A program made the position numbers and the translations under genes. Positions 1-59,453 of a stretch of 59,453 nucleotides of DNA are shown here, piece after piece. Position 1 is the first letter of the stretch. The number at the start of each line of letters is the position of its first letter. Source of the stretch: Nitrospirota bacterium. GTDB lineage: Bacteria; Nitrospirota; Thermodesulfovibrionia; Thermodesulfovibrionales; Dissulfurispiraceae. The notes below the pieces were generated by a model. That model searched no databases, was not told where the DNA came from, and worked only from the letters and a program-made list of their open reading frames with translations. The stretch covers positions 1-59,453 of the forward strand of contig JAJYXI010000072.1 in NCBI GenBank assembly GCA_021791055.1. Reading direction: 5' to 3'.

Positions 1-2
1 CG

Positions 3-112
3 AGTTATCAGTGGACATTATCAATCCCCCTCCATGATGAGCTTGGCCAGGCCTTCTTCACAAGCTTATAAAACAAGCCGGACTCACTGTTGAGGAATTT
101 AACGAACTGTAG
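3..112 (+). pseudogene. HicA-like toxin C-terminal fragment, frameshifted
   Basis: The window opens inside what looks like the end of a HicA (YcfA-type) mRNA interferase. One frame reads LSIPLHDELGQ up to about base 50. The next frame continues GLLHKLIKQAGLTVEEFNEL and stops with TAG at 110-112. Joined with one missing base near 48-50, they match the usual HicA tail (beta strand IPxH, then a helix ending AGLTxEEFxEL). The upstream part lies outside the window. A one-base deletion means either a decayed toxin or a sequencing error. The family call comes from remembered motifs and is moderately sure. Confidence 0.5.
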
Positions 113-122
113 CTCTTTCAGC

Positions 123-154
123 CTTCCGCGCTTCCGAACTTCTGGACTTCCGGA
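123..154. repeat. Octamer array CTTCCGNN x4
   Basis: Four consecutive 8-bp units (CTTCCGCG, CTTCCGAA, CTTCTGGA, CTTCCGGA) lie just downstream of the HicA-like fragment, followed by a degenerate fifth. No inverted partner is visible nearby. It resembles the other 7-9 bp arrays of this window. Apart from this array and the GTTGACA repeats, I see no gene in 113-350. Confidence 0.6.
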
Positions 155-250
155 CTATTTGGATGTTGGTCAGTGCGACTCTTCGCAAGACTCGCTTCGA
201 GCGGATATTGGGGCGAATGTTATTTGAATTGATACTTCCCTTGTCCTCTG

Positions 251-318
251 GTTGACAATAAAATATTTTGTTGACATGCAAAATAATGGTTGACAAAATT
301 AATTATTTTTGTTATTGT
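251..318 (+). promoter_or_regulatory. Triple GTTGACA direct repeat with 19-bp spacing and promoter
   Basis: GTTGACA occurs at 251-257, 270-276 and 289-295, exactly 19 bp apart, in an A/T-rich setting. The last copy contains a perfect -35 TTGACA (290-295), followed after 17 bp by TATTGT (313-318), a fair -10. The start codon of the next gene is at 351 and its ribosome site (GAGGAGG) is near 337-343. The regular spacing suggests repeated operators as well as a promoter. The obvious ligand is the XRE-domain protein encoded second in this operon (inference). Confidence 0.55.
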
Positions 319-350
319 CTTTTATCTTGAAGCTTTGAGGAGGAATCAGA

Positions 351-944
351 ATGGACCAAAAACCTTGGGATGTACATCCGGCGTTAATGGAAGATAGGCT
401 TTGCTGTATTGCCAATATCATCAGTGATGTAAGAAATCGAACAATAGATTTGCATGATCCAAATGATGGTGATGGAGTTTGGAGTCTTGGTTGTCGGATA
501 TACGAACGAACAATAAATATAATTGACCGTGAAAGTAAAAAAATATCTTGGCTCGACACAATAAAAAATGGCCTGTATTTCGTTATTCTTATCGATGGCG
601 TTCCAATAAGATTTTATAAAGGTGATGTTGACAATCCCACTATGCGTTCACTCCATAGAAGATACCCCGAACTCGAAGCACAACAGTATCTTTTCTCATT
701 TTATGAACCTGAATGGTTTTGGCGTATTGTTGCAGAGACTGCTGATGATGGGAAAATACTTCGTATAGTAATGTTGCAGTACACAGAATCTGGTGATTCG
801 AAAAACTTATGGGAAATTCCTATCACAGAGCCTGTAACTGTTGAAACGCCATCTCTTGACACTGTCAGAGAAAGTGTTGTTCTTGAAAAACCAGTGGTCA
901 AGCCCAAAGTAGAAAAAACTATTGGAGTTGCTCACAATGGATAG
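351..944 (+). CDS. Hypothetical protein, partner of the XRE/ImmA-type gene
   Basis: A protein of 197 residues that I do not recognise. It is soluble, has no signal peptide or membrane segment, is mixed alpha/beta in look, and is rich in Trp and acidic residues. The last 40 residues (from about 155) are Pro/Val/Glu/Lys-rich and probably a flexible tail. The ATG at 351 follows a strong GAGGAGG site. The stop overlaps the start of the XRE/ImmA gene by 8 bases, so the two are translated together. A small unknown protein paired with an HTH-ImmA/IrrE metallopeptidase recalls two-gene defence or toxin-antitoxin modules such as RosmerTA. That assignment is a suggestion from architecture only. Confidence 0.7.
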   Translation: MDQKPWDVHPALMEDRLCCIANIISDVRNRTIDLHDPNDGDGVWSLGCRIYERTINIIDRESKKISWLDTIKNGLYFVILIDGVPIRFYKGDVDNPTMRSLHRRYPELEAQQYLFSFYEPEWFWRIVAETADDGKILRIVMLQYTESGDSKNLWEIPITEPVTVETPSLDTVRESVVLEKPVVKPKVEKTIGVAHNG

Positions 945-2079
945 GAATAGACCACTTTTCCAGGGCGCGAGGCTTCGTCTTGCACGTACATTTCATGGTC
1001 TGACCTTAGCTGAACTTGGGGAACAAGTGTCTGCGAGCAGACAATACATGCAGCGTCTTGAAAGCGAGCCAGAAGTTGCGCCAAGTAGAGATATGTTGCA
1101 TGCCATAGCTGAAACGTTGAGCGTTGAACCCCCATTCTTTTTTGAACCATTAGCTGGTGAAGTGAGAGAAGAAGAATGTCATTTCCGCAAACTACATACA
1201 ACACCATTAAACATGCGTATTCGTGCACTTTCTAATGGTACAATTTTTAATTTGCTTGTTTCCTACATCGAACAGGAACTTGAATTGCCAAAGATTAATA
1301 TCCCCTTTATTCAAGTCAAAAATCGTGAGGATATAGAAAAGGCTGCTGAAAAATGCAGACAACTCTGGGGGCTTTATATAGACGCACCAATTCATAATAT
1401 GACTAGGACGCTTGAGCGTGTTGGATGTGTCGTAACAACTTTTGAAGGTGTGTCCGAAGAGATTGATGCTTTTTCTTATTTCCGCTCACGGCCTATTATC
1501 GTAAGAAATACAGCTAAAAACAGCACCTCTAAATTGAGATTTGATTTAGCACATGAATGTGGTCACTTAGTAATGCATTCTAATCTTGAAGTTGGCGACT
1601 CTGTTTTAGAGGAACAGGCAAATCAATTCGCAAGTGCTTTTTTGTTGCCTCGTATTGCTTTTGTCAAAGAATTTCCAAAGACAAATCGATTTGACTGGAA
1701 TAAAATTTTTCAATTAAAAAAACGTTGGGGAGTAAGTATTCAGGCAATTGTAAAACGTGCGTATGACCTTGGGCTAATCAATGCAGTCCAATATCGTAAT
1801 GCTTATGTGCATATAAGTAGAAAGGGTTGGAAGCGGGCTGAGCCACCAAAAACAGAACCCGCATCTGAGCCTATAGAAATTATCCCTGTAGCATTTGATT
1901 TATTAAAACAGCATCGTGGCCTAACTATTACGGAAATTGCACATAATTTGTATTTAAAATGCTCGATTCTTAAAAGGTTTGGAATATTTTGTAAGAACTC
2001 TGAGTCAATAACTACAGCAAAAAAGATAATTCCTGTAAAGGAACATCCAATGAAGCATATAAAAATCAATATTAATTAA
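937..2079 (+). CDS. XRE-family HTH regulator with ImmA/IrrE-type zinc peptidase domain
   Basis: About 380 residues. Residues 5-65 form an XRE helix-turn-helix (LTLAELGEQVSASRQYMQRLE). The middle carries an ImmA/IrrE (COG2856-like) metallopeptidase signature, HECGH at about 206-210, followed by an acidic helix (EEQANQFASAFLLP) that completes the usual zinc site. The last 70 residues hold an extra region of unknown role. I chose the ATG at 937, which has GGAG at a normal distance, over a TTG 15 bases upstream; the ATG overlaps the preceding stop. In this family the peptidase typically cleaves a repressor or a partner. Here repressor and protease are one chain, so the upstream 197-residue protein is the likely partner. 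Autoregulation through the GTTGACA repeats is inferred. Confidence 0.85.
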   Translation: MDRNRPLFQGARLRLARTFHGLTLAELGEQVSASRQYMQRLESEPEVAPSRDMLHAIAETLSVEPPFFFEPLAGEVREEECHFRKLHTTPLNMRIRALSNGTIFNLLVSYIEQELELPKINIPFIQVKNREDIEKAAEKCRQLWGLYIDAPIHNMTRTLERVGCVVTTFEGVSEEIDAFSYFRSRPIIVRNTAKNSTSKLRFDLAHECGHLVMHSNLEVGDSVLEEQANQFASAFLLPRIAFVKEFPKTNRFDWNKIFQLKKRWGVSIQAIVKRAYDLGLINAVQYRNAYVHISRKGWKRAEPPKTEPASEPIEIIPVAFDLLKQHRGLTITEIAHNLYLKCSILKRFGIFCKNSESITTAKKIIPVKEHPMKHIKININ

Positions 2080-2112
2080 CCAACGATAAATGTCTCAGAG
2101 TTGTTAATTAAT
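2071..2112. terminator. A/T-rich inverted repeat between convergent genes
   Basis: ATTAATTAACCAAC (2071-2084) is mirrored by GTTGTTAATTAAT (2100-2112) with a single bulge, around a loop of about 15 bases. It sits exactly between the converging XRE/ImmA gene and the restriction enzyme gene, overlapping the stop of the former. It may act as a weak bidirectional terminator. It is not GC-rich, so the call is tentative. Confidence 0.4.
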
Positions 2113-2126
2113 TTGCAAAAGTTATT

Positions 2127-2618
2127 CTACCTGAACGTACTATTTGCCCAGGTTATGAACTCTTTCAGATCCATAACCTGAATTGCTTTTTCGTTATTAT
2201 CAGGAGTCGTATATTTTCTCTGCTTTACAGCATTTTTTAGCCATGTAATAGCGCCTTTTTTCCAACCATCACCATCAATGATTATTATGATGTGTTTTTC
2301 AGGCATGGCCTCTATGCAATTCAGATATAAGTAAGGCAACTTCTCATCAACAGAGCCAGCGACCTGCTGCCATTTACATTCTATTCTTATATCCATTTTG
2401 TATCGTTTAGATATCAGCCTGAATTCTGTGTTCCCGCCATGCTGATAAATTGTTGTGAATGGCACATTCATCAAAAGCAACTCATCTCCATATTTTTGAG
2501 GATTTTTAGTCCATTCTCTATAAAGCGCCTTAGTAAACCCTTTGGCAGAAAAAATAGTTTTTACTGTCTGCTCCAGTATATTTCCCGAGTCGTTAGCTAA
2601 TGTTCCCTGTTTAGGCAT
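2127..2618 (-). CDS. Putative type II restriction endonuclease (PD-(D/E)XK fold)
   Basis: 163 residues, the last gene of a controller-methylase-endonuclease operon. The probable active site is MDIRIECKWQQ, an E-x-K pattern after a beta strand, typical of PD-(D/E)XK nucleases. A second strand IIIIIDGDGW follows about 30 residues later. I place the start at 2618: MPKQGTLAN with GAGAGGCAGG upstream, overlapping the methylase stop by 8 bases. A start 18 bases earlier is also possible. Assignment as the restriction partner rests on position behind the methylase and on the motif. The recognition site cannot be read from the sequence, and a role in mismatch repair or another nuclease function is possible. 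Confidence 0.7.
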   Translation of the reverse strand: MPKQGTLANDSGNILEQTVKTIFSAKGFTKALYREWTKNPQKYGDELLLMNVPFTTIYQHGGNTEFRLISKRYKMDIRIECKWQQVAGSVDEKLPYLYLNCIEAMPEKHIIIIIDGDGWKKGAITWLKNAVKQRKYTTPDNNEKAIQVMDLKEFITWANSTFR

Positions 2619-3558
2619 AAACCTGCCTCTCTTCATGCTTTAGAAAAGAAGATGGTTTCTTAATAATTTCCTCAATTCTTTTCTTAGAAAGCTGAAGATA
2701 TTCATCTTCTAAATCAATCCCCACATATTTCCTGTTAAGCAAAACTGCTGCAACCCCTGTTGTTGAACTGCCACAGAAGGGATCAAGCACTAAATCGCCT
2801 TCTTTTGTAGAGGCAAGGACAATTCTTTTCAAAAGCTCCGCAGGTTTTTGAGTTGGATGTTTGCCGAACCTCTTTTCCTCGGCTGGCGGCGATGATATCT
2901 CCCACACATTACGCATCTGTTTACCTTGATTCATTTTCTTCATCAACTGGTAATCAAAATAATGTTTGCTCTTTGCGTTCTTTGCAGCCCATAAAACAAT
3001 TTCTGTTGAATGTGTGAAATATCTGCATGAAAGATTCGGTGGCGCATTACGCTTATACCAGATAATATCATTAAGGATTTTATACCCAAGTTCCTGCATT
3101 GCAAATCCAACCGAGTAAATGATATGTGTTGTGCCTGATACCCATATAGTGCCATTAGGCTTCAGAACACGCTGACACGCCCTAAGCCATTCAAGAGTAA
3201 ATTTATGATTTTCTTCGACCCCTTTGGATTTGTCCCATTTGCCTTTATTTACAGAAACCATCCTCCCGGCATGACAGGTAATCCCTCCGTTAGAAAGGAA
3301 ATAGGGTGGATCGGCAAAAATCATATCAACACTGTTTTCCCTTGCCTGATTCAGTATCTCGATACAATTACCTTTGAGAAGTCTTACTGAATGTTCTGGG
3401 TCATCGTAATATTTTTTGAATAGTTTTTTATGCTCATAAGTAGCCGTTTCTTCAGAAATGTAAAAATTAAGCGGGCCTTCTGGAATGTTATAAGTTATGG
3501 TCTGCTTCTCATTAACTTTGCGCCCTTTCGATTTTTTGTTATTTGTTCTTTTTTGCAT
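2611..3558 (-). CDS. DNA adenine N6-methyltransferase (beta group, MboII/DpnA-like)
   Basis: 315 residues. The catalytic motif IV is DPPYFLSNGG at about residues 83-92. The AdoMet-binding motif I, DPFCGSSTTG, comes near the C-terminus (about 259-268). This order is the beta class of amino-methyltransferases, whose DPPYFLSNGG members include M.MboII and M.DpnA. The target recognition region lies between the motifs. It protects host DNA from the adjacent endonuclease. I chose the ATG at 3558 because AGGAG lies 4 bases upstream; another ATG is at 3570. The start lies inside the end of the controller gene, so translation is coupled. Confidence 0.92.
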   Translation of the reverse strand: MQKRTNNKKSKGRKVNEKQTITYNIPEGPLNFYISEETATYEHKKLFKKYYDDPEHSVRLLKGNCIEILNQARENSVDMIFADPPYFLSNGGITCHAGRMVSVNKGKWDKSKGVEENHKFTLEWLRACQRVLKPNGTIWVSGTTHIIYSVGFAMQELGYKILNDIIWYKRNAPPNLSCRYFTHSTEIVLWAAKNAKSKHYFDYQLMKKMNQGKQMRNVWEISSPPAEEKRFGKHPTQKPAELLKRIVLASTKEGDLVLDPFCGSSTTGVAAVLLNRKYVGIDLEDEYLQLSKKRIEEIIKKPSSFLKHEERQVYA

Positions 3559-3769
3559 CGGCTCCTGCAAATAAATCAGAGATTTTTACACGTAGTGCCT
3601 GCGCTATTTTCTGGATATTCTCAACAGAAACATTTCTTTTCCCACATTCGACATGACTAATGTATGTCCTATGAAGCCCACAAAGGTCAGCGAGCTGCTC
3701 TTGAGACAGGTTTTTTGCCTCTCGATAAGTGCGAACATTTTTGCCGAATATTTTTTTGATGTCAGGCAT
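3539..3769 (-). CDS. Restriction-modification controller (C) protein
   Basis: 76 residues, nearly all one XRE helix-turn-helix (LSQEQLADLCGLHRTYISHV, then ECGKRNVSVENIQKIAQAL). The motif LHRTYISxVExGxRNxS is the hallmark of C proteins of type II systems such as C.PvuII or C.AhdI. These proteins dimerise on C-boxes upstream of their own gene, first activating and then repressing, which delays endonuclease expression until host DNA is methylated. The matching C-boxes sit 32 bases upstream of the start. The gene overlaps the methylase start, giving the order C-M-R. Confidence 0.93.
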   Translation of the reverse strand: MPDIKKIFGKNVRTYREAKNLSQEQLADLCGLHRTYISHVECGKRNVSVENIQKIAQALRVKISDLFAGADAKKNK

Positions 3770-3801
3770 CTTCTATTGAAGATCATTCTTGATCAAATGA
3801 T

Positions 3802-3827
3802 GATTATAAGTCTATAGACTATAAGTC
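3802..3827 (-). promoter_or_regulatory. C-box operator pair of the restriction system
   Basis: Read on the minus strand, GACTTATAGTC (3827-3817) and GACTTATAATC (3812-3802) are separated by TATA. This is the classical double C-box bound by controller proteins (GACTnnnAGTC type with a TATA-like centre). The left half-site is a perfect match and the right has one change, which fits a strong distal site and a weak proximal site. It precedes the controller gene at 3769. Confidence 0.88.
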
Positions 3828-4109
3828 ACATCTAAAAACCATTTATATCCGCATCAAGTGCGGAATGGCAACAATGTTCTTATCGGTGATACAAGGCGGA
3901 AGAAGTTTTACATCCCCCTCGCATATAAAGTAATGGAACGATTCTTAAAGGCTGGCTTTGTACTAAAGGAAGATATCATCAAAGTCCAGCACAATTGCAA
4001 GGCAACAGGCTTTTGGATGAAAAAGTCAAAGAATTACAACTTTCTTTTAATTATGCATGAACACATTTTTGTATTTAAAAAGCAGGCAAGCGGGAAAGCA
4101 CATAAGTAG
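3825..4109 (+). pseudogene. DNA methylase C-terminal fragment
   Basis: An open frame of about 90 codons reading GNNVLIGDTRRKKFYIPLAY, then VMERFLKAGFVLKEDI, then MHEHIFVFKK. This is the conserved C-terminal end of an N4/N6 DNA methylase of the type with IGDTRxxxxYIPLA and HEHxFVFxK. The catalytic DPPY part is absent, and an in-frame TAA at 3822-3824 closes the reading frame upstream. A GTG at 3858 could start an 83-residue product, but it would lack a catalytic site. It looks like a relic of another modification gene. The last residues run into the octamer array at 4080. Confidence 0.75.
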
Positions 4110-4135
4110 GCAAGCAGGAAAATATGTAAGAAAGC
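4080..4135. repeat. Left octamer array (AAGCAGGN) of the four-helix-bundle element
   Basis: Seven successive 8-bp units: AAGCAGGC, AAGCGGGA, AAGCACAT, AAGTAGGC, AAGCAGGA, then the degenerate AAATATGT and AAGAAAGC. Read as reverse complement, the unit family is the same as that of the array at 4545-4576, so the two arrays are inverted relative to one another around the gene at 4201. Confidence 0.8.
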
Positions 4136-4182
4136 TTGCAGTCTTGCTCACTTGCAAACTTACGCGGTTGCGAACTTGCAAC
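4135..4182. repeat. Inner octamer array (CTTGCNNN) x6
   Basis: Six units of 8 bp directly follow the left array in the opposite sense: CTTGCAGT, CTTGCTCA, CTTGCAAA, CTTACGCG, GTTGCGAA, CTTGCAAC. Together with 4080-4135 this can fold into an imperfect long hairpin immediately before the four-helix-bundle gene. Confidence 0.8.
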
Positions 4183-4200
4183 TATGGTAAAATATCTGGC

Positions 4201-4545
4201 ATGGGGAAATATCAGGACCTTATCGTATTCCAGAAAGCAGATGAACTTGCATTCCATATCTACAGAATGACTGCAAGTTTTCCTAAAGACGAAACATATG
4301 GTCTGACGTCCCAATTACGGCGTGCAGCTTTATCAATACCTACTAATATAGTCGAAGGCAATGCACGAAAGAGCAAAAAGGAATTCAAGCAGTTTCTGAA
4401 TATCGCATTAGGTTCACATGCAGAAACCGAATACCTTTTTGGTTTTGCAAAGCGTCTCGGACTGCACAAAACAGATCATTGCCACATCGAAGACCTGATT
4501 TCCGAAGTTGGTAAACTGCTGTGGAGTTTTTACAGGACTCTCTAA
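4201..4545 (+). CDS. Four-helix-bundle protein (bS23 / IVS-encoded family)
   Basis: 114 residues from ATG at 4201. It has the family signature: a start like YQDLIVFQKADELAFHIYRM, then LTSQLRRAALSIPTNIVEGN and ARKSKKEFKQFLNIALGS. The fold is four antiparallel helices. Relatives are encoded by intervening sequences in 23S rRNA of spirochaetes and by free-standing genes of unknown function, and the Avd protein of diversity-generating retroelements has the same fold. There is no rRNA, reverse transcriptase or variable repeat here. The gene is set between inverted octamer arrays (4080-4182 and 4545-4576) and has no clear Shine-Dalgarno site. A longer frame from 4057 would run through the arrays and is unlikely to be used. 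Confidence 0.88.
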   Translation: MGKYQDLIVFQKADELAFHIYRMTASFPKDETYGLTSQLRRAALSIPTNIVEGNARKSKKEFKQFLNIALGSHAETEYLFGFAKRLGLHKTDHCHIEDLISEVGKLLWSFYRTL

Positions 4546-4576
4546 CTCGCTGACTTACCTGCTTGCTGACTTGCTA
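4545..4576. repeat. Right octamer array of the four-helix-bundle element
   Basis: Four 8-bp units, ACTCGCTG, ACTTACCT, GCTTGCTG and ACTTGCTA, begin within the stop codon of the four-helix-bundle gene. The reverse complement (AAGCAGGT, AAGTCAGC) matches the units of the left array at 4080. Confidence 0.8.
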
Positions 4577-4633
4577 ATTAATAGGCGGTTTATCTGTGAA
4601 CACCCTCCTTGCTTGATTTTTTGAGACAATTAG

Positions 4634-4660
4634 TATAATATTTGATACAAATGTATCAAA
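4634..4660 (+). promoter_or_regulatory. -10 box and perfect operator dyad over the MNT start codon
   Basis: TATAAT at 4634-4639 is a consensus -10. Directly after it, TTTGATAC (4641-4648) and GTATCAAA (4653-4660) form a perfect 8-bp dyad with a 4-bp centre, and the ATG at 4651 lies inside it. With the -10 this close, the message would be leaderless or almost so. The dyad is well placed for autorepression by the winged-helix part of the MNT protein. Confidence 0.65.
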
Positions 4661-5199
4661 AGATAACACACCTAAAAGTGCTCTCTCTTTTTATGGACAA
4701 CCCATACGAAAAATATTATCTTAGGGAAGCGGCAAGGCTCCTTAAGATCAGCCCCATGACACTTAAACGCTCCCTCGATTTTCTTCTTAAAAACAACCTT
4801 ATAGTTAAAGAAAAGAGCAAGAACCAGATTCTTTATTCTGCAAATATGCAGAACCCTGCCTTCAGGCATATAAAAATTTCCCGCAGCCTTTCGGTGCTTA
4901 TGCAAAAAGGCATTGTGGAATTCATAAAAGAAAAAGTCCCAGGTGTAAGCTCGATAATCATTTATGGAAGTTATGCAAAAGGAGAGGAAACTAAAGACAG
5001 CGATATTGATATCCTCGTAATAACACCTGTTAAAAAAAATATTTCAGGCGAAATATCCACTCTCATGAGGAGAGATGTTAACCTGTCTTTTTTCAGTCCT
5101 GCAGAATGGAGCAGACAGGCAAGGGCAAACAGGGCTTTTTATCTTGATGTTATTACCGAAGGGATTGTGCTTTACGGCACAAAGCCGGTGGTTGAATGA
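4651..5199 (+). CDS. MNT-family nucleotidyltransferase antitoxin with N-terminal winged helix
   Basis: 182 residues. Residues 1-75 form a winged helix-turn-helix (YLREAARLLKISPMTLKRSL). The second half is a minimal nucleotidyltransferase with the active-site pattern GSYAKGEETKDSDIDILV (G-S then D-x-D). In HEPN/MNT toxin-antitoxin pairs the MNT enzyme is the antitoxin and can block the HEPN RNase by adding AMP to it. The fused DNA-binding domain suggests autoregulation through the dyad over its start. I preferred the ATG at 4651 to a TTG 9 bases upstream. The TGA stop overlaps the HEPN start (ATGA). Confidence 0.88.
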   Translation: MYQKITHLKVLSLFMDNPYEKYYLREAARLLKISPMTLKRSLDFLLKNNLIVKEKSKNQILYSANMQNPAFRHIKISRSLSVLMQKGIVEFIKEKVPGVSSIIIYGSYAKGEETKDSDIDILVITPVKKNISGEISTLMRRDVNLSFFSPAEWSRQARANRAFYLDVITEGIVLYGTKPVVE

Positions 5200-5630
5200 A
5201 TATTAGTGAATGTTTTGAAAAAAGGCTTTTGAAAAAAGGGCGGCCAGATCCGCTTAAGACCGAAAAGGCATTTGAAATATCAAAAAAGAGTCTTGTTAAA
5301 GCAAAACGCCTTCTAAAACACAACTTTTATTCTGAGGCGATTATTGCAGCCTATACCGCCATGTTTCAGTCTGCAAGAGCCTTACTTTTTAAAGACGGCA
5401 TCTTCGAGCGAAGTCATTACTGCGTTATTGAATACCTTAAAGAGAACTATGTAAAAAAACACCTGCTGTCGCAGGATTATCTTCACTCCATAGATGTTTA
5501 CAGAACACAGCGCCATGAGGTGCTTTATGGCCTTGAGGAAATTTCTTATGAAAAGAGTGAAGTTGAAGATGCAATTGAAAAGACGGAAAAATTTATAAAG
5601 GCTGTTTCTAAAATAGTAGGCAGCAAGTAA
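5196..5630 (+). CDS. HEPN-domain protein (putative toxin of MNT/HEPN pair)
   Basis: 144 residues, all helical, with the usual HEPN start (AFEISKKSLVKAKRLLKHNF, YSEAIIAAYTAMFQSARALL). Near residue 112 it has YRTQRHEVLYG, which occupies the place of the R-x4-6-H RNase motif but has only three residues between Arg and His. This is the PF05168-like subgroup, where RNase activity is less certain. It overlaps the MNT gene by 4 bases, so the two are one operon. The terminator at 5650 follows. Confidence 0.83.
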   Translation: MNISECFEKRLLKKGRPDPLKTEKAFEISKKSLVKAKRLLKHNFYSEAIIAAYTAMFQSARALLFKDGIFERSHYCVIEYLKENYVKKHLLSQDYLHSIDVYRTQRHEVLYGLEEISYEKSEVEDAIEKTEKFIKAVSKIVGSK

Positions 5631-5649
5631 CCATTCATCTTCTACGAAA

Positions 5650-5678
5650 CCGGCTCATCCTGCCGGACTAAATTTTTT
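5650..5678 (+). terminator. Rho-independent terminator after the MNT/HEPN operon
   Basis: CCGGC (5650-5654) pairs with GCCGG (5662-5666) over a 7-base loop and is followed by ACTAAATTTTTT. It lies 20 bases after the HEPN stop, between convergent genes. Confidence 0.6.
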
Positions 5679-5717
5679 AATTCGACAACCTTGTTGCCAG
5701 AGAAGCAATCGGGCGGT

Positions 5718-5912
5718 TTATTCTTGAACGGTTTTAGGATTTCTGGTCTTTTCCTCGTATTTCAAGCACTCCATTGCAGAGGCCTTGAAGACTTCATCAG
5801 AGGGCATGTTTTTTGTCTTGAATCCCATGGCCTTGCATCCATAAGGAAAGTCTTTATCCCATGTGATGTAAAAATGCTTGCACTTAAAACAGTCGATTTT
5901 TTCCTGTTCCAT
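5718..5912 (-). CDS. Small conserved four-Cys protein
   Basis: 64 residues with the pattern CFKCKHFYITWDKDFPYGC, then MECLKYEEK. This is a conserved small family in anaerobic bacteria that is sometimes misannotated as a uracil-DNA glycosylase. The four Cys (C-x2-C, C, C) could bind zinc or an Fe-S cluster. The function is unknown. It is the reading frame with conserved spacing here; a longer frame on the opposite strand at 5691-6002 has no recognisable features. The 190 bases upstream to 6102 hold no gene I can see. Confidence 0.7.
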   Translation of the reverse strand: MEQEKIDCFKCKHFYITWDKDFPYGCKAMGFKTKNMPSDEVFKASAMECLKYEEKTRNPKTVQE

Positions 5913-6101
5913 AAGTTAAGAACGCTGCCTTTTAAGCATAGCAGGTATGCGTGCGGTAAAAAGATTTACAAGCACCACCGATGTGAGACATTTGTATATT
6001 AAAAAACAATCACTCTTCAGTGGATAAAGAACTGCATATCTGTTTAAACCCAGTCGTGCATTTGGAAAGCTTTTTACCGTATGCATATCTGCTATAAGGG
6101 T

Positions 6102-7502
6102 TCACTCTCCTTTGCCCTTTGAGATATTGTATTTCTTCAGAAGCCCATGGAAATTCGTCCTCTGCATCCCGACCTCCGCAGCAGCCCTCGTGATATTCCA
6201 GTTATTGCGCTTAAGGGCGGCAATGAGAAAGCTCTTCTCTATATCCTCTATGGACCTTGTCCTTAAGTCCTTCTTCTTTAATTTCAGTTCCTTTAGCGTT
6301 TTTGGGGTCTCTATCTCTTCTTCCCGATTCAGAGGTATCATTATATGCTCGGGCTTGAGCATCCTGCTGTCGCATACTATTACTGCCCTGTGGATTACAT
6401 TTTCAAGCTCCCTTACGTTGCCCGGCCAGTCATTGGCGATGAGCTGGCGCATGGCCTCTGCAGAAATATGCGGAACATCCCTGCCTATTTCCTTGCTGTA
6501 TTTATGAAGAAAATGGTATGCGAGGGCAGGAATGTCTTCTTTTCTGTCTCTTAGAGGCGGGAGGTCTATGGGAAATACATTCAGCCTGTAAAATAAGTCT
6601 TCTCTGAATGCCCCTTCCCTAACCATTTCTGACAGATCCCTGTTTGTTGCTGCGATAAATCTTATATCAATCTTTACTGTCTTTTTGCTTCCAACAGGCC
6701 TGAACTCCTTTTCCTGCAATACCCTCAAAAGCTTTGCCTGCATGGATAAAGGGAGATTGCTTACCTCATCAAGAAAGACAGTCCCGCCGTTGGCTGCTTC
6801 GAGCACACCCTTTTCTGTTGAAATTGCGCCGGTAAACGAACCTCTGGCATGTCCGAATAATTCTGATTCCATTAGATTTTCAGGTATTGTGCCGCAGTCA
6901 ACAACCATAAAGGGCTGCTCCCTTCTTGCGCTGTTGTGATGTATAGCCCTCGCAACAAGCTCCTTTCCTGTGCCGCTTTCACCTGTTATTAAGATGGTGC
7001 TGCCTGTAGATGCAACAGTGGCTACCAGCTTAAATACCTTTTGCATCTCCTTTGATGCGCCTATGATGTTGTCTAAACTGTATAGGGCATTAATTTCCTG
7101 CCTGAGCCGTATGTTTTCCACCTCAAGCTTTTTCTTTTCAAGACACCTCTCAACAGAATTTAACAGCACCTCGGGGGTAAAGGGTTTTTCTATAAAGTCG
7201 TATGCCCCGTATTTAAGGGCATCCACCGCTGTTTTAACTGTCCCGTAACCGGTAATTATTACCACTTCTGTTTCGGGCCATTCCTCTTTTATCCTTTTCA
7301 AAAGGTCTATGCCTGTTATGTCGGGCATAACAAGGTCTGCAAGCACAAGATCAAAGGGCTCGTCCTGAAGTCTCTTCAGCGCCTCTCCACCGCTCTTTGC
7401 AGTCTCGAGATTATAGCCTTCAGGCGAAAGGATTCTGATACAGCTCTTTCTTACAATCTCTTCGTCATCGACTATAAGTATGCCCGGATTAATTAATGTC
7501 AT
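6102..7502 (-). CDS. NtrC-type sigma-54-dependent response regulator
   Basis: 466 residues. The receiver domain (1-120) has phospho-acceptor Asp in DLVLADLVMPD. The AAA+ domain (about 140-375) has Walker A GESGTGKE, the sigma-54 contact loop as GSFTGA (usually GAFTGA) and Walker B GGTVFLDEV. The C-terminal Fis-type helix-turn-helix contains NITRAAAEVGMQRTNFHGLL. It activates sigma-54 RNA polymerase at promoters not identified here. It is the last gene of a six- or seven-gene signalling operon and starts 2 bases after the single-receiver gene, so the sensor kinase at 9953 is its likely partner. Confidence 0.95.
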   Translation of the reverse strand: MTLINPGILIVDDEEIVRKSCIRILSPEGYNLETAKSGGEALKRLQDEPFDLVLADLVMPDITGIDLLKRIKEEWPETEVVIITGYGTVKTAVDALKYGAYDFIEKPFTPEVLLNSVERCLEKKKLEVENIRLRQEINALYSLDNIIGASKEMQKVFKLVATVASTGSTILITGESGTGKELVARAIHHNSARREQPFMVVDCGTIPENLMESELFGHARGSFTGAISTEKGVLEAANGGTVFLDEVSNLPLSMQAKLLRVLQEKEFRPVGSKKTVKIDIRFIAATNRDLSEMVREGAFREDLFYRLNVFPIDLPPLRDRKEDIPALAYHFLHKYSKEIGRDVPHISAEAMRQLIANDWPGNVRELENVIHRAVIVCDSRMLKPEHIMIPLNREEEIETPKTLKELKLKKKDLRTRSIEDIEKSFLIAALKRNNWNITRAAAEVGMQRTNFHGLLKKYNISKGKGE

Positions 7503-7504
7503 AA

Positions 7505-7876
7505 CTATATCCTCTGGCCAAGCACCTCGTTTATTCTCTCGATTAATGTGTCGGGTGTAAAGGGTTTTTCAAGATAATGGGCTGCTCCTGATGATATGGA
7601 TTCAACTATATGCTCGATGGTATCGTAGCCTGTCATGATCATCACATTCTGCTCGGGATGCTGCCTCTTTATGTTTACCAAAACCTCTATGCCGTCTATG
7701 CCCGGCATCTTGAGGTCTATGAGCACGAGGTCGTATTTAGACTTTTCAAAAAGTTCCATCCCTTCTTTCCCTGAAGCGGCAGTATCCACTTCGTATCCTT
7801 CAGGCACAAGAGTCCTTTTGCAGCTCAGCCTGACAATCTCTTCGTCATCTATCACGAGTATCCTTCCCTTCTCCAT
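7505..7876 (-). CDS. Single-domain response regulator (CheY-like)
   Basis: 123 residues, one receiver domain. An acidic pair is near the N-terminus (VIDDEEIVRLSC), phospho-acceptor Asp lies in YDLVLIDLKMPGIDG, and the conserved Thr (MIMTGYD) and Lys (YLEKPFTP) are present. No output domain. It closely resembles the receiver half of the NtrC-type protein downstream, so it may compete for phosphate as a sink or act as a phosphorelay intermediate (inference). It sits between the ATPase gene at 7893 and the NtrC-type gene. Confidence 0.93.
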   Translation of the reverse strand: MEKGRILVIDDEEIVRLSCKRTLVPEGYEVDTAASGKEGMELFEKSKYDLVLIDLKMPGIDGIEVLVNIKRQHPEQNVMIMTGYDTIEHIVESISSGAAHYLEKPFTPDTLIERINEVLGQRI

Positions 7877-7892
7877 TTATGCCCCCTCTATT

Positions 7893-8438
7893 CTAAATTT
7901 CTCCTTTCAAGGCGCTATTTATGTCGTCTTTTATCAATCTCAAAACATCAGGCAGATTAATGGGCACATCGTTTAATTCCTCCTTAAGCTCATCTGTATC
8001 AAGCCTGTAAGAAAAGCCGTTCCTTTCATAGGATAGCAGAAAATCTATCTCTGGATGTCCGCTTATAAGGACTGCCATTGTAGAACCAATATCGCCAAGT
8101 GGCTTCATGTCTATATGGCTGCGCTGAAACTCTGCCGCAATAACCGTTCCTTTGCCAATCTCCGAGTCTATGAGAAATCTGCCGTTACACTCCTCTGCAG
8201 CCTGAGCAAGGAGAGGTATGCCGAGGCCGAACTTCTTAGCCCTTACAGTCTTTGTTGTAAAAAACGGGTCTTTAACCTTTCTGATGGTCTCTTCGTCCAT
8301 TCCCTTTCCATTATCCCTTATTTTCAGTACAAGCCTATCGGCACTCTTGCTGATAGTTATTTCTATTTCCACTCTTGTTGCGCCTGCATCTATGGAATTC
8401 TCTGCGATATCGAGCATGTGCAATGACAGGTCTTCCAT
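7893..8438 (-). CDS. HATPase-domain ATP-binding protein
   Basis: 181 residues with a histidine-kinase-like ATPase core but no His phosphotransfer domain. The N box is LHMLDIAENSIDAGAT, the G1 box IRDNGKGMDEE, the F box DPFFTTK and the G2 box FGLGIPLLAQAA. The C-terminal 60 residues are outside the ATPase fold. Proteins of this kind occur beside PHP and DRTGG genes in signalling clusters of anaerobes. Whether it is a kinase, an anti-sigma factor or a sensor is unknown. Its start shares one base with the stop of the PHP gene. Confidence 0.88.
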   Translation of the reverse strand: MEDLSLHMLDIAENSIDAGATRVEIEITISKSADRLVLKIRDNGKGMDEETIRKVKDPFFTTKTVRAKKFGLGIPLLAQAAEECNGRFLIDSEIGKGTVIAAEFQRSHIDMKPLGDIGSTMAVLISGHPEIDFLLSYERNGFSYRLDTDELKEELNDVPINLPDVLRLIKDDINSALKGEI

Positions 8439-9187
8439 TACTTCATTACTCCATCACTCCATTCAATTCTTCTCTTCCCCTTAAACGCCAGTGCTATCTC
8501 CTCCAAAGACGGCTCCTCAAGTAAAAACGTGGTAGTCCTTCTGCCTATGTCACCTAAATGGTGGGCATCGGACGATGTTATCCAAGGGATAGATTTATAT
8601 TCTCCGAATACAGCCTCTGCCCTTTCCCTTTTTGTATTATACGAGATTTCGAGGGCGTCGAATGCAATGTCATCCGAAATAAATCCTAATTGAGATATGA
8701 CGCTGAAAATCTCCTTGTCTATATGGCTCGCCACAGCAAGCCCTCCGAAGGAATGAATGGTATCCACAAGTGTTTTGACAGAGAGGTTTGTGGCTCCGAA
8801 AAGGAGCCTTTTGTTGAATCCGAGTATTTCATCCCTTTCATTAACTACAAGCTGATAGCCGCGCAGCTTCTCATCGGCAATACCATCCGGAAGGTTTTTA
8901 TAAACAACCTCCTGAAGATTCATAACCTTATCTATAGAGTCAAAAATGGCAAGCACATGCGCCTCTTCATAGGATGCAATCTCCATTGCAGGCAGTACCG
9001 TAATCCCTTTATCCTGTGCTATCTTCATCGCAATTTCAGCGTTCTCTGCTGAATTGTGGTCTGATATGGCTATTATATCCAGACCATTTTTAACTGCAGC
9101 ATCTATTATCCTGAGGGGGGTCATATCGAGTTCAGCGCAAGGCGACAGGCAGGTGTGGATGTGCAGGTCTGCTACAAATCTATTCAT
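8438..9187 (-). CDS. PHP-domain metal-dependent phosphoesterase
   Basis: 249 residues. PHP metal-binding motifs are present: ADLHIHTCLSPCAE at the start, AISDHNSAEN near residue 42, and the C-terminal TSSDAHHLGDIG. The N-terminal CLSPCAELDM pattern is the type found in PHP genes next to DRTGG and anti-sigma-like genes. It probably hydrolyses a phosphoester or pyrophosphate; the substrate is unknown. It overlaps the DRTGG gene by four bases (ATGA). Confidence 0.9.
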   Translation of the reverse strand: MNRFVADLHIHTCLSPCAELDMTPLRIIDAAVKNGLDIIAISDHNSAENAEIAMKIAQDKGITVLPAMEIASYEEAHVLAIFDSIDKVMNLQEVVYKNLPDGIADEKLRGYQLVVNERDEILGFNKRLLFGATNLSVKTLVDTIHSFGGLAVASHIDKEIFSVISQLGFISDDIAFDALEISYNTKRERAEAVFGEYKSIPWITSSDAHHLGDIGRRTTTFLLEEPSLEEIALAFKGKRRIEWSDGVMK

Positions 9188-9516
9188 TTAAGCATGTTAT
9201 AAAGCAATCCTGCTATCTCGAAAGTAGTTTTATGGGTGGTAAAAATAGTTATATTCTCTGATTCGGCCTTTTTGACGGTATCGGGCTCAGGGAACCTGCC
9301 GTTTGTTATGATTATCCCGGAAAGGCCTTTGATTACTGCAACTGCAACAATATTAGGATGTGTCTGGAGGGTAATCCACAATTCGCCGTCCTTGCTGTTT
9401 GCCATAACATCTGAAAGAAGATCGCTTATGTAGCAGCCTGTTATGTCCTTATTAAGCTCGCCTTTTACCCCTATATCGAGTCCAACTTTTTCGGCAATAT
9501 CGCTAACTTTCAGCAT
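9184..9516 (-). CDS. DRTGG-domain protein
   Basis: 110 residues. It resembles the DRTGG domain found between the CBS pair and catalytic part of some pyrophosphatases and in HPr-kinase-like proteins: ITGCYISDLLSDVMA, then LWITLQTHPNIVAVAV, then GIIITNG. It is usually a ligand-binding or regulatory module with no catalysis of its own. It lies 2 bases after the anti-sigma-like ATPase gene and overlaps the PHP gene, so it works within this signalling operon. Confidence 0.82.
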   Translation of the reverse strand: MLKVSDIAEKVGLDIGVKGELNKDITGCYISDLLSDVMANSKDGELWITLQTHPNIVAVAVIKGLSGIIITNGRFPEPDTVKKAESENITIFTTHKTTFEIAGLLYNMLK

Positions 9517-9518
9517 CT

Positions 9519-9956
9519 TTAGCCTTTCTTTATGCAGATTGTAATCTCAAGGGTCGCGCCCTCGCCCACCACCGAATCTATCTTAAATTTATCGGCATTC
9601 TTTTTTATATTCGGCAGTCCCATGCCTGCCCCCCATCCCATCTCCCTTACCCAGTCAGGGGCGGTAGAATATCCTTCCTGCATTGCAAGTTCGATGTCCT
9701 CTATTCCGGGTCCCATGTCCGTAAGTGTTATCTTCACTTCCTCGGTGGTAATCACATAATGCATTGTGCCTGCCACGGCATGTATTATGACATTCATCTC
9801 TGCCTCGAATGCGGCAATGGCTGCACGCCTTACAGCATCCTGTGATACCCCAAGCCTTGCGAGGGTGCTCTTCAGTTCGCTTGAGGCAGCACCTGCATTT
9901 GTGAAATCGCCGCCCATTAACTGAAAGCATCCTTCTATGGAATCTTTGATTTTCAT
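9519..9956 (-). CDS. RsbW-like anti-sigma-type ATPase
   Basis: 145 residues, an HATPase of the GHKL/RsbW type: AAFEAEMNVIIHAVAGTM (N box), LTDMGPGIEDIELAM (G1) and GAGMGLPNIKKNAD (G2). Anti-sigma proteins of this kind bind sigma factors or phosphorylate anti-anti-sigma proteins. No sigma or STAS gene is nearby, so the target is unknown and may be another protein of the operon. It overlaps the sensor kinase gene by four bases. Confidence 0.87.
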   Translation of the reverse strand: MKIKDSIEGCFQLMGGDFTNAGAASSELKSTLARLGVSQDAVRRAAIAAFEAEMNVIIHAVAGTMHYVITTEEVKITLTDMGPGIEDIELAMQEGYSTAPDWVREMGWGAGMGLPNIKKNADKFKIDSVVGEGATLEITICIKKG

Positions 9957-11101
9957 AGGGTCGATTTCTCCTTATCGCCTGTTGCTACCGGCAGCCGTAT
10001 AAAAAAGCTCGCTCCCTTTCCCTGTTCGCTCTTTACGAATATCTGTCCATCATGTTTCTTGATAATACCATAGCTTACGGCAAGACCGAGGCCTGTCCCC
10101 TTGCCTGCCGGCTTGGTTGTAAAGAACGGCTCGAACACCCTGCCTCTGATATCTTCAGGGATTCCGGGCCCGGTGTCTGTAAATTCAAGCTCCACAAACT
10201 TATTGCCGTCATCATCTGCCATCCTTGACGATATGGCTATCCTGCCCTTCTCCTCCATTGCATCGGCAGAGTTTATCAGTAGATTCAGAAACACCTGCTG
10301 AATCTGGTTAGGATCCACATTCACCTCAGGAATTGTTCTGTCAAGCTGGACATCAAATGCAATATTGTAAAATTTTGCCTGGTTTCTGACCATTGATAAT
10401 GTATTTTCGATTAATGTATTCATATCGACATTTGCCTTTTCTGATGCGGTCTTCCTCGAAAAGCCGAGGAGTCCCCTTACAATTCTCGAACACCGCTCCG
10501 TCTGATCTATTATTACCTTTAAATCCTCTGCATCCTGAGTGTTTTCAGGAGGTATGCGCTTTAGCATCAAATGGGCAAATGTCACTATCCCTGTCAGAGG
10601 GCTGTTCAATTCGTGCGCCACTCCTGCAGCCATTCTGCCGAGGGATGCAAGTTTTTCAGCATTTATCAGCTGCTCCTGCGCCCTGACTATCTCTGCGGTC
10701 TTTTTCTGGACCTCTTCTTCAAGACTCCTCGTCCAGTTTTCCATCTTATCCTTGTACTGTTTCAACTCCTCGACCATGGAATCAAAAGAGTTGGCCAGCA
10801 GCCCGATCTCGTCCTTTGTATTGAGATTTATGCGGTAGTCCATGTCGCCCTTCGACAGTTTATTCATCCCTTCAACCAGCAGCGAGATTGGCTTTGTGAC
10901 AAAGTTGTAAAGTATCAGGCACAGCAGAAAGGATATTGCAACCACAAAAAAACCGCCGTAGAACAGCACCACTTCAAGCCTGATATCGGGGTTTTGCTTG
11001 ATAAATACATATGCAAAGACAAGGCCCACGATGAGCATCATGCTGCCTATGGCGAGTATCAGTTTTCCTGTAAGGGAATTAAGGGATTTTTTGTGTGTCA
11101 T
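9953..11101 (-). CDS. Membrane sensor histidine kinase with HAMP domain
   Basis: 382 residues from MTHKKSLN. Two membrane segments (about residues 11-35 and 42-68) are separated by a very short outer loop, so sensing is probably within the membrane or cytoplasm. Then come a HAMP domain, a coiled coil (about 118-155) and a HisKA domain with phospho-His in [12 protein letters not shown]. The HATPase has [21 protein letters not shown] and [15 protein letters not shown] start 60 bases upstream is open but adds an atypical segment, so I used 11101 despite a weak AAGGG site. It is first in the operon and the likely phosphate donor of the two response regulators. Confidence 0.93.
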
Positions 11102-11214
11102 TTTAATTAATAATACCCTTACTCTAAATATGGAGTCAATTAAGATTTGGTAGTGTTGCATATAAATGCGATATTTGATAAATTACAGAATAAACCCAAG
11201 TCTTGGAGGTGGCG

Positions 11215-11799
11215 ATGAGACGCTTATTTTTTGCTGCTTTAATAATTTTAGGAATGGTCTCGATTATCGGATGTTCTCAAAGGAAGATAGCACATGCACC
11301 TGAACAGCCTGCTGCACAGCCTGAGATAAAAATAGAAGATAAAAAAACAACGACTGACTCAATGGCTGCAAAAGAGCTTCCGAAAGAATCCATAATCGAA
11401 AGGCAGATAACAAAGGCACAGACGGCAGATGCTCAAGCCTCGGTGAAAGAGCTCCAAACAAGGATTCGGGATATTCATTTTGATTTTGACAGGTATGATA
11501 TAAGGGATGAGGCAAAGCCGGTTATGAAGGAAGTAGCATCAATACTTTCAAAAAATAAAGGGATAAAGGTAATAATAGAAGGACATTGCGACGACAGGGG
11601 CACCAACGAATACAACCTCGGGCTCGGAGATAGAAGGGCAATTTCTACAAAGGAATATCTCTTGTCCCTTGGCATTCCATCCGGCAAGATAGAGACAATA
11701 AGCTATGGCGAGGAAAAGTCGCTCTGCACAGAGCAGAGCGAGGAGTGCTGGGCTAAAAACAGGAGGGCACACTTTGTCCTCGTTGAGGGGGGCAAATGA
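11215..11799 (+). CDS. pal: Peptidoglycan-associated lipoprotein Pal
   Basis: 194 residues. The signal peptide ends in a lipobox (VSIIGC, Cys near residue 20), so it is outer-membrane anchored. A linker of about 60 residues follows. The OmpA-like domain reads IHFDFDRYDIR, IIEGHCDDRGTNEYN, LGLGDRRAIS and KNRRAHF, which contact peptidoglycan diaminopimelate. As part of the Tol-Pal system it holds the outer membrane to the wall during division. The ATG at 11215 has GGAGG upstream; a TTG 12 bases before it is less likely. It is followed, with a 4-base overlap, by cpoB. No tolABQR genes lie in the window. Confidence 0.93.
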   Translation: MRRLFFAALIILGMVSIIGCSQRKIAHAPEQPAAQPEIKIEDKKTTTDSMAAKELPKESIIERQITKAQTADAQASVKELQTRIRDIHFDFDRYDIRDEAKPVMKEVASILSKNKGIKVIIEGHCDDRGTNEYNLGLGDRRAISTKEYLLSLGIPSGKIETISYGEEKSLCTEQSEECWAKNRRAHFVLVEGGK

Positions 11800-12755
11800 G
11801 TCAGGAGTCAGAAATTAAAAAAACTCGTTACTCTTTTCACTGCTTACTGCTTACTGCTTACTGCTTACTTGTTTTTATAACCGGCTGTGCGACAACAGCC
11901 GATATGGAGAATCTGAGAGGCAGCGTTACAAATATCCAGATAGAGTCCTTAAATCAAAAAAAGGAAATTGCCCAGATTAAGGCTAATCTTTCGGACATGT
12001 CAAAGGATATAACCACGCTAAAGGAATACTCCCTAAGCGCTGTAAAAGAGAGTCAGTCTTCCCTTGTAATGCAGACATCCGATTTATCCAAAGAGCTGCA
12101 GACACTTAAAGGCCGTTTCGACGAAAACAAGTATTTCATGGACAAGACTATAAAAGACCTGCTCTCAGAGAGGGAGCTGCAGCAGGCCAAGATAGCAGGC
12201 CTCGAAAATGAGCTCAAAGAACTCAGGACAAAAATGAGCAGCCAGCCTTCTGAAAAGAAGGAAGCGACAAATCCCCAAGAAACCCAAAAAGAAGCTCCGC
12301 CTGAAGCAAAGGATTCGAAAGCTGCAGACACTGCTGACCCTCAAAAATTATACGACGATGCACAGATAGACTTTAAAGAAAAACGATATGCTGATGCGAG
12401 GCAAAAGTTCGAAAAATTTGCAAAGGATTTTCCAAAGCATGCGCTGGCTCCAAACTCTTATTTCTGGCTCGGAGAATCCTATTATGCGGATAAAAAATAC
12501 GAAGACGCAATATTGGCATACGAATCCTTCCTGAAGAAATATCCTGCTCACGAAAAGACAAAGGGTGCAATGCTTAAACAGGCATTCGCCTTTGTTGAAA
12601 TGGGGGACAGAAAAACAGGAAAGGTACTGCTCGAAAAGGTTATGGAGAAGTATCCGAATTCCCGTGAGGCTGAACTCGCAGAAAAGAAGATTGCAGAAAT
12701 GCTCTCCAAAAACAAAACGCAGACTAAAAACGGTACAAAGAAAAAGAGGAAGTAA
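11796..12755 (+). CDS. cpoB: Tol-Pal system protein CpoB/YbgF (TPR lipoprotein)
   Basis: 319 residues. The signal peptide has a lipobox (FITGC, Cys at about 31), then a coiled coil (about 40-150), a Lys/Glu/Pro-rich linker and a TPR domain (about 180-305, for example YADARQKFEKFAKDFPKHAL). CpoB works in the periplasm with Tol-Pal to coordinate wall synthesis and outer-membrane constriction. The N-terminal 30 residues are odd: they are encoded by a 7-bp tandem array and a degenerate inverse one (11797-11870). It overlaps pal by four bases; moaA follows after 12 bases. The encoded signal peptide still looks functional. Confidence 0.88.
   Translation: MSQESEIKKTRYSFHCLLLTAYCLLVFITGCATTADMENLRGSVTNIQIESLNQKKEIAQIKANLSDMSKDITTLKEYSLSAVKESQSSLVMQTSDLSKELQTLKGRFDENKYFMDKTIKDLLSERELQQAKIAGLENELKELRTKMSSQPSEKKEATNPQETQKEAPPEAKDSKAADTADPQKLYDDAQIDFKEKRYADARQKFEKFAKDFPKHALAPNSYFWLGESYYADKKYEDAILAYESFLKKYPAHEKTKGAMLKQAFAFVEMGDRKTGKVLLEKVMEKYPNSREAELAEKKIAEMLSKNKTQTKNGTKKKRK
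11797..11870. repeat. Heptamer arrays encoding the CpoB signal peptide
   Basis: AGTCAGG/AGTCAGA (two 7-bp units near 11799-11812), then a spacer, then ACTCGTT and ACTCTTT, and a clean run of four ACTGCTT units (11839-11866) plus ACTT. The second part is roughly the reverse complement of a unit like AGCAGTA, so the segment can fold back on itself. It codes for residues 1-25 of CpoB. Confidence 0.75.
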
Positions 12756-12767
12756 CAATCCAATCGG

Positions 12768-13754
12768 ATGAGTCTGATAAAAGATAAATACGAACGGACT
12801 ATAGATTACATGCGGATATCTATTACCGACCGCTGTAATCTAAGATGCATCTACTGCATGCCCTCAGAGGGGATAAAACCCTTAGAGCATAGAAACATCC
12901 TGAGCTATGAGGAGATTATAAGAATAGTCAGGATTGCAGCAGGTCTCGGCGTTAAAAAAGTAAGGCTAACAGGAGGAGAGCCGCTCACGAGAAAAAATCT
13001 CTCTTATTTAATAGCATCCATCAACAGCATAGAGGGAATAGAAGATATAAGCCTCACGACAAACGGCCTTTTGCTGAAAAAATATGCCCAACTGCTTGCA
13101 TCAGCAGGATTGAGGAGGGTTAATGTAAGCCTCGACTCACTCCGTCCGGACAGGTATAGAGAGATAACAAGGGGCGGAGACATAAATGATGTCATGGAAG
13201 GAATTGATGAGGCAGAGAAGGCAGGTCTTCTGCCGATAAAGATAAATATGGTTCCAATAAGGGGATTCAATGACGATGAGATAGAGGAATTCTCAAGACT
13301 GACATTAAAGACCACCTATAATGTGAGATTCATAGAGTTCATGCCCATAGGTGCAAGAGATATCTGGAGCCATGAAAAATACATCTCCACAGAAGAAATA
13401 AAGGAGAGGGCATCAAAAATTGCGCCGCTGATCCCTGTGAAAATCAGGAGATCAGGCCCTGCACGATATTTCAGATTTGAAGGCGCCCCGGGAGTTGTAG
13501 GCTTTATAAGCCCAATAACGCACCACTTCTGCAGTTCCTGCAACCGCCTCAGGCTGACATCTGACGGAAAGCTCAGGCCATGCCTGTTCTCCGAGACAGA
13601 AATAGATCTAAAATCAGCTATTCGATGCGGGGCATCTGATGAGGAGATCGAAAGACTTTTAAGGCTCTCTATTGAAATAAAGCCTGAGGGGCACTCCATA
13701 AGCCATGAGAAGTGCTTTGCCCATCTGAAGCCCATGTCAAAGATAGGGGGATAA
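12768..13754 (+). CDS. moaA: GTP 3',8-cyclase MoaA
   Basis: 328 residues, radical SAM enzyme of the first step of molybdenum cofactor synthesis (GTP to 3',8-cyclo-GTP). The radical SAM cluster motif is CNLRCIYCMP near residue 23. LTGGEPLTR follows, and the C-terminal second cluster motif is HFCSSCNRLRLTSDGKLRPC. The length is typical. No other moa or mod genes lie nearby. It is codirectional with pal-cpoB and begins 12 bases after cpoB. It ends 1 base from the convergent dehydrogenase gene. Confidence 0.97.
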   Translation: MSLIKDKYERTIDYMRISITDRCNLRCIYCMPSEGIKPLEHRNILSYEEIIRIVRIAAGLGVKKVRLTGGEPLTRKNLSYLIASINSIEGIEDISLTTNGLLLKKYAQLLASAGLRRVNVSLDSLRPDRYREITRGGDINDVMEGIDEAEKAGLLPIKINMVPIRGFNDDEIEEFSRLTLKTTYNVRFIEFMPIGARDIWSHEKYISTEEIKERASKIAPLIPVKIRRSGPARYFRFEGAPGVVGFISPITHHFCSSCNRLRLTSDGKLRPCLFSETEIDLKSAIRCGASDEEIERLLRLSIEIKPEGHSISHEKCFAHLKPMSKIGG

Positions 13755-13755
13755 A

Positions 13756-15066
13756 TTAAAGCCTCCAGTACCTGAAGCCCGATGATTTTAAAATGTCGCT
13801 GTTAAAGAGACCTTTTACATCGATAAGAACAGGGCTGTTGTTCCCGCACAGAGAACGCAGATGCCCGGCAGAAAATTCCTTGAATTCATTATGCTTTACA
13901 GTTACGACGATACCGTCATAAGGCGAGAAGTCTCCGGGCCTTTCGATGGTATCGATACCGTACTCTAAGCGCACCTCTTCTCTGTCGGCCGCAGGGTCGT
14001 AAACAAATGGATTAACACCATATTCTTTAAGTTCATTATATATGTCAATCACCTTCGTATTACGCACATCCTTTACATTTTCCTTAAAGGTAAATCCCAT
14101 AATCAATATCTTGCTTCCCTTGACTGCAACATGGGACTTTATCAATTCCTTTATGGTCTGCTCGGCGATATATTTTCCCATGTAATCGTTTATCCGTCTG
14201 CCTGCGAGTATGACCTCCGGATGATAACCGACCTCCTGCGCCTTAAAGGTAAGATAATACGGGTCGACGCCTATGCAGTGTCCTCCCACAAGGCCGGGCT
14301 CAAAAGACAAAAAGTTCCACTTGGTCTTTGCAGCCTCAAGTACCTCCCTTGTATCAAGGCCGAGCCGGTGAAAGATTACAGAGAGCTCGTTAATCAATGC
14401 TATATTCAGGTCCCTCTGGATGTTTTCAATAACCTTTGCAGCCTCGGCAGTCTTTATATTAGGCGCTTTATAGATTCCTGCATTCACCACCTTGCCGTAT
14501 ACCTCACCAAGAAGCCCTGTCGTCTCATCATCCTGCCCGGCAACAACCTTAACTATATTTTCGAGCGTATGAATCTTGTCTCCAGGGTTTATCCTTTCCG
14601 GAGAGTATCCAAGCTTAAAATCAACGCCAGCCTTCATTCCTGAATATTTCTCAAGGATAGAGCCGCAAATCTCCTCTGTCACGCCGGGATATACCGTTGA
14701 TTCGTATACAACCGTAACCCCTCTTGACATATTGCTGCCGACTATTTCTGAGGCTGATTCAAGGGGTTTCAAATCAGGGATATTGTGGGAGTTAATGGGC
14801 GTGGGGACCGCAACGATTATCACACCGGCATTTTTTAATGCCTGAGGATTGGCAGTAAACTCAACGGATGTTTTTTTTATGTCCTCAGATGAGATCTCGA
14901 GTGTCCAGTCATGGCCTGATTTTAGTTCATTTATCCTCGATTCGCTTATATCAAAGCCTATCACTCCCTTGAATACCTTCCCGAAGCCGATGCATAAAGG
15001 CAGACCGACATACCCAAGACCTACAACAGCTATTTTCCTTTTGCCTGAAATAAAATCTTCTACCAT
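13756..15066 (-). CDS. Nucleotide-sugar dehydrogenase (TviB/WbpA/WecC type)
   Basis: 436 residues. Residues 8-25 are a Rossmann NAD site ([15 protein letters not shown]). [12 protein letters not shown] and the catalytic Cys in [15 protein letters not shown] are typical of four-electron UDP-sugar 6-dehydrogenases, giving a UDP-N-acetylhexosaminuronic acid. It resembles TviB/WbpA (UDP-GlcNAc) more than Ugd, though the exact substrate cannot be read. It stands divergent from the LPS glycosyltransferase operon and presumably supplies an acidic sugar for surface polysaccharide. Confidence 0.92.
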
Positions 15067-15144
15067 TCGACAACCTCACACTTCTTAGCTAATCTGATAT
15101 AATAAAAAAAATTAGATTTTAAAATCCACTTTTCAGAGGAATAA

Positions 15145-15900
15145 TTGATACCTGTCTCTGCTGTCATAGTAACAAAGAACGAAGAGAAAAACATACGGGA
15201 TGCCCTTGAGAGCGTAAAAGATTTTGAAGATATTGTGGTTGTTGATTCCGTCAGCGAAGACAAAACAACAGAGATATGCAGGGAATACACAAACAGGGTA
15301 TTTCAGCATGAGTGGCAGGGTTATGCAAAACAGAAGCAGATGGCCGTGGATTATGCAGAAAAACCATGGGTTCTGATACTCGACGCAGACGAAAGGGTCA
15401 CGCCTGAATTGAAATCAGAGATTATGGAAGAAATTAAAAGCAGTGGATTCGGCGGTTTTTATATTCCGAGAAAGAATTTCTTCCTCGGCAAATGGATAAG
15501 GCACAGCGGATGGTGGCCTGATCACACATTAAGGCTCTTCAGAAAGGATTTATCCTATGTTGAGCAAAGGGAAGTGCACGAAAAAGTGCTTGTAAACGGT
15601 TCCGTTGGCTACCTGAAAAATCCTCTTGAGCATTATACATACAGGACGATCTCAGATTATATTAAAAAAATGGAAAACTATTCCACGCTTTCTGCAAAGG
15701 AGATGCTCTCAAAAAATCCGCAGCCATCTTCCCTTTCATTAACCCTCAAAATAATAATGAGCCCGATTTTTACCTTCCTGAAGATGTTTTTCTTAAAGCA
15801 GGGATTCAGGGACGGAGTGCACGGGTTTATGCTCGCTGTGCTTTACAGCTTTTATACATTTCTTAAATACGCAAAGGTCTGGGAGAAGAGTAAAGATTGA
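15145..15900 (+). CDS. Glycosyltransferase family 2 (WaaE/KdtX-like)
   Basis: 251 residues, cytoplasmic GT-A enzyme. VSAVIVTKNEEKNIRDAL is the N-terminal nucleotide-binding strand, VVDSVSEDKT follows, and LILDADERVTPEL carries the DxD-like metal site. RHSGWWPDHTLRLFR is a hallmark of the WaaE/KdtX family that adds glucose or heptose to the LPS inner core. The start is TTG at 15145 with CAGAGGA upstream. It begins the LPS operon; the next gene overlaps its stop (TTGA). Confidence 0.9.
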   Translation: MIPVSAVIVTKNEEKNIRDALESVKDFEDIVVVDSVSEDKTTEICREYTNRVFQHEWQGYAKQKQMAVDYAEKPWVLILDADERVTPELKSEIMEEIKSSGFGGFYIPRKNFFLGKWIRHSGWWPDHTLRLFRKDLSYVEQREVHEKVLVNGSVGYLKNPLEHYTYRTISDYIKKMENYSTLSAKEMLSKNPQPSSLSLTLKIIMSPIFTFLKMFFLKQGFRDGVHGFMLAVLYSFYTFLKYAKVWEKSKD

Positions 15901-17018
15901 AACTCGCATTCGTAAAGAAGAGATTTTCCATTCACGGCGGCGCAGAAAGGTATCTACAAACACTCATAGAATATTTAAAAAAGGCTGGCCATGAAATCCA
16001 TGTATTCGCAAATAAATGGGCTGATGAAGAAGGGATAATCTTTCATAAGGTCAACATATTGCCCTTTAGCTCATTCCTCAGCACGCTGACATTTAATATG
16101 AACACACGGTCACGGGTCACGGGTCACGAGTCACGATTTTACGACTGTGTTGTAAGCTTTGAAAGGACAACCCATCAGGATATATATAGGGCAGGAGAGG
16201 GATGCCATGCAGAATGGCTCGGTATAAGGTCAGCGATTGAGCCGCCCTATAAAAATCTCTCTTTCAAAATAAATCCGCTGCACATCGCACTCCTTAATAT
16301 TGAAAAAGAGCTATTCTCAAAAACCCGACTTATTATTGCAAACTCAAAGATGGTAAAGGATCAGATAATCAAACACTATGCTGTGCCGGAAGAAAGAATA
16401 GCAATAATCTATAATGGCGTTGATTTAAAAAGATTCAGCCCGGAAAATAAATATAAATGGCGCGAGGGTGTAAGGAATAGTCTTAACATATCGGAAGGTT
16501 CAAAGCTGCTGCTCTTTGTCGGTTCGGGCTTTGAGAGGAAAGGGCTGAAAACCCTTATAAATGCCATTCCCTTTGTGAAAGATGATAATATTAAAGTCCT
16601 GATAATCGGCAAGGGCGATATAGAAAAATACAGGGCTTTAGCAGAAAGGCTGGGAGTCCCGGACAAAATTACTTTCCTCGGCACACAAAAGGAAATAGAA
16701 AGGTTCTATGCTGCATCAGATTTATTTGTACTGCCGACACTTTATGACCCTTTCAGCAATGCGACATTAGAGGCAATGGCATCCGGCATTCCGGTAATAA
16801 CGACAAAAAATAACGGCGTGGCCGAACTCATAGAGAATGGACATGCAGGTTTTGTTATGGACGATTTATTCAACTCGCAGGAGTTGGCAGAAAAGATAAA
16901 TCTATCACTGGAGCATCTTGAGCTTATGGGCAAGAAGGCGCGGGAAAAAGCCGAATCCTTTCCAATAGAAAGAGCAGTTGCTGAGTTCACACTTGCGATA
17001 GAACAGCTACGAAAATGA
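15897..17018 (+). CDS. Glycosyltransferase family 4 (WaaG-like)
   Basis: 373 residues, GT-B fold. The N-terminal FSIHGGAERYLQTL and the C-terminal donor site (FVLPTLYDPFSNATLEAMAS, then GIPVITT) contain the E-x7-E motif of retaining GT4 enzymes. SFERTTHQDIYRAGEGCHAEW is close to the WaaG (LPS core glucosyltransferase) signature. The start is TTG overlapping the preceding TGA. Oddly, an in-frame run of four 7-bp units (16109-16136) inserts TRSRVTGHES in a variable loop before SFER. Confidence 0.9.
   Translation: MKLAFVKKRFSIHGGAERYLQTLIEYLKKAGHEIHVFANKWADEEGIIFHKVNILPFSSFLSTLTFNMNTRSRVTGHESRFYDCVVSFERTTHQDIYRAGEGCHAEWLGIRSAIEPPYKNLSFKINPLHIALLNIEKELFSKTRLIIANSKMVKDQIIKHYAVPEERIAIIYNGVDLKRFSPENKYKWREGVRNSLNISEGSKLLLFVGSGFERKGLKTLINAIPFVKDDNIKVLIIGKGDIEKYRALAERLGVPDKITFLGTQKEIERFYAASDLFVLPTLYDPFSNATLEAMASGIPVITTKNNGVAELIENGHAGFVMDDLFNSQELAEKINLSLEHLELMGKKAREKAESFPIERAVAEFTLAIEQLRK
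16109..16136. repeat. Heptamer array GTCACGG/GTCACGA x4 inside a glycosyltransferase
   Basis: Four perfect-period 7-bp units (GTCACGG twice, GTCACGA twice) lie inside the coding frame of the WaaG-like gene. At 28 bp it does not itself keep the frame; flanking bases must compensate. No inverted partner is seen. Confidence 0.85.
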
Positions 17019-18208
17019 GCTTTGATGGAATAAAAAAAATACTTGTCATTAAGCTGAGGCACATCGGCGATGTGCTTCTCGCCACACCTGTATTCAGGGC
17101 ATTGAAGGAGACATTTCCCGATGCACACATAACAGCCCTTGTAAATTCCGGCACAGAGGATATCCTGAAGGGGAACCCTCTGATAGATGAAATACTCGTC
17201 ATGGACAGAAGCGTAAAAAGACTCTCTCCTGTAAAGCGATATGCAAAAGAAATAGCCTTTATCAAAAAAATCAGAGCAAATGGCTTTGATATGACAGTTG
17301 ACCTCACAGGTGGAGACAGGGCTGCAATCATATCCTTTGCATCAGGAGCAAGATATAGGCTGGGATGGAAATCTCAGAAAGGCTTTATTGGAAAAAGATA
17401 TATCTATACCCATTTATCCGAGCCTGATGGGGAAAAACATATGGTCTTACAAAACCTTGAAGTTGTCAGTCAGTTTCGAATAAATACAGAAAATCTTTCT
17501 GTGGATTTTTTTGTTCCAGAAGAAGATAGAATCTATGTCAGGAAAATTCTAAAAGAAAATAGCGTGGATGAAAATGCAAACATTGCACATATTCATCCAA
17601 CTTCGAGATGGCTCTTCAAATGCTGGAAAGACGAATACATGGCTGAGATTATAAAATGGCTGCTTGATAACAATGCAATCGTGATTGTTACATCATCTCC
17701 TGACAGGATAGAAATGGAAAAGGCAAGGAGAATTCTATCTTTAGTTGGGGACAGTCCCGATTCTACGGCTTTGCCCGTAAATCTGGGACAGTCCCCTCAC
17801 GGTTCACGGTTATTAGACTTATGTGGCAAAATAACAATAAAGCAGCTTGGAGCAATATCAGAGGCATCCGATTTGTTCTTCGGCGTTGACTCTGCACCAA
17901 TGCACATTGCTGCAGCAGTCGGAACACCTGTTGTTGCCCTGTTTGGTCCGAGCGGCGCATTTCACTGGGGCCCGTGGGAGAATCAGAAGACAAAAGACAG
18001 AAGACAGAAGACAGAAAAATCACCTTATTCCAACAGGAACGGGATACAGACATTTGGAATACATACGGTTATACAAAGGAATTGGGAATGCATCCCGTGT
18101 GGAAAAGATGGTTGCAAAGGAAGCAAGATAAGCAGATGCCTTGAAGACATCGGTCATGAAGAAGTTAAAAGTATCCTGTCAGAGAGATTGGAAGGGATAA
18201 AGAAATAA
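17015..18208 (+). CDS. GT9 heptosyltransferase-like enzyme (first of four)
   Basis: 397 residues, GT-B fold of the WaaC/WaaF/RfaF type: N-terminal IKLRHIGDVLLATPVFRAL, central HIHPTSRWLFKCW, C-terminal FFGVDSAPMHIAAAVGTPVV and GPSGAFHWGPW, then the Cys-rich end CIPCGKDGCKGS. It transfers heptose or a related sugar to the LPS core at the inner membrane. It is longer than usual because of two in-frame repeat insertions: a 50-bp GGGACAGTCCC hairpin (17747-17796) and an AGAAGAC array (17985-18019). It overlaps the GT4 gene before it by four bases. Confidence 0.93.
   Translation: MSFDGIKKILVIKLRHIGDVLLATPVFRALKETFPDAHITALVNSGTEDILKGNPLIDEILVMDRSVKRLSPVKRYAKEIAFIKKIRANGFDMTVDLTGGDRAAIISFASGARYRLGWKSQKGFIGKRYIYTHLSEPDGEKHMVLQNLEVVSQFRINTENLSVDFFVPEEDRIYVRKILKENSVDENANIAHIHPTSRWLFKCWKDEYMAEIIKWLLDNNAIVIVTSSPDRIEMEKARRILSLVGDSPDSTALPVNLGQSPHGSRLLDLCGKITIKQLGAISEASDLFFGVDSAPMHIAAAVGTPVVALFGPSGAFHWGPWENQKTKDRRQKTEKSPYSNRNGIQTFGIHTVIQRNWECIPCGKDGCKGSKISRCLEDIGHEEVKSILSERLEGIKK
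17747..17811. repeat. Palindromic GGGACAGTCCC element plus TCACGGT repeat
   Basis: GGGGACAGTCCC and GGGACAGTCCCC (17785-17796) bracket an inner stem TACGG/CCGTA, so the 50 bp form a nearly complete hairpin. Two TCACGGT units follow. It is read through in frame in the GT9 gene and adds about 20 residues between the conserved ILSLVG-type strand and LLDLCGKI. Confidence 0.75.
17985..18019. repeat. Heptamer array AGAAGAC x5 inside the GT9 gene
   Basis: AGAAGAC, AAAAGAC, AGAAGAC, AGAAGAC and AGAAAAA follow with strict 7-bp period. It encodes a Lys/Arg/Thr/Gln-rich stretch (QKTKDRRQKTEK) directly after the conserved HWGPWEN, a position where relatives have a short loop. Confidence 0.85.
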
Positions 18209-19303
18209 ATGCTAACCATGCTACATACGGAATCCTCCAAAGGATGGGGAGGACAGGAAAACAGGACGCTTCAGGAATCCATCGGTCTGAAGAGACTTGG
18301 CGTGAGAGTAATAATTCTTTGTCAGCCTGACAGTGTGCTTGCAAAGAGGGCTCATGCAGAAGGCATCGAGGTGCGTACATGTAAAATGAGAAAAAGCTAT
18401 GACCTCTTTGCGATTAAATATATGCTTAATCTGATAAAAAATGAAAAAATCGATGTCGTAAGCACCCATAGCGGAAGGGACAGCCTGCTTGCAGGCATAG
18501 CCGGAAGGCTGTCGAGAAGGAAGCCAATTATAGTAAGGACAAGGCATCTTGCACTGCCCATAACATCAAAGGTTACATATAGTTTACTGCCTCACAAGGT
18601 TGTCACTGTCAGCGAATATGTGCGACAGTATTTAATAAATGAAGGCATATCTTCAGAAAAAGTGATTGCCATACCAACAGGCATTGATATAAGCAGGTTT
18701 GATCCAAATAAGCCTGACGGAAATCTTAGGCAGGAGTTGGGATTAAAATCAGATGTTCCAATCGTAGGAACCATTGCAATTTTAAGAAAAAAGAAGGGAC
18801 ATCACATACTGCTTGAGGCAATTCCTTTGATACTAAAAAAAATTCCGGATGCTGTTTTTGTTTTTGCAGGCGATGGTCCTCAAAAAGAAAACATTATACC
18901 CAAAATAGAACAACTCGGACTCGCGGATAAAGTCTTCCTGCTCGGCTTGAGAAAAGATATTCCCAATATTCTAAAGTCAATCAATGTATTCGTCCTCCCC
19001 ACTCTTCAGGAGGCGCTGGGCACTTCATTCATAGAGGCAATGTCCATGGAAAAACCGGTCGTAGGAACAAATGTCGGCGGCGTAAGCGAAGTAATAAAAG
19101 ATGGCGTGAATGGCTATCTCGTAGAGCCGAACAATCCACATGAATTGGCAGATGCAATTATCAAAATATTGTGCGATAAAGAAAAAGCACGGGCCATGGG
19201 CATGGAAGGAAAAAAAATTGTTGAGCAAAATTATACCGTAGAAAAGATGTGCGAGAAGATGTATGCCCTCTATGCATCTCTCTGCAAGGATAGAAGCTTA
19301 TGA
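18209..19303 (+). CDS. Glycosyltransferase family 4
   Basis: 364 residues, GT-B fold. The N-terminal acceptor-side motif is SKGWGGQENRTLQE. STHSGRDSLLAGIAGR lies in the first domain. The C-terminal donor site (VLPTLQEALGTSFIEAMSME) has the E-x7-E catalytic spacing, followed by KPVVGTNVGG. The gene abuts the previous stop with no gap, so it belongs to the same operon. The sugar and acceptor are not evident; an LPS core or O-antigen linkage is most likely. Confidence 0.9.
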   Translation: MLTMLHTESSKGWGGQENRTLQESIGLKRLGVRVIILCQPDSVLAKRAHAEGIEVRTCKMRKSYDLFAIKYMLNLIKNEKIDVVSTHSGRDSLLAGIAGRLSRRKPIIVRTRHLALPITSKVTYSLLPHKVVTVSEYVRQYLINEGISSEKVIAIPTGIDISRFDPNKPDGNLRQELGLKSDVPIVGTIAILRKKKGHHILLEAIPLILKKIPDAVFVFAGDGPQKENIIPKIEQLGLADKVFLLGLRKDIPNILKSINVFVLPTLQEALGTSFIEAMSMEKPVVGTNVGGVSEVIKDGVNGYLVEPNNPHELADAIIKILCDKEKARAMGMEGKKIVEQNYTVEKMCEKMYALYASLCKDRSL

Positions 19304-20085
19304 GGCCCATTCCTGTTTTGATGTATCACCATATTAACCCCCATAAAGGAGACATGGTGACTGTAAGGCCGGAGGTGTTTGAAGGACAGATGGAATATCT
19401 CCATAGGGCTGGATATAAGACATTAAAGATGGATGAGTTGCTGTCCTATATAAATGGAGAACTGAAGTTACAGCAGAAGGCAGCAGTTGTTACTTTTGAC
19501 GACGGCTGGCTCGACAATTATATATATGCCTTCCCTGTGCTTAAGAAATACACTATCAACGCCGCTGTTTTCGTAATTACTGACAGGACAGAAAGGGCAT
19601 CAGAAAACAAAACAGAATCTCCTGCTATAGTTCCAACTCATAATGAATCAAAACTGCTCATAGAGAAAAATGAGGATTATAAAGTTGTGCTTAACTGGGA
19701 GCTCATAAAGGAAATGTCAGATAGCGGCATTGTAGAAATTTATTCGCATACAAAAAGTCATAAAAAATGCAATGGTTTATCTAAAAGCGAGCTTTTGGAA
19801 GAACTAAGCGAATCTAAAAAAACTATCGAAAAAAGGCTTGGCAAACCATGCCCGTACCTCTGCTGGCCTTATGGCAAATACAATGAAACTGCACTGCGTA
19901 TTGCCCAAGAAGCTGGTTATAAAGCCATATTTACAACACACCACGGCATTGTAAAAAAAGACTCCGATCCTTTTGCAATTAAGAGGATAGTTGTCAAAGA
20001 CAGCGTTGCATGGCTCAAAAAAAGGATGTTAATATATACCAATCCAGTTCTTTCGGAGTTTTACCTCAAGATAAAGAAGAAATGA
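19300..20085 (+). CDS. Polysaccharide deacetylase (NodB/CE4 family)
   Basis: 261 residues, no signal peptide. Metal-binding and catalytic motifs of CE4 deacetylases are present: VTFDDGWLDNY (motif 1), SHTKSHKKC (motif 2, H-x3-H) and CWPYGKYNETAL (motif 3). The N-terminal VLMYHHI is typical. Being cytoplasmic and placed between glycosyltransferases, it may deacetylate a sugar on a lipid-linked glycan precursor at the inner membrane (inference). It overlaps both neighbours by four bases. Confidence 0.9.
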   Translation: MRPIPVLMYHHINPHKGDMVTVRPEVFEGQMEYLHRAGYKTLKMDELLSYINGELKLQQKAAVVTFDDGWLDNYIYAFPVLKKYTINAAVFVITDRTERASENKTESPAIVPTHNESKLLIEKNEDYKVVLNWELIKEMSDSGIVEIYSHTKSHKKCNGLSKSELLEELSESKKTIEKRLGKPCPYLCWPYGKYNETALRIAQEAGYKAIFTTHHGIVKKDSDPFAIKRIVVKDSVAWLKKRMLIYTNPVLSEFYLKIKKK

Positions 20086-21218
20086 GAATTAATCCCATTG
20101 ATGGTCTGCTGTTTCTGTCCATGAGGCTCCTGAAATCAATAGATAGAAGGCAGACAGATTTAAAATATTTTGATCCAGACAAGGTTAAGAACATCCTGGT
20201 GGTCTCATCAACTGCAATAGGAGATACCCTGCTTTCGACCCCTGCAATCAGGGCTGTAAGAGAGCGTTATCCCCATGCAAAGATTATTGCACACTTCAAC
20301 ATCAAAAACATGGAGCTTTTTGAGAACAATCCCTATGTAGACGGGATTATCCCCTACTATGGCAGATACAAAAACTTCTTCAGAACAATCGGGAAACTTC
20401 GTAAATATAAGTTTGACCTTGCCCTCATATTTCACGGCAACGAGCCGCAGGCAACACCAATGGCTTATCTTTCAGGAGCGAGGTTTATTGTGAAGCTTCC
20501 AAATACAAGTGAGTACAGATTTCTCCTGTCTAACAAAAATCAGGTTCTCAGATGGGAGGATTTTTCTCATGGCGTAGAACAAAGACTCAGAGTCACAGAG
20601 ATGGCAGGTTGTAAGATATCGGACAAAAGGATGACTCTCCCGCTGTCCGGAGAAGGAGATGCCATAGTTGATAAATTTCTGAAAGAAAACAGCATCGGAG
20701 AAAGCAATATACTCATAGGTTTTCAAGTAGGGGCATCTACTGTAAGCAGGATGTGGTTTGCAGACAGATTCGTTGAATTGGGGAAAAGACTTGTTGATTC
20801 CAATACCAAAATAAGAATAATTATTACAGGCTCTCCTCAAGAATACAATTACTGCAAAGGAATTGCAGATGATATAGGTGAAAAAGCGATTGTATCTGCA
20901 GGAAAGATTCCTTTAAAATATATACCATCAGTGGTCAGGCGATTCAAAACGTTGGTCACCGGAGATACGGGGATAATGCATATGGCAATTGCAGTCGGAA
21001 CACCAGTTGTGGCACTTTTTGCAGTGGCAGATGCGAAAAAGTCAGGACCTTATTATGATTTAGGAAAGCATGTTGTCATACAGAAAGAGAGGACTTGCGA
21101 GCCATGTGAAGGTAAGGCATGTGAATATCAAAAATGCATGGAACATATAAGTGTGGATGAAGTTTATGACACCATGAAAACGAGAATACAAAATGGAACA
21201 AGCTCAAAAATTCAATAA
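20082..21218 (+). CDS. GT9 heptosyltransferase-like enzyme (second)
   Basis: 378 residues from ATG at 20082, which overlaps the deacetylase stop and has AAGAAG upstream; an ATG 72 bases earlier is inside the deacetylase gene. The N-terminal VVSSTAIGDTLLSTPAIRAV, the mid-domain FQVGASTVSRMW, the C-terminal LVTGDTGIMHMAIAVGTPVV and the Cys-rich CEPCEGKACEYQKCM are all GT9 features. It is a core-oligosaccharide transferase of the same operon. Confidence 0.92.
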   Translation: MRINPIDGLLFLSMRLLKSIDRRQTDLKYFDPDKVKNILVVSSTAIGDTLLSTPAIRAVRERYPHAKIIAHFNIKNMELFENNPYVDGIIPYYGRYKNFFRTIGKLRKYKFDLALIFHGNEPQATPMAYLSGARFIVKLPNTSEYRFLLSNKNQVLRWEDFSHGVEQRLRVTEMAGCKISDKRMTLPLSGEGDAIVDKFLKENSIGESNILIGFQVGASTVSRMWFADRFVELGKRLVDSNTKIRIIITGSPQEYNYCKGIADDIGEKAIVSAGKIPLKYIPSVVRRFKTLVTGDTGIMHMAIAVGTPVVALFAVADAKKSGPYYDLGKHVVIQKERTCEPCEGKACEYQKCMEHISVDEVYDTMKTRIQNGTSSKIQ

Positions 21219-21939
21219 ATATAAAGAAAAAGGTGCGTATCATTGGAGAGAGCTTGAAAATAATCTAAAAAGATATAATGCTGGACTTGCGGGAAGATAT
21301 AATATATCTGCAAACATTATTTTCCAGAACTGCCGTAATCCAAACCTCATAATAGACATAGGCTGTGGTGATGGTGTGTTTACTGTATGGCTGGCTAAAT
21401 TTTATAAAAATTCAACTGTAATAGGTTTTGATACTGATGAAACAGCAATAAAACTGGCTAAAGAAAAAACAAGCAAATTATCATTTACCAACCTTTCCTT
21501 TGTGTGCGGAAACGCCTTTGACTATGCAAAAGAAGCCGACTTAATAGTTGCCACAGATGTCATTGAACACTTATATAATCCTATCGAATTTATGATACAT
21601 TGTTTTAATATATTAACCCATGGAGGATGTTTATTTTTATCGACACCTATCAGACATAAAGAATTTCCAGATGACAAATATCACATCCGTGAATTTTTCT
21701 ATAAAGAATTAGAAGCTTTTTCAAAATCATCTGGTTTTTCTATTGTCGAACACCAACATTCTCACGATTACTGCTTTATTGAAAAATACATCAAAAGGAT
21801 AAAATTTATAGGTATAGGCAAGATAAGGTTATATAAATATATCTATAACCTCTGTGCAATATATTTTGGCAAAAATGTATTTGAGCGAAAAGAATGCAGG
21901 CTGCCAACAATGCAATACCTTTTAGTAGAGAAAAACTAA
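21193..21939 (+). CDS. SAM-dependent methyltransferase (class I)
   Basis: 248 residues. Motif I is LIIDIGCGDGVFTVWLA (about 50-66), the acidic post-I motif is VIGFDTDE, and ADLIVATDVIEHLYNP is motif II/III. This style is that of sugar or lipid methyltransferases in polysaccharide clusters. The target is unknown. Its start lies inside the end of the GT9 gene (26-base overlap); the next gene begins in its stop codon. It starts a run of three methyltransferases, possibly capping or decorating the glycan. Confidence 0.87.
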   Translation: MEQAQKFNKYKEKGAYHWRELENNLKRYNAGLAGRYNISANIIFQNCRNPNLIIDIGCGDGVFTVWLAKFYKNSTVIGFDTDETAIKLAKEKTSKLSFTNLSFVCGNAFDYAKEADLIVATDVIEHLYNPIEFMIHCFNILTHGGCLFLSTPIRHKEFPDDKYHIREFFYKELEAFSKSSGFSIVEHQHSHDYCFIEKYIKRIKFIGIGKIRLYKYIYNLCAIYFGKNVFERKECRLPTMQYLLVEKN

Positions 21940-22883
21940 TGAATCAGTCTGAAAAAATATTTAATCACATCTGCCCTATCTGCAATTGTACATATACAGA
22001 ACCTTTTTTTAAAACCAATACGTTTATTCAAAAATGTATAAATTGCGGCATGGTCTTTGACACAAAAGAAGCTTTAGACCAAAGATATTATAAGGATAGG
22101 CAGCATAAAATAAAAGCAGATACCTTAAGAGCAAGAACCAGAAATATAAAACAAAGGTTAAAGCTATTAAAAAAATATCTTCATGGGAGTTCACTATTAG
22201 ATATAGGTTGCGGTGAAGGCACATTTTTGAAAGAAGTGCAATCTTATATCACTTATGCCAAAGGAATTGAACCTGATTTTTATTATGCTAATTCTGCCCA
22301 AATATTAGGACTTGATGTAATTCAAGGTTTTGTAGAGGATATAAAATTTCCTCCGAATTCTTTTGATATTGTAACCATGTTCCATGTCTTGGAACATTTT
22401 CAGGATCCATCAGGGGTTTTAAAAAAAATATATTTGTGGCTTAAACCAGGTGGCTTACTTGTCATAGAGGTCCCAAACATCGCAAGCCCATATGCCAAAT
22501 ACAAAGGAGAAGGGTGGGAACTGATTACCCCAGAACACAAATTCTATTTTTCACATTGCTCTCTAAACTATTTATTGAAAAAATACTCTTTTGATATATT
22601 AGATATGAAAACCCGTGATTTTGATCAGTATCGTATTGCTATAGGCAAAAACCTTCGCAAGCTTGGGATTAATTTTGGCAAACCTAAGCCCCAAAAACCT
22701 AAAAAACCTGAAGCAATAAGAGAACTGAGCAATGATTATCAATCTGCCGATGGGAAAATGGTGCCTCTAAAACGCATTCGTAGAACTATCCAATTACCAT
22801 TGAAGGCTTTTTTGGGCTGGCTTGTTTTAAAGTTTAATCGTGGAGACCATCTGTTTGTGATTGCCAGAAAATCTGAGAAATAA
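21939..22883 (+). CDS. Methyltransferase with N-terminal zinc ribbon
   Basis: 314 residues. Residues 10-40 hold a zinc ribbon (CPICNCTY, then CINCGMVFD), followed by a class I SAM domain: SLLDIGCGEGTFLKEVQ, MFHVLEHFQDP and LKPGGLLVIEVPN. This Zn-ribbon plus methyltransferase arrangement is common in O-antigen and sugar-modifying clusters. ATG at 21939 overlaps the previous stop (TAATG). The last 60 residues are basic and Pro-rich near PKPQKPKKPEA. Confidence 0.87.
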   Translation: MNQSEKIFNHICPICNCTYTEPFFKTNTFIQKCINCGMVFDTKEALDQRYYKDRQHKIKADTLRARTRNIKQRLKLLKKYLHGSSLLDIGCGEGTFLKEVQSYITYAKGIEPDFYYANSAQILGLDVIQGFVEDIKFPPNSFDIVTMFHVLEHFQDPSGVLKKIYLWLKPGGLLVIEVPNIASPYAKYKGEGWELITPEHKFYFSHCSLNYLLKKYSFDILDMKTRDFDQYRIAIGKNLRKLGINFGKPKPQKPKKPEAIRELSNDYQSADGKMVPLKRIRRTIQLPLKAFLGWLVLKFNRGDHLFVIARKSEK

Positions 22884-22890
22884 AACAACC

Positions 22891-23574
22891 ATGAGAGATA
22901 AATTCAAAAATATAAATCGCTATTTAGTAAATCAAAGTGTTAATGAATTTTCAAATGAAATTAACGATGGAGAAAATATTCTTGATGTTGGAGCAGGAAG
23001 CGGACATTATCGATGTCTTTTTAAAAATAAGCAATACGTTGCAATAGATATGGGATTAGAACAATCTACTATACAAGGACTTGATGTGGTAGGTGATATC
23101 TGCTTTCTGCCATTTAAAAATTCTTCTTTCAAAAACGTTATATGCATTGAGGTCCTTGAGCATGTATGGGATAGCAAAAAGTTATTGCAAGAACTTAACC
23201 GTGTATTAGAAAATGGCGGCAAACTATTACTGACAGTACCATTGTGCTTTGGTGAACACATGCAACCTTATGACTTTTATAGATACACAAGCTTTAGTCT
23301 CGTCAAATTGCTGGAGATGAACGGATTTAAACTAATGGAAATTACACCCCGCGGAGGCTACTATACGCTACTTGGATATTTGACGGCAAATCTTCCCGAT
23401 CAGATGTATAAAGTAGATGGAGTCCTACCTATTTTAAGAAAAATTCTAAAAATATTTTTACGTATTGCGTTCACCTATATATTAGCTCCTGTATTGATAA
23501 GTATGGACCGTTTTGATAAAAAGAAACATTTCACACTTGGCTATATTTGCAAGGTTCAAAAAGTTTTCTCATGA
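22891..23574 (+). CDS. SAM-dependent methyltransferase (third in row)
   Basis: 227 residues from MRDKFKN at 22891. Motif I is ILDVGAGSGHYRCLF, post-I is VAIDMGLE, and ICIEVLEHVWDSKKLLQE with LENGGKLLLTVPL are the later motifs. The C-terminal part is hydrophobic (around 195-220), possibly membrane-associating. The ribosome site is weak, so coupling to the gene 8 bases upstream is likely. The target is unknown, probably a glycan or its lipid carrier. Confidence 0.83.
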   Translation: MRDKFKNINRYLVNQSVNEFSNEINDGENILDVGAGSGHYRCLFKNKQYVAIDMGLEQSTIQGLDVVGDICFLPFKNSSFKNVICIEVLEHVWDSKKLLQELNRVLENGGKLLLTVPLCFGEHMQPYDFYRYTSFSLVKLLEMNGFKLMEITPRGGYYTLLGYLTANLPDQMYKVDGVLPILRKILKIFLRIAFTYILAPVLISMDRFDKKKHFTLGYICKVQKVFS

Positions 23575-24800
23575 TATCCGGAATGGAATGCATGACCCAA
23601 AAAATTCTAATTCTTGATACAGGCAAGGAATGGGGCGGGGGAACAAACAGCCTTCTCGAACTTCTCAAGAGGATTGATAAAACCAGATATCATTTTACTG
23701 CCCTGTTTTACAACAACTACAAAAAGGGTGATGAGTCTGATATAAAGTCCGAGATAGAAAAGCTCGGAATAGACTTTTTGCTCTTAGAGCAAAAAAAGCA
23801 GCCGGCTATTGCAAAAACACTCAAAGAACTATTCAGGGCATTGTTTTTCTTCAGCAGACAACTCAAAAAATATATGGTATTCATTATCGATTACCAATTT
23901 AGAATCAAACGCAATGCAAAGAAAATTGCGCATGCTTTAAAGGACTTAAAAATAGATTTGCTTTATATGAACAACCAGCCATCGTCAAACCTTGAAGGCA
24001 TTATTGCCTCAAAAATAACAGGCCTCCCTGCATTACAGCACAGCAGAATAGAGACAAGGCTCAATCCGTTTGAGGTCAAAACTGCCAACTTATGGCTTAA
24101 AAAAATGATATGCGTTTCTGGGGGTGTTAAGAATACATTCGTGAGGCAAGGCATCGACGCTGAGAAATGTGTAGTAGTGCATAACGGAATAGATCCTGAA
24201 ACAAAACCGTCAATGCCTCCACATGAGATAAGAAAAAAATGGGGAATATCAGAATACGACATCCTTATAGGAACAGTCGGCTCTCTTATTAAAAGAAAGA
24301 GATTAAATGATTTGATTGAAGCCATATCTATAGCTGCAAACAAAACCGGCCATACTATTAAATGTATAATAATTGGTGAAGGCCCAGAAAGAGAAAATTT
24401 AGTGGATTTGGTAAAGAGGAAAAATCTTCATGATAAAGTTATTTTTACGGGCTTTCAACTTGATGCTGTCTCGTATATAAATGCAATGGATATATTTGTC
24501 CTGACTTCTGAAAAAGAAGGGCTCCCGAGAGTTATACTTGAGTCAATGTTGATGAGTAAGCCTGTTATAGCCTCAAATGTGACAGGTTCAGCAGAATTGG
24601 TTATTAATGGAGAAACGGGCTTTCTTGTTCCGGCAGGACAGCCTAAGATGTTTGCTAATAAAATTTTAGAATTAATAAAGAGCCCTGTGTTGAGAAGACA
24701 AATGGGAGAAAAAAGCAGAAAAAGAGTGATTGAAAATTTTTCTATCGAGAAGTATGTAAAGGGTGTTGAAATGGTCTTTAAAGAGGTGTTGGAGCTTTGA
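23571..24800 (+). CDS. Glycosyltransferase family 4
   Basis: 409 residues. The N-terminal ILILDTGKEWGGGTNSLLEL is close to the start of the GT4 at 18209 (SKGWGGQEN), suggesting related acceptors. The C-terminal donor site is VLTSEKEGLPRVILESMLMS, then KPVIASNVTGSAELV. ATG at 23571 overlaps the previous TGA. An in-frame ATG at 23592 with GGAATGGAA upstream is an alternative start. It overlaps the next gene by four bases (TTGA). Confidence 0.9.
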   Translation: MISGMECMTQKILILDTGKEWGGGTNSLLELLKRIDKTRYHFTALFYNNYKKGDESDIKSEIEKLGIDFLLLEQKKQPAIAKTLKELFRALFFFSRQLKKYMVFIIDYQFRIKRNAKKIAHALKDLKIDLLYMNNQPSSNLEGIIASKITGLPALQHSRIETRLNPFEVKTANLWLKKMICVSGGVKNTFVRQGIDAEKCVVVHNGIDPETKPSMPPHEIRKKWGISEYDILIGTVGSLIKRKRLNDLIEAISIAANKTGHTIKCIIIGEGPERENLVDLVKRKNLHDKVIFTGFQLDAVSYINAMDIFVLTSEKEGLPRVILESMLMSKPVIASNVTGSAELVINGETGFLVPAGQPKMFANKILELIKSPVLRRQMGEKSRKRVIENFSIEKYVKGVEMVFKEVLEL

Positions 24801-25918
24801 TATATTTGATTTTAACTTATATATTTTCGTCTCTATTATATCTACTGGTTGCAATAAGAAGAAAATCCAGTGTTTCAAGGGTTCTTGTGATTCAGACAGC
24901 AAAAATAGGGGATTTAATCTGCTCAACCCCCGTCTTCAGAGAGGTAAAGAAGAAGTATCCGGATGCTCAATTGACCGTTATAGTGAATCCAATCACCAAA
25001 GAATTGCTGAAGTATAATCCTCATATAGATAAAATTATAACAATTAAAAATACAGACTACAGAGGATTTTCAGGCAAATTAAAATTATCCAAATTGATAC
25101 GCAAAGGGAATTATGATATCGCAATTTGTCTAAATCCGAATGTGCCGTTTGCAATTGCATTGTTCTGGGGATTAGTTCCGATAAGGTTATCAGTTATGCC
25201 GAATTTTGTAGGAATCACCTTTAGGTTGGCATCGTTATTTTTCAGCTATCTTGAAAGACATATTAGCGGTCAGTTGATTACAGAAACTTATATGAAAATG
25301 CTTAAGGCTATCGGTATTGAAAGTGACGATATCTCTAAAGAAGTTTACAAATCAAAAGAAGCTGATGCAAAAGCCCAACAGATTTTAGGATTGAGCGATA
25401 AGCCTCTCATCGGAATAGCAGTAAGCAGCGGTAATAAGCTGAAGGAATTGGGAACAGAAAAGATTATTAGACTTATAGATATGCTATTAGACAATATGGA
25501 CATTTATGTGGTGCTAATAGGTTCCACTCAGGACAGAAACGCAGCCAATATAATATTAGACGCGGCCAGCAAAAGAGATAGAATCGTTAATGCCGCTGGA
25601 AGATTAAGCCTAAAAGAGCTTCCAGCGCTCATCGAAAGGTTATCCCTCTTTATTGGTGTGGATACAGGGATAACATATATGGCTGATGCGCTATCAGTCC
25701 CGATAATACATCTTGCAGGCCCTATTGATGTGTCCGAGCAACGTCCAACTGGAAAAAATGTTAAAATTATACAACAAAAAATTTCCTGCTCACCTTGCAC
25801 CTATGTCTTTAAAACAGCCCATACGTGCAAAACGTGGACTAAAGAATGCATCGAAAAGATAAATATAGAGGAGATCGTTGATACCGCCAGAAAAATAGTT
25901 TCACATGTATGCCGATGA
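24797..25918 (+). CDS. GT9 heptosyltransferase-like enzyme (third)
   Basis: 373 residues from a TTG start overlapping the preceding stop. A hydrophobic N-terminus (residues 1-20) may attach it to the membrane, which is unusual for GT9. Then come VLVIQTAKIGDLICSTPVF, IAVSSGNKLKELGTEKI, LFIGVDTGITYMADALSVPI and a Cys-rich end (CSPC, CKTWTKECIEKI). It is one of four divergent paralogues interleaved with GT4 genes in this operon. Confidence 0.9.
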   Translation: MIYLILTYIFSSLLYLLVAIRRKSSVSRVLVIQTAKIGDLICSTPVFREVKKKYPDAQLTVIVNPITKELLKYNPHIDKIITIKNTDYRGFSGKLKLSKLIRKGNYDIAICLNPNVPFAIALFWGLVPIRLSVMPNFVGITFRLASLFFSYLERHISGQLITETYMKMLKAIGIESDDISKEVYKSKEADAKAQQILGLSDKPLIGIAVSSGNKLKELGTEKIIRLIDMLLDNMDIYVVLIGSTQDRNAANIILDAASKRDRIVNAAGRLSLKELPALIERLSLFIGVDTGITYMADALSVPIIHLAGPIDVSEQRPTGKNVKIIQQKISCSPCTYVFKTAHTCKTWTKECIEKINIEEIVDTARKIVSHVCR

Positions 25919-27234
25919 AAAACATTCAGATTATATCAAATAAACTGGGGACAAATAATTCCAGCCCTGTTATCATCTGGATTGACCGTACTATACTATT
26001 CTGCTTTAGTATTCTGGTTTTTGTTTTACCCATCGCCCATACGGCAACAATCCGTTATCTTGCTCTCTACATACCGGTAGCTTTGCTGATATTGCGATAT
26101 TATCTTGCAAAAGATTTTATTTGGATTAAAACCTCTTTTGAATTACCCCTCTTCTTATTTTTCATAGTTGCGATAGCTTCTTTACCTACTTCTGTAGACT
26201 TCCATGAAAGTTTGGATCAAATATGGGGCGAGTTGCTTGTACCCATATTGCTTTTTTATGCAACTTACTTTGCGCTAAGAAAAGGAACCGATGGACTATT
26301 ATTACTAAAAATTTTCTTTTTAAGTAGCTTCCTTTTCAGCCTTTATTCTTTTTATGACTTCTATAGACATGATGGGACATGGCCTTTTATTACCTACCGT
26401 GCTGGAGGGCTAAGGGATCCTGGCGGAGGCGAGGTCGCTGGGTTATACCATACAATGGTCATTCCATTTCTTTTCTGGGGAATATTTTATTTTAAAAAAA
26501 TCTGGCAACACATTGGATTGTCTATTATACTTGTAATTAATTTTTTGGCTTTACAAATAACCTTTACACGCGCAGCCGTACTTGCATTGGGAGTTCAAAC
26601 AGTTTTAATAATTGGGTTACTACTGTCTGAGAAACGATGGCTCTGGAGTCTTATTATTTTAATTTTTGCAATCTCGGTAAGCTTTCTATATATAGAAAAC
26701 AAAATGTTTCGCGAGATGCACACTCATAAAATACCTACGTTAAAAGAATATATGACATTAACTCCAAAAGAAATAGCAGGCCCATCTCCAACATCCATGG
26801 AGCAGCGTTTGGCTATGTGGAAGACTGCAATTGACAAATTATCCAAAAACCCTTTCTATCCTCATGGTTATGGAAGATTTTTATTTGGCAAGACAGTTAG
26901 AACTGATAAAAATAAACATTTTACCTATCCACAGACCCATAATACCTTTATCGGCATAGCCTTTGAACTTGGTATTCAAGGCTTAATAATATTTTTGTGG
27001 ATGATAGGTACATTCCTTTGGGTATGCTGGAACTATTGGCGCAATGCCATGGATGACAGAACCAGTTACATGTCAGCATCTCTTCTTACAATGATGGTCG
27101 GATATTGGGTCGATAACTTCTTTGGAAGTTTTGACGGCGACGACAGCAAGCTGCTTTTTATGATGCTGCTCGGAATAGGCATGGCCGTCATGCACAGGAT
27201 TCCCAAAGAGAGAGAATTATCCAATTTAAGATGA
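25915..27234 (+). CDS. O-antigen ligase / WaaL-like membrane protein
   Basis: About 439 residues with 10-12 hydrophobic segments. Before the last helices lies a large outer loop (about 255-345) ending in FTYPQTHNTFIGIAFELGIQ, the conserved His region of the Wzy_C/WaaL family. It would join undecaprenyl-linked glycan to the lipid A core in the periplasm. ATG at 25915 overlaps the GT9 stop; an ATG 6 bases earlier is also possible. It overlaps the next GT9 gene by four bases. Confidence 0.85.
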   Translation: MKNIQIISNKLGTNNSSPVIIWIDRTILFCFSILVFVLPIAHTATIRYLALYIPVALLILRYYLAKDFIWIKTSFELPLFLFFIVAIASLPTSVDFHESLDQIWGELLVPILLFYATYFALRKGTDGLLLLKIFFLSSFLFSLYSFYDFYRHDGTWPFITYRAGGLRDPGGGEVAGLYHTMVIPFLFWGIFYFKKIWQHIGLSIILVINFLALQITFTRAAVLALGVQTVLIIGLLLSEKRWLWSLIILIFAISVSFLYIENKMFREMHTHKIPTLKEYMTLTPKEIAGPSPTSMEQRLAMWKTAIDKLSKNPFYPHGYGRFLFGKTVRTDKNKHFTYPQTHNTFIGIAFELGIQGLIIFLWMIGTFLWVCWNYWRNAMDDRTSYMSASLLTMMVGYWVDNFFGSFDGDDSKLLFMMLLGIGMAVMHRIPKERELSNLR

Positions 27235-28250
27235 TAAAAAAGATCCTTTTCATCCGCCGGGACAATATAGGAGACCTTATATGCACAACGCCTGCGATTC
27301 ACGCCGTGAGAAAAAAATATCCTGATGCGAAAATCGGCATACTGGTAAATACCTATAATGTAGATGCCGTAAGGAATAATCCGGACATAGATAATATCTA
27401 TGTCTATGAAAAGGCAAAACATGTGCCTGATAAAAGCAAATTTTCTGTGTGGCTGAACAATCTCAAGGTTCTTCTAAAGATAAGAAAAGAGCAGTACGAT
27501 GTTGCAATCGGCTGCGGGTCTTATTCCCCAAGGCTTGCAAGATATACTTACATGACAGGCGCTATCGCAAGGATAGGATACCTTTCTAAAACTGTTGACA
27601 GATCAAAGTCCTATAATATCCCTTTATACGATCCGGAAAAGCCATTGCATGAAGCAGAGAGGGTTTTCAATCTCTTATCTCCCCTTGGCATAAACGATAC
27701 GCCATCGCCATTAAGAATTTTCCCGGCAGACGACGAGATCCAAAAAGTTAAGGACTTTTTAAATGCTTCGGGCGTTAAGAAAGAAAAGCCCCTCGTAGCC
27801 TTTCATATCAGCAGCAGGCGCCCGGAGAATAGATGGCCTGCTGATAGTTTTATAGAGCTTGCAAGGCTCATTGCCATTCGATATGATGCCCGCATATTGC
27901 TTTTATGGTCTCCCGGAAGCGAAAAGAATCCATATCATCCAGGTGATGACGGAAAGGCAGAGATCATTATAAACTCAATAAAAACAAACATGGTTGCCTA
28001 TAAAACGACTCAATTAAAAGAACTCATCGCAGCCCTGAGTCTTGCAGATATTGTTGTTTGCTGCGACGGAGGGGCAATGCATATCGCAGCAGCCTTGGGC
28101 AAACCTATTGTGACCATATGGGGTTCAACAGACCCTAACAGATGGAAGCCTTGGGGCGTAAGACATGTTATTCTTCAGGGTGAAAGCAAACGGGCGGAAA
28201 ATATCAGCGCTCAAGCAGTTTTAGATGCAGTGGAAAAACTTTTAGCTTAA
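27231..28250 (+). CDS. GT9 heptosyltransferase-like enzyme (fourth)
   Basis: 339 residues. [57 protein letters not shown] and [13 protein letters not shown] are GT9 motifs. It lacks the Cys-rich C-terminus of the other three. It is the last glycosyltransferase of the operon; queF follows after 16 bases. Confidence 0.92.
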
Positions 28251-28266
28251 ATGTTACTTTATTTTT

Positions 28267-28662
28267 ATGCGTTACGCCATGAAATACGGCACCAGGGCAA
28301 TAAAAAAGGCAAAACTTGAGGTATGGGACAATCCAAATCCGGAGAGAGATTACGAGATTAACATCGCATTCCCTGAATTCACCTGTTTATGCCCACGCTC
28401 AGGGTATCCTGATTTTGCGACCATAAAGATAAATTATGTACCTGATAAAAAAATTATAGAATTAAAGGCGCTGAAGCTCTATCTGAATTCCTTCAGGGAT
28501 GTCCATATATCCCACGAAGAAGTAACAAATAAAATATACGAAGAACTGGAGAAAAGACTTAAGCCGAGATTTCTCGAGGTAATCGGTGATTTCAATCCGA
28601 GAGGAAATGTTAAGACAATTATCCGTGTGGCGAGTCAAAAGGGGAACAAGTCCCCCTTTTGA
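28267..28662 (+). CDS. queF: NADPH-dependent 7-cyano-7-deazaguanine reductase QueF
   Basis: 131 residues, the short (type I) form. It reduces preQ0 to preQ1 in queuosine synthesis. The catalytic Cys and Asp lie in [16 protein letters not shown], and the QueF motif appears as [29 protein letters not shown] is also conserved. No other que genes are present. ATG at 28267 has no clear ribosome site; ATG at 28279 is an alternative. The last residues (QKGNKSPF) are encoded by a palindromic repeat that also serves as a terminator-like hairpin. Confidence 0.94.
28637..28660. terminator. Palindrome between convergent queF and trpF
   Basis: AAAAGGGG and CCCCTTTT (with a one-base offset) flank the loop AACAAGTC and end in a T run. 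The hairpin covers the last codons of queF and faces trpF, which ends at 28673. A related piece (AATCCCCCTTTAGAAAGG) follows at 28664, suggesting this is a degraded copy of the AATCCCCCTTT-type repeat also seen in truB. Confidence 0.6.
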
Positions 28663-28672
28663 AAATCCCCCT

Positions 28673-29287
28673 TTAGAAAGGTACTTTTTTGGCCATCTCA
28701 ATAAATTCCTTCATTTTCTTTAAATCCTTCTTGCCCTTGTCTTCCTCTACTCCGCTGCTCACATCCACGGCATAAGGTCTGACATACATAACAGCCTTCT
28801 CTATATTATCGGGATTAAGACCACCGGAGAGCACAATTCGCCCGAACCTCTTTGCCTCCACGGCAATGTCCCAGTTAAATATCTGGCCTGTGCCGCCAAA
28901 AGATTCTGGAGAATATGTATCAAGCAGAAAAGCAGAACATCTGTATTTTTCGAGAGGCTTTAGATCCGTAAAATCCCTTAACCTGAAGGCCTTTATAACC
29001 CTATGCGAGATATTGCATGAATCAGGTGGCTCATCTCCGTGCAATTGGAGGATATTCACTCCCGTAAAATTTATAATCTCCTTGATCCTTTTTGTATCCT
29101 CGTTCACAAACACTCCGATAGTTATGACCAATGGGGGCAGATAAGATATTATCTCCTTCGCCTTCTCAGGGGTAATACACCGGGGGCTTTTCTCAAAGAA
29201 GACAAATCCGAGGGCATCGGCGCCGTAATCTACCGCAGCCAGCGCATCTTCGAGATTTGTTATGCCGCATATTTTAACCCGAATCAT
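28673..29287 (-). CDS. trpF: Phosphoribosylanthranilate isomerase TrpF
   Basis: 204 residues, TIM barrel. [12 protein letters not shown] carries the catalytic Cys and [15 protein letters not shown] follows. LQLHGDE and [20 protein letters not shown] contain the general acid Asp, and [10 protein letters not shown] is the phosphate loop. Third to fourth step of tryptophan synthesis. It is on the opposite strand from trpB and trpA, with which it shares a 91-bp intergenic region. trpC, trpD and trpE are not in the window. Confidence 0.96.
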
Positions 29288-29337
29288 CGTTCACCGTTCA
29301 TTATTTACAAACAGTATATCACAATAAAAATATATGA

Positions 29338-29343
29338 TATAAT
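29338..29343 (+). promoter_or_regulatory. Possible -10 box for trpB operon
   Basis: TATAAT occurs at 29338-29343, about 36 bases before the trpB start, in the short divergent region between trpF and trpB. No convincing -35 is visible at the right distance, so the call is weak. Confidence 0.3.
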
Positions 29344-29378
29344 AGCAAATCTCGAAAATATTATGCGGAGGGATTAAA

Positions 29379-30569
29379 ATCAAAAAACTACCTGATAAAA
29401 AGGGTTATTTCGGACAATACGGCGGAAGGTTTGTCCCAGAAACCCTTATGCCTGCGCTTCAGGAACTCGAGACAGCATACTCAAAGGCAAAAAAGGACAG
29501 ATTATTCCAGAAAGAGCTTAAACACTTACAGGAAACATACATCGGAAGACCTACTCCCCTTTATTTTGCCAAAAGACTCACAAAGCATCTTGGAGGCGCA
29601 AAGATATATCTAAAGCGCGAGGACTTAGCACATACAGGCGCACATAAAATCAACAATGCATTGGGACAGGCCCTCCTTGCAAAAAAGATGGGCAAAAAGA
29701 GATTGATCGCTGAGACAGGCGCAGGACAGCATGGAGTGGCTACAGCAACAGGGGCTGCCCTTGTGGGTCTTGAGTGCGAGATATACATGGGCTCCGAGGA
29801 TATACAGAGGCAGTCGTTGAATGTATTCAGGATGAAACTGCTCGGCGCCAATGTAAATGAGGTTAATATAGGCTCAAGGACATTAAAAGATGCCATTAAC
29901 GAGGCATTGAGGGATTGGACAACAAATGTGAGAACAACCCATTATGTGATGGGAACGGTATTCGGACCGCATCCCTTTCCGATGATGGTCAGGGATTTCC
30001 AATCCATAATAGGCAGGGAGGCAAAAAAGCAGATACTTAGAACAGAGGGTAGGCTGCCTGACTATCTTATTGCATGCGTAGGCGGCGGAAGCAATGCAAT
30101 GGGGTTGTTTTATGAATTCCTCAATGACGATGTAAAGATGCTTGGAGTCGAGGCAGGAGGCAGAGGGATCGAGACCGGAGAGCATGCTGCTCGGTTTGCA
30201 GGAGGCTCTATGGGCGTTTTTCAGGGATGTAAGAGCTATCTGCTTCAGGATAATGACGGCAATGTGCTCGGCACACATTCTGTATCTGCAGGGCTTGATT
30301 ATGCATCCATAGGACCTGAGCATCCATACTTAAGGGACATGGAAAGGGTTCAGTACACATATGCCACAGACAGCGAGGCATTATCCGCATTTGAGCTCCT
30401 GTCAGAAACCGAGGGGATAATCCCTGCCCTTGAATCAGCCCATGCCGTTGCAGAGACTGTAAGGCTCGCACCAAAATTGTCTAAAAATAAAATAATTATA
30501 GTCAATCTTTCCGGCCGCGGAGATAAAGATGTCCAGCAGGTGGCAAGGATTAAAGGGATAGAATTATAA
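29379..30569 (+). CDS. trpB: Tryptophan synthase beta chain, apparent ATC start
   Basis: 396 residues. PLP-dependent condensation of indole and serine. The PLP Lys lies in [21 protein letters not shown] is the phosphate loop, and [18 protein letters not shown] is conserved. The N-terminal [16 protein letters not shown] is essential to the family and is in frame only upstream of the first ATG (29448). The frame there runs ATC AAA AAA CTA CCT, and GGAGGG lies 6 bases before the ATC, so ATC at 29379 is the best start. A four-codon frame (ATG CGG AGG GAT TAA, 29363-29377) ends just before it. A single-base change from ATG, real or a sequencing error, would explain this. trpA follows directly. Confidence 0.93.
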
Positions 30570-31343
30570 ATGAGTAGAATAGAAGATACATTTAGGCGAC
30601 TAAAGGCTGAAAACAAAAAGGCATTCATACCATATATCATGGCAGGAGATCCCAATCTCGAAAAGACAATGGAATATGTCTTAATGCTAAGCAAATGCGG
30701 GGCCGATATTATAGAGCTGGGAGTCCCGTTTTCAGACCCCCTTGCAGACGGGCCGACAATACAGAGGGCTGCAGAGAGGGCATTAAAGGCCGGGGTTACA
30801 CTGAAAAAGATAATACCATTTGTCAAAAAACTAAGAACCCATACTCAGATACCTATAGTCTTGATGACATACTATAATCCCGTATTTAAGTATGGGGAAA
30901 GGCTTTTTATCAAAGATGCTGTGGATGCAGGCATTGATGGAGTAATAGTTCCAGACATGCCTCCTGAAGAGGCAGACAGTCTTATTAAATTGTCTCGCGA
31001 ATCGGATCTCAGCACCATATTTTTAGTCGCACCCACATCAACAAAAGAGCGGATAAAAAAGGTAGTACCTTCATGCAGCGGATTTGTGTATTATGTTTCC
31101 ATAACAGGCATAACAGGCTCAAAACTATCCCTTGATGAAACATTTAAAGTCCATATCAATACGGTAAAAAAATCAACAGACAAGCCTGTTGCTGTTGGCT
31201 TTGGAGTCTCAACACCCGATGATGCAAAACGGATCTCGCAGATTGCTGACGGTGTTATTGTTGGAAGTGCAATAGTTAAAAAATTTTATGAGCACCCTTC
31301 AGGTGCAAAAAAATTTATCCATGAATTAAGAGAGGCAATATAA
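30570..31343 (+). CDS. trpA: Tryptophan synthase alpha chain
   Basis: 257 residues, TIM barrel that cleaves indole-3-glycerol phosphate. Catalytic Glu is in ADIIELGVPFSDPLADGP, catalytic Asp in DGVIVPDMPPEEAD, and phosphate binding in VGFGVSTPDDA and GVIVGSAIVK. The start abuts the trpB stop, and accD starts 4 bases after its stop. Confidence 0.97.
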   Translation: MSRIEDTFRRLKAENKKAFIPYIMAGDPNLEKTMEYVLMLSKCGADIIELGVPFSDPLADGPTIQRAAERALKAGVTLKKIIPFVKKLRTHTQIPIVLMTYYNPVFKYGERLFIKDAVDAGIDGVIVPDMPPEEADSLIKLSRESDLSTIFLVAPTSTKERIKKVVPSCSGFVYYVSITGITGSKLSLDETFKVHINTVKKSTDKPVAVGFGVSTPDDAKRISQIADGVIVGSAIVKKFYEHPSGAKKFIHELREAI

Positions 31344-31347
31344 ATTT

Positions 31348-32205
31348 ATGGCTTGGTTTAAAAAGACAAAAGAAATAAGGGCAGAGAAAAAAGTAAAGAT
31401 ACCGGAAGGTTTGTGGGTAAAATGCGATAGCTGCAAGGAGATAATTTATAAAAAAGAGATAGAAAAAAACCTTCAGGTATGTCCGAAATGCAATTATCAC
31501 TTCAGAATCAGCGCTGCCGAGCGCATTAACCTCATAGCCGATGGAGGAAGTTTTGTAGAAATAGATGCCGAGCTTGCCACAACTGATCCGTTAGATTTCA
31601 AAGACACTCTGCTATATAAAGACAGACTCGGAGGCAATAAAAAGAAGACCGGACTTAAAGAGGCTGCTATATACGGAGATGCCTTGGTAAACCAGAGACC
31701 AGTTGTAATTGCCATAATGGATTTTTCATTTATGGGCGGCAGCATGGGCTCTGTTGTAGGAGAAAAGATTGCGAGGGCTGCTGAGAGGGCTTTGGAGAAG
31801 AAGATACCATTGATAGTTATATCATCTTCGGGCGGCGCAAGGATGCAGGAAGGCATGTTTTCCCTGATGCAGATGGCAAAGGTATCAGCAGCCATTGCAA
31901 AGCTAAAAGAGGCAGGCATCCTCTATATCACCATACTTGCAGACCCCACATTCGGCGGTGTTACTGCAAGTTTCGCAATGCTCGGAGATATAATTATAGC
32001 CGAGCCAAAAAGCCTCATAGGTTTTGCAGGCCCGAGGGTAATTGAGCAGACGATAAAACAGCAGCTTCCCGAAAACTTCCAGAGGGCAGAGTTCCTTCTT
32101 GATCACGGGATGATCGACATTGTGGTCGAAAGGAAGGATCTCAAAAGCACTGTCCATAAGCTGATCGAACATTTTATGCCCCAATCTCCAAATGAGGTAT
32201 CATGA
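31348..32205 (+). CDS. accD: Acetyl-CoA carboxylase carboxyltransferase subunit beta
   Basis: 285 residues. The N-terminal zinc ribbon (CDSCKEI, then CPKCNYHF) is at about residues 26-50. The crotonase-like carboxyltransferase domain follows: DFSFMGGSMGSVVGEKI, ISSSGGARMQEG and PTFGGVTASFAMLGD. Together with AccA, which is not in the window, it makes malonyl-CoA for fatty acids. It overlaps folC by four bases, the common accD-folC neighbourhood. Confidence 0.97.
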   Translation: MAWFKKTKEIRAEKKVKIPEGLWVKCDSCKEIIYKKEIEKNLQVCPKCNYHFRISAAERINLIADGGSFVEIDAELATTDPLDFKDTLLYKDRLGGNKKKTGLKEAAIYGDALVNQRPVVIAIMDFSFMGGSMGSVVGEKIARAAERALEKKIPLIVISSSGGARMQEGMFSLMQMAKVSAAIAKLKEAGILYITILADPTFGGVTASFAMLGDIIIAEPKSLIGFAGPRVIEQTIKQQLPENFQRAEFLLDHGMIDIVVERKDLKSTVHKLIEHFMPQSPNEVS

Positions 32206-33707
32206 GCTATTATGGCGCAATTAATTACTTATACGGCCTTCAGAAATACGGCATAAAACTCGGTCTCGAAAAGACCGGAATGATATTATCGCAATTGGGA
32301 AATCCACAGATGGACTTCCGTTCCATACATGTTGCAGGCACAAACGGCAAGGGGTCTGTTTCTGCGATGACAGCATCCATTCTGATGGCACACGGCTTCA
32401 GGGTCGGCCTGTTCACTTCTCCCCATCTGGTCAGTTTCACAGAAAGGATAAGAATCAATAATGAACGGATTTCTGAATCGGAAGTGGTAAGCCTAACAGA
32501 AGAAATTAAATCTCAAATCTCAAATCTCAAATCTCAAATCCCTGAACCGACATTCTTTGAATTTGTAACTGCGATGGCATTTCTGTATTTCTCGAGAAAT
32601 AATGTTGACTGGGCGGTTATAGAGACAGGCATGGGAGGAAGGCTGGATGCAACCAATGTAATTATACCGGAAGTCTCTGTTATCACAAAGATAAGTTATG
32701 ACCATAGAGAATTCTTGGGAGAAACACTCACAGATATTGCAAATGAAAAGGCAGGGATTATTAAAAAAGGCATTCCTGTTGTCTCTGCAGGTCAGGAAAG
32801 GGAAGCAGAGGAAGTAATTCTTACAGCAACAGGCAAAAACTCCTCTCCTCTTTTTATATATGGGAGAGACTTTTGCGGAACTTTAAAATCATGTGACCTG
32901 CACGGCATTACTTTTGATTACCATGGCCATGAACTCCAAACTCCAGACTCAGAACTCACGAACTTGTTCGTGCCGCTTGCAGGAGAGCACCAGCTTTTCA
33001 ATGCATGTATAGCAACAAAAGCAGCAATGGTCGCACTACAAAGAACGGTGCACGTGGCATGGGACAAGAGCCATAATTTTAAACGAATTAAACGGCTTGA
33101 ACAATGCATGAACAGCAATAATGGTTCAAATCGTTCAAAAAGTTCAATTCCCCCATTACGCATAGACCTTTTGAAAGAGGGTCTTTCCAACACTCGGTGG
33201 CATGGACGGCTCGAAATAGTAAGCGATGATCCCGTTATTATGATTGATGGCGCGCACAACCCCGATGCAGCAAAGGCATTATCTGAATTCGCAAGAAAAC
33301 ATCTTACTGATTACAATATTATCCTCATAATGGGTATAATGGCCGACAAAGACATCCAAGGAATCATGTCACCCCTCCTGCCCGTTGCCTCTGAAGTAAT
33401 ATTCACTGCACCTAATTACGGCAGGGCTGCATCACCGCAAAAACTTGCAGAGATCGCATTACACATGGGTTTTTCTTCAAAGGTTTCAAATTCTGTGAGA
33501 GAGGCTATTGAGATGGCATTGTCAGAGTTTGGAGTTAAGAGTTCAGAGTTAAGAATGAAAAGAGAGAATGTAGATTCTGCAATTGCTAAACTCCAAACTC
33601 TAAACTCTAAACTCATTTTAATCACCGGCTCTTTCTACACCATAGGAGAGGCCAAAGAGATATTAGGCGAAAAGGCTGTTCTCGGCAGCTTGAGGGAAAC
33701 GCTATGA
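32202..33707 (+). CDS. folC: Folylpolyglutamate/dihydrofolate synthase FolC with repeat insertions
   Basis: 501 residues; the family is usually about 420-440. Mur-ligase fold: P-loop HVAGTNGKGSVSAM, GMGGRLDATNVI, SYDHREFLGETL, IAGEKAGI-like IANEKAGIIK, and the C-terminal MIDGAHNPDAAKALSEF. It adds glutamate to folates. The extra length is explained by at least five in-frame short-unit arrays (32511, 32932, 33085-33150, 33524, 33588) that fall in loops, not in catalytic motifs, so the enzyme is probably active. It overlaps accD and lptD by four bases each. Confidence 0.93.
   Translation: MSYYGAINYLYGLQKYGIKLGLEKTGMILSQLGNPQMDFRSIHVAGTNGKGSVSAMTASILMAHGFRVGLFTSPHLVSFTERIRINNERISESEVVSLTEEIKSQISNLKSQIPEPTFFEFVTAMAFLYFSRNNVDWAVIETGMGGRLDATNVIIPEVSVITKISYDHREFLGETLTDIANEKAGIIKKGIPVVSAGQEREAEEVILTATGKNSSPLFIYGRDFCGTLKSCDLHGITFDYHGHELQTPDSELTNLFVPLAGEHQLFNACIATKAAMVALQRTVHVAWDKSHNFKRIKRLEQCMNSNNGSNRSKSSIPPLRIDLLKEGLSNTRWHGRLEIVSDDPVIMIDGAHNPDAAKALSEFARKHLTDYNIILIMGIMADKDIQGIMSPLLPVASEVIFTAPNYGRAASPQKLAEIALHMGFSSKVSNSVREAIEMALSEFGVKSSELRMKRENVDSAIAKLQTLNSKLILITGSFYTIGEAKEILGEKAVLGSLRETL
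32511..32538. repeat. Heptamer array TCTCAAA x4 in folC
   Basis: Four identical 7-bp units TCTCAAA, then TCC. It encodes KSQISNLKSQI between the conserved TEEI helix and PTFFEFVTAMAF. No nearby inverted partner. Confidence 0.9.
32932..32959. repeat. Heptamer array AACTCCA-type x4 in folC
   Basis: AACTCCA, AACTCCA, GACTCAG and AACTCAC follow in strict 7-bp period. They code for ELQTPDSELT in a loop before NLFVPLAGEHQ. Confidence 0.85.
33085..33150. repeat. Inverted nonamer-like repeat (TTGAAC/GTTCAA) in folC
   Basis: CTTGAACAATGCATGAAC is followed by GTTCAAATC, GTTCAAAAA and GTTCAATTC (9-bp period). The two halves are inverted relative to one another. The segment encodes a Ser/Asn-rich stretch (MNSNNGSNRSKSS) that has no place in the FolC fold and lies just before the conserved GLSNTRWHGRLE. 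Confidence 0.65.
33524..33615. repeat. Inverted heptamer array pair in folC
   Basis: AGAGTTT, GGAGTTA, AGAGTTC and AGAGTTA (33524-33551) are followed after 36 bases by AAACTCC, AAACTCT, AAACTCT and AAACTCA (33588-33615). The second array is the reverse complement of the first unit family, so the segment can form a long hairpin. It is read through in frame near the C-terminus of FolC. Confidence 0.88.
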
Positions 33708-35689
33708 AACAGGCGAGAGGCTATAGGCGAGAGACTATAGGGGATTATTTACTGTTTCTCATCTTTATCCTATTGCCTATTACCTATTGCCTCTTGCCTG
33801 CCTCAAGTTGGGCTACCACAATTACAGCAGACCATCTTGAATACTTCAAAGAAGAAGATAAATATGTGGCAACAGGCAATGTAAGAATAGAGGAGAAAGA
33901 TTCCGTATTAAATGCAGATAAGGCTGTCCTCTATCAAAAGACATCTGACGCAGAAGCGATAGGGAATGTTATTTTTGAGGATGCTGAAACATTTATAAAT
34001 ACTGAACGGGCTGAATTAAACCTCGACACCAAGACAGGCAGACTCTACAATGCGGTTATTTTCTTTAAAAAAGGCAACTACTGGGTTAACGGCGAAAATG
34101 TACAAAAGATAAAGGAAGACCACTATTATGCAAACACAGCAACATTCACCACTTGCGATTCAGAGCCGTCTTCAAGCCCTGACTGGTGTTTTAAGGGAAG
34201 CGATGTAGACATAATAGTCGGGAAAAAATTTACTGCAAAAAATGTAACATACAGGGTCAAAGGTCTGCCTATTCTATACTCTCCATATGCATGGGCACCG
34301 GTAAAGGCAGAGCGAGAAACAGGATTTTTATTTCCGGTCATCGGCAATAGCTCAACAAAGGGATTTCAGTTCAGCCCCACATTCTTCTGGGCAATAGATG
34401 AAAGCAAAGATGCAACATTCTATCTTGATTATTACAGCAAAAGGGGAATCGGAACAGGCATCGAGTACAGATACCTCGATTTCAATGACAGAGGCAGGTG
34501 GTATATATATCACCTCAAAGACAGGGAGCTGAAAAAGGACTTCTATGAATTTAAAGGAATGCATGAGCATCAGCTCGGAGACATAAAAGGATATGTGGAT
34601 ATAAACTATGTAAACCATGAAGATTTTTACAAAAAATACGGATATAAAAGGGACCTCAGAATCCAGAGATTCCTCCAGTCGACAGGAGAGATCTCAGCGC
34701 CGCTGCCAAATTCAAGGCTATACCTCCTCGGCCAATACTGGATAGACCTGAAAGAAAGCAATGCCCATGTACCCCAGAGACTGCCTGAATTAGGCTATGT
34801 TGTAAATCCTGTGAACCTCGGCCCTCTTATGTTTATGATGAGTTCAAGTTTTACTAATTTCTCGAGGGAAAAGGAGATAAGGGGGCAGAGGGTTGATATT
34901 AATCCGACACTGTCTTATTCCTTCGGAGAGACAATACCTATATTCCAATCCCTTTCTCTCAGGGAAACGGCTTATAATCTGAAAAATGAGACGCCCTATA
35001 AGTCATCTCCTCACAGGGAGACTTTTGAATACAGGGCAAATGCATTAACAAGATTTATCAAGCATTATGAGTCTTTTACGCATATTATACAACCTTCTGT
35101 TTCTTATACCTTTATCCCTGAAACCCATCAACTCCCGGTTTTCGACTCCACAGAGCTTTTTGACAAGACTTCGGTGGCGAGTTTCTCCATATATAACAAC
35201 CTTGCATTTAAAAACTTCTCATTAGCTGCAACAGTAGGCCAGTCTTTAAATTTCAATGCAGGAGACAGGCCATTATCTCTTACAACATTAAACGCATCCC
35301 TCAGAGGGCCTTTTACCCTGACCTTTGATGCATCATACGACTTTAATAAAGGCAAAACAGAAACCATAAATTCTGGACTCAGCGTAAAGGTAGCGGACAA
35401 GACTACTGTCAGCATTGGAGAAAGATATGCAAGGGCAAGTAAGTTAATGCAGTATACAGCAGGTATCAATTCTGTTCTAACTAAAAGATGGTCTGTAAAT
35501 GCAAACATATGGTATGACGCAAAGGGCGCTGGCTTGAGGGATTCCACACTTAAAACCACTTATACCCAGCAGTGCTGGGCCGTTAACATACTGCTGACAA
35601 GGAAGCCCGGCGATAACATAAGGCCTCCTGAATACAACTTCTTGGTATTTATTGAATTAAAAGGGGTAGGAATACTCAAGGTTCTATGA
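33704..35689 (+). CDS. lptD: LPS-assembly protein LptD
   Basis: 661 residues. After a signal peptide (to about residue 36, LPASSWA) comes an LptA-like beta-jellyroll (ITADHLEYFKEEDKYVATGN, AVLYQKTSDAEAIGNVIFED), then YWVNGENVQKI and TTCDSEPSSSPDWCFKG with two Cys of the disulfide type, and a long beta barrel with alternating residues. It inserts LPS into the outer leaflet with LptE. The signal peptide is encoded by an inverted heptamer array pair (33711-33803). It overlaps folC and truB by four bases each, and fits the LPS operon upstream. Confidence 0.93.
   Translation: MKQARGYRRETIGDYLLFLIFILLPITYCLLPASSWATTITADHLEYFKEEDKYVATGNVRIEEKDSVLNADKAVLYQKTSDAEAIGNVIFEDAETFINTERAELNLDTKTGRLYNAVIFFKKGNYWVNGENVQKIKEDHYYANTATFTTCDSEPSSSPDWCFKGSDVDIIVGKKFTAKNVTYRVKGLPILYSPYAWAPVKAERETGFLFPVIGNSSTKGFQFSPTFFWAIDESKDATFYLDYYSKRGIGTGIEYRYLDFNDRGRWYIYHLKDRELKKDFYEFKGMHEHQLGDIKGYVDINYVNHEDFYKKYGYKRDLRIQRFLQSTGEISAPLPNSRLYLLGQYWIDLKESNAHVPQRLPELGYVVNPVNLGPLMFMMSSSFTNFSREKEIRGQRVDINPTLSYSFGETIPIFQSLSLRETAYNLKNETPYKSSPHRETFEYRANALTRFIKHYESFTHIIQPSVSYTFIPETHQLPVFDSTELFDKTSVASFSIYNNLAFKNFSLAATVGQSLNFNAGDRPLSLTTLNASLRGPFTLTFDASYDFNKGKTETINSGLSVKVADKTTVSIGERYARASKLMQYTAGINSVLTKRWSVNANIWYDAKGAGLRDSTLKTTYTQQCWAVNILLTRKPGDNIRPPEYNFLVFIELKGVGILKVL
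33711..33803. repeat. Inverted heptamer arrays encoding the LptD signal peptide
   Basis: AGGCGAG, AGGCTAT, AGGCGAG, AGACTAT and AGGGGAT (33711-33745), a spacer of about 23 bases, then CCTATTG, CCTATTA, CCTATTG, CCTCTTG and CCTGCCT (33769-33803). The second array is built from the reverse complement of an AGGCAAT-like unit. The first arm codes for the Arg-rich ARGYRRETIG, the second for LPITYCLLPA. Confidence 0.85.
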
Positions 35690-36558
35690 ACATAGTCATA
35701 AACCTTAACAAGGATTTCGGCATTACATCCCACGATGCTGTCACTGCTGTAAAAAAACTTTTTAAAGTAAGGAAGGCCGGTCATGCAGGAACTCTCGACC
35801 CCATCGCAACAGGTGTCCTTCTTGTCTGCCTGAATGAGGCAACAAAAATCTCATCGCTTCTGTCTGATATTGACAAAGAATACATAATGACAGCAAAGCT
35901 CGGAGAAAGCACGGATACTTATGATTCCGAGGGCAAGGTGATAAAAGCAACAACAGATTTCAATATCACCCGGAATGAAATAGAAAATGTGATCCAAAAA
36001 TTTGTCGGTGAGATTGAACAGATACCTCCTATGTATTCGGCAATAAAGGTTTCAGGCAAGCCCCTTTATAAGCTCGCCAGAAAAGGGATTGAGGTGCAAA
36101 GAAAACCGAGGAAGATAAAAATCAACTACATAGAAATATTAAGATTTGCTCCACCTTTTCTCACATTAAAGGTGTCCTGTTCAAAGGGCACATACATACG
36201 CTCATTATGCAATGACATTGGTAACTCCCTCGGTGTTGGCGCACATATGACAGGACTCATCAGAACAAAGATAGGTGAGTTCGATATAGAGAATTCAGCA
36301 AAGATAAGCGAGCTGCCTCATAAAACCGCGTCTTTATGTTCCATAGATGCTGCTTTAAAGCATCTTCCGGAAATAAAATTAGAGGGGGATGATTTAAAAA
36401 GGGCTAAGAATGGGAATCCAATAATCCCCCCCTGCCTCCCTTTAGTAAAGGGGGGTGAGGGGGAATTTGTGAGGTTAAAAGACTCCGAAGGAAAACTCTT
36501 CGGAATTGGAAAAGTTTCGAAAGATTCGATTAAGATAGAGAGGCTGCTTAAACTATGA
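35686..36558 (+). CDS. truB: tRNA pseudouridine(55) synthase TruB
   Basis: 290 residues. GHAGTLDPIATGVLLVCL carries the catalytic Asp; TDTYDSEGKV, IPPMYSAIKVSGKPLYKLAR and SCSKGTYIRSLCNDIG are family motifs. It makes the universal pseudouridine 55 in the T loop. Near the C-terminus an in-frame palindromic repeat (36423-36467) adds IPPCLPLVKGGEGEF. This lies in the PUA-like tail, away from the active site. It overlaps lptD by four bases; purB follows 13 bases later. Confidence 0.96.
   Translation: MNIVINLNKDFGITSHDAVTAVKKLFKVRKAGHAGTLDPIATGVLLVCLNEATKISSLLSDIDKEYIMTAKLGESTDTYDSEGKVIKATTDFNITRNEIENVIQKFVGEIEQIPPMYSAIKVSGKPLYKLARKGIEVQRKPRKIKINYIEILRFAPPFLTLKVSCSKGTYIRSLCNDIGNSLGVGAHMTGLIRTKIGEFDIENSAKISELPHKTASLCSIDAALKHLPEIKLEGDDLKRAKNGNPIIPPCLPLVKGGEGEFVRLKDSEGKLFGIGKVSKDSIKIERLLKL
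36423..36467. repeat. Palindromic AATCCCCC...GGGGGAATT element inside truB
   Basis: The 45-bp segment is an imperfect palindrome (AATCCCCCCCTGCCTCCC-type left arm, TAAAGGGGGGTGAGGGGGAA right arm). The translated sequence PPCLPLVKGGEGEF is of the kind seen when such mobile palindromes insert into genes in frame. A degraded relative may end queF (28637-28680). Confidence 0.75.
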
Positions 36559-36571
36559 ATAGGGAGGCATT

Positions 36572-37870
36572 ATGATACCGAGATATACACGCCCCGAGAT
36601 GGGAAGGCTCTGGGAACCGGAAAATAGATTCCAGAAATGGCTTGATGTGGAGATAGCAGTGTGTGAAGCATGGACTGAATTAGGAGAAATCCCTAAAGAT
36701 GCCCTTAGAGTGATAAAAGAGAAGGCAAGATTTGACATATCAAGAATTGATGAGATCGAAAGGACAGTAAAGCACGATGTAATAGCCTTTCTTACATCTG
36801 TTGCAGAGTTTGTAGGTCCTGAATCGAGGTTCATACACAAAGGGCTGACATCTTCGGATGTGGTTGACACCGCACTTTCTCTTTTGATGAAAGAGGCATC
36901 AGACATTATCATTGATGATATAAAAGAACTCATGGATGTATTAAAGACACAGGCATTTAAATACAAAGACACTCCATGCATCGGCAGGAGTCACGGAGTG
37001 CATGCCGAGCCCATGACATTCGGTCTAAAATTCGCCCTCTGGTATGAGGACGCAAAAAGAGGCCTTAAAAGAATGGAGACAGCTAAAGATGCAATAAGCA
37101 TCGGCAAGCTCTCCGGTGCAGTAGGAACTTTCTCGAATATCCCGACAGAACTTGAAGACATGATATGCAAAAAGCTCGGGCTAAAGGCCGAGCCTGTAGC
37201 AACGCAGGTTATACAGAGGGACAGACATGCGGAATACATGACTGCCCTTGCTCTAATTGCTGCATGCATCGAAAAGATTGCTGTTGAAATAAGACATCTC
37301 CAGAGGACAGAGGTCCTCGAGGCAGAAGAGCCATTCAGTGTCGGACAAAAGGGCTCCTCTGCCATGCCGCACAAAAGGAATCCTGTTGGATGCGAAAACC
37401 TTTCAGGCCTTGCAAGGATTGTCAGATCAAATGCAATGGCTGCCTTGGAAAACATAGCGCTCTGGCATGAAAGGGATATATCCCACTCCTCTGTTGAAAG
37501 GGTGATAATCCCTGACAGTGCGATACTCGTTGATTACATGCTGAACAGATTAAAGGGAATACTTAAAGACATGCATGTTTATCCCGAAAAGATGAGGTCA
37601 AATATGGACAGAAGCTACGGCCTCTATAATTCCCAGAGGGTCATGCTCGCACTTACGGAAAAGGGCATAACCCGGGAAGATGCATATGCAATGGTGCAGA
37701 GAAACGCAATGGAGAGTTGGAAACAGGGTATAAGCTTTATGAAACTCCTCCAGAAAGACAGCGAAATAACGAAATATCTTTCACACCAAGAAATAGAGGA
37801 AATCTTTGATCTGCAATATTATCTGAGGAATATAGATTATATATTCAACAGGGTATTCAATGAAGGCTGA
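36572..37870 (+). CDS. purB: Adenylosuccinate lyase PurB
   Basis: 432 residues, helical fumarase/aspartase family. Two steps of purine synthesis. RFIHKGLTSSDVVDTALS carries conserved T-S-S-D, IGRSHGVHAEP the general acid His, and the signature loop is GSSAMPHKRNPVGCENLSGL with catalytic Ser. ATG at 36572 follows GGGAGG. It ends the operon that starts at trpB; the convergent kinase gene ends 5 bases away. Confidence 0.97.
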   Translation: MIPRYTRPEMGRLWEPENRFQKWLDVEIAVCEAWTELGEIPKDALRVIKEKARFDISRIDEIERTVKHDVIAFLTSVAEFVGPESRFIHKGLTSSDVVDTALSLLMKEASDIIIDDIKELMDVLKTQAFKYKDTPCIGRSHGVHAEPMTFGLKFALWYEDAKRGLKRMETAKDAISIGKLSGAVGTFSNIPTELEDMICKKLGLKAEPVATQVIQRDRHAEYMTALALIAACIEKIAVEIRHLQRTEVLEAEEPFSVGQKGSSAMPHKRNPVGCENLSGLARIVRSNAMAALENIALWHERDISHSSVERVIIPDSAILVDYMLNRLKGILKDMHVYPEKMRSNMDRSYGLYNSQRVMLALTEKGITREDAYAMVQRNAMESWKQGISFMKLLQKDSEITKYLSHQEIEEIFDLQYYLRNIDYIFNRVFNEG

Positions 37871-37874
37871 TGCA

Positions 37875-39812
37875 TCATTGTCGGAATAATCTCGTAGAAG
37901 CAGGCAGGTAGATGTAGAAGGTCGCTCCGGCTCCTTCTTCTGATGAGACTGTGATATGTCCATCGTGGTTTTTGATTATGGAATAGCATATTGCAAGACC
38001 AAGTCCTGTGCCTTTCCTGTTCCCTCTTTGCTTTGTAGTGAAATAGGGATCGAATACCTTCTGCAGATCTTTCCTCGATATTCCTTGGCCTTGGTCTTCT
38101 ATGGATACTTTTATATACCTTCCCTCTTTTAGAGGGAGGCTGTCCTTTTGAGTGGTATTGATATTTTCGGCGCGAATCTTGATTATGCCGCCCTTGGGCA
38201 TTGCTTCTTTTGCGTTTATTACCAGATTATGAAATACGCGGTTCATCTGCCCCTTATCAACCTCTACAGGCCAGAGGTCATCGGGGATTGAGATCTCGCA
38301 AGTTGCATTAAAATCAGTCGGCATAAGGCCTGCAGCATCTTTTATGATTTCTGTAATAGAAGTTGTTTTTCTCACCGGCTCACCGATTTTTGCAAATGTG
38401 AAAAGCTGTTGGGTTAAATCCTTTGCCAGTCTCGATGCCTTTTCGGCCATAGTAAGGCTTTCGAACACCTTATCTTCCGGCTTCACGAGAGATTTCGACA
38501 GTGAAATGCAATTCAGGATACCTGTGAGTAAATTATTGAAGTCATGTGCAATACCTCCTGCAAGGACACCGATAGATTCGAGCTTCTGCGCCTTCAAAAG
38601 CTCTTCTCCCAGTTTCTTGTGTTCGGTAATATCCCGTGCCATTAACACAAACCCTGCGAGATTATTATTGCTGTCAAGTATGCCTGAGACTGTTGACTCA
38701 ATGAACCGAATGCCTCCTTCTTTCTTATATTCAAAGGTATATTTATATGAGCCATCCTTTTCTATTGTCTCTACGGCTTTCTCAAAAAGAAGTGGATCAA
38801 CATTTTTCCCTGTATGGACATCCATGACTGTGCGGCCAATCACCTTGTCTGCTTTATATCCGAATATCTTTTCAGCCACAGGGTTGTAATACACGATACG
38901 GAAATCACGGTCTATGGCAACAATAGCCATATCCGTTGAGGAGCGCAGTATGTTTTCGAGGACCACCTTCTCGCTGAGCATTTTTCTGGTCTCCTGCAGC
39001 GCCTCTTCTTTACCCCGTATAATCTCCTTCAGAAACTCTATATACCTCTCTTCAATCCTCTTTATGATATCGGACTGTGTAATAAGGCCTGCTATTCTGC
39101 CTTCCTTGTCCACTACCACTAATCTCCTAATCTTTTCCTTGTTCATAATCCTGGCAGCCTCATGAACCGGAACATTTGAGGGAATAGTCCTGACGGGATG
39201 TGCCATAACCTCTCCAACCATTAAATTCTCTATATCAATGCCTCCCCTGAACAGACGCACCACATCACGCTCGGTTAATATGCCGACAGGATACCTGTCT
39301 TTTTCTACAACTATGCAGCTTATGGAATACTCTGCCATCCTTGATATAGCATCCCTGAGCATAAATTCTTTTCCAGCAGTCACCACAGTCTTTGTCATTA
39401 TTTTGGATATATTTTTGACTTCGACAAAATACTCCACGCCAAGATTCTTCATTATATCCGATTGGGTAATTACTCCGGCGAGGTCTCCATCAGAGTCAAT
39501 GATAACAAGATGTCTTATCCTATTTGTTTCGAGTAAACTGTATGCCTCGTAGATGTTGGTGTCGATATTTGCCTTGATAAGCTGCCTGCTCATCAATTCT
39601 TTTATTTCAAGGCTGTCCAGATGATTTTGGCGGTGTACGGCCATGACAAAGTCGCGCTCGGTAAAAATACCGACAGGTTTATTGTGCCGGGCAACTACAA
39701 GGCAGCTTATTCTATTCCTCTCCATTAGAGAGACCGCCTCTGAAACAGGAGTCTCAGGAGAGACAGAAATAACCTTAGATGTGAAAATTTTTCTGAGGGA
39801 TATCCCTTTCAT
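37875..39812 (-). CDS. Hybrid-input histidine kinase with four CBS domains and PAS
   Basis: 645 residues, soluble. Two CBS pairs (about 1-125 and 130-255; repeats of VGIFTERD, GVITQSD, VGILTERD, GLITQSD) form two Bateman modules that normally bind adenine nucleotides. A coiled coil follows, then PAS (about 285-400, IVAIDRDFRIVYYNPVAEKI) and HisKA with phospho-His in LAGGIAHDFNNLLTGI. The HATPase has NLVINAKEAMP, IEDQGQGIS and [14 protein letters not shown]. It is the ntrB-like AHDFNNLL type. No response regulator or receiver is adjacent, so its partner is elsewhere. It probably couples nucleotide or energy state to transcription (inference). Confidence 0.92.
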   Translation of the reverse strand: MKGISLRKIFTSKVISVSPETPVSEAVSLMERNRISCLVVARHNKPVGIFTERDFVMAVHRQNHLDSLEIKELMSRQLIKANIDTNIYEAYSLLETNRIRHLVIIDSDGDLAGVITQSDIMKNLGVEYFVEVKNISKIMTKTVVTAGKEFMLRDAISRMAEYSISCIVVEKDRYPVGILTERDVVRLFRGGIDIENLMVGEVMAHPVRTIPSNVPVHEAARIMNKEKIRRLVVVDKEGRIAGLITQSDIIKRIEERYIEFLKEIIRGKEEALQETRKMLSEKVVLENILRSSTDMAIVAIDRDFRIVYYNPVAEKIFGYKADKVIGRTVMDVHTGKNVDPLLFEKAVETIEKDGSYKYTFEYKKEGGIRFIESTVSGILDSNNNLAGFVLMARDITEHKKLGEELLKAQKLESIGVLAGGIAHDFNNLLTGILNCISLSKSLVKPEDKVFESLTMAEKASRLAKDLTQQLFTFAKIGEPVRKTTSITEIIKDAAGLMPTDFNATCEISIPDDLWPVEVDKGQMNRVFHNLVINAKEAMPKGGIIKIRAENINTTQKDSLPLKEGRYIKVSIEDQGQGISRKDLQKVFDPYFTTKQRGNRKGTGLGLAICYSIIKNHDGHITVSSEEGAGATFYIYLPASTRLFRQ

Positions 39813-39931
39813 CCTTAATCTCTATCCATAATCTATATCATTCATAGCCATTATATCAAATATTATTTAAAGCTATCAGACAATCATCTTTACTTTTTAT
39901 TAGCTTTTTCTGTATCCTTAAAAATCTTGAT

Positions 39932-40588
39932 ATGATTGATTTACACACCCACAGTATATTCAGCGATGGAGAACTCATCCCTGCAGAGCTCGCAAGAAGA
40001 GCCTATGCAATGGGATACAAGGCCGTTGCAATTACAGACCATATGGATCAATCAAACATCGACCTGATAATTCCGAGGATTGCCAAAGCAGTCGATGCAT
40101 TGAAATCCCATGTCTCTATCGAGATAATTCCGGGTGCAGAAATAACCCATGTGCCTCCATCATTAATACCCGACATTGTAAGGGAGGCAAGAAGGCTTGG
40201 CGCCAAGATTGTGGTTGTCCATGGAGAATCCATTGTGGAACCGGTTGCAGAAGGCACCAACAGGGCTGCCATTGAGGCAGGAGCAGATATACTTGCCCAT
40301 CCCGGGCTGATAACCAATGAGGATCTCTTGTTCGCAAAAGAAAAGGGGGTAACACTTGAAATAACCGCAAGAAAAGGGCACAGCCTCTCCAATGGTCATG
40401 TGGCAAGGCAGGCATTGAACTTAGGCGTCCACTTGACGATAAATACCGATGCGCATGCGCCATCAGATCTCATTACAAAAGACTTTGCAAGGCAGATACT
40501 CTTATCTGCAGGCATTGAAGATAAAGCAGTACACTCTATATTCGAGCATTCAGAGGAACTCGTAAGAAGAGCACTGGGAGGTGGATAG
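39932..40588 (+). CDS. PHP-domain histidinol-phosphatase-like hydrolase
   Basis: 218 residues. The PHP metal ligands appear as MIDLHTHSIFSDGELIP, AITDHMDQSN, IPGAEITHVPP, VVHGES, ILAHPGL and TINTDAHAPSDL. The length and motif order fit the short PHP phosphatases annotated as histidinol phosphatase-like; the substrate is unproven. It lies head-to-head with the CBS kinase across 119 bases of A/T-rich DNA and is followed without a gap by the TPR gene. Confidence 0.88.
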   Translation: MIDLHTHSIFSDGELIPAELARRAYAMGYKAVAITDHMDQSNIDLIIPRIAKAVDALKSHVSIEIIPGAEITHVPPSLIPDIVREARRLGAKIVVVHGESIVEPVAEGTNRAAIEAGADILAHPGLITNEDLLFAKEKGVTLEITARKGHSLSNGHVARQALNLGVHLTINTDAHAPSDLITKDFARQILLSAGIEDKAVHSIFEHSEELVRRALGGG

Positions 40589-41272
40589 ATGCCGAAGGCG
40601 ATAAAGAAACGCTCAGAAAAAAGAATTGCAGCAGAGCCTGACATCAAAGAAACGGTAGTAGACATAAAAGAGAGACTAAAGGGAAAACAGCGCACCTTGG
40701 TATATGCTGCAACTGCTTTTGTTGTCATGATGTTGTCCATTGTTGTTTTCACTGTATACAAGAAGACATCTTCGAGCAGGGCATTGGAACTGGAACTCGA
40801 AGGCTACAAATTATTTCATGGAGATTACCAGGCCCGGATGATCCCCCCTGTAGAAAGATATAAAAAGGCGCTGGAAATGTTCAAAAAATCCTATGTAACC
40901 AAGAAAAGAGCTGATGTCCTTCTGTATATTGCAAACTGCCATTACGAATTGGGGAATTATGACGAAGCCGTTAAGACACTTAAGGAGCTTAACAGCCAAT
41001 TCTCAGACCCCAAGATTATTTCCCTGTCTTATTACAAGATGGCAATGGCATATGAAAGAAAAGGCGATACGGATAATGCCATCAGTGCGCTGAAAAGTCT
41101 TCTCAGTATTAAAGACAGCGCCCTTCAGGATATGGCATTGCTGGAGACCGGAAAAATTCTGGAACTGTCCGGGAAAGCCGAAGAGGCTAAAACCAAATAT
41201 AGAGAACTCATCAATAAATTCCCGAAATCAGGTCTATCAAATGAGGCAAGAGCGAGGCTGGGAGAGAAATAA
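40589..41272 (+). CDS. Single-pass membrane TPR protein (YfgM-like)
   Basis: 227 residues. A basic cytoplasmic N-terminus (1-33), one membrane helix (about 36-56, VYAATAFVVMMLSIVVFTVY) and a periplasmic tail with three or four TPR units (ADVLLYIANCHYELGNYDEA, KMAMAYERKGDTDNAISAL, ETGKILELSGKAEEAKTKYR). This topology matches YfgM-type chaperone adaptors. The start abuts the PHP stop. It ends 1 base from the convergent transglycosylase gene. Confidence 0.83.
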   Translation: MPKAIKKRSEKRIAAEPDIKETVVDIKERLKGKQRTLVYAATAFVVMMLSIVVFTVYKKTSSSRALELELEGYKLFHGDYQARMIPPVERYKKALEMFKKSYVTKKRADVLLYIANCHYELGNYDEAVKTLKELNSQFSDPKIISLSYYKMAMAYERKGDTDNAISALKSLLSIKDSALQDMALLETGKILELSGKAEEAKTKYRELINKFPKSGLSNEARARLGEK

Positions 41273-41273
41273 A

Positions 41274-42758
41274 TCAAATCTTTTTGGTCTTGACTTTGCC
41301 TTTTGTCTTGCTGACTTTTTTGGCAGATTTTTTGTTTGACTTGCCGGACTTCTTTCTGGATATCTTTTTACTATAAGAAACCTTTTTAGCAGACATCTTG
41401 TCATCTATATCATCATAATATTTGCCTCTTGGAGGTATCTTTATCTCCTCGCCTGCATCAAGGCTCTCAATCCCGCTCATGGAATTCAGCGCAAGGATAA
41501 CATTAACAGGGACGCCTGTCTTCTTTGCTACCTTCTTAAGATTATCTCCATTTTTAACCCTGTAAGTATCTATGCTGAATCTCTCTTCGACAGGAATCTC
41601 ATTAAGATTTTCAATGAAATTTTCTTTGCTTCCCTGAGGTATTCTAATAGTATAGTTTGAAACATTTGGAGGTGTGCTCCATCTCCTCAGTTCAGGATTC
41701 AACTCTCTTATATCTTCCACTGCACTCTCTGCACACTCTGCAATCACTTCTATATCAACAGGCGAATTAAGGGTTACTTCATCATACTCCAGAGGCTCGT
41801 GATATGCAAGGTCATGGAATCCGTATTCCTCGGGTGTAGAGGCTATCATTGAAGCTGCAATATATCTCGGCACATACTCCTTTGTCTCATTCCTTATCTG
41901 TTTTGTATTAAGGAGCGACCAGTAGTCCTCTGCGCCAGTTCTTTTAAGTGCCTTCATGATCTTTCCCTCCCCTGCATTATATGCAGCGAGGGCGAGCTTC
42001 CATGAGCCAAACATATTATACAAATCCTTAAGATACTCCGCTGCTGCGTGGGTGGACTTGACAGGGTCTTTTCTCTCATCCCTCCACCAGTCAATCACAA
42101 GCCCGTATCTCTTGGCTGTGGAGGCTATGAACTGCCACGGCCCCACCGCCCTTGCAGGTGAATAGGCATTCAGATTAAACCCGCTTTCCACTATTGGAAG
42201 AAATACCAGTTCCTCAGGCATCCCCTTTTCCCTCAGGACATCCTGCATTATCTCCACATATTTTGCAGACCGCTCGAGCCAGACAGAGAATCTCTTTTTA
42301 ATCTTGTCCTTAAAAAGGGTTATATTTTTCTCTATGGCCTTTATGGCTGTTTCATTCGATTTGTAGGATATACCCAGAGGTGCGTTCGTATTTTTATCTT
42401 GATTGTCATTGAATGAATTTGCAGTATCATGTCCTTCCCCTGTCTTATCGATGTTCGGCTGGTTGGTTAAGGTCTCAGGCGTTTCAGAAGTTTTTTGGGA
42501 TATTGTGCTATGTTTATCAACTGACAGCTCTGCAACAGTGATTACTGAATTATCGGCCTTCTGGGTTTTCAGTTCCGGACTCTGAGCTGGCAAATCAGCG
42601 CTGCCTTTGCTTACATCAGCATGGGCAGGAACAACAAGAAAACATAGCACCGAAAACAGAACATAGAAAACAGAGCATAGAACTTTTTTGTCTGAGTTTT
42701 TAGTTTTGATTTCTGGTTTCTGATTTCTGACTTCTGACTTCTGGCAGTCTCCATTCAT
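41274..42758 (-). CDS. Membrane-bound lytic murein transglycosylase, MltD-like, with LysM
   Basis: 494 residues from ATG at 42758. The signal peptide ends at about residue 45 (FLVVPAHA). An SLT domain follows with catalytic Glu in FLPIVESGFNLNAYSPARAV, GPWQFIASTAKRYGL and ALAAYNAGEGKIMKAL. One LysM (YRVKNGDNLKKVAKKTGVPV) binds peptidoglycan. The last 45 residues are a Lys/Ser-rich basic tail (KKVSYSKKISRKKSGKSNKK), unusual for this family. The signal peptide is encoded by inverted heptamer arrays (42639-42744). A longer frame from 43022 lies opposite rnfB and is not credible. Confidence 0.9.
   Translation of the reverse strand: MNGDCQKSEVRNQKPEIKTKNSDKKVLCSVFYVLFSVLCFLVVPAHADVSKGSADLPAQSPELKTQKADNSVITVAELSVDKHSTISQKTSETPETLTNQPNIDKTGEGHDTANSFNDNQDKNTNAPLGISYKSNETAIKAIEKNITLFKDKIKKRFSVWLERSAKYVEIMQDVLREKGMPEELVFLPIVESGFNLNAYSPARAVGPWQFIASTAKRYGLVIDWWRDERKDPVKSTHAAAEYLKDLYNMFGSWKLALAAYNAGEGKIMKALKRTGAEDYWSLLNTKQIRNETKEYVPRYIAASMIASTPEEYGFHDLAYHEPLEYDEVTLNSPVDIEVIAECAESAVEDIRELNPELRRWSTPPNVSNYTIRIPQGSKENFIENLNEIPVEERFSIDTYRVKNGDNLKKVAKKTGVPVNVILALNSMSGIESLDAGEEIKIPPRGKYYDDIDDKMSAKKVSYSKKISRKKSGKSNKKSAKKVSKTKGKVKTKKI
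42639..42744. repeat. Inverted short-unit arrays encoding the MltD-like signal peptide
   Basis: On the plus strand, TTTCTGG, TTTCTGA, TTTCTGA, CTTCTGA and CTTCTGG (42710-42744) form a clean 7-bp array. About 20 bases away, GAAAACA recurs every 14 bp interleaved with TAGCACC, GAACATA and GAGCATA (42639-42680). Read on the coding (minus) strand, the first array gives QKSEVRNQKPEI and the second gives VLCSVFYVLFSVLCFLV. Confidence 0.82.
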
Positions 42759-42811
42759 ACAGGTATATTTGTAACCTATATTGCCCAAAATGTCAAGGAT
42801 TTTCTTTATTT

Positions 42812-43972
42812 TCAGGCTGCCTCTGCCTTCTTCTTCTTTGCTGCAGCGGCTGCAAACACCTCTGCTGCGTTGAATGTGCCGCCAATTGCCTGTACAGGAC
42901 ACTTTGCAGTGCATATCCCGCAGCCTATACATTTGTTGGTGTCTATGGAGTGTTTCTTCTTGGGCTCTCCGCTGGCTGCATTCACAGGACATACCTTCGT
43001 GCATATCTGGCATCCTATGCACTTGTCAGTAACGAATGCCTTTGGTCTCTGGGGTATAAAGTCCACAATGGCATTTGTAGGACATACCCCGACGCACAAG
43101 CCGCACACCCTGCATTTATTGATATCGATCCTTGAGAGATTGTTGGAAATGGACGGTGCATCAAATGGGCATACCTTCACGCACTTGCCGCATGCAATAC
43201 ACCCAATCTGACAGTGCTTTCTTACATCCACACCTTTATCCTTTGAGTGGCAGGAAACAAGGACAACCTTTGATGCAGGCAAAACCTCGATAACTTTCTT
43301 GGGGCAAGCTGCCTCGCACTTTCTGCATCCTGTGCATTTTGTCATATCAACAACAGGCAGATTGTCATCATTCATGGTTATGGCCCCGAAGGGGCATGCC
43401 CTTGCGCATGTGCCGTATCCGAGGCATCCGTATATGCAGGACTTGTCGCCTCCTCCTGCCAGGACCGCTGCCCTGCAGTCCTGAACGCCTTCATATTTAA
43501 ATCTCTTTGTTGATTTGCTCCAGCCTCCCTGACACATTATACGCGCAAATATAGGCTCCCTTGCCTCTGCCTTTTTGCCTGTAATCAATGCAACGGCCTC
43601 TGCGCCCTTTGCTCCGGCAGGTGTGCAGAGATTCGGCGGCACATCAGGATTATTGACCACAGCCTCTGCATACTGCTCGCATCCTGCATAGCCGCATGCG
43701 CCGCAGTGGGCATGTGCAAGGACATCCTTCACCTGCTCTACCCTCGGGTCAATCTTGACAGAGAATCTCTTTGCAGCAAACGCAAGCCCAAGACCGAATA
43801 TAGCCCCTACGCCTGCAAGAAAGATTAATGTGAACTTCAAAAGAGGCATCAGCTCAACATACTCTTTTGCCTCAACACCGCCGCCCACACCGGCATAAAC
43901 GGTAGAAGCACCGAGGAACAGAATCGCTATAGCAAACAGGGTTGTCTTTTTTATTGTCGATGTATTAAACAT
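42812..43972 (-). CDS. rnfB: Electron transport complex subunit RnfB, extended with extra ferredoxin motifs
   Basis: 386 residues. Hydrophobic N-terminus with two membrane segments (about 8-27 and 42-65), then the Fes cluster motif HCGACGYAGCEQYAEA. Next come six C-x2-C-x2-C-x3-CP-type motifs: CLGYGTCARACP, CTGCRKCEAACP, CIACGKCVKVCP, CRVCGLCVGVCP, CIGCQICTKVCP, CIGCGICTAKCP. That allows up to about seven [4Fe-4S] clusters, more than the three of typical proteobacterial RnfB and like the long forms of acetogens. It accepts electrons from ferredoxin. Last gene of rnfCDGEAB. Confidence 0.95.
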   Translation of the reverse strand: MFNTSTIKKTTLFAIAILFLGASTVYAGVGGGVEAKEYVELMPLLKFTLIFLAGVGAIFGLGLAFAAKRFSVKIDPRVEQVKDVLAHAHCGACGYAGCEQYAEAVVNNPDVPPNLCTPAGAKGAEAVALITGKKAEAREPIFARIMCQGGWSKSTKRFKYEGVQDCRAAVLAGGGDKSCIYGCLGYGTCARACPFGAITMNDDNLPVVDMTKCTGCRKCEAACPKKVIEVLPASKVVLVSCHSKDKGVDVRKHCQIGCIACGKCVKVCPFDAPSISNNLSRIDINKCRVCGLCVGVCPTNAIVDFIPQRPKAFVTDKCIGCQICTKVCPVNAASGEPKKKHSIDTNKCIGCGICTAKCPVQAIGGTFNAAEVFAAAAAKKKKAEAA

Positions 43973-43993
43973 TGTTACTCCTTCCTTTGAAAT

Positions 43994-44049
43994 AACGGTT
44001 ACCGTCGACCGTTTGCCGGTTCCCGGCTCACGGAACGCGGTTCACGGAT
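43994..44049. repeat. Degenerate heptamer array between rnfA and rnfB
   Basis: AACGGTT, ACCGTCG, ACCGTTT, GCCGGTT, CCCGGCT, CACGGAA, CGCGGTT, CACGGAT follow in a 7-bp period with CGG/CCG in every unit; the first and second halves are partly inverted. It fills most of the 97-base gap between rnfA and rnfB, where it could form RNA structure. Confidence 0.6.
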
Positions 44050-44069
44050 TACATTCTTTCTTTATTATA

Positions 44070-44663
44070 TCAAAGCGTTATCAGTCCTGAAAAACCTGTA
44101 AATGCAAGTGCAATCAAGCCGGTAATAACAAAGGCCATCGGCAGGCCCTTAAAAGGCGCAGGGACATCGGCGAGTTCAATCTTCTCGCGGATGCTCGCCA
44201 TTATTATCAATGCAAGGGCAAAGCCAATACCTGAGCCAAGACCGAAGGCAAGACTCTGGATAAAGCTGTAATGCTCTCCTGCATTGATCAATGGAACTGC
44301 AAGGATGATACAGTTTGTCGATATAAGAGCAAGGTAGATGCCCAGCTTATAGTAAAGCCCCGGAGCCATCTTTCTCATGATGGTATCCGATGCCTGCACT
44401 AAGCCTGCCACAACGCCGATAAACACAATAATCTTCAAAAATGTAATGTCCAGAGGCACCATTATATAATTGAAGATAAGCCAGCTCAGCGATGCGCTTA
44501 TCATCATAACCGCTGTAAATGTAATGCTCATACCGACAGCGGTCTCCATTTTTTTGGAGACACCGAAAAATATACAGAGACCGAGGAATCTCGTAAAGAC
44601 AAAGTTATTTATAAGCGATGCCGATATAATCAGCTCAAAAAGCTTTGTGAATTCGCTGCCCAT
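44070..44663 (-). CDS. rnfA: Electron transport complex subunit RnfA
   Basis: 197 residues, six membrane helices. NNFVFTRFLGLCIFFGVSKK near the N-terminus and LALISTNCIILAVPLINAGE carry the conserved Cys residues that hold the membrane-embedded [2Fe-2S] cluster shared with RnfE. FGLGSGIGFALALIIMASIRE is typical. It begins 15 bases after rnfE. Confidence 0.96.
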   Translation of the reverse strand: MGSEFTKLFELIISASLINNFVFTRFLGLCIFFGVSKKMETAVGMSITFTAVMMISASLSWLIFNYIMVPLDITFLKIIVFIGVVAGLVQASDTIMRKMAPGLYYKLGIYLALISTNCIILAVPLINAGEHYSFIQSLAFGLGSGIGFALALIIMASIREKIELADVPAPFKGLPMAFVITGLIALAFTGFSGLITL

Positions 44664-44678
44664 TTATTCCTCCTTCCA

Positions 44679-45308
44679 TCAGTGCGATGCAGATACGCCT
44701 TTTTTGAGAAACTTTATATCTATCCAGTTAAAGAATGCCATCAATATTCCAACCGCAAAGAAACCGCCTGCAGGTAAAATCATTATCAAGAGGGGCTTTG
44801 CATCCACTATAGGCATGCCCCATAATGAACCCTTTCCTATCAGTTCTCTGAAGAAGCTTATGACTGTCAGGGCGAACAGAAATCCGATTCCCATTCCTAT
44901 ACCGTCAGCCATCGAAGGTGCAATCTTGTTCTTGCTTGCAAACATCTCTGCCCTTGCAAGTATGGATGCAAAGGCGACGATCAACTGTATATAAAGACCC
45001 ATCTGTTTGTATACATCAGGGACTGCCGCTGCCATAGACATATCTGTAACCGTAACCCATCCTGATATAACAAGCATGAATATGGGTAGTCTTACCTTGG
45101 GATGAATGAATTTCCTCATCAGGGAGATAGTTATATTGACCATTACCTGAACGAATAAAACCGCCGCTCCCATTAATACCCCATTTTTAAGACCACTGGT
45201 AACTGCAATGGAGGGGCAGAGGCTTAATGCAAGCTTGAATATGGTATTCTCTTTTACAATGCCGTTTGTTATGAGTTCCCAGTAACTAACTTTATCAGTG
45301 TGTGCCAT
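44679..45308 (-). CDS. rnfE: Electron transport complex subunit RnfE
   Basis: 209 residues, six membrane helices. NTIFKLALSLCPSIAVTSGLKNG and the later ADGIGMGIGFLFAL are family motifs. It resembles RnfA in mirrored topology. I chose ATG at 45308, which has GGGAGG eight bases upstream, over a GTG at 45317; it overlaps the end of rnfG by 14 bases. Confidence 0.95.
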   Translation of the reverse strand: MAHTDKVSYWELITNGIVKENTIFKLALSLCPSIAVTSGLKNGVLMGAAVLFVQVMVNITISLMRKFIHPKVRLPIFMLVISGWVTVTDMSMAAAVPDVYKQMGLYIQLIVAFASILARAEMFASKNKIAPSMADGIGMGIGFLFALTVISFFRELIGKGSLWGMPIVDAKPLLIMILPAGGFFAVGILMAFFNWIDIKFLKKGVSASH

Positions 45309-45876
45309 GAGCAGCACCTCCCTTTATGGTCTTTATAAGGAAGTCAACGCCGTTCTTCACAGCATCTTCTGTGACAGCCCTGCTCGAAATCGTTGCTCCT
45401 GATATTGCCTGTATATATTCTATCGTCTCTGTCTTTAAGACCTTCAAATGTTCAAGGTCTTTGCCCTTAAACTGATTCTTGAACGAATCCGCCTCTATCT
45501 CGTCTCCCAAGCCGGGTGTTTCTGCATGACCGAGTATATTTATCTTCTGAACCTTAAAATCTTTGTCCACAGCAATAAGGGTATTTATATAGCTCGAGTA
45601 TCCCTTGCCAAAGGACTGGACAACATAGCCGACAGTGTCATTCCCCTTTTTGGCAATAAAATATTCTGCGTGCTTTTCGTGTATTGTCCAATCACCCATT
45701 TTTTCTATCTTGTCCGCCTCGGGCATGAGCGACTTAAGAGCTCTCTCTTTCTCGATTACGGCGTTTTTAAACATTATAGGCGATGTCTTTGCATAAACCG
45801 CTGCAAGGATGGCTCCGCCGATGAGATATACAATAACAAGGTTTAGGGTTATCTTTATAATGTCCTTGCCTGTCAT
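45295..45876 (-). CDS. rnfG: Electron transport complex subunit RnfG (FMN-binding)
   Basis: 193 residues. One N-terminal membrane helix (about 8-28), then the FMN-binding domain outside: GYVVQSFGKGYSSYINTLIA and the covalent-flavin motif SGATISSRAVT, with Thr as the attachment residue. HAETPGLGDEIE is also conserved. It passes electrons between RnfC/D and the other subunits. It overlaps rnfD by four bases. Confidence 0.95.
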   Translation of the reverse strand: MTGKDIIKITLNLVIVYLIGGAILAAVYAKTSPIMFKNAVIEKERALKSLMPEADKIEKMGDWTIHEKHAEYFIAKKGNDTVGYVVQSFGKGYSSYINTLIAVDKDFKVQKINILGHAETPGLGDEIEADSFKNQFKGKDLEHLKVLKTETIEYIQAISGATISSRAVTEDAVKNGVDFLIKTIKGGAAHGTH

Positions 45877-46922
45877 TTCTTAATCTCCTTTGCCTTTGTT
45901 TCTTTTATAGCTCCAAAGACCCTTGTTTTAAAACCACGATCGATAAGGGGTGAAAAACAGTTTATAATGAGTATCGCAAACATTACGCCTTCAGGGTATC
46001 CACCTTTGAGCCTTATAAGCATTGTAAGAAATCCGCAGCCTATACCGAAAAGTATCTGTCCCTTTTTAACAGAAGGGCATGTGACATAATCTGTTGCCAT
46101 AAAAAATGCACCTAAGAGCATACCTCCGCTCAAGAGATGAACAATGGGGTCGCCTGCAAACAATGCGCCCCCTTTACCTGATAATCCCCCGAATATCCAT
46201 GCAATCACGGCAGCAGTGCCGAGGAATGATGCGGGTATGTGCCATGAAATATAACCCCTGTATAAAAGGAATGCAGCGCCTATAAGAAGTGCGATTGCAG
46301 ATGTCTCGCCAATGGAGCCTGCCCTGTGGCCTACAAAAAGCTGCGTATAGAGATTAATCTTGTCGCCAAAGACCTCCATTAATTTTGCAACGCCTTCCTC
46401 TTTCAGTATCCCGAGGGGTGTAGCAGTGGTCTTGGCATCGAGATGGACAAAGGCTGCTGTAGGCTCCTTCCATATGGTCATCAGCTTTGGAAAGGATATG
46501 AGCAGAAATGCCCTTCCTATTAATGCAGGGTTAAATACATTGAATCCGAGACCTCCGAACAACTGCTTGGTAATGATTATCGCCACAAAAGAACCTATAA
46601 TCGGGATATAGAAAGGAACCGAAGGAGGCAGGTTCATTCCAAGCAAAAGCCCTGTAAGGACTGCACTGCCATCGCTTACTGCAATCTTCCTGTTAAGCGC
46701 CTTCTGAAATATATACTCGGAAAGCACAGCAGCTATTATTGAAATGGCTACTGTAAAGATTGCCCTTGGGCCAAAGAAATAAGCACCCATTATGGTTGCA
46801 GGAAGAAGTGAAGCGGTCACGCTCCACATAATCCTGCTCGTGGTCTCTTCGCTCTTTATGTGGGGACTAACAGAGACTATTAATTGATGTTCTTTCTTTA
46901 TCTCAGCCAATTTAACCTCCAA
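45873..46922 (-). CDS. rnfD: Electron transport complex subunit RnfD
   Basis: 349 residues, about nine membrane helices. GGLGFNVFNPALIGRAFLLI and the FMN-attachment region FMATDYVTCPSVKKGQ are present; the family usually shows DPVTSP here, so YVTCP is slightly divergent but keeps the acceptor Thr. GGYPEGVMFAILIINCFSPLI is also conserved. It starts 45 bases after rnfC. Confidence 0.95.
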   Translation of the reverse strand: MEVKLAEIKKEHQLIVSVSPHIKSEETTSRIMWSVTASLLPATIMGAYFFGPRAIFTVAISIIAAVLSEYIFQKALNRKIAVSDGSAVLTGLLLGMNLPPSVPFYIPIIGSFVAIIITKQLFGGLGFNVFNPALIGRAFLLISFPKLMTIWKEPTAAFVHLDAKTTATPLGILKEEGVAKLMEVFGDKINLYTQLFVGHRAGSIGETSAIALLIGAAFLLYRGYISWHIPASFLGTAAVIAWIFGGLSGKGGALFAGDPIVHLLSGGMLLGAFFMATDYVTCPSVKKGQILFGIGCGFLTMLIRLKGGYPEGVMFAILIINCFSPLIDRGFKTRVFGAIKETKAKEIKK

Positions 46923-46967
46923 AACTATTTGAATATAAGTCGCATACGACCTATATGACCTATTTTT

Positions 46968-48275
46968 TTACGGTTTTACCAGTGATTTTGCAAGTCTTAT
47001 CAATTGTACTATCGGCCTTTTTGAAGGGCACACATAGGTGCATGAGCCGCACTCAAAGCAGTCAAAGAGATTATAATCCTTTGTCTCTTCGTAAAAACCC
47101 CTTTCGGAAAGCACACTCAGCATGGATGGCATTAATCCCATGGGGCATATATCGATACACCTTCCGCATCTTATACATGGGCCAAAGTCCTCGGCATGAA
47201 TAACACCCTCTTCTGGAAGGACAAGGACTCCTGAAGTGCCCTTTGTTACAGGAACATCCAATGAATACATGGCAAAACCCATCATAGGGCCTCCTGATAC
47301 AACCTTTGCCACCTCTGATTTTAATCCGCCGCACTCTTCTATTAAATCAGACACCAGCGTGCCGATCTTTACCATAAGGTTTTTAGGCTCTTTTATCCCC
47401 TCTCCGGTTACAGTAACAATCCTCTCGATAAGGGGTTTCCCATATCTTGCAGCCTCATAGATCGCTACGGCTGTGCCGATATTCTGCACAACAACTCCCA
47501 CATCCATAGGAAGCCCTCTCGGCGGCACTTCTCTGCCGACAGTTGCCCTGATGAGCATCTTCTCCGCACCCTGCGGATACTTCACCTCAAGGGCACATAT
47601 TTGGATATTGCCCTCTCCAGAGGCAGCCTTTTTCATAGCCTCAACAGCATCAGGCTTGTTATTTTCAATCCCTATAAATCCTTTATTAACTCCGAGGATT
47701 CTCATTAATATCTTTAAACCCTCCACAACATCCTGAGGTCTTTCAAGCATGAGCCTGTAGTCGGCAGTAAGGTAAGGCTCGCACTCAGCGCCATTGAGGA
47801 TAACCACATCAACAGGCTTTTCCTTTGGAGGAGACAGCTTCACATGTGCAGGGAATGCAGCCCCTCCCATTCCAACTATTCCTGCATCCTTCACTTTCCC
47901 CTTTAATTCATCAGGAGAGAGCTTCATATAATCAGGATTATCCTTTAATGATGCCCACTCCTCCTTGCCGTCATTCTCGATTACGACAGATGTGACCATC
48001 CTTCCTGTGGCAAGGGGAAACTCTCCGATTGCTATAACCTTTCCGGAAACAGATGAATGAACAGGCGCAGAAACAAATCCTTCAGGAGTTCCGATAGCCT
48101 CGCCTTTCTTGACCTCCTGTCCGACGCTGACAGACAATTTGCATGGCGCGCCTATGTGCTGAACTAAAGGAATAACAACTCTTTTTGGTGGTTTTGTTGT
48201 GGAAATTATCTTTTCTTTGGAAAGCTCCTTCTTGTCAGGCGGATGAATTCCGCCTTTAAATGTTGCAAGAGCCAT
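46968..48275 (-). CDS. rnfC: Electron transport complex subunit RnfC
   Basis: 435 residues. An N-terminal barrel domain (FKGGIHPPDKKELSKEK), an NADH/FMN-binding Rossmann-like core (VGMGGAAFPAHVKL, ILNGAECEPYLTADYRLM) and two C-terminal [4Fe-4S] motifs (CIRCGRCIDICPMGL and CFECGSCTYVCPSKRP). It links the complex to NAD(H). ATG at 48275 has GGAGG eight bases before it; an ATG 15 bases upstream is less likely. First gene of rnfCDGEAB, which couples ferredoxin:NAD oxidoreduction to Na+ or H+ transport. Confidence 0.96.
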   Translation of the reverse strand: MALATFKGGIHPPDKKELSKEKIISTTKPPKRVVIPLVQHIGAPCKLSVSVGQEVKKGEAIGTPEGFVSAPVHSSVSGKVIAIGEFPLATGRMVTSVVIENDGKEEWASLKDNPDYMKLSPDELKGKVKDAGIVGMGGAAFPAHVKLSPPKEKPVDVVILNGAECEPYLTADYRLMLERPQDVVEGLKILMRILGVNKGFIGIENNKPDAVEAMKKAASGEGNIQICALEVKYPQGAEKMLIRATVGREVPPRGLPMDVGVVVQNIGTAVAIYEAARYGKPLIERIVTVTGEGIKEPKNLMVKIGTLVSDLIEECGGLKSEVAKVVSGGPMMGFAMYSLDVPVTKGTSGVLVLPEEGVIHAEDFGPCIRCGRCIDICPMGLMPSMLSVLSERGFYEETKDYNLFDCFECGSCTYVCPSKRPIVQLIRLAKSLVKP

Positions 48276-48313
48276 TGAAGGTTCCTCCATATAGTGATTA
48301 GTGTCAATGCATA

Positions 48314-48376
48314 GTGTCAGCCTTAAAGACTTTATTTATATATTGGCACTGACACCAACTTACTGGCACCGGTATG
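48314..48376. repeat. Inverted repeats in the leader region of rnfC
   Basis: GTGTCAG (48314-48320) pairs with CTGACAC (48349-48355) around an A/T-rich loop. A TAGTGTCA copy lies just before it and TGGCACC follows. A little further upstream of the operon is GGCTAAAAAAGCC. This 195-base gap between the ArsR gene and rnfC holds no gene. The repeats could be an operator, a leader structure or another short-unit element. Confidence 0.45.
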
Positions 48377-48470
48377 GGCTAAAAAAGCCTATAAGTAATA
48401 ACACGAGCTAATAAAATATGTCAAGCCTGAATTTTAGATAAAAGTCGGCGAGGAGTATTTGCGATGAGAG

Positions 48471-48803
48471 TTAACCCTTCCTGACCAGTTCAGCCATCCT
48501 GCTTCTTTCCATCAAAAGCTCATTAAGGACTTCCTTCATAAGGTTACATGCCTCAATTACCTTTGGATTGGCTATGCTGTAATAAATATTCACGCCATCC
48601 CGTCTGCTCCGCAGAATGCCCTTGAGCCTCATGACAGCAAGATGTTGGGACACATTAGCCTTTGGGGTTCCAAGGATTTCCACGAGCTCTGTAACGGTCT
48701 TTTCTCCGTCCTTCAATGCGCTGATTATCTCTATCCTCTTCGGACTCGAGAGTATCTTGCAGACTTCTGCCTGCAACTCGTATATTGATCTTTCTCTTCT
48801 CAT
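48471..48803 (-). CDS. ArsR-family transcriptional regulator
   Basis: 110 residues, winged helix: ILSSPKRIEIISALKDGEKT, VTELVEILGTPKANVSQHLA, VMRLKGILRSRRDGVNIYYS. Two Cys (EVCKIL, ACNLM) are in the order and place that could sense a redox or sulfur signal, but no classical metal site is visible. It lies upstream of and codirectional with rnfCDGEAB, making it a candidate regulator of that operon. It is not linked to any metal-transport gene nearby. Confidence 0.88.
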   Translation of the reverse strand: MRRERSIYELQAEVCKILSSPKRIEIISALKDGEKTVTELVEILGTPKANVSQHLAVMRLKGILRSRRDGVNIYYSIANPKVIEACNLMKEVLNELLMERSRMAELVRKG

Positions 48804-48896
48804 AATGAGATATTCTATTGGTTTAGAAACTAAAGGTCAAGCACTTTTTTATTTAAATATCTAAGAAACATGTTATTTCTAATTTTAATCGCTATA

Positions 48897-49550
48897 TTAT
48901 CCCTTCCACCCGTATTCTCCCACAAGCGGCACAAATACGCATGGTGTATGATATTCTTCAGCGAGAATACCCTTTTCTTTCTTTCCTTTGATTAATACCT
49001 GCGAAAACCTCTCTCCAACAGGTGCGACTATGATGCCTCCATCCTTTAATTGATTTATCAGAGGGTCGGGAATTTTCGGCGCAGCAGCAGTAATTATGAT
49101 ACTGTCAAAGGGTGCCTTATCCTCAAGCCCCTTTGTGCCGTCTCCGACTACCGCATATACATTTTGGTATCCGAGGTCTATTAGCCGATTTCTCGCTGCT
49201 TCTGCAAGGGATGCAAACCTTTCTATAGTATAAACCTCCCTTGCCAGCTCGCCGAGTACTGCTGCCTGATAGCCTGAGCCTGTCCCAACCTCCAACACCC
49301 TTTCATCTCCTTTCAATTCCAGAAGCTCTGTCATTACTGCAACCATATAAGGCTGTGATATTGTCTGGTCATCGCCTATTGGAAGTGCCATATCATCATA
49401 TGCGCTGTGTCTTATAAAATCAGGAACAAAAAGATGGCGAGGGACTTTTCTCATTGCGGCAAGGACACGCTCGTCCTTTATGCCGCGCGGGACAAGCTGC
49501 GTCTGAACCATTAAATCGCGGAGTCTTTTATAGTTATCCGTTTCCATCAT
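48897..49550 (-). CDS. pcm: Protein-L-isoaspartate O-methyltransferase
   Basis: 217 residues. VPRHLFVPDFIRHSAYDDMA, IGDDQTISQPYMVAVMTELL and the SAM motif VLEVGTGSGYQAAVLGELA are family signatures. It repairs isoaspartyl residues in aged proteins. pcm and surE are often neighbours; here surE is 2.5 kb away, with a toxin-antitoxin pair and a flavoprotein gene between. Confidence 0.96.
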   Translation of the reverse strand: MMETDNYKRLRDLMVQTQLVPRGIKDERVLAAMRKVPRHLFVPDFIRHSAYDDMALPIGDDQTISQPYMVAVMTELLELKGDERVLEVGTGSGYQAAVLGELAREVYTIERFASLAEAARNRLIDLGYQNVYAVVGDGTKGLEDKAPFDSIIITAAAPKIPDPLINQLKDGGIIVAPVGERFSQVLIKGKKEKGILAEEYHTPCVFVPLVGEYGWKG

Positions 49551-49717
49551 GAAGGATATTTACTCTCCAGAGATTTTTGAAAAATGCGAACAGGGAGAAA
49601 ATGTCATCTTTGTTCCTTCTATTGTCATATCTTTCTCTCCAAAGCTCCTGAACTCCTGTCTTCATCTTTTAACAAGCGCTGTCCCTATTTTTGTCCGTCA
49701 CATTTTGTAGGATATAG

Positions 49718-49975
49718 TTACTTCCACATGCCCTCATCTATGGTCTCAAAGTCTTTTATTCGTTTCTGAAACTCAGCATACTCCTTATCGCTCCATGTGC
49801 CTGCAAGGTGATCGAGGTCGGTATGCACTACTGTCCGCGGCTTCTTTTTCAGCCCTAACTCTTCCTTCAGGATTCTCAGCAAAACAGTATTAATGCTCGT
49901 GCCTTCCTGTTTTGCCTTCTCCTTAATCGCCTTTGTCATAGAATCATCAAGTCCTCTAAGTGTTACTACTGCCAT
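49718..49975 (-). CDS. FitA-like ribbon-helix-helix antitoxin
   Basis: 85 residues. The N-terminal ribbon-helix-helix (VVTLRGLDDSMTKAIKEKA, then EGTSINTVLLRILKEEL) binds DNA, and the C-terminal toxin-binding tail is DLDHLAGTWSDKEYAEF. The start has a near-perfect AAAGGAGGT ribosome site. Unusually for this type, the antitoxin gene lies downstream of its toxin (14-base gap), though its ribosome site is far stronger. Confidence 0.87.
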   Translation of the reverse strand: MAVVTLRGLDDSMTKAIKEKAKQEGTSINTVLLRILKEELGLKKKPRTVVHTDLDHLAGTWSDKEYAEFQKRIKDFETIDEGMWK

Positions 49976-49989
49976 GAGTACCTCCTTTG

Positions 49990-50385
49990 CTACCCCCCAT
50001 TAAACAATATAATGCCGCCTATATCGTTGAAATGCTCATCGTAGGTGAAAAGCGACAGCCCATGCCTCATTGCAGAGGAAGCCACCCAGATGTCATTCAC
50101 AGGAATCGGCTTGCCCTTCCTCTTTAAATCCCAATAAATCTTTGCATAAAACTCAGCAGTTTCTTCATCCAACGGAAGGACATAGACCCGTGCAGAATCG
50201 AGAAACTGCTCAAGCTCTTTTCTGTTTTTAGCCTCCTTGCTGCCGCCCTTGAACCCACTCAATAGTTCACCTATCACAATTATGTTTACACCTATGTACT
50301 CAACGGTTCTGAACACCTGTAAAGCATGATGGTCATTCCTCTTAAAAGCGGCATAGGTATTTGTATCTATGAGAATTCTTTTCAT
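49990..50385 (-). CDS. PIN-domain toxin (VapC/FitB type)
   Basis: 131 residues. PIN nuclease acidic residues appear in ILIDTNTYAAF (Asp), VIGELLSGFKGG (Glu), VNDIWVASSA (Asp) and YDEHF (Asp). This family cuts RNA, often tRNA or rRNA. It is first in the operon with a weak AAGAAG ribosome site. Confidence 0.9.
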   Translation of the reverse strand: MKRILIDTNTYAAFKRNDHHALQVFRTVEYIGVNIIVIGELLSGFKGGSKEAKNRKELEQFLDSARVYVLPLDEETAEFYAKIYWDLKRKGKPIPVNDIWVASSAMRHGLSLFTYDEHFNDIGGIILFNGG

Positions 50386-50476
50386 ATTGCTTCTTTAGTT
50401 CAAACTCATAATGTGTATCTAAAAAATGATAGCATATTGATGGTATATTTTGCTATCATCCTCCTCCGTCTCTCCC

Positions 50477-50516
50477 GCGTTCAGCGATTGCGTGATGTGC
50501 GCTGATCGCTGAACGC
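50477..50516. repeat. Perfect 12-bp inverted repeat (GCGTTCAGCGAT)
   Basis: GCGTTCAGCGAT (50477-50488) is exactly mirrored by ATCGCTGAACGC (50505-50516). The right part has a 7-bp period (GCTGATC, GCTGAAC). It lies in a 287-base gap between the PIN toxin and the flavoprotein gene, in which I see no other gene. It may be a short-unit hairpin element or an operator upstream of the toxin pair. Confidence 0.7.
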
Positions 50517-50672
50517 TTTAAAATTAGAACCGTCTGTATCATCAGATGTCTTATTATTCTGTTTCGATTGCTCTGTATTGCTTTAGTTCTCATTTAATTA
50601 AACCCGTCAGGCTGTCGCATTTCCCGTTACTTTTTGTTTTCGAGTATTTTGCACAAAAGGTAATACGGACTT

Positions 50673-52064
50673 TTATTTTGCACTCAGCGCCCGTTTAGCT
50701 ATCTCCCTTGCTGCTATTACTCCTGAAGCCGATGCCTGAATAAGACCCCTGCTGACACCGGCACCGTCGCCAATGGCAAAGAGATTCTTTATCTCTGTTT
50801 CAAGACCATCTGTAAGCTTAATCTGCATGGAATAAAACTTCACCTCCACGCCATAAAGGAGCGTATGCCTTGAATTAATGCCCGGAGCAATTTTATCCAG
50901 CGCCTCAAGCATCTCCATGATATCCGAGAGATAACGGTACGGAAGGACAAAGCTCAAATCTCCCGGAGTTGCATCTTTCAAGGTAGGCTCCACTATTCCC
51001 TTTGATATTCTCTCATGCGTTGAACGCCTTCCCTTTATGAGATCACCGAGCCTCTGGACAATTACGCTTCCTCCGAGGAAATTGGCAAGCCTTGCTATAT
51101 ATGTGCCGTATGATATGGGTTCATCAAAGGGCTCTGTAAAAAAAGTGCTCACAAGGATTGCAAAATTGGTATTGTTTGTTTTCCTCTCTGCATAGCTGTG
51201 GCCGTTCACAGTCCATATGTCCTTTATATGCTCCTTCACTACCTCTCCGTATGGATTAACACAGAATGTCCTTACCTTGTCGTCAAACTTCTTTGAATAA
51301 AATATCAGCTTTGGCTCATAGGTAATACTTGTAAGAGGCTCAAGCACGGGTGCCGGCACTTCAACCCTTACTCCAATGTCCACAGGATTTTTAAGCAATG
51401 TAAGCTTGAGTCTTCTGGACTCTGTTTCAAGCCATTTGGCCGATGCCCTTCCCGGCGCAAGGATCACATAATCCGAGAATATCTCCTGGCCGTCTTTCAG
51501 TTTTATTCCCACAGCCTTCTTCTTTTCTACAATTATATGCTGTACATCTGTCTCAAATATTGCTGAAACCTTTCCATTGACAGCCTCCCTCATCCTTTTC
51601 AACACATCCCTGCACCTGTCTGTGCCTATATGTCTTATCTTTGAAGGAACAAATGTGAGGTCATTCTTTGCAGCAATGTCCTTTATCCTTGAGATTTCCT
51701 TTTCATCGCCGCCGTAAAGTTTATCAGGTGCGCCGTACTTCACATATATGCTGTCAACATAATCTATTAATGACTGGAGGGTCTTTATATCCACATATCT
51801 TGAAAGGAATCCGCCTATCTCAGGAGAGAGATTGAGCTTCCCATCGCTGAACGCTCCTGCGCCGCCCCATCCGCTAACAAGGTCACACTCAGGACATGAT
51901 ATGCACGGCACGCCCTGTGTATCCATAGGGCATTGCCTTTTGTCGATGTCCTTTCCCTTCTCGACAATGAGAATCTTGAGCTCAGGGGCCTTTTCAAGCA
52001 ACTCCAGTGCGGAAAAAATCCCCGCAGGCCCGGCGCCAACGATTATCACATCGTATTTATCCAT
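50673..52064 (-). CDS. FAD-dependent NAD(P)-type oxidoreductase/dehydrogenase
   Basis: 463 residues. N-terminal FAD site YDVIIVGAGPAGIFSALEL. A Cys-rich loop (QCPMDTQGVPCISCPECDLV) precedes GWGGAGAFSDGKLNL, the mark of a COG2509-like dehydrogenase family. GRASAKWLE and the C-terminal NLFAIGDGAGVSRGLIQASA complete the fold. The substrate is unknown. It overlaps surE by eight bases and is in the trpS-surE operon. Confidence 0.87.
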   Translation of the reverse strand: MDKYDVIIVGAGPAGIFSALELLEKAPELKILIVEKGKDIDKRQCPMDTQGVPCISCPECDLVSGWGGAGAFSDGKLNLSPEIGGFLSRYVDIKTLQSLIDYVDSIYVKYGAPDKLYGGDEKEISRIKDIAAKNDLTFVPSKIRHIGTDRCRDVLKRMREAVNGKVSAIFETDVQHIIVEKKKAVGIKLKDGQEIFSDYVILAPGRASAKWLETESRRLKLTLLKNPVDIGVRVEVPAPVLEPLTSITYEPKLIFYSKKFDDKVRTFCVNPYGEVVKEHIKDIWTVNGHSYAERKTNNTNFAILVSTFFTEPFDEPISYGTYIARLANFLGGSVIVQRLGDLIKGRRSTHERISKGIVEPTLKDATPGDLSFVLPYRYLSDIMEMLEALDKIAPGINSRHTLLYGVEVKFYSMQIKLTDGLETEIKNLFAIGDGAGVSRGLIQASASGVIAAREIAKRALSAK

Positions 52065-52815
52065 TACTCCTCCATGTCTTCTTTAAATATTCCAGCGCCT
52101 CATAATTCGTCAAATCCAGATGAATGGGTGTTATAGATACATAATTACCAAGTACTGCCTGAATATCCATATCCTCTCCATGCTCCCAGTAAGGCTTCCC
52201 TCCTCCTATCCAGTAGTGCTTATCACCCCACGGAGAATATACATCCTGTATAGCACTATCATATACCCTTTTGCCCTGCCTTGTAATCTTCATTCCCTTA
52301 ACCATATCCTTTCTCTGTACATTGGGAACATTTACATTGAGAAGTGTGTCATAAGGCAAAGATTTATCAAGTATATATTTCGCAATCTCTATAGCAAAAG
52401 GCGTAGCAGTCTCATAATGAAACGGCTTGTCTCCAACAAGAGAAATGGCAAATGATGGGACGCTTAAAATAGTGCCTTCTATGGCTGCGGAAACAGTGCC
52501 TGAATAGGTTATGTCATCGCCAAGGTTTGCACCCCTGTTTATTCCTGATGCAACGAGGTCAGGCCTTCCCGGAAGTATCTTGTGAATGGCAAGGGCAACG
52601 CAATCTGTTGGAGTGCCGTTTACGCTGAAGACATTTTCACGAAGCTCCTCGACTTTTAAAGGCCTGTGAAGCGTGAGGGCATGTCCCACTGCGCTTCTTT
52701 CCCTGTCAGGGGCTACAATATAAGCATCCCCTATCTCCTTCATCGCCTTGAAAAGGGCGATTATTCCGGGAGAATGGACACCGTCATCGTTTGTGACAAG
52801 AATAAGCGGCGGCAT
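52057..52815 (-). CDS. surE: 5'-nucleotidase SurE
   Basis: 252 residues. ILVTNDDGVHSPGIIAL carries the two metal-binding Asp, and APDRERSAVGHALTLHRPL, SGINRGANLGDDITYSGTVS and INVNVPN-like LLNVNVPN are the remaining family motifs. It removes phosphate from nucleoside monophosphates in stationary phase. It lies between trpS and the flavoprotein gene in one operon. Confidence 0.96.
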   Translation of the reverse strand: MPPLILVTNDDGVHSPGIIALFKAMKEIGDAYIVAPDRERSAVGHALTLHRPLKVEELRENVFSVNGTPTDCVALAIHKILPGRPDLVASGINRGANLGDDITYSGTVSAAIEGTILSVPSFAISLVGDKPFHYETATPFAIEIAKYILDKSLPYDTLLNVNVPNVQRKDMVKGMKITRQGKRVYDSAIQDVYSPWGDKHYWIGGGKPYWEHGEDMDIQAVLGNYVSITPIHLDLTNYEALEYLKKTWRSNG

Positions 52816-52827
52816 GAGTTAAGTTTA

Positions 52828-53823
52828 TCACACTCTGCAAGAAAGCCCCATTGCCTCTCTGACAAGTAGCATCGTCTCCTCAGCAATCTTTCCTGCCTTT
52901 TGCGAACCCTTTCTCGCTATCTCAAGAACCATGTCAGGATTGGAAAGAAGCTCATTTCTTTTCTTCCATATGGGCTCCATGTATGCAAAGACATTCTTTA
53001 TGAGTATCTTTTTACAATCAATGCAGCCAATGCCTGCTGTCCTGCATCCGTGTGCGACCTCTTCGAGTTCTTCCTTTGAAGAGAATATCTTGTGCAGATG
53101 ATAAACAGGCGATAATTCAGGCTCACCTTTATCCGTCTTTCTCTTCCTTGCAGGGTCTGTCATCATCGTCCTTATCTTTTGCTCAACAACTTCAGGAGAA
53201 TCGCTTAGATATATGGCATTGTCATAACTCTTTGACATCTTCCTGCCGTCAAGACCGGGAACCTTTGGAAATTCTGTAAGCAGACCTTCAGGTTCTGGGA
53301 ATACCTCTTTGTATAGATAATTAAACCTCCTCGCAATCTCCCTCGATATCTCAAGATGTGGAAATTGGTCAATGCCAACAGGCACATGCTTGGCGCGGTA
53401 AATAATTATGTCTGCTGTCTGCAGCACAGGATAGCCTAAAAAACCATATGTCGAAAGGTCTCTGTCTTTTAACTGTTCTTGTTTTTCTTTGTACGTGGGA
53501 ACCCGCTCGAGCCAGCCGAGGGGCGTAATCATCGATAAAAGAAGGTGTAGTTCAGCGTGCTGCGGAACCATTGATTGAATGAAGATTGTTGATTTGTCAG
53601 GGTCTAAACCGGCAGCAATAAAATTTATCAGAAGGTCCTGCGTGCTCTCCTTTATTGTAGAAGGGTCTGCATATCCTGTTGTGAGTGCATGCCAGTCTGC
53701 AACAAAATAGAAACAGTCGTATTTGTCCTGCAGATTTACCCAATTTTTAAGGGCTCCCACAAGATTTCCGAGATGAAGTTTTCCGCTTGCCTGCATGCCG
53801 CTCAGAACACGCTCTCTATTCAT
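52828..53823 (-). CDS. trpS: Tryptophanyl-tRNA synthetase
   Basis: 331 residues, class I synthetase. The HIGH motif is SGKLHLGNLVGAL and the KMSKS motif DGRKMSKSYDNAI. VADWHALTT and QTADIIIYRAKHVPVGIDQ shape the Trp and ATP sites. CRTAGIGCIDCKKILI at the C-terminal part holds Cys residues. First gene of the trpS-surE-flavoprotein operon, starting 41 bases from the MITE-like element. Confidence 0.97.
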   Translation of the reverse strand: MNRERVLSGMQASGKLHLGNLVGALKNWVNLQDKYDCFYFVADWHALTTGYADPSTIKESTQDLLINFIAAGLDPDKSTIFIQSMVPQHAELHLLLSMITPLGWLERVPTYKEKQEQLKDRDLSTYGFLGYPVLQTADIIIYRAKHVPVGIDQFPHLEISREIARRFNYLYKEVFPEPEGLLTEFPKVPGLDGRKMSKSYDNAIYLSDSPEVVEQKIRTMMTDPARKRKTDKGEPELSPVYHLHKIFSSKEELEEVAHGCRTAGIGCIDCKKILIKNVFAYMEPIWKKRNELLSNPDMVLEIARKGSQKAGKIAEETMLLVREAMGLSCRV

Positions 53824-53864
53824 ATCCCCTCCGTTAAATCACAATTGTTTCCCACCAATTTTGT

Positions 53865-54034
53865 ACGACAGATGGCAGGGCTGACTTGAAGCAAAATTTC
53901 TGGGTTCTCAGAGGGGCAAAGTAACGACTGCCCCTTACCTTTACATTAAGAAAAACAATTATATTCTATTTTACACTTTACCTGAATAAATACGACTAAT
54001 TAATTTTGCGAAAGGCAGACCTGCCATCTGTCGT
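53865..54034. mobile_element. MITE-like element with about 34-bp terminal inverted repeats
   Basis: ACGACAGATGGCAGG (53865-53879) is exactly mirrored by CCTGCCATCTGTCGT (54020-54034). Inside, the similarity continues: CTGaCTTGAAGCAAAATT on the left and CTGcCTTTC-GCAAAATT on the right (reverse complement), so the terminal repeats are about 34 bp. The 170-bp element has no coding capacity. It lies between trpS and the site-2 protease gene, in the 217-base gap. A GT on both outer sides might be a 2-bp target duplication. Confidence 0.75.
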
Positions 54035-54040
54035 GTTACG

Positions 54041-54709
54041 CTAAACCATATCAATCAGGCCAAGAAACAATCTTATTAAAGGCATTATTATATAACTTGC
54101 CATACCTGTTGCCACAAGTATTAATACAATAATCATTCCGAAGGGCTCAAGCTTTCCGAGAGCCTGTGCCTGCTTATGCGGCAGCAATCCCATGAGAACT
54201 CTTCCTCCGTCCAGAGGAGGAATTGGTATGAGATTAAAAGAAGCCAGTATCACATTAATGGTCACGCTTGCAGTAAGCATCATTACCAGAGGTTTGATGA
54301 CCTTTACCACCACATCATCGGACACAAAGGCCGATGCAGGGATTACTGCATATTTAAGAAATAGTACGCTTAAAATTGCCAGCAATATGTTTGTGGCAGG
54401 CCCGCCTGCTGCTGATATTGCCATGTCACGCTTTGGATTTTTGAAATTATAAGGATTTATCGGGACAGGCTTTGCATAGCCGAATACGAACTGCCCGTTG
54501 GTAAAAACAAATAAAAGCAGTGGCATGATGATTGTACCGAACATATCGATGTGGGCTATGGGATTAAGCGTAAGCCTGCCCAGCATCTTTGCAGTAGGAT
54601 CTCCCAGTTTGTAGGCAACAAAGCCGTGGGCAACCTCATGCAGTATGATGGCTATGAGAATAGGAACAGCGGTAATCGCAATCTGTCTTATTATATGTGT
54701 GAAATCCAA
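54041..54709 (-). CDS. Site-2 protease family (M50) membrane metalloprotease
   Basis: 222 residues, five or six membrane helices. The zinc motif HEVAHGFVAYKLGD lies near residue 24, and the second zinc ligand is in FNLIPIPPLDGGRVL. It is the short rhomboid-like M50B form without PDZ domains. It cleaves proteins within the membrane; the substrate is unknown. The MITE-like element lies directly downstream. The start is 23 bases from the pckA stop. Confidence 0.9.
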   Translation of the reverse strand: MDFTHIIRQIAITAVPILIAIILHEVAHGFVAYKLGDPTAKMLGRLTLNPIAHIDMFGTIIMPLLLFVFTNGQFVFGYAKPVPINPYNFKNPKRDMAISAAGGPATNILLAILSVLFLKYAVIPASAFVSDDVVVKVIKPLVMMLTASVTINVILASFNLIPIPPLDGGRVLMGLLPHKQAQALGKLEPFGMIIVLILVATGMASYIIMPLIRLFLGLIDMV

Positions 54710-54731
54710 GTCTTTGCTCCGGCCAAAACCA

Positions 54732-56393
54732 TTAGATGGGATTTAATATCTTATCTATCACCAATCGTGCTGCAACCAACGGGTCGATAAATGAACTTTC
54801 CATATCGTGGTCTATATCCCTTTTATTTGATAGATATGTTATTCGGTCCTGCATCCTGTTCCTCAGGAACTGAAGATACTCCGCATCCCTTGATGGTTTA
54901 TATTTTTTGTCGAAGTCAGAACCAAATATCTCATTTCCGTTCTTGGGAACCATAAGGCCAGGGAATACCCTCCACTCCTTCCATTCTATGTTACCCCTCA
55001 CCATTTCAGTAACTATCGTTAAGGATAACTCCTTTGGAATATCAACCTCCTGTCCCGGCAATCCAAAGGCATGGGTATTCATGATATAGCACTCTGTTCC
55101 GCTCTTAAATAGCTTTCTGAATTGCTGGCAGTCAACAGTGAGGGGATGAACCCTGAACGGATTGGCAAACGGCTCTATTACAAGCTTTGCAAGCTCCTCT
55201 TTCGGAACATTTTCTACACCCTTTGCCCTCATTGTACTAAGAGATGCCCCCATTGCAACAGCGAGGCCTATATCAGAAATCTTGCAGACAGGAGGCAGGG
55301 ATGGGTCTTTCTGGAGCCAAATGACCTTTCCGGGTCTTTTGCAAAAATCTGCGTGGTTAAACATGTCACGGGATTTAATGCAGCGGCCATTGTCATTTCT
55401 GATGTCTTCTGCAACGATAAACTTCTTGCCGGGCTCTGGCTCTGTTACAGCAACATTCTGCGCAGAGTAGAAATACTTGATGATGGGGTCTTGAAATGTA
55501 ACCGCATCCGTCTTATCGAAAAGGCTCGGTTCAAGGGCAACGGTAATATCGTTATCAAGGTCTATCAAAAACGCATCGTCATGGATAACCGTGACCTTTT
55601 CATTCTTCTTTAATGTTCCTGCATGGTCATGGCTGTTGGTAATAGAGGACTTCCCCGAGCCGGAAAGCCCGAAAACAGCCACAGGTTCATGACTGCCGAT
55701 GGTCTTTATTCCACCGTGACATGCAACCATGTTATGCCTTACACCCATAGTCCATGCGAGAGTCAATGTTCCTTTTTTTCTTTCGCCGAAATATCTCAGC
55801 CCGAGTATTGCAATACAGTTTTCGTCCTCATCGATTATCACAAGACCGTTGGGGAAATCAGGATCAGACCATTCGGGATCGGCAAATACGAAAATATCAG
55901 GCTCGTCCAACTGCCGTGATTTTTTGTATAAATCGCTCCATGGCTTCATCCAGGGAGTAAAGTTGATTCCCCAATCGAGCATATTCTTTGCGTCTGTAAC
56001 AGGGCTTAACAAATGCGCATTTATCATGAAATCTGAATGGAGTCCAACAATTGCTTCAAGCCATAATCCTTCACGCCTGTTGAACTGGTATACGGCTTCT
56101 CCAAGGATTCTCAGATATTTATCCCTGTCCTTACCCATCTCCCTGACAAGTCTCCTTGCCCGCGCAGTGCGTCCCACAATGCCGCCGTCATTGGATATCA
56201 AAACCTTTGCATCGCTTGGAAGACCGAACTGTGTAGGCTTATAAAACGGCTGCGATGTTGCCATCACCTCCGGCTGTTTGAGCGACAGCTTATAGAGTTC
56301 GGACATTGTTGTCTTTCTTACAGAGTTTGCATAAAATGCGCTTTCTATCATTGCCCTCCATGGAGAGCGTGGGAGTCTATGGATAGTTGCCAT
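54732..56393 (-). CDS. pckA: ATP-dependent phosphoenolpyruvate carboxykinase, divergent
   Basis: 553 residues. PEPCK motifs: FGERKKGTLTLAW, MVACHGGIK, P-loop FGLSGSGKSS (about 241-250), kinase-2 VIHDDAFLIDLD (about 269-280), and ALEPSLFDKTDAVTFQDP. GLSGSGKSS replaces the usual GLSGTGKTT, and the N-terminal half is less like the E. coli enzyme. It interconverts oxaloacetate and PEP with ATP. Alternative: a related nucleotide-dependent kinase of the same fold. RBS GAAAGGAAG precedes the ATG. Confidence 0.8.
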   Translation of the reverse strand: MATIHRLPRSPWRAMIESAFYANSVRKTTMSELYKLSLKQPEVMATSQPFYKPTQFGLPSDAKVLISNDGGIVGRTARARRLVREMGKDRDKYLRILGEAVYQFNRREGLWLEAIVGLHSDFMINAHLLSPVTDAKNMLDWGINFTPWMKPWSDLYKKSRQLDEPDIFVFADPEWSDPDFPNGLVIIDEDENCIAILGLRYFGERKKGTLTLAWTMGVRHNMVACHGGIKTIGSHEPVAVFGLSGSGKSSITNSHDHAGTLKKNEKVTVIHDDAFLIDLDNDITVALEPSLFDKTDAVTFQDPIIKYFYSAQNVAVTEPEPGKKFIVAEDIRNDNGRCIKSRDMFNHADFCKRPGKVIWLQKDPSLPPVCKISDIGLAVAMGASLSTMRAKGVENVPKEELAKLVIEPFANPFRVHPLTVDCQQFRKLFKSGTECYIMNTHAFGLPGQEVDIPKELSLTIVTEMVRGNIEWKEWRVFPGLMVPKNGNEIFGSDFDKKYKPSRDAEYLQFLRNRMQDRITYLSNKRDIDHDMESSFIDPLVAARLVIDKILNPI

Positions 56394-56416
56394 TGATGTT
56401 TCTTCCTTTCAAATGG

Positions 56417-56441
56417 AATAATAACTTAATTTGTTATTATC
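56417..56441. terminator. A/T hairpin between P-ATPase and pckA
   Basis: AATAATAAC and GTTATTATC are nearly self-complementary around TTAATTT. The hairpin sits in the 74-base gap downstream of the P-type ATPase and upstream of pckA, both on the minus strand. It could be a weak terminator or an operator for pckA. Confidence 0.35.
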
Positions 56442-56467
56442 TCAAATTGGCAGATAAAATGCAAAGC

Positions 56468-58543
56468 TTACTTCAGCAGGCGTGATGAGTTTAAGAATAC
56501 GAGGACATCTGGCATTACATGGGCAACTGCTGCCATTGCAGGTGAGAGGATGCCTGTTGAGGCAAGGGTGATGCCCACCAGATTAAAGACTATTCCCAGC
56601 GCAAGGTTTTGCTTTATGATGCTGAAGGTCTTTCTTCCTATCATCACTGCATCAGGTATCTGCTTCCACTCATCGCGCATCAACGCCACATCCGATGCCT
56701 CGATTGCAGCATCAGAGCCAACAGCTCCCATAGCTATTCCAACATGGGCCTGTGCAAGGGCAGGTGCATCGTTTATCCCGTCACCAACCATTAGCACGCT
56801 TCTTCCAATAGATATAAGTTCCTTTATCTTATTCACCTTTTCCTCTGGCAATAACTGAGCCATGACATTTTTTATTCCCAGTGACGAAGCAATGGCATTG
56901 GCTGTACGGGGATTATCACCAGTTAACATAATAGGCTCATCAAATCCAAGTTTCTTCAAAGAGCTTATTGCCTCAATGCTCCCTTCTCTTATAATGTCAG
57001 CCACACTTATAACACCGCACACGATACCATCGTGAGATAAGAGCAGGGCAGTCTTGCCTTCCTCTTCCTTTTCAAGAATATACTTTTCAACACCTTCTGA
57101 AGGTACTATGTTTTTGTTTCTGAGCATATCCCTGCTTCCAAGAATTATCCTTTTACCATTTACGGTGGCTTCTATACCCATTCCCGGAACAACTCTGTAT
57201 TCCTCAGGTTCCGGAACAGCGGCACCTATCTCTGCTGCCTTTTTAATTATCGCTTTTGCAAGGGGATGCTCCGAGTAACGCTCCACCGCAGCGGCACAGG
57301 ATATTATCTCTTTATCATCATGATCAACAAACCCTTCTATATCTGTCACTACAGGATCTCCCATCGTAACTGTCCCTGTCTTGTCCATCACTATAGTATC
57401 AACTTTGGCAAGGGCCTCAAGGTAACGGCCTCCCTTTATAATAATGCCCTTTTTTGCTGCCCTGCCCATGCTCGCCACCACTGCAAGCGGCGTAGCTATG
57501 GCAACTGTGCAGGGACATGCCACAACAATAACCGCAATGGCGTTCGTTATCTTCCATGTAATTAAAAATGTGAGGATAGCAATGGCTAATATTGCAGGCG
57601 TAAAATAAGCTGCAAACTTGTCGGCAATTTTCTGTACAGGCGCCTTTGATGATTCTGCCTCTTCAACAAGCTTTATAATCCTCGCATATGTTGTGTCCTG
57701 CCCTGTATGGGTTACCTTTATAAATAAGACTCCCAGTTGATTGATGGTTGCTGCATAGACTACATCTCCTTCCTTTTTCTCAACAGGTATCGATTCGCCG
57801 GTAATGGGAGCCTGATTTATGGAGCCTCTGCCAGAGATTATAACCCCTTCCACAGGGATTTTTTCTCCGGGCTTAACTACCACAATATTGCCTTTCTTTA
57901 CTTCTTCAACAGGGATTTCTACCTCTGCATCTCCCTTTTTCACCCTCGCTGTTTTGGGCGCCATGTCGATTAAATCCTTTATGGCCTTTCTCGATTTCTC
58001 CATGGTAAAGGAATCTATGAATTCGGATATAAGCATGAAAAAGGCTATTATTGCGGCAGAGCGGAATTCGCCAATAGCTGCAGCAGCCACAACGCCCAGA
58101 GCCATGAAGACATCAGCAGTAACAGCCTTTTCTCTCAGGTCTATGTATGCATGCTTTATAAGTGGATAACCTCCGACTGCAATGGCGATTATTGAAAAAA
58201 TATCGATTGGTGAAAGCCTCTTTGTTATTCCGGTAAGACTCAGTACAATCAGGAGAAAAACAAACCCTATTCTCAACAGATCAAATGTCCACTCGCCTTT
58301 CGCTAAGAAATTTTTTTTTGGGGCTTCTTCCTTTCCTGTTAAGACCTTATATCCAAGACCATTAATAGTGTCTATAATGGATTTCTCTTTTATTACTGAC
58401 GGGTCGAACTGAATATCTACCTTTTCGGCGCCGAGGTATACCGTGATCCCTTTAATTCCCTCATGCCGCATCAATGCCCTTTCTATCTTCTCTGCACATG
58501 CAGCACAGTCAAGGCCTTTTACTGTAAGATTAAGGGTTTTCAT
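56468..58543 (-). CDS. Heavy-metal P-type ATPase, probably Zn2+/Cd2+/Pb2+ (ZntA/CadA-like)
   Basis: 691 residues. One N-terminal HMA domain with GLDCAACAEKIERAL (C-x2-C). Eight membrane helices, with CPC in VVACPCTVAIATP. The phosphorylation site is DKTGTVT, with SEHPLAKAI (HP motif), MLTGDNPRTA and MVGDGINDAPALAQA. The last helix ends HVMPDVLVFLNSSRLL. The metal choice is inferred from the upstream SmtB-type sensor and from the DCAAC-type HMA. I chose ATG at 58543 with AAGGA upstream; an ATG at 58561 is also possible. Exports toxic divalent metals from the cytoplasm. Confidence 0.92.
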   Translation of the reverse strand: MKTLNLTVKGLDCAACAEKIERALMRHEGIKGITVYLGAEKVDIQFDPSVIKEKSIIDTINGLGYKVLTGKEEAPKKNFLAKGEWTFDLLRIGFVFLLIVLSLTGITKRLSPIDIFSIIAIAVGGYPLIKHAYIDLREKAVTADVFMALGVVAAAAIGEFRSAAIIAFFMLISEFIDSFTMEKSRKAIKDLIDMAPKTARVKKGDAEVEIPVEEVKKGNIVVVKPGEKIPVEGVIISGRGSINQAPITGESIPVEKKEGDVVYAATINQLGVLFIKVTHTGQDTTYARIIKLVEEAESSKAPVQKIADKFAAYFTPAILAIAILTFLITWKITNAIAVIVVACPCTVAIATPLAVVASMGRAAKKGIIIKGGRYLEALAKVDTIVMDKTGTVTMGDPVVTDIEGFVDHDDKEIISCAAAVERYSEHPLAKAIIKKAAEIGAAVPEPEEYRVVPGMGIEATVNGKRIILGSRDMLRNKNIVPSEGVEKYILEKEEEGKTALLLSHDGIVCGVISVADIIREGSIEAISSLKKLGFDEPIMLTGDNPRTANAIASSLGIKNVMAQLLPEEKVNKIKELISIGRSVLMVGDGINDAPALAQAHVGIAMGAVGSDAAIEASDVALMRDEWKQIPDAVMIGRKTFSIIKQNLALGIVFNLVGITLASTGILSPAMAAVAHVMPDVLVFLNSSRLLK

Positions 58544-58553
58544 ATTGTCCTTT

Positions 58554-58919
58554 TTAGTCATCTTCTTCTACATGCCTTAAGCATTCGCTAAAAAGATTGG
58601 TTATATGGTCGTCATCGAGTGAATAGAAGACCATCTTCCCTTCTTTCCTGTATTTCACAAGCCGCATATTTCTGAGTATCCTCAACTGATGCGATACTGC
58701 GGACTTTGTTGCACCCAAAAGATTGGCAATGTCACATACACAGAGTTCCTCTTGCGATAATGCAAAGATTATCTTTGTCCTTGTAGGGTCACCGAGAACT
58801 TTAAAGGTCTCTGCAAGACGCTGCATTGTGGCCTCAGGCTTCATCTTCTTTTTGACAGAGGACACCTTCTTTCTGTCAATGTAAGCTATCTCGCAGATTT
58901 CTTCTTTTCCTTTTTGCAT
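58554..58919 (-). CDS. ArsR/SmtB-family metal-sensing repressor
   Basis: 121 residues. Winged helix with LGDPTRTKIIFALS, the metal loop ELCVCDIANLLGATKSAVSH (the alpha-3N Cys pair of CadC/ZiaR) and a C-terminal alpha-5 site DDDHITNLFSECLRHVEE (D-x-H then H-x2-E). Having both sites resembles zinc sensors such as ZiaR. It should repress the operon until zinc, cadmium or lead binds. ATG at 58919 follows an operator; a TTG at 58946 would place the operator inside the gene. It lies directly before the ATPase gene. Confidence 0.92.
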   Translation of the reverse strand: MQKGKEEICEIAYIDRKKVSSVKKKMKPEATMQRLAETFKVLGDPTRTKIIFALSQEELCVCDIANLLGATKSAVSHQLRILRNMRLVKYRKEGKMVFYSLDDDHITNLFSECLRHVEEDD

Positions 58920-58930
58920 TTTTAAAATGA

Positions 58931-58946
58931 TTGAACACTTATTCAA
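58931..58946 (-). promoter_or_regulatory. SmtB/ArsR-type operator
   Basis: TTGAACACTTATTCAA is an imperfect dyad of the TGAA-n6-TTCA type bound by ArsR/SmtB repressors. It lies just upstream of the repressor start, close to TATTAT/TATAGT sequences that can serve as -10 on the minus strand. Confidence 0.65.
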
Positions 58947-59059
58947 CTATAATAAAATATGCCAGACAAAATATGAATCTGTCAAGAGAGTGCAAAGACG
59001 CCGTCGCAGAAATTCGTACTATGAGAATGCAATAAGTTATTTGTGGTATATTTAAGAAA

Positions 59060-59371
59060 ATGGAAATGTTGAAATCAGTTCTTCTGTTCATACTTGCAGG
59101 CATTTGCGAGATAGGTGGTGGTTATCTTGTCTGGCTGTGGCTCAGAGAGGGTAAAAACCACTGGGTTGGGCTTTTTGGAGCTATCATACTTGTACTCTAC
59201 GGAATAATTCCCCCCCTCCAACAAGCACACTTTGGAAGGGTTTATGCAGCCTATGGTGGTGTTTTTGTTGTCATGTCTATTCTTTGGGGATGGAAGATAG
59301 ATGGTATAGACCCTGACAGATACGACAAAGGCTGTTCAATAACAGCGAATAGTTTTTTGACAAGGAGTTAA
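59060..59371 (+). CDS. YnfA/UPF0060 membrane protein with replaced C-terminus
   Basis: 103 residues. The first 85 match UPF0060: [64 protein letters not shown] (three membrane helices). In the family a fourth helix follows DRYD. Here it is replaced by [14 protein letters not shown], encoded over a hairpin GCTGTTcaatAACAGC with a T run (59331-59358). The fourth helix is therefore lost. Relatives act as small multidrug or metal-resistance-type transporters, but the function is unproven. It lies divergent from the metal-efflux operon. Confidence 0.8.
59331..59358 (+). terminator. Terminator-like hairpin at the end of the YnfA gene
   Basis: GCTGTT (59331-59336) and AACAGC (59341-59346) form a perfect 6-bp stem with a CAAT loop, followed by GAATAGTTTTTT. 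It is inside the last codons of the truncated YnfA gene. The 82 bases after the stop to the window end show no gene I can support. Confidence 0.5.
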
Positions 59372-59453
59372 TAGACTGAGCAGATCAGACAATAAGGCAA
59401 TGCAAACAGCAACTACAGCACGCCATCAGCTCAAACAATGCGGCTTGAAGTCC

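Follow-up and report, generated by a model that had tools for sequence, protein, structure and literature searches.

The cpoB-like gene of the Nitrospirota bacterium studied here has a perfect tandem array of a seven-base unit near its 5' end, which raises the question whether such an array is an on/off switch for the gene or a part of the protein it encodes. The gene lies on a contig of 59,453 nt (JAJYXI010000072.1), the whole of which is called the window in the following. Our best reading is that the array is a repeat-built signal peptide, which looks like protein building material and not like a switch.

The cpoB gene and its signal peptide

The gene pal for the peptidoglycan-associated lipoprotein (198 aa; plus strand, 11203-11799) is assigned by TIGR02802 (129 bits, cut-off 125.35). 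Directly 3' of it, with the pal stop and the next start overlapping by 4 nt, follows a gene for a CpoB-like lipoprotein of 319 aa (plus strand, 11796-12755, from ATG to TAA; TIGR02795 118 bits, cut-off 90.1). A match to this gene was found in all 40 genomes searched, our own included, several of these matches being weak and partial. The full-length CpoB equivalog model PRK10803 (NF008068) yields 85 bits against a cut-off of 383, so we use the label CpoB/YbgF-like for a gene which is related to, but not the form defined by, this model.

The array (plus strand, 11839-11869) was found by TRF (score 62, 100% matches) and by an exact-run scan. It consists of 4.4 units of ACTGCTT in 31 nt. An earlier note on this DNA had counted four perfect units plus a trailing ACTT; the four units (11839-11866) are indeed perfect, whereas only ACT of the trailing letters belongs to the period. 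Translated, the array reads HCLLLTAYCLL (residues 15-25), which is the h-region of the signal peptide. It is followed by ITGC at residues 28-31, and its cysteine, Cys31 (codon on the plus strand, 11886-11888), is shared by all 14 aligned orthologues. The lipobox of bacterial lipoproteins has the consensus [LVI][ASTVI][GAS]C. The proposal that the array encodes the hydrophobic core of a lipoprotein signal peptide leading to the lipobox is thus borne out by the translation and by the invariant cysteine, and the product is probably processed as a lipoprotein. Also the heptamer pair which had been noticed in the polar start is there, seen as two copies of GAGTCAG (plus strand, 11798-11811) in the n-region. 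It is a possible purine-rich partner of the array, although two copies alone are weak and lie below the threshold used for array pairs. The next in-frame ATG lies past Cys31, and a start there would leave the protein without its lipobox. Judged from the sequence, the array is almost surely translated.

Heptanucleotide arrays in the genome

Scanning 391 kb of the same genome (G000) for exact runs, defined by 14 or more matches at a lag of 7, revealed 18 runs of period 7. The corresponding number for period 8 is 4, and all other periods from 3 to 30 gave none or one. When these 391 kb were shuffled with an order-3 Markov model, no period-7 run was present. With a tolerant score, a sample of 630 kb contains 41 arrays of period 7, seven of period 8, and none or one at each of the seven other periods tested; this excess of 41 over 0 to 7 at the eight other periods is the over-representation that marks dispersed heptanucleotide repeats. 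Arrays are also present in samples of the genomes G002, G003, G005, G012, G015 and G034; those of G001 and G027 yielded a single array each. No array was found in 13-20-kb samples of G004, G008, G014, G018, G023, G032 and G037.

According to a simple gene finder, 28 of the 41 arrays lie inside genes, five at N-termini, two at C-termini and six outside, but these classes carry errors, because the gene finder overlooked the real start of cpoB and that of a lipoprotein gene on contig 12, so that two of the six arrays outside are really signal peptides. The host genes include those of MutS, HemC, a FolC-like ligase, glycosyltransferases, a RadA-like and a KdtA-like protein, names which we partly presume and which for some are backed by Pfam or PDB matches. 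In MutS the array corresponds to a 12-residue insert relative to the E. coli-type protein (PDB 7ai6). Three examples are located on the plus strand of the window: AAATCTC (4.7 units, 32508-32540) within a FolC-like Mur ligase gene, where it encodes the polar peptide KSQISNL, GGTCACG (four units, 16108-16136) within a family-4 glycosyltransferase gene, and AAGACAG (four units, 17987-18016) within a family-9 glycosyltransferase (heptosyltransferase) gene.

On average, the 28 internal arrays encode polar peptides (mean hydropathy -1.09, maximum 0.44). All the clearly hydrophobic arrays, namely those of a gene on contig 79, of an OEP-type gene in stretch L115, of cpoB and of the contig-12 lipoprotein gene, are found in signal peptides. 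A general enrichment of arrays in signal peptides (six of 41 by a crude rule, p = 7e-4) was considered and rejected, as the sample included stretches that had been chosen for their array. Leaving out the window and the stretches L061 and L118, two of 28 arrays fall into N-terminal hydrophobic segments (p = 0.17); the enrichment therefore holds for the hydrophobic unit and not for arrays in general.

Two other kinds of repeats were seen on the way. An array of an 8-nt unit (TCCATTAC-like; window 8434-8463) extends across the junction of two predicted minus-strand genes; period 8 is the second commonest period in the samples. Another repeat family (TCCCCCTTT...) apparently also invades genes (window 28651-28679, the C-terminus of HemC in stretch L075 and a KsgA-like gene in L001). 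It seems to encode PPLTKGGQEGG-like inserts, such as 12 residues of HemC which the orthologues in G001, G002 and G015 lack.

Array sites in orthologous genes

For the comparison of cpoB genes, 81 orthologues with a lipobox were used, after 24 of 105 loci had been dropped (no usable match, no lipobox cysteine, or duplicates). In eight of the 81, a period-7 array lies in the last 90 nt ahead of the cysteine, and none was detected in the remaining 63,672 nt of these genes. It could be argued that the hydrophobic codons of signal peptides (CTG, CTT, TTA, TGC) yield repeats by themselves, and signal-peptide regions do show a raised self-match at most lags from 3 to 14. However, the arrays in the cpoB leaders are confined to period 7 (eight genes) and period 8 (one gene), the remaining ten periods of that range giving none, and the same units also form arrays outside genes while related units occur in loops. 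We consider such a coincidence of composition extremely improbable. On a quick tree of the 81 orthologues parsimony requires at least seven changes for the eight array-bearing rows; independent gains of arrays were not counted, as many forks of this tree are weak.

At the cpoB site the unit itself is exchanged. The congener G001 carries ACTGTCT (CTGTCTA, 4.4 units) in place of ACTGCTT (4.4 units), in 31 nt each. The array is decayed in the congener G003, and other units are found in the congener G002 and in G034. The array of hemC is common to G000, G001 and G002; in G012 the same 33 nt are made of another unit, the gene of G015 is shorter by exactly 21 nt, that is three units, and no hemC match was found in G003. 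Repeat-like stretches that differ between G001, G002, G012 and G015 are present in the leader of the contig-12 lipoprotein gene, without any of them exceeding the strict threshold, and none of five orthologues of the contig-79 gene has a strict period-7 array in its signal peptide.

That inserts generally differ by multiples of 7 nt was also considered. This is true for hemC and fails for mutS and kdtA. In G001, G003 and G015 mutS lacks the insert, the net difference being 12 nt, which is no multiple of 7, so some sites have changed in other ways. The kdtA orthologues, except that of G001, differ by two, six or more residues. In one gene family, presumably LarC-like by its motif, different heptamer units are present at the same site in G000 (L079, 10053-10078) and in three other genomes (L262, L277, L280).

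The arrays could also be regulatory elements of DNA or RNA, either as protein-binding sites or acting in translation, as was proposed for the paired sites of Geobacter and for TAACTGA of the Beggiatoaceae. A specific binder would hardly allow the different units that orthologues carry at one site, and most arrays (28 of 41) lie inside genes and not between them. The predicted RNA fold of the cpoB leader is no better than that of shuffled sequences (z = 0.02), so RNA structure was rejected as a candidate, and Rfam gives no match at E values up to 1 in 11600-12100. A regulatory role is on these grounds highly unlikely.

Hydrophobic and polar units

The unit ACTGCTT (TAYCLLL) occurs at three places in our genome and all three are signal peptides, which were called by eye from hydropathy and cleavage-like motifs. 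In the order Thermodesulfovibrionales, to which our genome belongs, it was found at 19 places in 11 of 176 genomes. Eight of these places are signal-peptide cores (three in G000 and one each in G005, G007, G035, G112 and G118), and the other eleven are outside genes, as far as could be judged, or antisense to one. Outside the order, five genomes among 395 searched, a draw which includes many genomes of the order, gave 13 new places, of which six are signal-peptide cores (G287, G355, G390), six in G199 are non-signal and one in G231 has no clear class. Altogether 18 of the 32 places lie elsewhere than in signal peptides, G199 accounting for six, but at none of the 32 was a sense array of this unit seen inside a mature protein.

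The polar unit AGAAGTC, which served as a control, is present in 35 of the 176 genomes. Taking one locus from each of 30 genomes, 22 arrays are internal and seven N-terminal; the last one is unclassified and has a hydrophobic stretch and a lipobox-like cysteine 3' of the array. In internal places the two units differ strongly (Fisher p = 1.3e-7).

Phase variation

The earlier note had proposed phase variation, in which slippage of one unit turns synthesis or export of CpoB off and on in the population. Several properties of the locus fit this idea. The unit is not a multiple of three and lies in the 5' coding region, a perfect array is a substrate for slippage, and a change by one unit does shift the frame and would truncate CpoB: the frame is kept only with one, four or seven units, and with two, three, five, six or eight a stop follows after 25-70 codons. 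The accompanying statement that three units keep the frame is right for steps of three units, whereas an array of three units itself runs into a stop. Heptamers are also known from Haemophilus (PMC2651432), and the phase-variable loci neuO and hmw1/2 likewise have seven-base units, with a frame shift on unit change in neuO, where 3 to 53 repeats are reported across complete genomes (PMC13001214).

In the available portions of these sources, however, neuO and hmw1 are single genes with longer and variable arrays (3-53, most commonly 20, and 11-24, respectively) for which switching has been shown, compared with 4.4 units at the short end in cpoB and a genome-wide population of arrays here. With such a population a dedicated switch in cpoB is unnecessary. 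The congener G001 has an equal number of units in spite of the changed unit, and like arrays occur inside mutS and, in frame, inside hemC, folC and the bamD-like and pyrH-like leaders. As an off state of such genes should be harmful, this counts against switching. A phase switch in cpoB thus finds no support and appears very unlikely to us. In such genomes, a heptamer array at a gene start is by itself no proof of one.

Array pairs

With the threshold relaxed (77 + 43 + 40 arrays in 1.4 Mb) we found 22 neighbouring arrays within 100 nt of each other, where about two are expected; the partner of the cpoB array consists of GAGTCAG in two copies only. The 5' array is the more purine-rich one in 20 of the 22 pairs (p = 1.2e-4), and still in 13 of 15 (p = 0.007) if the seven pairs judged to lie within signal peptides are left out. 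This order of purine-rich then pyrimidine-rich arrays is unchanged by reverse complementation and therefore gives polar then hydrophobic residues on either strand.

Signal peptides with this polarity belong to the BamD-like, LptD-like and MltD-like genes, and possibly to cpoB with no more than two purine-rich units. The signal peptide of the LptD-like gene (plus strand, 33704-35689; PF04453, 96 bits) is made from a purine-rich (33711-33741) and a pyrimidine-rich array (33769-33799) facing each other, and that of the SLT/LysM gene (MltD-like; minus strand, 41274-42758; PF01464, PF01476) from a polar (42710-42743) and a hydrophobic array (42637-42682). A further pair, a purine-rich array followed by an inverted one, is located near the 3' end of the FolC-like Mur ligase gene (plus strand, 33525-33614).

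An identical array-bearing stretch of 48 nt is present at two places of one G002 sample (L057, 9192-9239 and 10692-10739), with a near copy at a third place (L059, 9635-9682). These copies are a hint of dispersal, and that an array pair is a mobile element is our guess. Taken further, the arrays might be a dispersed element of purine-rich then pyrimidine-rich heptamers which is a ready-made signal peptide at gene starts and has repeatedly rebuilt export signals in this lineage, a possibility we regard as doubtful. In either orientation, the sense strand of such an element would give Lys, Arg, Ser, Gln and Glu first and Leu, Phe, Cys and Ser second, and landing at a gene start it would supply or replace the export signal. 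The genes rebuilt in this way would be cpoB, the LptD-like, BamD-like, TolB-like and MltD-like genes and that of an unnamed lipoprotein.

Comparison with known repeats

Heptamers are the commonest long repeats in bacterial genomes, and the peptide cycle of the unit has already been noted for TAACTGA (PMC4679880, PMC4692102). The arrays described here resemble the dispersed heptanucleotide repeats (heptameric long SSRs) of Beggiatoaceae (TAACTGA) and Calothrix in being short 7-nt tandem arrays at many loci with period 7 dominant. Unlike these, which in the published descriptions at hand usually lie between genes and are built from one or few unit types, they comprise many unit types, lie mostly in genes and form signal-peptide cores. 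In Geobacter metallireducens, four tandem heptanucleotides occur inside genes as well as in intergenic regions, and its hepta- and octanucleotide arrays are mostly paired on opposite strands (PMC2700814). The unit CTTCTGA, present among our arrays, agrees with the class 3 consensus MTYCTGA of Geobacter. The "global regulator binding sites" of Geobacter were named as putatively regulatory; in the available text of PMC2700814 a coding use is not discussed and the term "signal peptide" does not occur. The tandem repeats of Borgs are similar in that DNA repeats within genes add peptide repeats to proteins, but as far as the accessible text goes these are mostly disordered peptides, with units divisible by three in de novo repeat genes and archaeal extrachromosomal hosts (PMC9879509). 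A description of repeat-built signal peptides or of in-gene heptamers was not found in a literature search which most subscription journals lie outside.

Discussion

The array of cpoB very probably belongs to a population of 7-nt arrays which are spread over the genome and persist where their peptide is tolerated; in cpoB it serves as the h-region, and the site has been kept while the unit was replaced. This explanation starts from the observed place and frame of the array, the swaps between orthologues, the genome-wide enrichment and the hydropathy split. Since 7 and 3 are coprime, all three frames of an array give the same seven-residue peptide, and only steps of three units (21 nt, seven residues) would keep the downstream frame. 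Polar units would be tolerated in surface loops and in the n-regions of signal peptides, hydrophobic units such as ACTGCTT only in signal-peptide cores. That the array-coded loops lie at the protein surface is likewise an inference of ours, as is slippage as the cause of the unit swaps; a unit would be replaced most simply by slippage spreading a mutated unit, or by re-invasion.

The hydropathy split suggests that selection acts on the places at which a given unit is tolerated. In this way, repeats of a non-coding-like kind can turn into functional protein parts, with one 7-nt process leading to enzyme loops as well as to the cores of export signals. Heptamer arrays are thus a testable route for the origin and the fast turnover of signal peptides.
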